In this document: positions 1 through 34,216 of the stretch, piece after piece | Layout of the letters: each line of letters begins with the position of its first letter | Numbering within the stretch: the stretch's first letter is position 1 | Position numbers and translations under genes: made by a program | The notes under the pieces: model-generated | What the model was told of the DNA's origin: nothing | What the model saw: the letters and a program-made list of their open reading frames with translations, nothing else | Databases searched by the model: none | DNA from: Candidatus Bathycorpusculum termitum | GTDB lineage: Archaea; Thermoproteota; Bathyarchaeia; Bathyarchaeales; Bathycorpusculaceae | Direction: 5' to 3' | Assembly (NCBI GenBank): GCA_031254875.1 | Contig: JAIRTW010000070.1 | Coordinates: forward strand, 1 to 34,216 | Length of the DNA: 34,216 nucleotides

Positions 1-171
1 ATGCACAAACGTGCATATTCATCATATTTGTTGAACAAAAAACCAACGAAAAACCAAATTTCAACGAAAAACGAGTACTCTAAAGTCTAACAAACCGCAT
101 GAACTGAATACATACCACAGCGGTTGTTACCGATGTCACTAACGCATTAGAACGCATAAAAAGTTTGGGTG

Positions 172-945
172 TTATTTGAGGTTGAAGTATGGAATTATCA
201 GGTCTTCCATGCTGTAGAAGCCGCTTTTTCGGCCGCTAAGGCTTTTAGCGGCAAATAGTGCACCATTGCCGAAGGCTTCTCGTGATATTGATTCGTGAAT
301 TAATCGGACAGTTTGATGTGGAAATCCAAAGATAATTTCATGGCGACCTACGATACCACCTGCTCTGACAGATTTAATGTCGTTGTCTGAGAGGCATAAT
401 GTTTGGGAAATTTTTATAGCTGTGCCAGAAATTTCTTTTTTGTTTTTGAAATGTTCTTCGATTAATTCAATATCTGTGTAGGGTGCAATTGTTTTAAGGA
501 TTTTAGCGGCCAACATTAAGAAGTTGATACCTACTGTAATGTTAGGTGACCAAAGGACTCTTGTTTTTTCTGATAAACTTTTTATATATTTAATTGTTGT
601 TTCAGGGTATGAGGATATTGCAGTTACAATGCAGATACCTCTTTCGGCCGCTTCTTTTCCATAGAATAGTATAGCATCGTCAGAAGAAAAGTCTATTATA
701 ACATCTACAGGATGTTTATCAAAAAGTTCTGCAGGCGTATATTCATCTCTGGTGAAAATTAATCCTTGATTATCATCGGTGATTCCAAGAAACTCGGGAA
801 CGGAACGATGATGAAGATTTGTTGTTTTCCTGATGACCCAACAAAGGTCTGCTTCTTCACTTTGTAACAGTACTGTTGCAACGGCTTTACCTGCCCTGCC
901 AAATCCGAAAAGGCCCACTCTTATCTCTAACACCACCCGTGTCAT
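172..945 (-). CDS. dapB: DapB-like 4-hydroxy-tetrahydrodipicolinate reductase family protein
   Basis: This 257-residue protein matches the DapB fold. It has an N-terminal Rossmann loop GFGRAG (residues 14-19) for NAD(P)H, and the family's catalytic stretch around H165 and K169 followed by SGTA (173-176), equivalent to the H-x3-K and GPSGTA motifs of bacterial DapB. The C-terminal half ends in the usual GxYxMEDL-like segment. DapB reduces hydroxy-tetrahydrodipicolinate in the lysine/diaminopimelate pathway. No dapA or other lysine gene lies nearby, so the substrate is inferred from family only. The start is uncertain: a TATA-like box is only about 20 nt upstream of the ATG, which would suit a leaderless start at one of the in-frame GTG codons at 936 or 933 better. 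A distant homologue with a changed substrate is possible. Confidence 0.8.
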   Translation of the reverse strand: MTRVVLEIRVGLFGFGRAGKAVATVLLQSEEADLCWVIRKTTNLHHRSVPEFLGITDDNQGLIFTRDEYTPAELFDKHPVDVIIDFSSDDAILFYGKEAAERGICIVTAISSYPETTIKYIKSLSEKTRVLWSPNITVGINFLMLAAKILKTIAPYTDIELIEEHFKNKKEISGTAIKISQTLCLSDNDIKSVRAGGIVGRHEIIFGFPHQTVRLIHESISREAFGNGALFAAKSLSGRKSGFYSMEDLIIPYFNLK

Positions 946-960
946 CTACCGCCGCACAGT

Positions 961-968
961 TTATATAA
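961..968 (-). promoter_or_regulatory. TATA box of the dapB-like gene
   Basis: TTATATAA on the minus strand, centred about 20 nt upstream of the annotated ATG and 27-30 nt upstream of GTG codons 4 and 5. Archaeal transcription usually starts about 25-27 nt from the box centre, so the transcript is probably leaderless or starts inside the annotated 5' end. Confidence 0.5.
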
Positions 969-1333
969 CTTTTTACAAAACACTCTAAAACAACACAGTC
1001 CATCAAGGTTCAAAGCACGTATCCCCCAAGCATATGCATAATTTATAAAAAAATTGTCAATGTAAACAACTATTTGATACAAATCAAGTTAGCGGTTAAA
1101 CTTTTGACACAAAAAAGTATAAAGATGAAAACGCATATACAATACCGCAACAAACGCTTTTTGCCAAGAACAAAAACTCAATTCAGCCATAGAACACCAA
1201 AGAATATGCATAAACAAAACCTACATTTCCATATCTTTTACACATACAACAGGAATAATTATCCGCAGATAACCGACCACCAGTCCATGAACCCTTAAAT
1301 AATTTCTGCACGTACTTAATTCAAGACTTTAGC
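969..1333. other. intergenic region between divergent dapB-like gene and cysS
   Basis: AT-rich stretch between two divergently transcribed genes. It holds the promoters of both. A 74-codon open frame at 1074-1298 on the plus strand has low-complexity K/N/H/Q-rich translation, no visible ribosome site and no recognisable domain, so I do not call it a gene. Confidence 0.6.
1294..1301 (+). promoter_or_regulatory. TATA box of cysS
   Basis: CTTAAATA centred about 36 nt before the cysS ATG. With a start site about 26 nt downstream it gives a leader of roughly 10 nt, which is typical for archaeal mRNAs without a strong ribosome binding site. Confidence 0.5.
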
Positions 1334-2758
1334 ATGACAACTAAACCATCTCCACTCTGCATTTTCAACACATTAACACGTAAAAAACAAGAATTTACCC
1401 CACTGGTCTCTGGTGAAGTCAAACTGTACACCTGCGGCCCCACAGTCTATGATTACGCACACGTTGGCAACTTCCGCGCATTTCTCTTCGAAGACCTCCT
1501 CAAACGGTGGCTCAAATATCACAGCTATAAAATCACACATATCATGAACCTCACTGATATCGACGACAAAACCATCAAAGGTAGCCAAGCAAAAGGCATT
1601 CCCCTACAACAATTCACGGATTGCTACATCAAAGCCTTCTTTGAAGATATCAAAGCTCTAAACATCGAACCCGCCGACTCCTACCCCAAAGCCACCGACC
1701 ACATTCCCGAAATGGTCACCCTAATCAAGACGCTCATAGCAAAAGGCATCGCCTACAAAGGTGAAGACGGCTCCATCTACTTCTCCGTCGCCAAATTCCC
1801 AGACTACGGCAAGCTATCTCACATAAAAATCGGCGAACTCAAAGCAGGCGCCCGCGTTAGTCAAGACGAATACGCCAAAGAAGAGGCACAGGACTTCGCA
1901 CTTTGGAAAGCATGGACGATAGAGGACGGCAATGTTTACTGGGAAACGAATTTGGGCAAAGGTAGACCAGGCTGGCACATCGAATGTTCTGCGATGAGCA
2001 TGAAATACTTAGGCGAAACCTTTGATATCCATTGTGGCGGCATCGACAACATGTTCCCTCATCACGAAAACGAAATCGCCCAGTCTGAAGCGGCAACGGG
2101 TAAAAAATTCGTGGATTACTGGATGCACAATGAACACCTACAAGTCGAGGGCAAAAAAATGAGTAAACGTTTTGGCAACTTTTACACCCTCCGAGATCTC
2201 CTCGCTAAAGGCTACGACCCAATCGCAATCCGCTATCTACTCATATCCACCCATTACCGTCAGCAATTTAACTTCACTTTTGAGGGTTTGGAATCCGCTA
2301 AAACTACAGTGGAGCGGCTGAGGAACTTTGTGCGGCGCCTCCATGAAGTGGAAAGTATAGCAGACACACACAACGCCTCCGCCCTGACCGACAAACTCGA
2401 AGAATATTTTAATAATGCCATGAATGATGACCTCAACATCGGCATAGCTCTCTCAGCCCTCTTTGACTTTGTCCGCGAATTCAACAGTCTCCTTGATGCC
2501 AACTTGATCGGCAAAACGGAGGCATCAAAAACTTTGGGTTTGATGAGGCACCTCGACACAGTTTTAGGTGTCATCGGCAAAGTCGAAGCCACAGAAGCCC
2601 TCCCAAACGACATCGACGAGTTAGTGCAAAATCGGGAAGCCGCCCGGAAAGCCAAGAACTGGAAAGAAGCCGACATCATCCGAGACCAGCTCAAAGCTAT
2701 GGGCATCATACTTGAAGACACCGCACAGGGCGTAAGGTGGCATAAAGAGAAGACTTAG
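1334..2758 (+). CDS. cysS: cysteine--tRNA ligase
   Basis: Class I aminoacyl-tRNA synthetase of 474 residues, close to the usual CysRS length. It attaches cysteine to tRNA-Cys in the cytoplasm. The HIGH-type motif is HVGN (residues 43-46) after the zinc ligand C34. Further zinc-site residues lie in WHIECSAM (C about 218) and in the [15 protein letters not shown] segment (about 233-247). The KMSKS-type motif is KMSKR near residue 276. The C-terminal anticodon-binding helical domain is present. Its last four bases overlap the convergent lipoate-ligase gene. Presence of CysRS means the organism does not depend solely on the SepRS/SepCysS route. Confidence 0.97.
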
Positions 2759-3543
2759 ATTTTGCCGTCCAGCACCCACTCTTTTGAGCGATGTTTCTCT
2801 CGGAGCATCGTAACGACGTCTTTTTCTTCCACGGTCAGTACATCTTCTTGCAACTGGATTTTCAAAATTGCTTTGAACCCTTGAGCCAGGGCGTTGGCAA
2901 CGGTATTGGGACTGATTTTGTGTCCCAACTCGGTTTGGATACTTGTGATTTTGCATTTAGCGATGTCAGCAACTTGGGTGCAACTGGTACCTTTGAACTG
3001 GAGAAGCCTAAACATTCGAGGCAAATCTACGTTTACCAGAACGGTGCCGTGTTGTAAGACGACACCGCGACTAATTGCTTGGCTACTACCGCTGATTTTT
3101 TTGCCAGAGACTGTGAGGTTGGGACAGTTTTTAGCGTTTCCACTACTGTAATCAGTGGGTACACCCAGAAGGCGCAATGCGTCGGATAGGGCACCATAGA
3201 TTTTGGTGTAAACGGCGGTTATGCCCGTGGTGCCTAAATCTGAGATTTTTGCGGTGACACTGTAGGTGATTTCACCCTCAAAATCATGGTAAACAGTGCC
3301 GCCGCCGCTTATACGCCGAACCACATCCACACCCAGTTGCCGAGCAGTGTCAAGATAAACCTCATTTTGGGGATTTTGATTTCTACCCACACTTACCGAG
3401 GAGGGCTGCCAACGATAGAAGCGCAGGGTATTGGGAACTTTATCGGCGATGCGCATATTGAGGATCGCTTCGTCGATGGCCATATTCATCGCAGAATCAT
3501 AAGTTGAAAGGGGTAAATAACGCCAAGTATCCATAATTATCAC
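2755..3543 (-). CDS. lplA: lipoate--protein ligase A / biotin-lipoate transferase family protein
   Basis: A 262-residue member of the biotin/lipoate A/B protein ligase family. The acyl-binding motif RRISGGGTVYHD is at residues 76-87, the conserved lysine lies in GKKISGSSQ (K148/K149), and the strand LQHGTVLVNVD follows. LplA-type enzymes transfer lipoate or octanoate to 2-oxoacid dehydrogenase or glycine-cleavage H subunits. The length fits the archaeal catalytic domain; in Thermoplasma the accessory LplB domain is a separate gene, and none is seen here. The start ATG forms an ATGA overlap with the stop of the upstream TPR-like gene, suggesting translational coupling; a second ATG lies three codons in. 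The 3' end overlaps cysS by 4 bp. Confidence 0.88.
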   Translation of the reverse strand: MIIMDTWRYLPLSTYDSAMNMAIDEAILNMRIADKVPNTLRFYRWQPSSVSVGRNQNPQNEVYLDTARQLGVDVVRRISGGGTVYHDFEGEITYSVTAKISDLGTTGITAVYTKIYGALSDALRLLGVPTDYSSGNAKNCPNLTVSGKKISGSSQAISRGVVLQHGTVLVNVDLPRMFRLLQFKGTSCTQVADIAKCKITSIQTELGHKISPNTVANALAQGFKAILKIQLQEDVLTVEEKDVVTMLREKHRSKEWVLDGKI

Positions 3544-4031
3544 TGTTCCTTTGCCAAGTGAGCGCGTAGAGTGGCAATGTTTCCATCAACCATATCTATC
3601 CACTGTTTATTCTGAGGGGTATTCAAGCCCTTGCTAATGAAAATTTCTTTTGCCCTCATAAAAGCAACTTGCGCATCGTTGAAACAGCTAAAGGCCGCCA
3701 ATGCGGTACCCTGATTAACCATAGCCATAAGCCAACGGCCGATATCTGCAGGATACTTTTCACCGCACTCATCGTAGAACAGCAGGGCTTTATTTGCAGC
3801 AGCAAAACTTTCAAAAGGCTTATCTAATCGCCCAAATGCCGCAGATAACCCCGCTTGGCAAGAGGCATCAAAACGGCACCGATCAAACGCTATATCCGAT
3901 GGCAACGATGAACTGAGACGTAATGCCTTGTTGTAGCATTCAACTGTACCTTCATAACTACCGTGTTGGAATAGGCGGTTTGCATCTCTGAAAGCCGTTT
4001 GCATTTCGCGAAGTATATGAGCCGCCTTCAT
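3540..4031 (-). CDS. TPR-like helical hypothetical protein
   Basis: A 163-residue soluble protein with no recognised family assignment. The sequence is made of short amphipathic helices with a TPR-like rhythm: a pair near residues 15-40 (FQHGSYEGTVECYNKALRLS), another near 65-90 and another near 105-140. It has no signal peptide or membrane segment. Its stop codon overlaps the lplA-family start by 3 nt within an ATGA, so the two are probably one transcript with this gene first. TPR proteins are protein-interaction scaffolds; any role with the lipoate ligase is inferred from position only. Confidence 0.7.
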   Translation of the reverse strand: MKAAHILREMQTAFRDANRLFQHGSYEGTVECYNKALRLSSSLPSDIAFDRCRFDASCQAGLSAAFGRLDKPFESFAAANKALLFYDECGEKYPADIGRWLMAMVNQGTALAAFSCFNDAQVAFMRAKEIFISKGLNTPQNKQWIDMVDGNIATLRAHLAKEQ

Positions 4032-4155
4032 TATCAGTCACTATTGTTCGTAATTGGCATTTGATTAATGTTTGTTTTGTCAGTTTATAGTGCATTAATA
4101 ATAGCAGACAAAACGGTAGAAAAAAGCAGACCGGTGATTGATCTTGTTAACTTTT

Positions 4156-4806
4156 TTATTTCTTAGCAGGTAAATTCCCACAGCAGACAACAACTGTAGT
4201 AACTACCGCTATAATCCCTATAATAATGGGAAAGGCGGATAAGTCAGGTTCTGAAGGGGGCTGAGCAATCGGCGAAGCAACCTCTAAGGCATAAATGCTA
4301 CCACCGCCACCTACATACAAAATCGCCTCGTAAACAATTGGAGAACCAACCCAATTATGATATTCATAAAGGGGTTTACCCGAAAGAGACTGGTCTATAT
4401 ATTGAGTATCCATGGGCAGGGTATAATTCCATAGTCTAAGACCGATAGTGGCGTTCAATGCAAAAATATTGCCATCTGATGATCCAAAATACAAAACACC
4501 ACCATAGAGTGTGTGGGTGTTGACAGATAGCCTGTGCCAAGGACGGAAATCCAAATTTCGGTTCCATCAGTTGCGTTTAGTGCGTACGCGTTTCCCGTGT
4601 TTGGACCTATGTAGAGAGACCCATTTCAAGTATTGGCGACGAAGGAATATAAACGCCACTTGCGTCAGGCAAGGTGTAGGTGTAGTTCCAAATTTTTTTG
4701 CCGCTATCTGCATCAAGTGCATAAACATTGCCGTCACCCACACCGAAATAAATTCGATCATTATCACTCGTAAACGAGGATACCCAACGGACTGTTGAAA
4801 AGCAGG
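4156..4806 (-). pseudogene. degraded PQQ-type beta-propeller surface protein (3' remnant)
   Basis: Three minus-strand frames together encode successive propeller blades. Roughly 4806-4620 gives IYFGVGDGNVYALDADSGKK and IWNYTY. A shift near 4618 is needed to continue into YIGPNTGNAYALNATDGTEI. A second shift near 4515-4525, in a CA-rich run, leads into VLYFGSSDGNIFALNAT and a further blade. The last about 25 residues are a hydrophobic membrane anchor followed by lysines. Blades of this kind are typical of archaeal PQQ-like repeat proteins anchored to the cell surface. No start codon or signal peptide remains; upstream of 4806 the sequence turns into G/T-rich non-coding DNA. A 132-residue frame at 4156-4554 is intact but would be only the C-terminal part. 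Confidence 0.75.
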
Positions 4807-5073
4807 TGGGTTGGTGGAAGGGGGGTCTGTTTTGGTTGAAAATTTTGGTTTAATTTTTTTCTTAGAGGGAGAAAATTTGGTTTTATGAAGGATTAAATTT
4901 GCTTTTACCAGCTTGAAGGGTAAAGCATAAGTTTTCGGAGGTTACCTATAGATTATATTATGTGTGTGTTTGTATGTTATGTCTTTGGTTTGCGGGTATC
5001 TTTTTGGTGTGTTTTTTTTCGTGGATAATGCTTAAAACCTGTACTTGCATTTCTACACAGTAGAGGAACAAAA
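4807..5073. other. G/T-rich spacer upstream of prs
   Basis: No gene seen. On the plus strand the first part is strongly G/T-rich, and the second half is T-rich with TG runs. It separates the truncated propeller gene from prs and must contain the prs promoter; a GCTTAAAAC segment near 5030 is a weak TATA candidate. Confidence 0.5.
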
Positions 5074-5955
5074 GTGAAGATTATCTCTGGTCCCGCATCT
5101 AAAACGCTTGCTGAGGCAGTTTCAGTCCAAAGCGGCATCCCTAATGTGCAGGTGGTTTCTAGAGGTTTCCCCGATGGTGAATCCTACGTCCGTCTCGATG
5201 GCGATATAGCAGGTGAAGAAGTTGCCATCGTTCAAACTACTTGTCCCCCGATGCAGGACGGCAGACTCTTCCAGCTGGCTTTTTTGGCTGATTCAGCTAA
5301 GCGTGCGGGTGCAGTCAAAGTTACCGCTATTGTGCCTTACTTAGCATATGCAAGGCAGGATAAGATGTTTCTTGCGGGTGAGGGTATAAGCGTGGAGACC
5401 ATCGCTCGGATGCTTAAATCGGCGGGCATTGATGAGTTGCTCACTGTCAACATCCACTCGGAGCATTCGCTGGCACAGTTTCCCTTCCCAGCCAAAACCG
5501 TCAGTGCCATTCCGCTTATTGCAGATTATTTTGTCAAAAAAGGACACAAAGGGGCATATGCACTATCCCCCGACAAGGGTGCCATGTATATTGCTCAGCA
5601 GGCACAGGCAGTCTTGGACGGCGATGTGGGGCACTTGAACAAAACCCGTGACCGCTACACCGGTCAAACCATACAGACTGCTGAGGGCTTAAATGTGAAT
5701 GGTCAAACAGTCATTATCCTCGACGACATTATAAGCACCGGCGGCACCATCGTTGGAGCAGCAAAAATTCTCCGTGAACAAGGTGCGGCACACGTCTTCT
5801 GCGGTTGTGTCCACGGATTACTCATAGGCGATGCTGAGAAACGCATCCTTGATGCGGGTGTGGAAGAAATCGTGGGCACCGACAGTGTCCCCGGAGCGGC
5901 CAGCAAGGTTTCGCTGGCACCACTAATTAGTCAGGTACTTAAGGGCGCAGTTTAG
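5074..5955 (+). CDS. prs: ribose-phosphate pyrophosphokinase (PRPP synthetase)
   Basis: A 293-residue enzyme that makes PRPP from ribose 5-phosphate and ATP, feeding purine, pyrimidine, histidine and NAD synthesis. The ATP-site segment PYLAYARQDK and the catalytic HSEHS region are present, and the PRPP-binding loop is DDIISTGGT (about residues 217-225). Length is slightly shorter than bacterial Prs, as usual in archaea. The start is GTG at 5074, preceded by an AGAGG ribosome site about 7 nt away. The stop overlaps the GTG start of the methyltransferase gene by one base, so this is the first gene of a three-gene coupled unit. Confidence 0.96.
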   Translation: MKIISGPASKTLAEAVSVQSGIPNVQVVSRGFPDGESYVRLDGDIAGEEVAIVQTTCPPMQDGRLFQLAFLADSAKRAGAVKVTAIVPYLAYARQDKMFLAGEGISVETIARMLKSAGIDELLTVNIHSEHSLAQFPFPAKTVSAIPLIADYFVKKGHKGAYALSPDKGAMYIAQQAQAVLDGDVGHLNKTRDRYTGQTIQTAEGLNVNGQTVIILDDIISTGGTIVGAAKILREQGAAHVFCGCVHGLLIGDAEKRILDAGVEEIVGTDSVPGAASKVSLAPLISQVLKGAV

Positions 5956-7001
5956 TGGTAAGACTTTTCTTTTTGCTCTCCGGCGAGAACGAGACACTAC
6001 CGGCTTCGGAAGTTAAAGCGGTTTTGGAAGCTGAAGGCTATTCCTATTCGAACCCAGAAGGGCTCGACCAGGTTCTGCGTTTAGAATCTGACGTCGAGAG
6101 TGTCAAAGCAGTGCAGATACGCTCAGCCTACACGCGGGTCTCTGCACAGGAACTGCTGATTGCAGACGCTAACTATTCAGCCATCACCAAAGCAGCCGCC
6201 AAAAATGATTTCTCCGCTGTCCTAAAAAGCGGCGAGAGCTTCGTAGTTCGCATCAACCGCATCAAAAACTATGCTGACACCGAAATTAATACCATGACAC
6301 TCGAAATCAAGCTGGGCAGGCAAATTCTAAGCCAAACCCCGGGCGTCACAGTTAACCTCAAAAACCCCGACAAAACCTTCATCGGCATAATCACCAGCAA
6401 TAAACTGGTTTTGGGCTTAAAACTCACTGATATCACATCAAAAACCTTCTCGGAGCGGCGACCCCGCAAAAAACCGTTTTTTCATCCCTCAGCTATGCCG
6501 TCAAAGATGGCGCGATGCATGGTTAATTTGGCACATGCTAAAACAGAGTCGGTTCTTTTGGATCCTTTCTGCGGCACAGGTACCTCATTAATAGAGGCAG
6601 CTTTCATTGGCTGCCGTACGGTGGGAGTGGATGCCCAGCGACGGATGATTTTAGGCACCAAAAAGAACCTCGTACACTTTGGCATTGAAGCGGAAGGGTT
6701 GATTTTGGGGGATTCCCGCAAAATCCCTCTCGTTAAAGTTGACGCTGTTGTAACTGATCCACCCTATGGCCGCTCGTCAAGCACACTGAAATCGACAACT
6801 GTCCAGTTGGTAGAGGATGTAATGGTTTCAACGCATGCTCTACTGGGTGTGGGGCAACGAATTTGTATCGCCGCACCTAAAACATTAAACATATCCCCGT
6901 TAGGCGCCGGGCTGGGCTTTAGGCATGTTGAGTCGCACTTTGCCTATATCCATCAGACCTTGACGCGGGAAATCGCAGTATTCGAGAAGGCAACCCAATG
7001 A
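5955..7001 (+). CDS. tRNA (guanine(10)-N2)-methyltransferase, archaeal Trm-G10/Trm11 family
   Basis: A 348-residue protein with an N-terminal THUMP-type RNA-binding region (roughly residues 50-165) and a C-terminal Rossmann methyltransferase domain. The SAM-binding motif is LLDPFCGTGTSLIEAA (from about residue 201), and the amino-methylation motif IV is DPPYG (about 268-272), diagnostic of N2-guanine/N6-adenine chemistry. The family methylates or dimethylates G10 of tRNA in archaea. GTG start at 5955 shares a base with the prs stop; its own stop overlaps the rnz ATG by 4 bp. The coupling with rnz groups two tRNA-maturation enzymes. Confidence 0.92.
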   Translation: MVRLFFLLSGENETLPASEVKAVLEAEGYSYSNPEGLDQVLRLESDVESVKAVQIRSAYTRVSAQELLIADANYSAITKAAAKNDFSAVLKSGESFVVRINRIKNYADTEINTMTLEIKLGRQILSQTPGVTVNLKNPDKTFIGIITSNKLVLGLKLTDITSKTFSERRPRKKPFFHPSAMPSKMARCMVNLAHAKTESVLLDPFCGTGTSLIEAAFIGCRTVGVDAQRRMILGTKKNLVHFGIEAEGLILGDSRKIPLVKVDAVVTDPPYGRSSSTLKSTTVQLVEDVMVSTHALLGVGQRICIAAPKTLNISPLGAGLGFRHVESHFAYIHQTLTREIAVFEKATQ

Positions 7002-7918
7002 GTATCCGAGTTATATTTTTGGGAACAAGCGGCAGTGTACCTACATTGAAGCGGAGCTTACCCTGTGTTGTAGTGCAGTGTCCCCGTGATCAGTGGATGT
7101 TTGACTGCGGCGAAAACGTACAGCATCAGATGATGGCAACCAAAGTCAGCTTTCACCGTAGAATGAAAATCTTCATCAGCCATCTTCACGGCGATCACGT
7201 TCTGGGTTTGCCGGGACTGCTACAGACGATGGCACTTATGGACCGCAAAGAGCCCCTACAGGTTTATGGCCCCGCCGGACTCAAAAACTTCTTGATCTGC
7301 ACCAAAGAAACCCTCAACTTTGGTTTAACCTACACCGTGGAAATCAATGAAATACTTTCGGAAGGCATTGTTTGCGATCAAGAAGAATATCAAGTTAGCG
7401 CTGTTAAGTCAAATCATTCTGTTGAAGGCTACTGCTTTGCGTTTATAGAAAAACCGCGTCCCGGAAAATTCTATCCCGATAAGGCGCTATCACATGGGAT
7501 TCCTGCTGGCGAGATATGGTCTAAACTGCAGAGCGGCCAAGAAATCACTACCTCAAAAGGCACTATAGTTAAACCCAGCGATGTAATGGGACCTTTGCGT
7601 TTAGGCAGAAAAATCATCTACACAGGCGACACCAAACCATTTGCAACCTTTGCCGAGTTTGCAAAAGGCGCCGATTTAGTTATTTATGACTGCACGTTTG
7701 ATGATTCCCTAAAAGAGAAAGCAGAAACTGACGGGCATTCAACACCCAGCCAAGCTGCCGCGCAGGCAAAAGCCGCCCATGCCAAATGCCTTGTCCTGTC
7801 ACATATCAGTGCCCGCTATCCTGACGCTAGCTTACTTTTGGAGCAGGCAAAAAAAGTGTTCCCAAATAGCATACTCGCAGAAGACTATTTGACGCTTGAG
7901 ATGCCTCTAAACGAGTAG
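6998..7918 (+). CDS. rnz: ribonuclease Z (tRNA 3' endonuclease)
   Basis: A 306-residue metallo-beta-lactamase-fold nuclease, the usual length of short-form RNase Z. It removes the 3' trailer of pre-tRNA. The zinc motif HLHGDH is at about residues 62-67, the YTGDT segment supplying a metal-bridging Asp at about 208-212, and the DGHST and LVLSHISARY segments carry the remaining histidines. The N-terminal FLGTSGSVPT is characteristic. It follows trmG10 with an ATGA overlap, so it is almost certainly cotranscribed. Its 3' end overlaps the convergent TIM-barrel gene by 12 bp. Confidence 0.96.
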   Translation: MSIRVIFLGTSGSVPTLKRSLPCVVVQCPRDQWMFDCGENVQHQMMATKVSFHRRMKIFISHLHGDHVLGLPGLLQTMALMDRKEPLQVYGPAGLKNFLICTKETLNFGLTYTVEINEILSEGIVCDQEEYQVSAVKSNHSVEGYCFAFIEKPRPGKFYPDKALSHGIPAGEIWSKLQSGQEITTSKGTIVKPSDVMGPLRLGRKIIYTGDTKPFATFAEFAKGADLVIYDCTFDDSLKEKAETDGHSTPSQAAAQAKAAHAKCLVLSHISARYPDASLLLEQAKKVFPNSILAEDYLTLEMPLNE

Positions 7919-8689
7919 ATGCTTTAACCGTGCAATGCTATGTGATACGTTAGGTATGGATTCCACGACTATGGTTTTGTCGTAACCAATTTTCTTCAAT
8001 GACGTCGTAAACTGCACATAATCGATGTTACCATCGTCTACGCCATTGTGCTGGTCATCGCTACCATCGTTGTTGCTGGCATGGATATGCACGATTTTAT
8101 CTGCGAGTTCATTGATAAAAGGTTGGATTTGGCCTTCCAAATTAGCGTGTCCCAAATCTAAAGTTATGCCCACTGGCAGATTGGTTTCCTTATACATTCG
8201 GCGGAACTCTTCGGGGGTACTCATCAAAAACCAGTATTTCCCCGGCAGATTCTCCAAAGCAATGTTTACACCGAGTTCTTCTGCTTGGCCGTAGAGTTGC
8301 TCGATACTTCTACACATATATTTAAAATCGGCATCGGGGTAGAATTGGCTGATACCTGTGCGCTGTGCAGGGTGAAAAACCCACAATTTAGCGTCTATGG
8401 CGCTGGCATTGTTAAGGGATTGCTTGAGACGTTTGAGGGAGGCGTTAAGCAGGGGTTTTATGGGTGAACCGATGTTGATGTCTGCGAATGGAGCATGAAC
8501 TGAGTAGGTTAAGCTGTGGGATTTGGCGGCCTCTTTAAGCTGTGTGATACGGGTTTTGTTTAGGTCATGTGTGCCGTCGTCGAGGATTTCAATATACTTT
8601 GTATCCATGGTACCGAGGCGTTTGACCATGCGGTTGAAGGATTCGCCGAGACAGTAGAGCATTGAGACGCCGACTTTAGCTTTAGACAT
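7907..8689 (-). CDS. sugar phosphate isomerase/epimerase, AP endonuclease 2-type TIM barrel
   Basis: About 260 residues of the xylose isomerase-like TIM-barrel family. Candidate metal ligands follow the family pattern: E in ALENLP, D/H in LDLGHAN, H in HIHASNNDG, the D/H pair in DQHNGVDDG, and E in VVESI near the C-terminus. The family includes endonuclease IV and sugar or inosose isomerases; the HASNNDGxxDxH pattern is closer to the isomerase/epimerase side, and the substrate cannot be told. I choose the ATG at 8689 (protein begins MSKAKVG) because GAGGT lies 8 nt upstream; an in-frame TTG at 8704 would lack that signal. It overlaps rnz tail to tail by 12 bp. Confidence 0.85.
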   Translation of the reverse strand: MSKAKVGVSMLYCLGESFNRMVKRLGTMDTKYIEILDDGTHDLNKTRITQLKEAAKSHSLTYSVHAPFADINIGSPIKPLLNASLKRLKQSLNNASAIDAKLWVFHPAQRTGISQFYPDADFKYMCRSIEQLYGQAEELGVNIALENLPGKYWFLMSTPEEFRRMYKETNLPVGITLDLGHANLEGQIQPFINELADKIVHIHASNNDGSDDQHNGVDDGNIDYVQFTTSLKKIGYDKTIVVESIPNVSHSIARLKHLLV

Positions 8690-9073
8690 ACAACTTAACC
8701 TCAAGATGATTCTGTTTAGAAACGAAGTGTTCCTAATAACTTAACGGCGTAAATTCAGGTTATTTTCCATTCCCCAATGTTAATCCAGATAGCGAAATCG
8801 GAATCAGACCTACAACACCCTATTCTTAAGCTCTGAACGGCAATTTATACGCCTGGCAAAATATAGCGAAGTGAATATACATTGACATTTTTCACGTAGT
8901 AACAAGTTCAATCATGAAAGATTATGTGAAAATGACCTTATTTTCAAGCGACAACCAAGGGCACACATGCCAATGCCATTTTGACTTGCTATAGTTTAAT
9001 AGTCTTCAGTGAACAAGCAAATATACTACAAACACCAATACTGAACATCAGCAACGGCAATCCGTAAAAACCC
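8690..9073. other. intergenic region between divergent genes
   Basis: About 380 bp with no recognisable gene or tRNA. It contains divergent promoters; a CAAATATA segment at 9018-9025 could be the TATA box for the plus-strand glycosyltransferase, giving a leader of about 25 nt. Confidence 0.5.
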
Positions 9074-9820
9074 ATGGGAAACAAGGGCATGTACGATTTA
9101 TCAGTTATCATAATAACAAAAAACGAGAAGAAATACATAGCGAACACTTTAGGTCATCTACAGGTATCTATGCAAGAAGCACAGAAATACGGAATCAAAG
9201 TAGAGCTGATAGTGGTGGATAGCAGTAATGAAGATACCGCCGCCATCGCTCACCAATTCACCCCTAAAGTACATTATATGTCGCCGCAGGGCATATCTAA
9301 AGCCCGCAACTACGGCGCGTCTCTTGCTTTAGGAAATATATTGATTTTTATGGATGCAGACACATTGCTACAGAAGAACACCTTGAAAGACGTTTTTAGT
9401 ATTTTCAAAAACAAAAAGGCTGTTTCAACAATCTCGTTTGTTATGCCCACATTTCAATCGAAACTATCTATTTCAGCCAAAGTGTTTTATGTGTTGGACT
9501 GTGCATACATCAAAGCCTGCGCTTTTTTACCATTTCTAATAGGATTTTATAACCGCGGCGACATCGTCGCCATTAGACGGGACACGTTTAAGGAAGTTAG
9601 AGGATTTAATGAGACCCTTTGTATGATGGAGATTACAGAACTGCTTATGCACGCTTCAAAACTGGGCAAAATCAAGGTGCTTTCTTCGCCTGTGTTTGAG
9701 TCAAGCCGCCGGCTGAAACAGTGGGGAGTTCTCAAAAGCTATAGAATTTGGTGGCGGAATTATTTTGATTTTTACGTATTTAAGAGGTTACATGACTCAA
9801 GTTATGAATCCGTAAGATAA
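9074..9820 (+). CDS. family 2 glycosyltransferase
   Basis: A 248-residue GT-A fold glycosyltransferase. The N-terminal SVIIITKNEKKYI segment and VELIVVDSS are the nucleotide-sugar binding strands; GISKARNYG and the DxD metal motif D94-A-D96 in IFMDADTLL follow. It has a hydrophobic patch near residues 145-170 but no C-terminal membrane segments. Such enzymes transfer a sugar from a nucleotide or dolichyl donor to glycans or lipids; the acceptor cannot be predicted. The start is ATG at 9074; an alternative ATG lies five codons in, and no clear ribosome site precedes either. A second GT2 gene lies head-on downstream. Confidence 0.85.
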   Translation: MGNKGMYDLSVIIITKNEKKYIANTLGHLQVSMQEAQKYGIKVELIVVDSSNEDTAAIAHQFTPKVHYMSPQGISKARNYGASLALGNILIFMDADTLLQKNTLKDVFSIFKNKKAVSTISFVMPTFQSKLSISAKVFYVLDCAYIKACAFLPFLIGFYNRGDIVAIRRDTFKEVRGFNETLCMMEITELLMHASKLGKIKVLSSPVFESSRRLKQWGVLKSYRIWWRNYFDFYVFKRLHDSSYESVR

Positions 9821-9841
9821 CGATCGCCGCCTGTTTAATTT

Positions 9842-10570
9842 TTATCGGGCAAGCAACTGATAGATGGAATATCCAGTGTAGAAGCCGTATGCTAAAATCA
9901 ACCGGCTGATTAAGCGGGGACTGCCGAACTCGAAGGCTTCCGCAATCAAACCTAAACTGCCCCGCAGAGACCAAACCGAGGAAGGACGATAGTGAATACA
10001 GAAGGGGCTATAGCATGCGACGACACGGTATCCTTTATTGGAGATCCAATCTTTGATGTAAGCATCCTCGAATACATGCAGGTCCGGCGGGATTTTAATA
10101 TCTTTGACGGTACTAGTGCGGATCAAGGTGTCATGAGTTCCTCCACGAACCTCAAAAATTTTTCTTGTTATGGTCAAAAACAGTCGCATAGTCTTGGGGT
10201 TGGTGATGGTAGACCAGATTTCTGTACCCCATATTGCACCGACGTCGGGTTGGATGCATTTTTGGGCTTTTTTGTACCATCCACGACACAGCACCACATC
10301 ACTATCCACAAACAGGAACCAGTCAGTGGTTACATTATCGATACCTTTTTGCCTGGCTGTTGCCCGGGTGCCTTGGTCAAAGAGGATTTTTACGTTATGA
10401 TATTTTTTGTTGAATTCGTTGAGAAGGGGAATAGTTTGGTCTATTGAGCCGCCATCCACAACAATCAGTTGCGCAACCGGGACATTCTCATAGATAGATT
10501 CTACGCATTGTGTTAAGACGCGATAGCTATTCTTGGTTAGCAACACAACATCTACAGAATCATCCGTCAA
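9842..10570 (-). CDS. family 2 glycosyltransferase
   Basis: A 242-residue GT-A enzyme. It begins with VDVVLLTKNS and has LIVVDGGSIDQT, then GTRATARQKGI and a DxD motif D89-S90-D91 in LFVDSDVVL. The later VFEDAYIKDW segment is in the position of the family's catalytic ED region. The C-terminus is moderately hydrophobic with no clear transmembrane helices. It converges on the other GT2 gene with a 21-nt gap, and the two differ clearly in sequence, so they are not a recent duplication. The role is probably in surface glycan or glycolipid synthesis, by family only. Confidence 0.85.
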   Translation of the reverse strand: MTDDSVDVVLLTKNSYRVLTQCVESIYENVPVAQLIVVDGGSIDQTIPLLNEFNKKYHNVKILFDQGTRATARQKGIDNVTTDWFLFVDSDVVLCRGWYKKAQKCIQPDVGAIWGTEIWSTITNPKTMRLFLTITRKIFEVRGGTHDTLIRTSTVKDIKIPPDLHVFEDAYIKDWISNKGYRVVACYSPFCIHYRPSSVWSLRGSLGLIAEAFEFGSPRLISRLILAYGFYTGYSIYQLLAR

Positions 10571-10858
10571 GACGCAATACTCCCTTATTGCGATCCAGAT
10601 AATTAACCTGTAAACTGGATTTTTGTTTGTATATCACGCCGCTCTGCCGCCTTTGGATTATAACCGTACTGTTTGCTGTAATATTCAAGCCTAAAATAGT
10701 TTAGCCCAAAATAAGCATATCGAAGGACACTTTGTAGCCTAATCCGACAGACAGACAGCGCTAGCTAATCCACCGAGCGAAAAGGAATGCTGATATAGTT
10801 TTTTATATTGCCACCCTGAATAACTCTAAGCATAATCTAAGCGGCTAGTGAGGATAAT
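10571..10858. other. divergent promoter region of the glycosyltransferase and radical SAM genes
   Basis: No coding signal seen. The right part holds the TATA box and ribosome site of the radical SAM gene. Confidence 0.5.
10799..10808 (+). promoter_or_regulatory. TATA box of the radical SAM gene
   Basis: TTTTTTATATT-like run ending at 10808, about 52-55 nt before the TTG start; transcription from about 10831 would leave a short leader that includes the GTGAGG ribosome site at 10848-10853. Confidence 0.45.
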
Positions 10859-11896
10859 TTGACTTCAGGTTTAAAGAAAGCATCAGCTATAGCGGTACGC
10901 TATTTATCGCCAGGTAAACCTCATCATGCGCAGTGGCTGGTTACAAGAAAATGTAATTACCGCTGTGTAGGCTGTAACGTCTGGAAGGAACAGGATGAAC
11001 GGGAACTTTCAGCCGCTGAAATAAAGAAAGGCCTCGCCATTTTAAGAGATATAGGCATCGTAGAACTCACCATCTCAGGTGGTGATCCCCTGTTGCGTCC
11101 AGACATAGCTGAAATACTTGATTACGCCTCTGAGCACTTTGTCACAACTGTATATGATAATGGCAGTATGGCCGCAAAAAAAATTGATACCTTGCGCAAG
11201 GTTGACTTTGTTGCCATCTCCATCGACAGCTTGGATGAGGCGAAAAATGACGCAATAAAGGCTGTACCGGGTGCATGGAAAAACGCTATGCAATCTGTGG
11301 ATGTGTTGCAAAAAGAAGGCATCAGAGTAGCGGTTACGCCGACAATTTCACAGAAAAATCTCTATGAGATCATGGATTTAACAACATATTTCATGGAACG
11401 AGGAATACCAATGTGGTTCTGCCTATACTCCTATGACACTTCCGTGGACAACAAGCAACTTTTCCGCATCGGTAAAGCAAACGACGAATTCATCATAACA
11501 GACAAGAAAGCCATGGTGAATCTCTGCAACCAGCTTATCAAGACAATGAAGAAAAACAAGAACATACTTATGACTAAAAAGCTACTGGAAACTCTGCGGA
11601 GTCTCTATGAACCCGGAGAACATCGAGCATGGAAATGTCAAGCATTAAACCAGTTCCTCGTCGTTGATCATTTAGGTCGCATTTCCGGTTGCCATAACCA
11701 TAACTTTGCGGGCTCCATATTTGACCTGCCAGCGCAATGGAACAGCAGAGAATTCAAAACGCTACGAGAAACATACCATAACTGCACCCAATGTAATTAC
11801 CTCTGCTACATTGCCTACTCGCTCTATGGAAGCCCCCAAAGCATAATCTCGTTGGCAGGCGATCAATGGAAAAATGTTAAACTACTTTTCAAGTGA
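10859..11896 (+). CDS. radical SAM protein with C-terminal SPASM-like cysteine domain
   Basis: A 345-residue radical SAM enzyme. The [4Fe-4S]-SAM motif is CNYRCVGC (C32, C36, C39), followed by the GGDPLLRPD motif at about residues 77-85. The C-terminal part carries a second cysteine set (WKCQ, SGCHNHN, HNCTQCNYLC), resembling SPASM/twitch auxiliary cluster domains. Members modify peptides, lipids or cofactors; the exact reaction is unknown. The start is TTG at 10859, supported by GTGAGG five nucleotides upstream. Its neighbours are two GT2 genes, which suggests but does not prove a lipid or surface-glycan context. Confidence 0.85.
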   Translation: MTSGLKKASAIAVRYLSPGKPHHAQWLVTRKCNYRCVGCNVWKEQDERELSAAEIKKGLAILRDIGIVELTISGGDPLLRPDIAEILDYASEHFVTTVYDNGSMAAKKIDTLRKVDFVAISIDSLDEAKNDAIKAVPGAWKNAMQSVDVLQKEGIRVAVTPTISQKNLYEIMDLTTYFMERGIPMWFCLYSYDTSVDNKQLFRIGKANDEFIITDKKAMVNLCNQLIKTMKKNKNILMTKKLLETLRSLYEPGEHRAWKCQALNQFLVVDHLGRISGCHNHNFAGSIFDLPAQWNSREFKTLRETYHNCTQCNYLCYIAYSLYGSPQSIISLAGDQWKNVKLLFK

Positions 11897-12016
11897 ACGA
11901 CAAGCGTGTTAGAACAATATTTTACACTCAACCATAAACCCACCAACTATCACCTTTTGAGGTCATTCTACAATACCCACAGTCAACACGCTCAAATAGA
12001 AGAAAAACTTTGGAAA

Positions 12017-12628
12017 TCAAACGTTAGACACAGAAAGGGCCACATTATCCACAACGTGGCATAAAACTTTAAAAACCTGATCCGCAGTCAAGTTATCGGT
12101 ATCTAAAACAAAATCAAACGGCGTCAAATCGGCACCCAAATCAAAATCGTAGAGCCTCTTGTAAATCGCCTTCGTGCGGCTCTCCTTCTCCTCTAGCATT
12201 TTGCGGGCTTCTGCGAAGGGCATGCAATCTCTTTCAGCCACCCGCGCCGCCCGTTGCTCAATCGATGCTTCCAACCAGATTTTGAAGCCCCCCTTAAGTA
12301 GCCAAGGCATCGTCCAGCTGTCCAAGAGCACATTGCCCTGTTTAGCGTATTCTAAGAGTTGCTCGTCGACTGCACGGTCAAACTTGGGGTCGCTTGCACG
12401 ATCCTTGAGAAATTTTAACCCATCCGGACTTTCCCACCAGCCTTGAAGGGATATGTCATATCCTTCCTGCTTCGCTAAGTCTTTTAGGGCATCACCACCG
12501 GAGTAATACCGCAGAGTGTATTTTTGGGCAAGTTTTTTGGCTAAGGTGCTTTTGCCTGTACCGGCTAAGCCTGAAATACAGAGTACCGCTTTGTTTAGTT
12601 GGGCACAGGTTTTTTGGGTGTCAGCCAT
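12017..12628 (-). CDS. cmk: archaeal-type cytidylate kinase
   Basis: A 203-residue P-loop kinase with GLAGTGKS at residues 20-27. The YYSGGDALKDLA segment and the basic lid-like region around ERDCMPFAEAR are typical of archaeal CMP/dCMP kinases, which phosphorylate (d)CMP to the diphosphate. The gene follows the EMC3-like gene by 24 nt on the same strand, with a GGATGA ribosome site. The secY-DUF106-cmk arrangement is familiar in archaea, although adenylate kinase, often found between secY and DUF106, is missing here and no truB/cbf5 follows. Confidence 0.93.
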   Translation of the reverse strand: MADTQKTCAQLNKAVLCISGLAGTGKSTLAKKLAQKYTLRYYSGGDALKDLAKQEGYDISLQGWWESPDGLKFLKDRASDPKFDRAVDEQLLEYAKQGNVLLDSWTMPWLLKGGFKIWLEASIEQRAARVAERDCMPFAEARKMLEEKESRTKAIYKRLYDFDLGADLTPFDFVLDTDNLTADQVFKVLCHVVDNVALSVSNV

Positions 12629-12652
12629 TTTAAGTCATCCAATTTTCTACAT

Positions 12653-13573
12653 TTAACGATACTCTATGGGATTTAGGCCGAGTATACGCTGTCCAAGTGT
12701 GCTTGCGAATAAGGATAATGGGAAGTAGAGCCAAAACATAGGAATACCACCCAACCCCGGCAGATACGCCAAACTAGTGGTTCCAAATGTTGGGATTAAC
12801 ACAAGAAACCAAAGGAGCCAGGGAACGATCATAAAAACAAATTGAAGCAGAGTAGTTTTCATCATTTTTGCTTGCATATTATTGATTTGAGATTGTTTTC
12901 GCTTAAGTTTCTCCATTTGCTTTATGTCATTTGCCCGCGTCGCCGCCATTTTCGCTTTTTGGAAGTCGGCCATTTCTTTGCGCATAACCTGATACTGCTC
13001 CCAGCCTATGAAGTGACCTATTAAAATTCGGTTAAATGTCATACTTAGAAAACTGACGCCAAACGCTATACCCAACAAAATGATTACAGGCACTATCGTG
13101 GTGATACGAATTGAGGAAGTAATGTCTAGGGTAACTTCGGACGCGGTGGTGCCATTTGTACCTACCGCATTGATAGTCCATTGATATGTTCCAGCCATCC
13201 GCGGGTTTGTTGCATCAAAGGTGACTGTGATGCTGTCTCCGGTGTTTAAACCCTCAGTGGTCTGAGTAAGAGAGATGAAGGAGACTTTGTCATCTGTGAC
13301 ATGAGTTACGCTCCACGTATGCAGGTTCACCACAAGGTTTTCAATGGATCCAAAACCATCAGGAACGGTAATGTTTGCACCCAATAATCGGTCAGTACCT
13401 GTATTGGTAAGGATTAGAGTGTATGAAGTTTCTTGAGCAACACTTGGGTCATCTATTGATATGGAGCCTTGATAACTCAGGGTTGCACTTGCTTGTCCTG
13501 CAAAAACGCTCAAAGCAGAACCTGCTACGAGCGCTATCAGCATAACAAACATTAGATTCTTGTAGACTTTCAT
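12653..13573 (-). CDS. EMC3/DUF106 family membrane insertase with N-terminal extracytoplasmic domain
   Basis: A 306-residue membrane protein. Residues 1-30 look like a signal peptide ending in AGQASA. Residues about 31-150 form a beta-rich Ig-like/DUF11-like domain (SIDDPSVAQETSYTLILTNT and later strands) placed outside the cell. Then come TM1 (about 155-180), a charged cytosolic coiled coil (about 190-235, many K/Q/M), TM2 (about 236-258) and TM3 (about 270-292). The three-TM plus coiled-coil part is the EMC3/DUF106 member of the Oxa1/YidC superfamily, which helps insert membrane proteins. It sits between secY and cmk on the same strand. The long ectodomain is the odd part. Identification of the TM portion is firm; the Ig-like label rests on strand pattern only. 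Confidence 0.86.
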   Translation of the reverse strand: MKVYKNLMFVMLIALVAGSALSVFAGQASATLSYQGSISIDDPSVAQETSYTLILTNTGTDRLLGANITVPDGFGSIENLVVNLHTWSVTHVTDDKVSFISLTQTTEGLNTGDSITVTFDATNPRMAGTYQWTINAVGTNGTTASEVTLDITSSIRITTIVPVIILLGIAFGVSFLSMTFNRILIGHFIGWEQYQVMRKEMADFQKAKMAATRANDIKQMEKLKRKQSQINNMQAKMMKTTLLQFVFMIVPWLLWFLVLIPTFGTTSLAYLPGLGGIPMFWLYFPLSLFASTLGQRILGLNPIEYR

Positions 13574-13770
13574 ACTTTTTCACTTAATTCCGTCTGTTTC
13601 AGAGCGTTTCCTATCTATTTAGACTATGCGTACATGCTTCTCGTTAATAACCGTTTTCACTTCCAACCCAGCAATGTTTACCTAAAACAGGCAGAGTTCA
13701 GACGATTTACATGACCATGCTCTCTCTCCATGGCACATAATTTGTGTAATATCCATTATCAATAGCATAT

Positions 13771-13798
13771 TGAAAAGAAAAGTTAAGAAAAAGAAAAG
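13771..13798 (-). terminator. T-rich terminator after secY
   Basis: On the minus strand, directly after the secY stop, there are clustered T runs (CTTTTCTTTTTCTTAACTTT and a further TTTTC). Oligo-T tracts are the usual intrinsic terminators in archaea. This would close the ribosomal protein/secY transcript before the EMC3-like gene. Confidence 0.6.
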
Positions 13799-13806
13799 GC
13801 GTTAGG

Positions 13807-15246
13807 TTATTCGCCCAAGATTCTTCGGAACGCTGGGAACATTTCTGCAGCCCGTTCACGCATCAACAGTTCATAATACTGGTAGATGATACCCACGGAA
13901 AGCAAGACACCCGTACCTGTACCAAACGCACCAAGGAAATCCGATAACGCAGCCACCAAACCGACGATTATACCGCCTAAGACGGTAACGACGGGGATGT
14001 AACGTTTGAGGATCTGCTCGATAGGCCGCTCGCTACGCCTGTAGCCGGGAATCTCCATGCCGCTGTTCATAAGCTGCTTAGCGACTTTACTTGGCCCTAA
14101 ACCACCAACTTCAAGCCAAATCAGCGAGAATGCCGCACAGAAACCTACGAATATACCTAGGTAAGTCAAAGCATGCAGTGGATCACTGATGACGCCGTGG
14201 ATATTGTGGGGTGCTGTGATGAGGTATGCTAAACCACCGACAGGAGCAATGTTACCTGTTGAGCTGACACCATAGTCACCGATAATTTGGAAGAACAGGT
14301 TGGTTCCTGGTTCAGGACGACCAAACTGACTCCAAAGCAACTGGAAGACAAAGTATCCGGTAGCGAACAGCGCAGAGACAAAGATTACTGGAAGGTTGCT
14401 GACATAGAGGAGTTTAATCGGATATCGACTACGGAAGCCTTTGTATCCAGCGTAACTCATCGGCAATTCAATTCTGATGCCCTGGACGTAGATAACTATG
14501 AGAAACACTGCAATTGTTGCAAAGAAGCCAAGTAGTGTTGGATAAATACTGTTACTAGAGCCAAAGACGTACACTAAGGCAGCATTTGCCCCATTAAACG
14601 GATCAGCACCAGCCAAAAATTGAGATAACCCTCCAACAAATAGTCCGGTGACTGGAGAGAACATGGACCACAGAATAGACTGTGCAACACCTGCCATGAT
14701 AAAGAGACTAATGCCGCTACCAAGACCCCAGCCTTTCTGTACAAGTTCATCCATTAACATGACAACCATACCTGCCAGTACTAACTGCAGGAAAATCACA
14801 AAAATTGTAGGTACCCCAATCTGATCTAGTGGACCGTACATACCACTTATGATGTAAGCGATAGCTTGGAGACCGGTGAGACCGATGCTAAAAACTTTAC
14901 TTGCAGAGGTAAAGAGACCTCTATCTTCAGGGTTAGACATATCGCATTTGATTATATTGGAACCGACAAGTAACTGCAGAATTAACCCAGCAGTGACGAT
15001 TGGGCCAATACCTAACTCCATTAGTGTGCCCCGGTTTGAAGCAAAGATAACTCTCAGCTGACCGAAACTGTCATTCTCGCTTGGAGCCACACCGTAGAGA
15101 GGAATCTCAGTCATAACAAGAAAGATAACTAGAACCAGAGCAGTCCAGAAGATTTTCTCGTTAAAGCTGACTTTACGTTCAGGTTTTTTAATTTCAGGCA
15201 GTATCCTGCCTATTGGTTTGAATATACTTAGGAATCTTCCGGCCAT
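13807..15246 (-). CDS. secY: protein translocase subunit SecY
   Basis: A 479-residue polytopic membrane protein, the channel subunit of the Sec translocon. About ten hydrophobic helices are visible, with the conserved N-terminal IPLYGV plug-proximal segment, the LMDELVQKGWGLGSGISLFI region (around residues 165-185), and cytosolic loops ELPMSYAGYKGFR and PGYRRSERPIEQIL that contact the ribosome. Length is normal for archaeal SecY. It lies 9 nt after uL15, the common archaeal end of the spc cluster, and is followed by a T-rich terminator. Confidence 0.97.
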   Translation of the reverse strand: MAGRFLSIFKPIGRILPEIKKPERKVSFNEKIFWTALVLVIFLVMTEIPLYGVAPSENDSFGQLRVIFASNRGTLMELGIGPIVTAGLILQLLVGSNIIKCDMSNPEDRGLFTSASKVFSIGLTGLQAIAYIISGMYGPLDQIGVPTIFVIFLQLVLAGMVVMLMDELVQKGWGLGSGISLFIMAGVAQSILWSMFSPVTGLFVGGLSQFLAGADPFNGANAALVYVFGSSNSIYPTLLGFFATIAVFLIVIYVQGIRIELPMSYAGYKGFRSRYPIKLLYVSNLPVIFVSALFATGYFVFQLLWSQFGRPEPGTNLFFQIIGDYGVSSTGNIAPVGGLAYLITAPHNIHGVISDPLHALTYLGIFVGFCAAFSLIWLEVGGLGPSKVAKQLMNSGMEIPGYRRSERPIEQILKRYIPVVTVLGGIIVGLVAALSDFLGAFGTGTGVLLSVGIIYQYYELLMRERAAEMFPAFRRILGE

Positions 15247-15255
15247 CTAACCGCC

Positions 15256-15666
15256 TTACTCCTCGGATGCTTGAGGTATTATGAGTTTACCGCCGGCTTC
15301 TTGAACCTTTTGGACGGCGGATTTCGAGGCGGCCGCAACTTGAACAGTTAGAGCCTTAGTAAGCTTACCGGTACCAAGGAGTTTAGTGTACCCGAGTTCA
15401 GTCAGATTGATTTCAGTACCCGAAGCGAGCTGATCAAGTTTGTAAAGGTTAATCGTGGATTCAACCCGACGTTTGCTCTGTGGAGAAGTGAAACCGTGAC
15501 TTCCAAAGTAGTTGGGTTGTGAGGTTACAATTTTGCTCCAGAGATGTTTATGGCGTCCGACCTTGCGGTTGCCTTTGCTCCCGCTGTCTCGGTGCTGTCC
15601 TATTCTTCCGTATCCCTGCGTTCTTGAGCCTCTGAATTTCCTGATTTTTCTAAGTTTATGGGGCAT
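15256..15666 (-). CDS. rpl15: 50S ribosomal protein uL15
   Basis: A uL15 homologue. I choose the ATG at 15666, where the protein begins MPHKLRKIRKFRGSRT as archaeal uL15 does, giving 136 residues; an upstream in-frame TTG at 15687 would add seven residues. The basic glycine-rich N-terminus (TQGYGRIGQHRDSGSKGN) wraps 23S rRNA, and the C-terminal LLGTGKLTKALTVQV domain is typical. The start overlaps the end of the small heat-shock protein gene by 11 nt, so its expression is tied to that gene rather than directly to uL30. Confidence 0.93.
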   Translation of the reverse strand: MPHKLRKIRKFRGSRTQGYGRIGQHRDSGSKGNRKVGRHKHLWSKIVTSQPNYFGSHGFTSPQSKRRVESTINLYKLDQLASGTEINLTELGYTKLLGTGKLTKALTVQVAAASKSAVQKVQEAGGKLIIPQASEE

Positions 15667-16123
15667 GTTGATCCGCTTCTTTTCCAATTGCTGTTGATTC
15701 AGCTTTTTTAAGTTTGATCTCTAGCACACCGTTCTTGAATTTGGTGTGCGTTTCGTCAGGAATCACTACCTTCGGTAAATTTAAACTTTTATAGTATCGG
15801 CGCTCTTTTGATCGCGCAGAAAGCGTGATTTTCTGGTCTTTTATATTGATTTTTACAGTATCTTTGTTGAAACCCACAATTTCGGCAACAACGGTGATAG
15901 TGGTGTTGTCTTGGAAGATATCGATAAGCGGTTTAGGCTCCTGACCTTTGCGTTTAGCATAGCTATTGGATGGACGGAAATTGGGCGGCATAGGCAGAGC
16001 TTTACTTTTGTGAGGTGAAATTTTTTGTTTTTTAGCCGTAGCTAGCTCGTTTATATCAAGCCATTTACGGTTTTTATTAGTCCTTCTCCATCTTGCACTC
16101 GTGTTGTTTCCCCCTCCGATCAA
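15656..16123 (-). CDS. small heat-shock protein (Hsp20/alpha-crystallin family)
   Basis: A 155-residue protein. Residues about 64-143 form an alpha-crystallin domain with the pattern PLIDIFQDNTTITVVAEIVG, a KYYK-like RRYYKSLNLP strand and the closing FKNGVLEIKLKK. The N-terminal about 60 residues are basic and disordered. Small heat-shock proteins are ATP-independent holdases. Its position inside the ribosomal cluster, directly before uL15 and overlapping it by 11 nt, is unusual. The start is unclear: the longest frame opens with TTG at 16123, but GGAGGGG, which looks like a ribosome site, lies inside the first codons and no standard in-frame start follows it until Met44. A TATA box 26 nt upstream favours a leaderless TTG start. 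Confidence 0.83.
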   Translation of the reverse strand: MIGGGNNTSARWRRTNKNRKWLDINELATAKKQKISPHKSKALPMPPNFRPSNSYAKRKGQEPKPLIDIFQDNTTITVVAEIVGFNKDTVKINIKDQKITLSARSKERRYYKSLNLPKVVIPDETHTKFKNGVLEIKLKKAESTAIGKEADQHAP

Positions 16124-16144
16124 CTAACGCATCACTCTAAGGAC

Positions 16145-16154
16145 ATTATAAAAG
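16145..16154 (-). promoter_or_regulatory. TATA box upstream of the small heat-shock protein gene
   Basis: CTTTTATAAT on the minus strand, centred about 26 nt before the TTG at 16123. It would give a leaderless or nearly leaderless transcript covering the heat-shock gene, uL15 and secY, independent of the upstream ribosomal operon. Confidence 0.55.
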
Positions 16155-16549
16155 ATATCGCACAGAAGAGTTAGAAAAGTCCTGAATGAGAATGAAGTTT
16201 AATAGCTGAATTCTGTATTTTGCAATATACCGTTGCGCTCCAACAACACCCCATCAAACGTCAAAGGTCAAGTTTCAACATAGACTACAATACCCGACAT
16301 ATTAGGAACACAAAAAAGCCACAAACACCTTCCGTCCCCTCAGAAATCCTATCCCAAATACCCGGCGCCTGCCTAAAATCCAACTCACCCATAAACTGGC
16401 AAACCCCGTCTCCACTACAGCCCGCTCCTCTATAGAGACACCAAACCGCTCCACAACTCAAATCAAGATCCCCGCTAGACAAAATAAAAATCCTCCCGAC
16501 CCAACCGTCCACCCACCAACCCATCCAACACAAAACTCACGGGTATAGC

Positions 16550-16580
16550 CCCACTCAACGAGTCAAGTTGCTGGAGTGGG
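16550..16580. repeat. hairpin at the strand-composition switch point
   Basis: CCCACTC at 16550-16556 pairs perfectly with GAGTGGG at 16574-16580; an inner AAC/GTT pair (57-59 with 67-69) extends the stem after a 4-nt bulge, leaving a 7-nt loop. It could act as a transcript terminator or be a relic of an element. Confidence 0.5.
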
Positions 16581-17152
16581 TAGAGAGGAAGGCTACGTCG
16601 TAGGAGATATGCGGGGTCTTTGCAACTTTTTATCCCTTGGTGAAACCCATTTTTTCTTGGATGATTATGGTGACGAAGAGTTGGCTGGTTTGTATGCTGT
16701 GAAGGTTTGGAGTTGTTATTTTGATCAAAACAGTTGAGGAGATACATCATAGTATTTTCTTGACTGAATATGTAGAAGGCGCTGGTTAGAAGTTGGTTGC
16801 GCTTGGTGGGAAGTTTTTGGAGGAGATGTGAGTTGGAGTTGTTGCGATTTGGGTTAAGGTGGATGGTTGTGCCGATGCTTGAATTGTTTTCATCGGTTGA
16901 GGGGTTTGGTTTGGGAGAGTTCGCGGTAGTTTTGTTTGAGGATTAGTTGGCCTGTAGCCGATACTGCAACTGTTTGTCAGAGAAAATTTGATTTTTAATT
17001 TAAATATATAACGATTATTCTTATTTGATGAAAACTCCACACATTCACAGGTTGTATCTCACACTTATGCCGAGAAGCCAGAATACAAATAGAGGTAAAC
17101 CTGACATAACGGTTAAATTGATAAAAGATTAAAAAAGGTTTGGAACGCTGGT

Positions 17153-17638
17153 TTAAACCATGCGTTTGACAAGATCATTGATGGCGCCACCGCGGTAGCC
17201 TGCTTCGCCACCTGCGCGAAAAGAGTTTTTGGTTGTACCGTGGTAGCCTTTGCTTGGCGGATGCAACTTGAAGCGGGCTTCGATATCGGGCAAGTTTTTG
17301 TATGCAACTTTACAACTGAGTATTGCATCTGCGAGTTCGTCGATTGATTTGTAACCTGTTGCCTCTATGTGTTCTGCAAGCTTTTTGTTGCCGGCTAAGC
17401 GGCCGCGTTTCAGTAGCAAGGCGATGATCATTTCTTTGGTGGGCTCGCCCCATGTAACATAGTTATTGACACGCTGAAGCATACCTTTGTAGGCTGGACG
17501 ACTATCGATGAGGATCGCGTGGTTGGTATGAGTTAACCGGAGGAGCTCAAGAGTTTCGCGAGTTTCTTTGTGTGCACTGATAGTTCCACGGACCCGCACG
17601 ACTATGAGACTTTTGACTTCTTCTGTTTGTTGTGCCAT
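17153..17638 (-). CDS. rpl30: 50S ribosomal protein uL30
   Basis: A 161-residue archaeal/eukaryotic-type uL30, longer than the bacterial 60-residue form. It opens with SLIVVRVRGTISAHKETRET and has the THTNHAILID and VNNYVTWGEP segments and the C-terminal HPPSKGYHGTTKNSF region. Gap to uS5 is one nucleotide. It is the last gene of the long ribosomal protein run before the 1-kb gap. Confidence 0.95.
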   Translation of the reverse strand: MAQQTEEVKSLIVVRVRGTISAHKETRETLELLRLTHTNHAILIDSRPAYKGMLQRVNNYVTWGEPTKEMIIALLLKRGRLAGNKKLAEHIEATGYKSIDELADAILSCKVAYKNLPDIEARFKLHPPSKGYHGTTKNSFRAGGEAGYRGGAINDLVKRMV

Positions 17639-17639
17639 A

Positions 17640-18305
17640 TTACTTCACCCAATCGGTTGTTGTAATTAGATTGTATGTTTTAGTTAATCCGTCAAAGATC
17701 GCACATGCATAAGAGGGAACAGTCCTTGTTGATCCGTAACTGCGCATCCAAAGATCTTTGACGCCTGCTAAGCCCAAGATGACTTTAGCAACTTCGCTGG
17801 ATACCAAGCCTAAACCTCTGGGACCCGGAACAATAACAACTCGTACGCCTCCACATTTACCCTCCACCTGGAAGGGCACACTGTGGGGTTTCCCGCATCC
17901 ACATTCCCAGCTTCCGCAACCACGTTTAACTGGGACAATATTGAGTCGGGCGTTGACCGCAGCTTTTTCGATGGCATTACGAACTTGGCTGGCTTTGCCT
18001 TGGCCTAATCCGATGTAACCGTCACGATTGCCGACTGCAACGATTGCCTTGAAGCGGCTTTTTTCGCCGGCATCAGTTTGTTTCTGGACAAGGTTAACAT
18101 TTATAACTTCCTCTTGGAGGTCAGGTAGCAGTGAATCAACGATTTGGGATTCACTGATTTTTATGCCTGTTAGGAAGACTTCTTCGATAGTTGTGATCTT
18201 ACCTTCTTGGATCATTTTACCCAGACGGGTTTTTGGAACCCACTGTTCGAGGCTTTGTGTACGACGATCGCTGTCTCTGCTTCTATCTCGTGGATTTCTA
18301 CTCAT
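17640..18305 (-). CDS. rps5: 30S ribosomal protein uS5
   Basis: A 221-residue archaeal uS5. The double-stranded RNA-binding segment FKAIVAVGNRDGYIGLGQGK and the later VPFQVEGKCGGVRVVIVPGP are characteristic, and a CGSWECGCGKPH segment between them adds three cysteines. uS5 shapes the mRNA entry channel and decoding fidelity. The start overlaps the uL18 stop by 4 bp. Confidence 0.96.
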   Translation of the reverse strand: MSRNPRDRSRDSDRRTQSLEQWVPKTRLGKMIQEGKITTIEEVFLTGIKISESQIVDSLLPDLQEEVINVNLVQKQTDAGEKSRFKAIVAVGNRDGYIGLGQGKASQVRNAIEKAAVNARLNIVPVKRGCGSWECGCGKPHSVPFQVEGKCGGVRVVIVPGPRGLGLVSSEVAKVILGLAGVKDLWMRSYGSTRTVPSYACAIFDGLTKTYNLITTTDWVK

Positions 18306-19366
18306 TCTTTCTTTTCACCCTTCTTTGGCTTAGCTACAGCTTTAGCTGACGCTTTTTTTGCAGGTGGTTTCTTTTTTGATGCACCTTTCTCTTTAACGGG
18401 AGCTTTATCCTTGGTAACTTTGGCTTTATCCGGTACCTTCTCAGCTTTTTTTGAAGTCTCTTTAGCTGGAGCAACCTTAGCTTTAGAAGCTTTCTTGGGC
18501 TCCTCTTCCGCTTTAGATGCTTTTTCTTTAGCGACCTTTGCTTCAGACTTTGCTACTTCAACTTTCGATGCCTTAGCTTCAACTTTCGATGCCGGTATCG
18601 CTTTAACCTCTGCCTCAGATTCGGAGACCTTCGGTGCTTCTACAGCTTTAACTTCAACTTTGGGAGCAACAGGCACAACCTCAACTTTAGGAGCAACTTT
18701 GGCTTCGGGTTTTGGTGCCGCTTTTAGTTTAGCCTTAGGTTCAGGTGCACTCTGGGGTTCAGGAGCAACCTGTGCACCTTTGAAGGAGGCAACAATTGCG
18801 GCCCGAACCTTGCTGAAGTGATCAGCGATGCCTTCAGGCGCAACACCTTCAGCGGTATACTTGCTGAATTTAGCAGCGTAAACCTCGTCTTCGTCGGCAC
18901 TGAGTTCTTTAGCATATTGTGCAATATGATCACCTTTGGAGCGGCCCGCAACGATTTTTTCATTACCGTGAGGAACTTCAACACCTGCATCGACAACACC
19001 ATGCAGGAGCGCAAAAATTTTGGCACCTTTAGTTGGAGTAATTAGACCAATGTCAAGGATAGCACTGTCTATGCCTGCGGCTTTAGCTTTTAATCCGCAG
19101 AGCAATCCGGTGAGATATGCTGCAGGTATATTACCCGTGGGTGCTTTCCAGCCGTATTTTTTGATGAGTTCACGGCTGTTAGCGGCGGCTACTGTTTGGT
19201 CGCCAATGGGTTTTGCGATGATGATTTGGGCAGTTGAGTTTTTAATTGATGGCCGAGTAACAAGCCGCGGGCGTCCAGATATAACTAGTGCTTTGCGTGC
19301 CTGATAATCGGTTTTTCCTTCGCGTCTTCGTCTTAGCTGAACGCGGTAGTTGCTACTGTTTGCCAT
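18302..19366 (-). CDS. rpl18: 50S ribosomal protein uL18 with a long Lys/Ala/Pro/Val-rich C-terminal tail
   Basis: Residues 1 to about 197 are a normal archaeal uL18 (begins MANSSNYRVQLRRRREGKTD, with the KSTAQ-like region, GGVVDAG-like loop HGVVDAGVEVPHG and the FSKYTAEGVAPEGI end). This protein binds 5S rRNA. From about residue 198 to 354 there is an added 157-residue tail made of K, A, P, V and E, at first in APKVEVK-type units and then in lysine-rich KKPPAKKASAKAVAKPKK-type sequence like histone H1 tails. The reading frame is uninterrupted and the next gene starts within its stop (4-bp overlap with uS5), so the tail is not a frameshift artefact. Function of the tail is unknown. Confidence 0.93.
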   Translation of the reverse strand: MANSSNYRVQLRRRREGKTDYQARKALVISGRPRLVTRPSIKNSTAQIIIAKPIGDQTVAAANSRELIKKYGWKAPTGNIPAAYLTGLLCGLKAKAAGIDSAILDIGLITPTKGAKIFALLHGVVDAGVEVPHGNEKIVAGRSKGDHIAQYAKELSADEDEVYAAKFSKYTAEGVAPEGIADHFSKVRAAIVASFKGAQVAPEPQSAPEPKAKLKAAPKPEAKVAPKVEVVPVAPKVEVKAVEAPKVSESEAEVKAIPASKVEAKASKVEVAKSEAKVAKEKASKAEEEPKKASKAKVAPAKETSKKAEKVPDKAKVTKDKAPVKEKGASKKKPPAKKASAKAVAKPKKGEKKE

Positions 19367-19822
19367 TTAACGTTTTCTCCACAGATCATTTTCTTTTAGA
19401 TGACGCTCTAACTCGGCGATAGAGTCGAATCTACCGCTACCGGCCATCCTGTAGTACTGGGTGTAGGTAGTTTCGGTTATGACTCGACTTGCTTTTAGTT
19501 CGCGGAGTTTGCGACGCAGTGAACGGATTTTAAGCATCCAAGCGTCTTTTTGGGTAACTTTTGCATACCCAGCACCTGTGACACTGCCGACTCCGCTACG
19601 TCTTCCCAAGCGTTTTTTAGCGCGAATAGATTTTGCGCGTGATCGGCTTACACCTTTTTGAGGTAATGAAACGATGACTTTTTCGTGGATAAGTTTACGG
19701 ACTTCTTCACGGGTGATTGCGCCGTCAACATCGTCGATGCGCTCTGGATCTATCCAGACACGGTTCTCACCGATTTTGAGGATTTGCGCAGCCAAGCGTC
19801 TTTGCCCACTTAGGTTAGTCAT
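19367..19822 (-). CDS. rpl19e: 50S ribosomal protein eL19
   Basis: A 151-residue eL19, an archaeal/eukaryotic-only ribosomal protein. It starts with the typical LSGQRRLAAQILKIGENRVW, has the RSRAKSIRAKKRLGRRSG basic region and ends in a helical LERHLKENDLWRKR segment. It overlaps the eL32 gene by 4 bp and abuts uL18 directly. Confidence 0.96.
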   Translation of the reverse strand: MTNLSGQRRLAAQILKIGENRVWIDPERIDDVDGAITREEVRKLIHEKVIVSLPQKGVSRSRAKSIRAKKRLGRRSGVGSVTGAGYAKVTQKDAWMLKIRSLRRKLRELKASRVITETTYTQYYRMAGSGRFDSIAELERHLKENDLWRKR

Positions 19823-20388
19823 TGCTTTTTCTCTCCTTTCTTGGGTTTAGTTTTACTTTTCTTTTCTTTCTTAGGTGACTTCTTTGGTTTTTTCTCTTTC
19901 TTGGGCTTGGATTTTCCTTCTTTGGCGTCTTTGATCTGCTCTTCCGCACCTTCGTCTTCTGTTTCTTCCTTTTCATCGGTGTCTGTTTGCGCTGAAACCT
20001 TGAAGTTTAAAATTTTAAGGTTAAGCTCTTTAGCCTTAGCGATGATGTCTGCTCGTTTTCGTTTGCCAACGGTGTGCCCAATCCGGACGGCTTGGGTTTC
20101 AGCATCGACTTGGGATAGCTCAGCGACATTGTGAACTATGACTTCATGATATCCTGAGGGGTGAAGATATCGAGCAATTTTTGGTCCCTTGTAGCCCATA
20201 CTGGGACCGGGGGGCCATCCTTTGATTTTTCGACGGATCTTATTGTCGAGTCCGCGAGGTCTACGCCAGCTTAGGCTGAATCGGTCGTATTTCCAGCTTT
20301 CTGCCCGTACAAATTTGGGTTTCTTATTTCTGGCGCGCGTCCTGACTTGGAGTGCCTTTCGTGAAGGGGAAACTTTCTTTTCGCTCAT
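19819..20388 (-). CDS. rpl32e: 50S ribosomal protein eL32 with charged C-terminal tail
   Basis: The eL32 core spans roughly residues 15-120 of a 189-residue protein (FVRAESWKYDRFSLSWRRPR, GPKIARYLHPSGYHEV). I place the start at ATG 20388 (MSEKKVSPSRK), which leaves one base after the uL6 stop; the longer open frame back to 20508 overlaps uL6 and is not ribosomal in character. The end of the protein is an acidic stretch (DEKEETEDEGAEEQ) and then about 30 residues of lysine, proline and serine repeats (KPKKEKKPKKSPKKEKK), an extension absent from most archaeal eL32. Confidence 0.93.
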   Translation of the reverse strand: MSEKKVSPSRKALQVRTRARNKKPKFVRAESWKYDRFSLSWRRPRGLDNKIRRKIKGWPPGPSMGYKGPKIARYLHPSGYHEVIVHNVAELSQVDAETQAVRIGHTVGKRKRADIIAKAKELNLKILNFKVSAQTDTDEKEETEDEGAEEQIKDAKEGKSKPKKEKKPKKSPKKEKKSKTKPKKGEKKQ

Positions 20389-20389
20389 A

Positions 20390-20935
20390 TTATGCCATTC
20401 CTTCGTTACGTTCATAGATATAGATGCCGTCAAGGAAGACCCTCGGATCCTTTCTTCGGACTTTGGTAGATTGCTCGATGTTAGCAGCAGTTTGGCTGAC
20501 GTCTTCAAGGTTTATACCTTCGATGATGATATCTTCGGGTTCAATTTTGACTTTTACATTTCCTACAATTTTGACGCTACGGGGTCTGCGTTCACCGGTA
20601 AAATTTTCGATGAGAATGTATTTGCCTTGTGTTTTAACGGAGATAGGAAAGTGTGAAAAGACAATTTTCAGCTTATAGGAGTAGCCTTTGGTAACGCCCA
20701 CGATCATGTTATTGATATGGGAGTAGATGGTTCCAACCAAGGCAGTCTCTTTTTTACGCGGCCACTTGGCGGATATACGGACATTTTTGTCTTCGCCATC
20801 TATGGCAACGGGGGCATATGAAAAGTCACGCGTAAGATTGCCTTTGGCACCTTTAACGCTGACTGTTTTGTTGATGACATCGAGAGTTACATCAGCTGGA
20901 ACTTCGATATTTCTCGATACTTCTGGAAGCCGCAT
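20390..20935 (-). CDS. rpl6: 50S ribosomal protein uL6
   Basis: A 181-residue uL6 with the two-fold RNA-binding repeat: VTLDVINKTVSVKGAKGNLT near the N-terminus and the second domain around EPEDIIIEGINLEDVSQTAA. Ends with the archaeal IYIYERNEG. uL6 lies near the sarcin-ricin loop and factor-binding site. Spacing of 12 nt from uS8 and one nt to eL32. Confidence 0.96.
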   Translation of the reverse strand: MRLPEVSRNIEVPADVTLDVINKTVSVKGAKGNLTRDFSYAPVAIDGEDKNVRISAKWPRKKETALVGTIYSHINNMIVGVTKGYSYKLKIVFSHFPISVKTQGKYILIENFTGERRPRSVKIVGNVKVKIEPEDIIIEGINLEDVSQTAANIEQSTKVRRKDPRVFLDGIYIYERNEGMA

Positions 20936-20947
20936 TTATTTTCTCTC

Positions 20948-21331
20948 CTAATATACGAAGGCGAGTAGCCTTCCTCCGATATTCTTTCCTTCTGCATCCT
21001 TGTGGGCGATAACACCTTTGGATGTGGAAACAACCATAATGCCGACATCGCGAGAGGGTAAGAACCGCTTTTCCCAGTTCTCATACTCAGTTGCTTTGAC
21101 TGCGAAGCGCGGTTTTACTGGACCACACTTGTTTATTCTGCCGAGGAGCTGAACTTTGAATTTACCTTGGCGGCCGTCATCGATGAATTCGAATTCACCT
21201 ATGTAACCGTTAAGCTGCATGATGCGCAAGACACGCCCCAAAAGTTTAGAGGCAGGGCTAATGATGCATTCCCGCTTGTTTCGGGTTTCGTTGTTGATTA
21301 TGGTTACGAGACCATTGGTTAAAGTATCCAT
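20948..21331 (-). CDS. rps8: 30S ribosomal protein uS8
   Basis: A 127-residue uS8. [15 protein letters not shown] start, middle [14 protein letters not shown] and the C-terminal [20 protein letters not shown] loop are classical. uS8 binds helix 21 of 16S rRNA and, in some organisms, the spc mRNA as an autoregulator. It sits 17 nt after uS14. Confidence 0.96.
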
Positions 21332-21348
21332 TTTCTGTCTTTTAGCTC

Positions 21349-21513
21349 CTACTCATATTTTTTGAAACCTAATTTGGGGGCAGCCTCTCTAAAACATGTC
21401 CTGCATAAATATAAATTGTAACGTCGAATGACTGGCCCGAATGAACCGCATCTTACGCATGGACGTGAACCTTTGCCGTATTTTCGTTCTTTTTTGATTT
21501 GCTGTTTTCCCAT
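21349..21513 (-). CDS. rps14: 30S ribosomal protein uS14 (zinc-binding type)
   Basis: A 54-residue gene found by translating the gap between uL5 and uS8. The protein starts [17 protein letters not shown] and has two CxxC pairs, CVRC (residues 19-22) and CRTC (37-40), that bind one zinc. It ends LGFKKYE before a TAG. This is the short zinc form usual in archaea, needed for 30S head assembly. Spacing is 12 nt from uL5 and 17 nt to uS8, as expected for the archaeal order uL5-uS14-uS8. Confidence 0.95.
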
Positions 21514-21525
21514 ATATTCACACTC

Positions 21526-22065
21526 TTAGACGATTTCGACTCCCAGGGTTTGTTTTACAAAGACTATGGATTCTTCAGGTGTAAGCACATGTTTTGGACC
21601 GAGTGATTTGTTTTGACGTTTGCGGATTTTTATGCGGTGACCGGGACGGTTGATAGCAACACAGACATCCATACCGAAGATGCCAATTTCAGGGTCATAT
21701 TTGACTCCAGGGATGTCAATGTGCTCTTTGAGTCCGAAGCTAAAGTTTCCACGGACATCAAAGGAACGTTTGGAAATCTTGTTGTCGATAACTGGCAAGA
21801 TTTTCTTTAGGAAATTAATGGCTTCCTGCCTGCGCAGGGTTACGACGACTGCTATAGATTCACCTTCGCGTATGCCGAAGTCGCGGATGGTTTTTTTGGC
21901 GCGTCGTTTAACCGGGTTACGTCCGGTGATTTCTTTGAGGACTGAGTTTGCTTTTTCGAGGGGTTCTCCGGATTTGCCTGCGTTGAGGTTTACGACGACT
22001 TTTTCGATTTTGGGTTTGAGCATCGGATGCTCTTCCCACGTTTTAATCATTGCTTCTTCAGACAC
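21526..22065 (-). CDS. rpl5: 50S ribosomal protein uL5
   Basis: A 179-residue uL5, which binds 5S rRNA with uL18. LKPKIEKVVVNLNAGKSGEP at the N-terminal end, TGRNPVKRRAKKTIRDFGIR and FGMDVCVAINRPGHRIKIRK are typical. I use the GTG start at 22065, 8 nt inside eS4, because GGAGG lies about 9-10 nt upstream; an in-frame ATG five codons later (22050) is the alternative. Confidence 0.95.
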   Translation of the reverse strand: MSEEAMIKTWEEHPMLKPKIEKVVVNLNAGKSGEPLEKANSVLKEITGRNPVKRRAKKTIRDFGIREGESIAVVVTLRRQEAINFLKKILPVIDNKISKRSFDVRGNFSFGLKEHIDIPGVKYDPEIGIFGMDVCVAINRPGHRIKIRKRQNKSLGPKHVLTPEESIVFVKQTLGVEIV

Positions 22066-22822
22066 TTACGAATGCCTCCAGCGTGTTAATCATTGGGATG
22101 GCTTCGCCAATGGAAAAAACGAAGTCCATGATTGTCTGGTAGCGTTGACCCTGCGCATCTTCAATCATAACTAGCGCTTGGCGGCGTTTTTTAGCTTCAG
22201 TTTTTTCGATTTCCACGATTTTTCCGGCTTTGCCGATGTTTTTCCCGCCGGTGATTATTGCCATATTTCCTTCTTTGGTTTTCAGTGTTTCGGTGACCTG
22301 TTTTTCAGGATAAGTAACTTTGAGGATATCAAATGTGTCGTATTTTATTTCAACGGGATTCTTTTGGTCTGCTACTTTGACTAGCAGAACTGAACCATCA
22401 TGAACTGCAATCTGTACGCCATTGTGGACGGTTGATTTGTTTTCCACTCTAAGCAGAGAAACGGTGGATTCTTCTTTGCTTATTGGAGCTAAATACAAGC
22501 CTTTATGGGATGGCATAATACGGTAGTATTTGTTGCTATCAGGCAGTGCGATGACATCCATTAAGCCGACAGGAATGTCATCTTTTTTGTAGACTTTGCC
22601 GTTGACTATAACCTTACCTTGCGTAAGAATAAGTTTGCCTTCTTTTCGTGTTTGCGCTACGCCCAACATCTCACGCAAAACCAAGGTTAAGGGGACACTT
22701 TTCTGGAGTGAATGTGAACCTGATGAGGGCTTCACAACCCACGGGGCTTCTTTTCTATGGATAGGCCAGAATGCTGGTGCTGGATTACGTTTCAGCCTTG
22801 CGGTTTTTCCTTTTTTACCCAA
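22058..22822 (-). CDS. rps4e: 30S ribosomal protein eS4
   Basis: A 254-residue eS4, specific to archaea and eukaryotes. It has an S4-like RNA-binding segment (VPLTLVLREMLGVAQTRKEG, residues about 45-65), a central domain, and a KOW motif (MAIITGGKNIGKAGKIVEIE). One nucleotide separates it from uL24; its end overlaps uL5 by 8 nt. Confidence 0.96.
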   Translation of the reverse strand: MGKKGKTARLKRNPAPAFWPIHRKEAPWVVKPSSGSHSLQKSVPLTLVLREMLGVAQTRKEGKLILTQGKVIVNGKVYKKDDIPVGLMDVIALPDSNKYYRIMPSHKGLYLAPISKEESTVSLLRVENKSTVHNGVQIAVHDGSVLLVKVADQKNPVEIKYDTFDILKVTYPEKQVTETLKTKEGNMAIITGGKNIGKAGKIVEIEKTEAKKRRQALVMIEDAQGQRYQTIMDFVFSIGEAIPMINTLEAFVSV

Positions 22823-22823
22823 T

Positions 22824-23351
22824 TTATTCTTCTCCTTTTTCAGAGGTTTCGTCCTCTATCTCTTCTTTAGGCGCTTCTTCTTCAAAGACTTCTTCGGTTT
22901 CTGTTTCTTCATCGACTTCAGTCTTTAATTTAGCAGGCGTTTTCTCGGCGTTCTTTGCTGGTTTAGCTTTCAGTTTTTTAGCCTTCTTCTCGGGCGCAGT
23001 TTTGCGTCCAAGGATATTTTTGCGCCATTTATCGTCAAGGTTTAAGTTGCGGATTTGGACTTTTGAGGGGTGAACGGCCAGGAAAATATTGGTGCCATCG
23101 ACTTTTTCTCGGGTTAAGCCTTCGAGATAGATCCGATATGCTTTGAGATCAACACGTGAAACTTTGCCTTCAAACCCCTTATTATCACCGCGGAGGATAC
23201 GAACAGTATCCCCTTTGCGGATTGGAAGAGTTTTTACGCCTTTTGAAACGGCGAGATCATTAGATAAAGATGCCGCCATCAGTTTATGCCGTATGTGAGC
23301 TGGGGCATTGTAGAGTTTTTTTCTTTGTTTACCAGGATTAGTTGTCTGCAT
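22824..23351 (-). CDS. rpl24: 50S ribosomal protein uL24 with charged C-terminal extension
   Basis: The first about 115 residues are archaeal uL24 with a KOW motif (KGDTVRILRGDNKGFEGKVS) and end in the DDKWRKNILGRK region. About 60 more residues follow: first a Lys/Ala/Pro segment (KAKKLKAKPAKNAEKTPAKL), then an acidic Glu-rich end. Total 175 residues against about 120 for most archaeal uL24. It initiates assembly of the 50S subunit. ATG at 23351 is 9 nt after uL14 with GGTG upstream. Confidence 0.95.
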   Translation of the reverse strand: MQTTNPGKQRKKLYNAPAHIRHKLMAASLSNDLAVSKGVKTLPIRKGDTVRILRGDNKGFEGKVSRVDLKAYRIYLEGLTREKVDGTNIFLAVHPSKVQIRNLNLDDKWRKNILGRKTAPEKKAKKLKAKPAKNAEKTPAKLKTEVDEETETEEVFEEEAPKEEIEDETSEKGEE

Positions 23352-23360
23352 GTTTTACAC

Positions 23361-23804
23361 CTACACTATGATGCTTGAGGCGCTTGCGATCCTGGGCCAG
23401 CGTTCTGCGGCTTCGCGTGCGACTGGTCCACGGATTTCAGAGCCTTTCATTTCACCTTCAGGAGTTATGATAACGGCAGCGTTATCTTCGAATTGTACCC
23501 AGACACCGTCGATTCTTCGGAATGTTTTCCGTTGACGAACAATGATTGCCTGAAAGATTTTTTTACGCATGTCTGGTGAGCCTTGGCGAACGGACACAGT
23601 AACTTTGTCGCCGACAGTGGCTGAGGGGTAGCGTCTGAGTCGGCCCTTGTAACCCATGGCTTGAATTAAGCGCAGAACACGTGCGCCGGTGTTGTCAGCA
23701 CATTTTATTTCTGAACCAGCCAAGAGACCGCGACTGATTTTCTGTCCGTGACTGAGCATCCCTTTTGCTGTAAGGGCTCTCTGTTTTGCTTTCGCCGCGC
23801 ACAT
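23361..23804 (-). CDS. rpl14: 50S ribosomal protein uL14
   Basis: A 147-residue uL14; the core begins at ISRGLLAGSEIKCADNTGAR and continues with the SVRQGSPDMRKKIFQAIIVR segment and the GPVAREAAERWPRIASAS end. uL14 forms an intersubunit bridge. An N-terminal about 20-residue basic extension is present. One nucleotide separates it from uS17. Confidence 0.96.
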   Translation of the reverse strand: MCAAKAKQRALTAKGMLSHGQKISRGLLAGSEIKCADNTGARVLRLIQAMGYKGRLRRYPSATVGDKVTVSVRQGSPDMRKKIFQAIIVRQRKTFRRIDGVWVQFEDNAAVIITPEGEMKGSEIRGPVAREAAERWPRIASASSIIV

Positions 23805-23805
23805 T

Positions 23806-24126
23806 TTATCTTTCCTCGCCTAATTTTTCGACAACAACGAAGGAAACTGTTTTGCTGAGTGGTCTACACTCGGCGATTTTTACACGGTCGCCTTCTTTAA
23901 CGTCTAAACACGGGGGGTTGTGTGATGGGATGTGTCCATGTCTGCGTTCGTACCGTACGAATTTCGAGGAGAACTGCATGAATTCTCTATCGACAATAAC
24001 AGTTTTCTCCATCTTGGATGTATGGACAACGCCTTCCATTACGCGTCCACGTACAGCGAGTACGCCGTGGAATGGGCAATTGGGATCGTCACAGGTCTTT
24101 TTTGGCTGCTTGAAAGTTATTGACAT
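23806..24126 (-). CDS. rps17: 30S ribosomal protein uS17
   Basis: A 106-residue archaeal uS17. CDDPNCPFHGVLAVRGRVME at the start, the OB-fold KTVIVDREFMQF strand, and KEGDRVKIAECRPLSKTVSF near the end are diagnostic. It binds 16S helix 11. One nucleotide from the Rpp29 gene. Confidence 0.96.
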   Translation of the reverse strand: MSITFKQPKKTCDDPNCPFHGVLAVRGRVMEGVVHTSKMEKTVIVDREFMQFSSKFVRYERRHGHIPSHNPPCLDVKEGDRVKIAECRPLSKTVSFVVVEKLGEER

Positions 24127-24127
24127 A

Positions 24128-24409
24128 TTACCATAGCCTCTTTACACTTTTCTTCAATCGGTCTTCTGAGCGGCCGACTAAAAGTTTACCGTCAATTTCA
24201 ACGACTGTACCATCGCTGAAGGTAAAATCAAAAGTTGCAACTTCCTTGATTACGCGGCGGGTTCCTTCCGGGTTCTGGAAGGTGAAAGTGTTTTTGGATT
24301 CGCCCACCACTAAGCCACCTACGCCCATATAGTTTATGTTGGGACTTTGGGTGACTAGTCCTTTTGCGCCGATGAATTCATATCGAATAATATCCGGCGT
24401 CACTTTCAT
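24128..24409 (-). CDS. rnp1: ribonuclease P protein component 1 (Rpp29/Pop4)
   Basis: A 93-residue Rpp29. It begins with VTPDIIRYEFIGAKGLVTQS and contains the Sm-like barrel strands NTFTFQNPEGTRRVIKEVAT and DFTFSDGTVVEIDGKLLVGR. It is a protein subunit of archaeal RNase P, which matures tRNA 5' ends. The gene between uL29 and uS17 is a standard archaeal position. Its ATG overlaps the uL29 stop by 4 nt (ATGA). Confidence 0.94.
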   Translation of the reverse strand: MKVTPDIIRYEFIGAKGLVTQSPNINYMGVGGLVVGESKNTFTFQNPEGTRRVIKEVATFDFTFSDGTVVEIDGKLLVGRSEDRLKKSVKRLW

Positions 24410-24693
24410 TCAGATGTTTTCTCCTTAGAGTCTATTTTTGTAACCTTTTTGGCTTTTTCCTCTTTTTTAGAGGAGGCAGGTACCTTGCGCAAACCAAGTT
24501 TCTGCTCGTTCTGAACAGTGAGAATCTGCGCAATTGTTTTGCGGAGTTCTCGGATGCGCGCAGGGTTCTCTACTGCACCGCCTGCGTTAACCATGGTTCT
24601 TATGCGGGCAAGTTCAACGCGTAAATCAATCAGTCTCTGTTCCTGAGCTTCAGGAGACATTTCAGCAATTTCTTTGAGTCTCATAATTGGCAT
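24406..24693 (-). CDS. rpl29: 50S ribosomal protein uL29
   Basis: A 95-residue uL29; the helical hairpin core is MRLKEIAEMSPEAQEQRLID through IRELRKTIAQILTVQNE. A Lys/Glu tail of about 20 residues (KKEEKAKKVTKIDSKEK) extends the usual 70-residue protein. uL29 lies at the tunnel exit. Start ATG 24693 shares one base with the uS3 stop (TAATG); a second ATG three codons in is an alternative. Confidence 0.94.
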   Translation of the reverse strand: MPIMRLKEIAEMSPEAQEQRLIDLRVELARIRTMVNAGGAVENPARIRELRKTIAQILTVQNEQKLGLRKVPASSKKEEKAKKVTKIDSKEKTSE

Positions 24694-25466
24694 TACTGTT
24701 GCTCCTCCACGGGTTTAGTAACTGTTGTGTTTGTCTCTGGAGGCGATGGTACATCAGTGACCTCTTGAGCCTGCACTGTTGGAGCAGGTTCCGCCGACGG
24801 TGGCTGTACTACTGGAACCGCTGCTGGAGTGGGTGTAGTTTCGACGACTATTGGTTCTTCTACGGGTGGTTCTGCCGCCATGATTGTGACTTTGTCAGGG
24901 AAGTATGCGTCCGGTGGCATGAGTTTCACGCGTATACCGATGATACCTGGTTTGAGCTGAACATGTGCTTCGGCTGTTCTCATGGCACGAGTAGCAGGTT
25001 CACCGACTATAGGAAAGTGACCGGCCTTGAATTTTTCGAATCGGGCGCGTTCAGTGGTGAGTTTACCGCTGATAACGATTTCAGCACCCAATGCGCCTGC
25101 TTCCATAACTTGGTTTAGTGCCCAGAAACCTGCACGCCTAAAGTGAACACCGCGTTCAAGAGCGGAGGAAACCCTGTTGGCAACGACATGTGCATTGAAT
25201 TCGGGAACTTCGATTTCTGAAACGCTAATTTGAGGATTAGAAACTTTGAAGTTTTGCTCGAGCTGGGCGGCGAGATCTTTTATGGTTTCTCCGCCTCTAC
25301 CGATAACGAGTCCGGGGCGCATGGCGTAGATAACTACGTGTGTGCCCAGCGGAGTTTTTGACAAGTTGACTCCGCCATATCCGGCGCGTTCAAGTTTTTT
25401 CTGCAAAAACTCATCGATTTCTGTGCGTTTAATTGATTCCGTAATAAACCGTTTGACTATGCTCAT
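24693..25466 (-). CDS. rps3: 30S ribosomal protein uS3 with Pro/Val/Glu-rich tail
   Basis: A 257-residue uS3. The KH domain carries GLVIGRGGETIKDLAAQLEQ; the C-terminal uS3 domain has HFRRAGFWALNQVMEAGALG and GIIGIRVKLMPPDAYFPDK. From about residue 195 a 60-residue low-complexity tail rich in P, V, E and T follows. uS3 forms part of the mRNA entry site. It directly abuts uL22 with no spacer. Confidence 0.95.
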   Translation of the reverse strand: MSIVKRFITESIKRTEIDEFLQKKLERAGYGGVNLSKTPLGTHVVIYAMRPGLVIGRGGETIKDLAAQLEQNFKVSNPQISVSEIEVPEFNAHVVANRVSSALERGVHFRRAGFWALNQVMEAGALGAEIVISGKLTTERARFEKFKAGHFPIVGEPATRAMRTAEAHVQLKPGIIGIRVKLMPPDAYFPDKVTIMAAEPPVEEPIVVETTPTPAAVPVVQPPSAEPAPTVQAQEVTDVPSPPETNTTVTKPVEEQQ

Positions 25467-25952
25467 TTACTGTTCTCCTGAGGTAGCTTTCTCTTCGAGT
25501 ACAATTTCAAAGTGTGTGGTGATTTCATATTTTGGCGAGGCCCGACCGTGTGCTCGGGGGGTGTAACGCTTTAGTTTAACACCAGGATATGCAGCGCTGT
25601 GCATAATTCGGAGGTGTTCAACATCTAAACCCTTGTTTTCTGCGTTAGCTTGAGCCGCCTGCAGAACCTTGAGAACCGCTCCAGCGGTTTTTATGGGATA
25701 CCTACCGACGAACCTCTTCTGCATGCCGCCTTTGTGGCCCAATTTTTTGGTGTACCTTGTGTATGGAATTGGTTTTTTCTCGGCAACTACATCACGCAGA
25801 TATTCTTTTGCCCGGGAGAGCTCCATGCCTTTGATGGCTTTAGCGACTTCTCTGGCGGCTTTGTGAGATATTTTAAGTTCTCTTCCACTGGCTTTCGCTG
25901 TTTTTTCTGGATTAATCATTTCTTCGATGATTGAGTAGCCCCATTTTGGCAT
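25467..25952 (-). CDS. rpl22: 50S ribosomal protein uL22
   Basis: A 161-residue archaeal uL22 from ATG 25952 (MPKWGYSIIEEM); an in-frame TTG at 25973 would add seven residues, but GGAGAT lies 7 nt before the ATG and the predicted transcription start lies near 25970. Typical segments are AREVAKAIKGMELSRAKEYL, KTAGAVLKVLQAAQANAENK and KRYTPRAHGRASP. It lines the exit tunnel. It is the first gene of this cluster; uS19, uL2, uL23, uL4 and uL3, which normally precede it in archaea, are not in the window upstream of it. Confidence 0.95.
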   Translation of the reverse strand: MPKWGYSIIEEMINPEKTAKASGRELKISHKAAREVAKAIKGMELSRAKEYLRDVVAEKKPIPYTRYTKKLGHKGGMQKRFVGRYPIKTAGAVLKVLQAAQANAENKGLDVEHLRIMHSAAYPGVKLKRYTPRAHGRASPKYEITTHFEIVLEEKATSGEQ

Positions 25953-25990
25953 TTTTATATCTCCGATGCGCAAACAAACACGTAAAAGCG

Positions 25991-25998
25991 ATTTATAT
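25991..25998 (-). promoter_or_regulatory. TATA box of the ribosomal protein cluster
   Basis: ATATAAAT on the minus strand preceded by a purine-rich GGAAAGCC (BRE-like). A start site about 26 nt downstream gives a leader of about 16-20 nt containing GGAGAT before the uL22 ATG. This suggests the uL22-uL30 operon is transcribed from here rather than from an upstream S10-type operon. Confidence 0.6.
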
Positions 25999-26045
25999 GG
26001 CTTTCCGTATCATAACTAAGATTTTACTCTTAACTGACTAAGTGG

Positions 26046-26063
26046 TTGTTCCGGCGAAGGAAC
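26046..26063. repeat. short hairpin upstream of uL22
   Basis: GTTCC-GGCGAA-GGAAC forms a 5-bp stem with a 6-nt loop in the gap between the IS element and uL22. Role unknown. Confidence 0.3.
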
Positions 26064-26183
26064 TGTTCGAACGCGTGAGGTGTACAGTTTCACGACTACG
26101 TTTAACCATTTATAGTTTACCCAAAAACATCCCAAAAAATAACCACATACCATTAATCACAACTTTTAGCCTGAATTCTCATC

Positions 26184-26952
26184 AAAATTAGAGAGTATTG
26201 CAAAAAGGAAGGTGATTTAGCCTTTTGTATGTGATGGTTATGAAATGTCCAAAGTGTGAAAGCCAGCACTATGTAAAAGCAGGCTTTAATCACAACAGAC
26301 AACGCTACAAATGCAAAGACTGCAAATACCAATTCACCCAAACAACAGACAAAAACAACACCAAACGAGCCTTCGCCCTCTACCTATACGTAGTTGGATT
26401 ATCCATGAACGCCATTGGACGCATGCTAAAAGTCGAACCCTCCACCATTCTATATTGGGTAAAGAATTTTGCCCTAAAAACCTATGAAAAACCCACCCCA
26501 CAAGGCGAAGTCATAATTGAGCTTGATGAGATGTGGCACTTTACGCTCAAAAAAACAAGGTCTGGGTGTGGAAGGCATACTGTCGAACTACCGGCGAGCT
26601 TGTGGATTGGGAATGCGGAAATAGAAGTGCTCAAACGCTAAAGAAAATGCTTGATCGGCTGCAGCAGTTAAATGTTGGGGTTTCCTTTGCGGATAATTGG
26701 GGTATGTGCGGAGTTGATTTTCGTCTGAGCTGTGGGTTCAAACTAAGGCGCAGATGCATTGGGTGGAGCGGAATAATTTTTGGCAGCGGCCTTGGTGTGG
26801 TCGGTTTCGTCGGAAAACCTGTATGGTTTCGAGAAGTTTACGTATGATTGATTTGACGATTTTTCTGTTTGCCCGTTTTCATGTCAACGGCTCACGAGAG
26901 AAAATCTGGAACCTTGTACATAATCCCTTTTGAAATACGCTCCAATAATTTT
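26184..26952 (+). mobile_element. IS1-family insertion sequence, degraded
   Basis: A unit of about 769 bp, matching the IS1 length. Imperfect terminal inverted repeats: AAAATTAGAGAGTATT on the left (26184-26199), and the reverse complement of the right end (26934-26952) reads AAAATTATTGGAGCGTATT, the same apart from a 3-nt insert and one mismatch. It encloses an IS1-type transposase in three frames. No target duplication was clear. Confidence 0.75.
26234..26933 (+). pseudogene. IS1-family transposase (frameshifted)
   Basis: The N-terminal zinc ribbon (MKCPKC and YKCKDCKYQF) and helix-turn-helix give the InsA-like part. The first catalytic Asp lies in IIELDEMWHF. The frame then shifts by -1 at an A7C run (26549-26556) into NKVWVWKAYCRTTGEL, reaching the second Asp in SFADNW. 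A further shift near 26705-26740 is needed to reach VQTKAQMHWVERNNFWQRP with the catalytic Glu, then RFRRKTCMVSRS, ending at TGA 26931. The A7C run resembles IS1's natural slippery site but lies after the first Asp, unlike classical IS1. The second shift and an in-frame TGA in the last frame make the gene inactive. Confidence 0.78.
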
Positions 26953-27095
26953 CTTCGGCGCCGTAGCTAATTATAATATACAACAGAAGATGAGATACAA
27001 AAGCAACAAATCAACCTTAAATACCAAATGAGACCTACCCCATATAAACAAATCAGAGCCACGTACATACTATAAAAATGCAGAGACACAGGTTA

Positions 27096-27115
27096 AGCAA
27101 ATTAGCCAATTTGCT
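27096..27115. repeat. perfect hairpin AGCAAATT/AATTTGCT
   Basis: Eight-base arms AGCAAATT (27096-27103) and AATTTGCT (27108-27115) around a four-base loop AGCC. Confidence 0.65.
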
Positions 27116-27186
27116 AAGCACATAAGAAATACACAACACCAATTCTAAATTCCGTGTTTTTAGGCACCATAATATTAGCGATTTTG

Positions 27187-27387
27187 TAAATTCCGTAAAA
27201 TAGACGTTAATTATAAAAAATTGGTTAATTTGGGGTTTTTATGACGTGCCTAGGCATATGCGTGTGCCCAATTAGGCGCATAAATATGTTATGAAAAAAC
27301 GAACAATATTGCTTATTTTGGAATTAGGAACCAAAAAAAGGTTAGCGGATACTTTCTATAGCTGGTCCCTAAATTTTACGGAATTTA
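27187..27387. repeat. about 200-bp unit bounded by a 15-bp inverted repeat (MITE-like)
   Basis: TAAATTCCGTAAAAT at 27187-27201 is repeated in reverse complement at the right end (about 27373-27387). The right copy is itself part of a palindrome, CCTAAATT-TTACGG-AATTTAGG. A third partial copy, CTAAATTCCGT, occurs at about 27146-27156. The interior encodes nothing recognisable. The arrangement resembles a small non-autonomous element. Confidence 0.5.
27246..27279. repeat. nested stem-loop inside the inverted-repeat unit
   Basis: GTGCCTA (27246-27252) pairs with TAGGCGC (27273-27279, one G-T pair), and inside it GGCA (27253-27256) pairs with TGCC (27265-27268), with CAAT bulged. It could fold in DNA or RNA. 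Confidence 0.45.
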
Positions 27388-27456
27388 GGAATTAACATTT
27401 TACCTTCAAGAAACAAGTTTTGCCTGTATACGGTATTCTGTTTTTTACATGGAAAC

Positions 27457-29301
27457 TCATCCGGGCTTTCTGGCTTGTTTATGGGCGAGCTCTTTTTCTT
27501 CTTTTTCGCCGTCTGTTTCCTTGTTAATTTTGGTGTAATAATATTCACCTATGCCTTTTTGGAATTTATCCATCTGACTGTCTTCCTTGTTGACGCGGGG
27601 ACGGAAAGTCACTGAGTCACGACGGAATGTGATGTCCATCTCTTTGAGGAATGCATTCATACCATTTCGCAGTGTGGTGGGGGGATGGGCGTAACCATTT
27701 TCTCCGGGTTTGCCATTGAAGACTATGAGCCGGTCAGCAACGAAGTCTTGTGTAACCACATCGTGTTCCACAACAAACGCTGGGATACCATGTGCTTCGA
27801 CGACTCGGCGCAGAGTTTTCGCTACATTTAGACGTTCCTCCACATCGAGATAGGCACTGGGTTCGTCAAGAAGTAACAAATCAGTTTTACGACTCAAGCA
27901 AGCGGCTATGGCGACTTTTTGGAGTTCACCGCCACTGAGCTCCATAACATTGCGGTCCATAAGAGCCGGCAGACGCAGGGGCGTGGCGATTTCGGTCTTA
28001 TACCAGCTTGAGGTGAAATTCTCTTTTGCCACATTCATCAGCAACTCCTGCACGGTACCCTCATAATCGGGGGCGATGTACTGCGGTTTGTAACTCACAG
28101 TGAGCTTACTTAGCTGACGTTTGTCGTCGGTCTCCTCGATACCAGCAAGTATTTTGACGAAGGTGGTTTTTCCGATGCCATTGGGGCCCAAAATACCGAT
28201 GATTTCGCCAGTACGAATTTCACCAGGCTCAATTGAGAGTTTGAAACCTGCAAAAGTTTTCTCCATCCCGGCCCATTTCAGCAAGGGTAGACCTATGTTT
28301 TCTCCGGATGTGGGCGGTTTTTCGTGAAAAACTATACTTTCTTTGCGGAACATTATGTTCTCGTCTGGAATGTAACCCTCCAGGTAAATGTTAATGCCCG
28401 TACGAACGCCGTGCGCATGACTGACAACACCATAGACTCCAGGTTCTCCATAGAAAACGCAGATTTGATCGCTAAGATAGTCGATGATGGCTAAATCATG
28501 CTCGGCGACTATGATTGTTTTCTGCTGTTCCTTAAGGCTACGGATCGCCCGGGCCACGACAAGACGCTGTTTAACATCTAAATAGCTACTGGGCTCATCG
28601 AAGAGGTAAACATCTGCGTCTCGGCTTAGAGCCGCCGCAACCGCCACCCGCTGGAGCTCACCGCCGCTAAGTACATCGAGCGCACGGTCCCAGATATTTT
28701 TGAGTTCCAAATCTTCAGCGATGATATCAAGCTGTTTACGCTCATCCACCTTGTCAAGGAGATCTCCGGCTTTTCCCCTAACAACTTTGGGAATTTTGTC
28801 GACATATTGGGGCTTGCTACTGACTTTAAGTTTTTTTTCACTCAGCCGCATAAAATAATCCTGCAGACTTGAACCACGGTAATACTGGATAATTTCGTTC
28901 CATTCCGGCGGCGCATTAAATTTACCCAAATTGGGTTTGATTTCGCCGCTGAAAACTTTGAGTGTGGTGCTTTTGCCGATACCATTCTGCCCCAAAAGAC
29001 CTAACACTGTACCCGGGGAGGGCATGGGAAGCCGGTAGAGTTTGAAGCTGTTTTCGCTGAAGCGATGACTGCAGTCTTTTTCGAGTTCGTCTGGAAGGTT
29101 GACGATGCTTATTGCTTTGAATGGACATTTTTTGACACAGATACCACACCCGCTACAGAGGGTTTCGGAGATCACAGCTTTGTTGCCCTCCACTCTGATG
29201 GCTTCAACCCGACTACGCACCATGGGACAGAAGTTTACACAAAGCTGGTTGCATTTTTTGACTTTGCATCGGTCAGTGTCTAATACGGCGATTCGCGTCA
29301 T
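27457..29301 (-). CDS. abcE1: ribosome recycling ATPase ABCE1 (Rli1)
   Basis: A 614-residue ABCE1. The N-terminal iron-sulfur domain has Cys 12, 17, 21 and 25 and then the ferredoxin-like set Cys 49, 52, 55 and 59. Two ABC ATPase domains follow: Walker A GQNGIGKST (about 104-112) and GPNGIGKTT (about 374-382), with signatures LSGGELQRVAVA and LSGGELQKVAIA. ABCE1 splits 70S ribosomes after termination with aRF1/Pelota. Length is normal; the C-terminus has a basic/acidic extension of about 25 residues. It is transcribed alone, from a TATA box about 38 nt upstream. Confidence 0.97.
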   Translation of the reverse strand: MTRIAVLDTDRCKVKKCNQLCVNFCPMVRSRVEAIRVEGNKAVISETLCSGCGICVKKCPFKAISIVNLPDELEKDCSHRFSENSFKLYRLPMPSPGTVLGLLGQNGIGKSTTLKVFSGEIKPNLGKFNAPPEWNEIIQYYRGSSLQDYFMRLSEKKLKVSSKPQYVDKIPKVVRGKAGDLLDKVDERKQLDIIAEDLELKNIWDRALDVLSGGELQRVAVAAALSRDADVYLFDEPSSYLDVKQRLVVARAIRSLKEQQKTIIVAEHDLAIIDYLSDQICVFYGEPGVYGVVSHAHGVRTGINIYLEGYIPDENIMFRKESIVFHEKPPTSGENIGLPLLKWAGMEKTFAGFKLSIEPGEIRTGEIIGILGPNGIGKTTFVKILAGIEETDDKRQLSKLTVSYKPQYIAPDYEGTVQELLMNVAKENFTSSWYKTEIATPLRLPALMDRNVMELSGGELQKVAIAACLSRKTDLLLLDEPSAYLDVEERLNVAKTLRRVVEAHGIPAFVVEHDVVTQDFVADRLIVFNGKPGENGYAHPPTTLRNGMNAFLKEMDITFRRDSVTFRPRVNKEDSQMDKFQKGIGEYYYTKINKETDGEKEEKELAHKQARKPG

Positions 29302-29335
29302 AGATAAACGTCCACTACCTTGAATAAAACTAGAG

Positions 29336-29345
29336 AGTTATAAAC
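29336..29345 (-). promoter_or_regulatory. TATA box of ABCE1
   Basis: GTTTATAAC on the minus strand, centred about 39 nt before the ATG, giving a leader of about 13 nt. Confidence 0.5.
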
Positions 29346-29414
29346 CCTAAACCTGCCCTTAACAGAAGCAACCAGAAACAACCAAATTTACCCCTCAACA
29401 GTCATCCTGAACTT

Positions 29415-29618
29415 TTATTTTAATGCTACCTGTGATAGCTGAATAACCGTACTGCCATTGCTTAGCCGTTTCTGCACCAGTTGCTGTAGCCATAGCGACT
29501 GTTGCGGAGTAGGCGCAGCCACCTCTAATGTTGTTATGGTGGGGTTGCGGTTGATACGGTGGATGTAGAAGCCTGTGGGCGGCGACACAAACAACAAATC
29601 CGGCCGATTCACATACAC
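29415..29618 (-). CDS. possible small protein, unknown
   Basis: A 67-codon frame starting MYVNRPDLLFVSPPTGFYI, with a proline/threonine middle and a helical C-terminal half (LWLQQLVQKRLSNGSTVIQL). I do not recognise it. In its favour: base composition is more GC-rich than the surrounding spacer and codons look like those of real genes. Against: no clear ribosome site, and an overlapping longer frame (29395-29718) is open too. The frame continues upstream of the ATG without a stop for a few codons (GRAYV), so it could be a gene fragment. Confidence 0.3.
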   Translation of the reverse strand: MYVNRPDLLFVSPPTGFYIHRINRNPTITTLEVAAPTPQQSLWLQQLVQKRLSNGSTVIQLSQVALK

Positions 29619-29853
29619 ATACGCCCTGCCTTTTTTCGAGAGTGTTCACGTTTAGAGATTTGTAGCAGTAATAGCCTCTGCGAGAGGTCAAGCGGACGGA
29701 AATTAATGGTAAATGCAAGAATTATTTGCGAGAAAAAAACGTTAAAAGCGGCAAAGTTATGAAAAAAGGCTCTATTCGCCCTATACGTGAAAACGCTCCG
29801 ATCATAACACGATATTGTATGCGTTTAAAAAGCCGGTAACTAAAAAAAGAGAC

Positions 29854-30261
29854 TTAAAGACCTAATTCGATGAGTTTTCGGGGACTGTTGATTTCTATAG
29901 CTTTGGTTCCTGTGGCGACGCTTGATAGTTTGGGGTTGGCTTCTGAACCCAAAGTAACCACAACGCTGTCCTTATACGAGAGCGTAACCGTGATACCTGC
30001 CTCAGATAATTGTTCAGCAACCCCTTTGAGCATTCCTATGCTGTTGCGGACAGAGGTAATTTGGTCAAATGCCTTTGTTATACCTTTGTTTTTATCTGCA
30101 ACCCGCGTAGCTACAAGTGTTTCTTTTAGGATGTCCTTGTTTAGGGCTTTGATGTCGATTTTTTTGTCGATTGCCTCGATTTCAAGGGCTTCAGTGTTGT
30201 TGGCAGATACTGTGACTTTTCCTGACTTCACAATCTCAGCCAAAAACGTTGCAAGAGCCAT
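29854..30261 (-). CDS. hypothetical protein (unknown, paired)
   Basis: A 135-residue soluble protein with no family I recognise. The first 60 residues are helix/strand mixed and rich in K, D and I (IDKKIDIKALNKDILKETLV); the centre has a helical TSVRNSIGMLKGVAEQLSEA segment; then come strands ITVTLSYKDSVVVTLGS. It ends near a conserved-looking SPRKLIELGL. It follows a 69-residue gene by 19 nt on the same strand, so the two are probably cotranscribed. No membrane segment, cysteine or nucleotide-binding motif. Confidence 0.7.
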   Translation of the reverse strand: MALATFLAEIVKSGKVTVSANNTEALEIEAIDKKIDIKALNKDILKETLVATRVADKNKGITKAFDQITSVRNSIGMLKGVAEQLSEAGITVTLSYKDSVVVTLGSEANPKLSSVATGTKAIEINSPRKLIELGL

Positions 30262-30280
30262 CTTGGCTTGCCTTTTGGGT

Positions 30281-30490
30281 TTAAGGTTTTGCTTCTTTGG
30301 CGTACACTATATCTAAAACGATAGAACCATTGAGTCTTGCCTTAAACCGACCCAAGTCAAGAGTTAAATCTTGGAAGCTTAGCTTCAAGTCAGATTCTTT
30401 CCCAGCGAGCCTATCCATAACTGCTACAATTGTTGCAGCCATATTCTCAGCAGATTTTTCGAGTGGTTTTTCAATTTTTGTCTCTACCAT
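30281..30490 (-). CDS. small hypothetical protein (unknown, paired)
   Basis: A 69-residue protein. An N-terminal amphipathic helix (LEKSAENMAATIVAVMDRLA) is followed by three or so strands (LKLSFQDLTLDLGRFKARLN, GSIVLDIVYAK). It precedes the 135-residue gene by 19 nt. The compact helix-strand layout and close pairing suggest a small two-component complex, but this is inference. Confidence 0.65.
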   Translation of the reverse strand: MVETKIEKPLEKSAENMAATIVAVMDRLAGKESDLKLSFQDLTLDLGRFKARLNGSIVLDIVYAKEAKP

Positions 30491-30827
30491 TAAAATACAC
30501 CATACTCAATAGAGCAACGCCATACCGTAAATAGTTATTGCTTATCAGGTGCCAAAGATGATATTATAGGAGATAAATAACCGTGTTCCCGGGAGATTTT
30601 CTAACTACAAAGCCCAAATCTACTTACGAGAATAGAAATCGGAGGCTCCGTATCAAACAAACGATAGCAGATATTAGCTTTTTTAAATATCCCTTGTGCG
30701 ATACCCTATCAGCATTTTTGAGGGGCAGGGCGTATTCGGTTCCGTTTTTGGCGTCGTGTACGATGAACATTGTTGGCCTCTGTAGTTAGAACCATGTAAT
30801 TCTAACGCAGTAAACATGTAATATTTT

Positions 30828-30960
30828 TTGTTGAAAGGAAACTGTCAAACCGATAGTTTCAAGAATGAAGCAGGTTGAAGAGCTCCGTTAGGCCACCTTT
30901 GCGGAGAAAGCTAGCTTTTCGTAAACAACAAGAAGCCTTAAGGGGTGTAACCTAAACTTC
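30828..30960 (+). pseudogene. possible 3' relic of an IS200/IS605 TnpB gene
   Basis: One frame reads LKGNCQTDSFKNEAG and stops at TGA (about 30879). A C-terminal NEAG-stop followed by a non-coding tail is common at TnpB ends. The tail contains AAGAAGCCTTAAGGGGTG (about 30931-30948), reminiscent of the GAAGCC...GGG right ends of these elements. No catalytic part of TnpB is present. Very weak. Confidence 0.2.
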
Positions 30961-31084
30961 AAACGCCTATGTTATCTCAACCAGCGTAAAGCCATTAGCG
31001 CAAAAGAAACTTCCGCGCAATCAATTTTGTCCCAAAAACCAAATTTAAAGAAAAGTATGTAAAGGATGTATACTTAAACTGAGT

Positions 31085-31153
31085 TTACCATTCTTCTTCT
31101 TCCCATTCTTCATCTTCGCCTTCTTCCCATTCTTCTTCTTCTTCGAATATCAG
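31085..31153 (-). CDS. candidate acidic Glu/Trp micropeptide with non-standard start
   Basis: A perfect ribosome site GGAGGTG (31167-31161) is followed, 7 nt later, by CTG and a frame that encodes 22 residues: LIF, then EEEEEWEEGEDEEWEEEEW and TAA. No ATG, GTG or TTG is available in this frame after the preceding TGA. The same site region contains ATG ATG (31172) opening an overlapping frame of 20 residues, mostly arginine, ending at 31110. A TTTAAAAC TATA-like box lies about 45 nt upstream of the ribosome site. Either the peptide starts at CTG/ATA, a frameshift joins the frames, or only the GAA-repeat is being seen. Confidence 0.25.
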   Translation of the reverse strand: MIFEEEEEWEEGEDEEWEEEEW

Positions 31154-31160
31154 CTCTTTT

Positions 31161-31167
31161 CACCTCC
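31161..31167 (-). promoter_or_regulatory. perfect Shine-Dalgarno GGAGGTG without an obvious gene
   Basis: GGAGGTG on the minus strand is fully complementary to the archaeal 16S rRNA 3' end and lies downstream of a TATA-like TTTAAAAC (31211-31219). The only frames behind it are the micropeptide candidates described above. Confidence 0.45.
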
Positions 31168-31471
31168 ATCATAAACCGCAATAACGCTACCTACTCCCAG
31201 CAGGTTTTAAAGATTTAGATTCGTCAACTGTCGTTAAAACTGAACATAAGCTTTGGGAAAAACGGTTTTTACGTCAAGTTTTTGTACGTTTTTAAACGCT
31301 TAAACACCCTAACCAAAAATAATAGCAATAAAAACCATCACATATACACAATTTTGATTAAGAAAAACAAACAAAACAAAAACAAATAACGTGGACCTAT
31401 TGGTTATTTTATTTTTACAATTCTTTACGCCACCATTATAATTCCCCTTCCAAGCTACACCCGATATATAA

Positions 31472-31657
31472 CTTGCCCCCAAATGCATTTCAGGGATAAC
31501 GACTGATTCTTACTATTCAATTTCTGCAGAACAACACGTAAACCGTAAACCGACACAAATAAGTCTAAAAATAGCCGATAAAGAAGCCGAATCTATAAGC
31601 CGGCACATTTCCGCAGGTACAAAAAATACAGAGACAGGGAGTAGGGTCTTCCGTTGA
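31472..31657 (+). other. open frame without a standard start codon (possible gene fragment)
   Basis: A 61-codon frame between TAA (31469) and TGA (31655) translates to a sequence of protein-like composition (SISAEQHVNRKPTQISLKIA, then ADKEAESISRHIS). There is no ATG, GTG or TTG at its beginning. It may be a fragment of a lost gene or chance. Confidence 0.2.
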
Positions 31658-31750
31658 CAATGCACAAACCGTGTCGATGGCTGTATAGGGTTTATGTACA
31701 AGACAGTATTTTCACTATTCACGATTCGATGACACGGGGGAATAAAATAA

Positions 31751-32929
31751 ATGAGAACGTACGGAACACAAGCTATAGGAATACGCACGCCCATCATACA
31801 TGAAGGCGATGACTTGCCAGAAGTTATTGTCAATTCCGTAATTGAATATTCTAAGAACACTGGCACCTCAATATGCGATCGTGACATAATTGGCATAACT
31901 GAGGCGGTTGTCGCGCGAGCACAGGGCAACTATGCAACGATTGCACAAATTGCTACCGACATCAAAAACAAATTCCCCTCTAGCACGATCGGAATTGTTT
32001 TCCCAATTTTAAGCCGCAACCGTTTTTCAATATTACTAAAAGGCATAGCCGCCGCAGTCGATCGCCTCTATATTCAACTCAGTTATCCTACAGATGAAGT
32101 AGGTAATCACATCATAAGTGTTGAACAAATATATGAATCAGGAATCAATCCGCATAGAGATGTTTTTAGTGAACAAGAATTCCGAAAACACTTTCAAGAT
32201 CTTAGACATAAATTCACATTAATAGATTATCTCGAACTTTATCGCAACCTTGGCAATCAAGCCGAAATCATTTTAGCAAACGACCCTTGTGAAATATTAA
32301 AACATACAAAAAACGTCATTGTTGCAGACATACATACACGGGCTCAAACAAAACGGCGCCTGCTTGCACATGGCGCCGAAACGGTTTTTTGCCTTGACGA
32401 TATCCTCACCAAGAGCATCGATAAAAGCGGGTATAACGAAATTTATGGTCTTTTAGGGTCTAATAAAGCCAGCGAAGACAGAGTAAAACTTTTCCCGCAT
32501 TCTTGCAAAGCGTTTGTAACAAAGGTTCAAAAACTGGTGTTCGAAAGAACGGGCGCAAAAGTCGAAGTGCTTGTTTATGGAGACGGCGCCTTCAAAGATC
32601 CTGTCGGCAAAATATGGGAACTCGCAGATCCTGTTGTAGCACCAGCTTTTACAGACGGGTTACTTGGTCTGCCAAACGAAATTAAGCTAAAGTACATCGC
32701 CGACAACGAATTTGCCGATAAACGGGGAAAAGAAGCACAAGAAGCCATAATCGAATACATACGTCATAAACAAAAAAACTTGATGGGAAAAGAAGAAGCT
32801 GAAGGAACAACACCACGCCGCATAGTCGATTTAATTGGCAGTCTATGTGACCTTGTAAGCGGCAGTGGTGATAAGGGAACTCCAGTTATATTGATTAAAG
32901 GGTATTTTGACAACTATGCAAGCGAATAA
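31751..32929 (+). CDS. coenzyme F420-0:L-glutamate ligase (CofE)-like protein, long form
   Basis: A 392-residue protein. The N-terminal about 60 residues carry the F420_ligase signature (GIRTPIIHEGDDL, then CDRDIIGITEAVVARAQGNY). CofE adds glutamate to coenzyme F420-0. Canonical archaeal CofE is about 250 residues; this one belongs to a longer variety with a C-terminal half containing VLVYGDGAFKDPVGKIWELA and FTDGLLGLPNEIKLKYIAD. Long forms also occur in organisms without F420, so the substrate may not be F420. ATG at 31751 follows a GGGGGAAT stretch about 10 nt upstream. No other F420 gene is seen nearby. Confidence 0.82.
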   Translation: MRTYGTQAIGIRTPIIHEGDDLPEVIVNSVIEYSKNTGTSICDRDIIGITEAVVARAQGNYATIAQIATDIKNKFPSSTIGIVFPILSRNRFSILLKGIAAAVDRLYIQLSYPTDEVGNHIISVEQIYESGINPHRDVFSEQEFRKHFQDLRHKFTLIDYLELYRNLGNQAEIILANDPCEILKHTKNVIVADIHTRAQTKRRLLAHGAETVFCLDDILTKSIDKSGYNEIYGLLGSNKASEDRVKLFPHSCKAFVTKVQKLVFERTGAKVEVLVYGDGAFKDPVGKIWELADPVVAPAFTDGLLGLPNEIKLKYIADNEFADKRGKEAQEAIIEYIRHKQKNLMGKEEAEGTTPRRIVDLIGSLCDLVSGSGDKGTPVILIKGYFDNYASE

Positions 32930-33218
32930 ATCGAATTAACCCAGAATTGTTAGCACCTGGAAATTCATTTTATACTAAAACAGGTTAACTGGCTAAATAT
33001 TGCAGAACGAGTTGCCGCTCTTGAATACTGTATTGACCTCCTAGTATATCAGCATAATCAAACACAGAAAAGTATTGATTGGCAATACATTACCGAAAAA
33101 ACGAATAAAACTGAAAAGATTATACCCAATCAATGAAAATTTAGATATTACTGCACAATAGGGATATTGGGATAGATAACAGGTATTTTTTTAAGCGGGA
33201 CTTTTCCATATTTAGCAT
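32930..33218. other. spacer between CofE-like and DUF116 genes
   Basis: Contains the startless open frame at 32957-33136; the last 80 bp are AT-rich and hold the DUF116 promoter. Confidence 0.5.
32957..33136 (+). CDS. candidate small protein lacking a standard start codon
   Basis: A 59-codon frame from CTG 32957 to TGA 33134, directly behind the CofE-like gene. Its middle (NIAERVAALEYCIDLLVYQH) has a heptad-like pattern suggesting a helical, coiled-coil protein, and the end is polar. No ATG, GTG or TTG exists between the preceding TAG and this segment. It could use a rare start, be a frameshifted gene, or be a truncated remnant. Confidence 0.3.
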   Translation: MEIHFILKQVNWLNIAERVAALEYCIDLLVYQHNQTQKSIDWQYITEKTNKTEKIIPNQ

Positions 33219-33833
33219 ATGCCCTATAAATTTACTTTCGACTTATCTAATGTTCCAAAATTTTTCTTCACCGAACTTGCAACGATAAGTTGTCAAAAGG
33301 GCATGCATACAGTAGTCTTAAAAATCTCTGAGGATTTAGTAAAAAAATTCAAAATCGAAGAAATAACAGGGCTTAACATCAACGATGCCATAGTTTTGCT
33401 TCATGACCTAATTGACATGCAAGCAGCAAACATGAGGGAACGCAACAAGTTTTTAGAAAGCAAAAAAAGGGCACTTTTGCTTCCTCATTGTTCAAGAAAA
33501 TATTTAGATAACCGATGTAAAGCAGTTTTCGACAGTAACATCCCAAGCTACATTTGTGCACACTGCTCTGAGGACTGCCTCGTTAATAGAGCAGACAAAA
33601 TAGCCAAAGAAAGAGGCTATGACATATTTGTTTTACCAGGAGGCAGCTGTATCCCTAAAATTTTTAATAACACAAAATATGAAGGCGTAGCGGGAGTGGC
33701 ATGCGGTGAAGAAGCAAAAATGTTTCGTCCGCAGTTAAACAACATAGATGTAGCAGTACAAGCCATACCATTGATAAAAAATGGTTGTGCAAACACTGTT
33801 TTTAATATAGAAACACTGCTAAAAGTGCTTTAA
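33219..33833 (+). CDS. DUF116 family protein
   Basis: A 204-residue cysteine-rich protein of the DUF116 family. The characteristic region begins LLLPHCSRKYLDNRCKAVFD (about residue 87), continues with CAHCSEDC (about 113-120), GYDIFVLPGGSCIPKIF (about 133-149) and GVAGVACGEE, and ends with AVQAIPLIKNGCANTVFN. The conserved cysteines suggest a metal or iron-sulfur centre. The first 85 residues are helical and less conserved. The biochemical role is unknown. It lies on the same strand as the CofE-like gene, 289 nt downstream, probably with its own promoter. Confidence 0.85.
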   Translation: MPYKFTFDLSNVPKFFFTELATISCQKGMHTVVLKISEDLVKKFKIEEITGLNINDAIVLLHDLIDMQAANMRERNKFLESKKRALLLPHCSRKYLDNRCKAVFDSNIPSYICAHCSEDCLVNRADKIAKERGYDIFVLPGGSCIPKIFNNTKYEGVAGVACGEEAKMFRPQLNNIDVAVQAIPLIKNGCANTVFNIETLLKVL

Positions 33834-34216
33834 CAATTAATCGACAACTAAACACCAAATAGCAGCACCACCCTGCAAAAGGCCCTTCACCCCGGCAGAC
33901 TAAAAATTCCACACTCAACTAAAAGATTCCCCACCCACACAATAATATCACAAGTTGAAGCTTCACCAACTTCAAACTCACAGAATAATTCTTTACATGT
34001 GATACAGACCACCAATAGTTAGGCACATAAAAAATTGATCTCCCAAAGACAACACAACATCCACCCCACCGCCTAAACTTCACCACCACACAGACACCAC
34101 ACAAAACCTCAACCACACTACCAAAGATCTCTTTCTAACCCCAAACAATTACTTAAAACCTTCAGAACCCAGCCTTACAACCCGCTCAGACCGACCCATA
34201 CAAACCTATCAACCCA
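33834..34216. other. G-poor, C/A-rich non-coding end of the window
   Basis: No gene seen. The plus strand is A/C-rich with few G, like 16205-16550. A short inverted repeat AAGTTG/CAACTT lies near 33953-33973. A minus-strand 65-codon frame (33919-34116) translates to V/C/W-rich sequence expected from the skew and is rejected. Confidence 0.5.

Follow-up and report, generated by a model that had tools for sequence, protein, structure and literature searches.

A conserved Glu/Trp-rich microprotein gene of Archaea, often found near the gene for the ribosome-recycling ATPase ABCE1

A perfect ribosome site in front of an open reading frame (ORF) without any standard start codon raises the question of whether so short an ORF is a gene at all and, if it is, what its product might do. 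Such a site is present in the window, which is the whole stretch of 34,216 nucleotides from Candidatus Bathycorpusculum termitum that was analysed here. A first-pass annotation, made from the letters alone, had noticed a GGAGGTG with a TATA-like box on its 5' side and a Glu/Trp-rich acidic frame running to a TAA. These elements are indeed present; the coordinates were correct and the strand, which had been left out, is the minus one. The Arg-rich frame with an ATG, described as overlapping the acidic one, was also found: starting from ATG or TTG it yields MMEVKRADIRRRRRMGRRRR, and it overlaps the ribosome site.

The acidic frame and its homologues

The features of the locus, and the genes up to that of ABCE1, are collected in Table 1. 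The microprotein ORF is present in a single copy in its own genome, its DNA is GA-rich with period-3 and period-15/24 repeats, and within the T-rich stretch on the 3' side of its stop codon a TTTTT is found at 31038-31034 of the minus strand. Rfam and tRNA scans gave no match, and scans for sigma-70 type promoters and stem-loop terminators were uninformative here, since the organism is an archaeon.

Table 1. Features of the microprotein locus and of the genes up to ABCE1 in the window.
Feature	Position	Strand	Remarks
Glu/Trp microprotein ORF, 22 codons, LIFEEEEEWEEGEDEEWEEEEW	31085..31153	minus	conserved acidic frame, third-position substitutions, TGG invariant at two sites
CTG start codon of microprotein ORF	31153-31151	minus	
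TAA stop codon of microprotein ORF	31087-31085	minus	
Shine-Dalgarno GGAGGTG, 7 nt 5' of start codon	31161..31167	minus	
TATA-like TTTAAA, ~53 nt 5' of start codon	31206..31211	minus	
T-rich stretch TTTAAATTTGGTTTTT 3' of stop, putative archaeal terminator	31034..31049	minus	
Overlapping Arg-rich frame MRFMMEVKRADIRRRRRMGRRRR, judged noncoding	31110..31181	minus	interrupted in 36/62 relatives
69-aa gene, between microprotein and ABCE1	30281..30490	minus	no Pfam match
135-aa gene, between microprotein and ABCE1	29854..30261	minus	no Pfam match
ABCE1/Rli1, ribosome-recycling ATPase	27457..29301	minus, downstream of microprotein	Fer4_RLI, ABC_tran

BLASTN searches with 181 bp around the ORF gave matches in 77 of 101 relatives; for the more distant of these the alignment contracted to the GGAGGTG...TGGTAA core, ending just past the TAA. 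In 62 homologous ORFs of the window's type, the minority letters at codon positions 1, 2 and 3 were 59, 73 and 324, respectively, so that 71% of them fall at the third position. Glu codons switch between GAA and GAG, or with the Asp codons GAT and GAC, while the Trp codons at the two fully conserved sites are TGG in all the ORFs; the Arg-rich frame (+2) contains stops in 36 of the 62. The selection on the acidic frame that had been suggested from its regular EEW units is supported by these counts. What would have refuted it, an acidic frame broken in the relatives, did not occur, and the frame that is conserved is the acidic one. The acidic frame is far beyond a chance ORF and, as judged from the pattern of substitutions, its Glu-Glu-Trp units are kept as protein.

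The lack of a standard start holds for the window, in which the ORF begins with CTG, and does not extend to the family. The relatives show ATG, in some cases GTG, at or beside the position of this CTG (for example MIFEEEDDWEEGEDEEWEEEEW), and the homologous ORFs start with ATG in 41 cases and with GTG or TTG in 6; for the remaining 15 no start was called by a script rule that ignores CTG and scans only a short distance upstream. The CTG is, therefore, a local oddity, peculiar to one genome. Either this genome uses a rare start codon here or an error was made in sequencing or assembly; the data cannot tell which. Expression signals accompany the ORF in the relatives: GGAGGT or GAGGTG lies 5' of it in 39 of the 62 homologues, 56 of the 62 have a TATA-like motif at a distance of 35-110 nt on the 5' side (20.3 in shuffles), and all 62, which are Bathyarchaeal-type loci, have a T-run within 60 nt past the stop codon. 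Taken together, coding substitutions, start codons, TATA-like motifs and T-runs indicate a gene that codes for protein and has transcription signals of its own. The micropeptide originally proposed is thus backed by the coding signature of its homologues, its expression remaining inferred; that the gene exists is nearly beyond doubt, while its function is a matter of inference.

Distribution of the family and its gene neighbourhoods

Proteins of this kind, here called EW microproteins, are about 20-60 aa long and occur across Bathyarchaeia and in Sulfolobaceae-, Desulfurococcales-, Pyrodictiaceae- and Thermoproteaceae-type genomes, many of their hosts being archaea of hot springs, soil and gut. 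A scan for WEEEEW followed by a stop codon in 84,980 prokaryote species, with one genome per species, gave 88 places, and titles were listed for 80 of them. All of the listed loci are archaeal, Candidatus Bathycorpusculum contigs being among the matches, with the exception of three bacterial ones (L105, L130 and L138) in which the frames are unrelated; the eight unlisted loci encode EW peptides too. Representative peptides are MFEEEWWEEEEEEEWWEEEEEWEEEEW in Desulfurococcales- and Sulfolobales-type genomes, MQPPKKKKVEEIEEEEFFEEEEFEEWEEDWEEEEDWEEEEW in Thermococcus and MPIWYYREEEEWEEEEELWEEFEEEWEEEEEW in family f34, whose name, Thermoproteaceae-type, was inferred from its proteins; a Scotarchaeum peptide reads MAPLYEEEW..., and one EW peptide was found in Nanobsidianus. 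Around a Thermococcus genome, 31 of 61 genomes contain the microprotein, and the forms of this group have a basic N-terminus. On the other hand, four families (f29, f41, f44 and f48) showed no micro-ORF upstream of ABCE1, nor did the pattern search of those genomes find one, so that the EW microprotein is not universal.

The composition of 104 distinct tails was 68% Glu, 18% Trp and 7% Asp, with 5 as the commonest Trp-Trp spacing. The Trp at the end is partly imposed by the search patterns; in a scan upstream of ABCE1 that did not demand it, all the peptides except one ended in Trp, the exception ending in Phe.

Additional EW-like paralogues were observed apart from ABCE1 in three genomes (L023, L033, L035, L062 and L063, in G017, G022 and G012), and those at L033 and L035 precede a related gene pair, with a protein that looks RecA/KaiC-like. 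Family f9 (L250, L251, L252, L066, L069, L071 and L077) has a form of 40 residues that begins with the basic MSRRKTPPK... and is not beside ABCE1; the gene upstream of it mostly encodes a similar protein of ~217 residues. Moreover, two zinc-ribbon proteins (L155, frame ending 3022, and L301, frame ending 1515) carry long, EW-like acidic tails that contain Trp and end in it, the former being LysW-like by Pfam, below the cutoff.

In Thermoproteota the EW ORF is usually placed shortly upstream of the gene of ABCE1, the ATPase that splits ribosomes once a round of translation has ended. In the window the two are separated by 1.8 kb and two small genes, whose homologues occupy the same place, right after the microprotein, at L002-L007 and L010. 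At 63 of the 80 loci with listed titles, ABCE1 follows on the same strand and begins no more than 1.6 kb away; in many genomes the EW ORF is only 40-170 nt upstream of it. In the Sulfolobaceae-type family f39 the spacing of 40-48 nt would permit a shared transcript, against which the T-run at all 62 Bathyarchaeal-type loci speaks. In the reverse test, which started from 70 ABCE1 loci across the phylum, 22 had an acidic Trp-containing micro-ORF upstream and on their own strand, versus 2 with one on the opposite strand and none in shuffled sequence; no EW tail fused to ABCE1 was seen at any of the 70. Several genomes have the order Cgi121-like gene, divergent gene without Pfam match, EW gene and ABCE1, with an RPB9-like zinc-ribbon gene interposed in some of them. 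As for other features of these regions, an RPB9-like zinc-ribbon gene lies between EW and ABCE1, or beside ABCE1, at L256, L257, L269 and L270, and at L217 and in other f33 genomes the open frame with the ABCE1 iron-sulfur motif is ~925 residues long versus ~600, a possible fusion or extension.

This arrangement is not general. The EW gene and ABCE1 are close together but on opposite strands in family f28 (L269 and L270) and, from coordinates, at L306 (f42, ~2.5 kb) and L307 (f38, ~1.5 kb); the EW gene is on the same strand at L271, about 4-5 kb beyond the ABCE1 start, and is not upstream of ABCE1 at L024. In f34 (L261-L268) it precedes the gene of S-adenosylmethionine decarboxylase instead of ABCE1, and in the Thermococcus group it has neighbours other than ABCE1. 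Some of the loci away from this arrangement have other genes of translation as neighbours: in Nanobsidianus (L275) aIF1A is directly downstream, at 32-335 after the EW stop, and at L306 aIF1A and the RIO kinase gene RIO1 lie beside it, at -1514 to -657 before the EW stop. A solitary copy (G017:C56), with a convergent gene downstream, differs from the window's peptide in 1 of its last 17 residues. The opposite-strand and distant loci argue against a leader peptide acting in cis and for a microprotein acting in trans; we have little doubt that this is a real gene of the latter kind.

Possible roles of the microprotein

Equipped with a promoter, a ribosome site and a terminator of its own, the gene would be expected to give a monocistronic transcript of ~130 nt and to produce a highly acidic peptide of 22 residues with regularly spaced tryptophans and a Trp at the C-terminus. 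Such a peptide, acidic, aromatic and probably helical or flexible, would require a basic and hydrophobic partner surface. The genomic link points to ABCE1 or to the 30S, the subunit on which ABCE1 remains after splitting. The peptide may bind either or both by multivalent acidic-aromatic contacts, the last of them made by the terminal Trp, and, once bound, could tune ribosome splitting, ABCE1 release or re-initiation. We propose tentatively, and at slightly less than even confidence, that the EW microprotein is a small translation accessory factor acting at ABCE1/30S; its expression, partner and mechanism are all inferred. An AlphaFold model of one 43-residue variant, run without alignment, gave a lone helix (mean pLDDT 82) and was uninformative on binding.

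In Thermoproteaceae-type genomes and in the Thermococcus group the family stands apart from ABCE1, so that the genomics does not require a role specific to ABCE1. The microprotein could instead act in trans as a nucleic-acid mimic, or as an acidic chaperone for basic proteins such as ribosomal proteins, chromatin proteins or RNA polymerase, the proximity to ABCE1 being only the ancestral gene order in Thermoproteota. Its conservation without that linkage, the basic N-terminus of the Thermococcus-group forms and tails whose Glu and Trp contents suit a polyanion with stacking groups all fit this explanation; however, the link to ABCE1 survives inversion and gene insertion, beyond what gene-order drift suggests, and the alternative neighbours include aIF1A and RIO1. 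We regard such a general role as a serious competitor, itself somewhat short of even odds, and rank the accessory role at ABCE1/30S as slightly more likely; the evidence does not settle the matter.

A leader peptide was considered first. Acidic runs destabilise translating ribosomes, and a short upstream ORF with an acidic nascent chain could sense recycling capacity and control ABCE1 in cis; that many genomes have it shortly 5' of ABCE1 and on the strand of that gene, and that a Trp-stop ending stands in front of a recycling factor, would fit such a switch. The opposite orientation in f28, the other locations elsewhere, the two genes and 1.8 kb that intervene in the window and the T-run after the stop in all 62 homologues speak against it, and orientation and location led us to reject it; it is largely refuted as a general account, and we find it improbable. 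Even less credible is that the GA-rich tract is conserved as DNA or RNA, a purine-rich motif or a non-coding RNA, rather than as protein: the repeats would be expected of it, but not the third-position bias, the two invariant TGG sites among alternating GAA, GAG, GAT and GAC, or the presence of start codons and ribosome sites, and no Rfam match was obtained. Finally, the Arg-rich frame, in spite of its own ATG and its overlap with the ribosome site, can practically be ruled out as the product by its stops in more than half of the relatives.

Comparison with known systems and significance

Searches of Pfam with six variants and of NCBIfam with five (E<=10) gave no match except one weak TOPRIM_C, and a match to the eIF3j family was not obtained. 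Two sequences and a 17-sequence profile found no match among PDB chains (E<=10), a test limited by low-complexity filters, and no paper on the EW motif was found in the open-access literature. The EW family therefore appears to be undescribed, while its kind, the small acidic accessory microprotein, is already known; individual members may carry a hypothetical-protein annotation in some genomes.

The N-terminus of eIF3j/HCR1, a partner of ABCE1/RLI1, is an acidic stretch with spaced Trp. The likeness to the EW peptide is one of composition and does not rest on homology; eIF3j is far longer and has a C-terminal domain, whereas the EW peptide corresponds to the acidic Trp part only, with no demonstrable homology. 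Our best guess, by analogy and without data on ABCE1 binding, is that the EW peptide may functionally resemble this N-terminus. In yeast, HCR1 interacts with RLI1/ABCE1 and extra RLI1 suppresses the hcr1 deletion (PMC3836723), and eIF3j assists ABCE1 in recycling (PMC7196836). The tail of the archaeal stalk protein aP1 binds translation factors including ABCE1 (PMC6791870) and is likewise short, flexible and acidic with a hydrophobic end (for example SEEEALAGLSALFG). However, aP1 belongs to the large subunit, bears a conserved Leu-Phe motif and lacks Glu/Trp repeats, whereas EW is a separate gene; the EW peptides could not be assigned to aP1, as they have no Pfam match and their tails end in Trp and not in that motif.

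Leader peptides and acidic uORFs of the trpL and mgtL types are also short ORFs, often 5' of a regulated gene, and acidic or Trp-rich; by contrast, EW genes carry promoter and terminator signals of their own and are retained even where they stand in divergent orientation to the supposed target or at a distance from it. The LysW amino-carriers are likewise small proteins of archaea, and their C-terminus is acidic and contains Trp, but they have a zinc-ribbon domain and end in Glu, whereas EW proteins lack any further domain and have Trp as their last residue; with neither a zinc ribbon nor a C-terminal Glu, EW peptides do not qualify as LysW. Two LysW-like proteins with Trp-rich tails stand separate from them.

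A bolder reading, which we put forward only as a possibility and somewhat more doubtfully than either the accessory or the general role, is that the family is an ancient unannotated archaeal translation factor of 20-60 residues, working with ABCE1 on the 30S as a minimal counterpart of the eIF3j acidic region; it would have been overlooked because gene finders and homology filters pass over anything so small and so low in complexity.

Neither archaea nor eukaryotes can do without ribosome recycling by ABCE1 and, to our knowledge, hardly any regulators of the archaeal enzyme have been identified. A Glu/Trp protein of 22 residues is too small for usual gene finding, and the present family illustrates how deep the conservation of very short, low-complexity proteins can be even when every annotation library searched here misses them. 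Conserved in two phyla of Archaea and linked to the gene of ABCE1, the microprotein is a direct, testable candidate for such a regulator.
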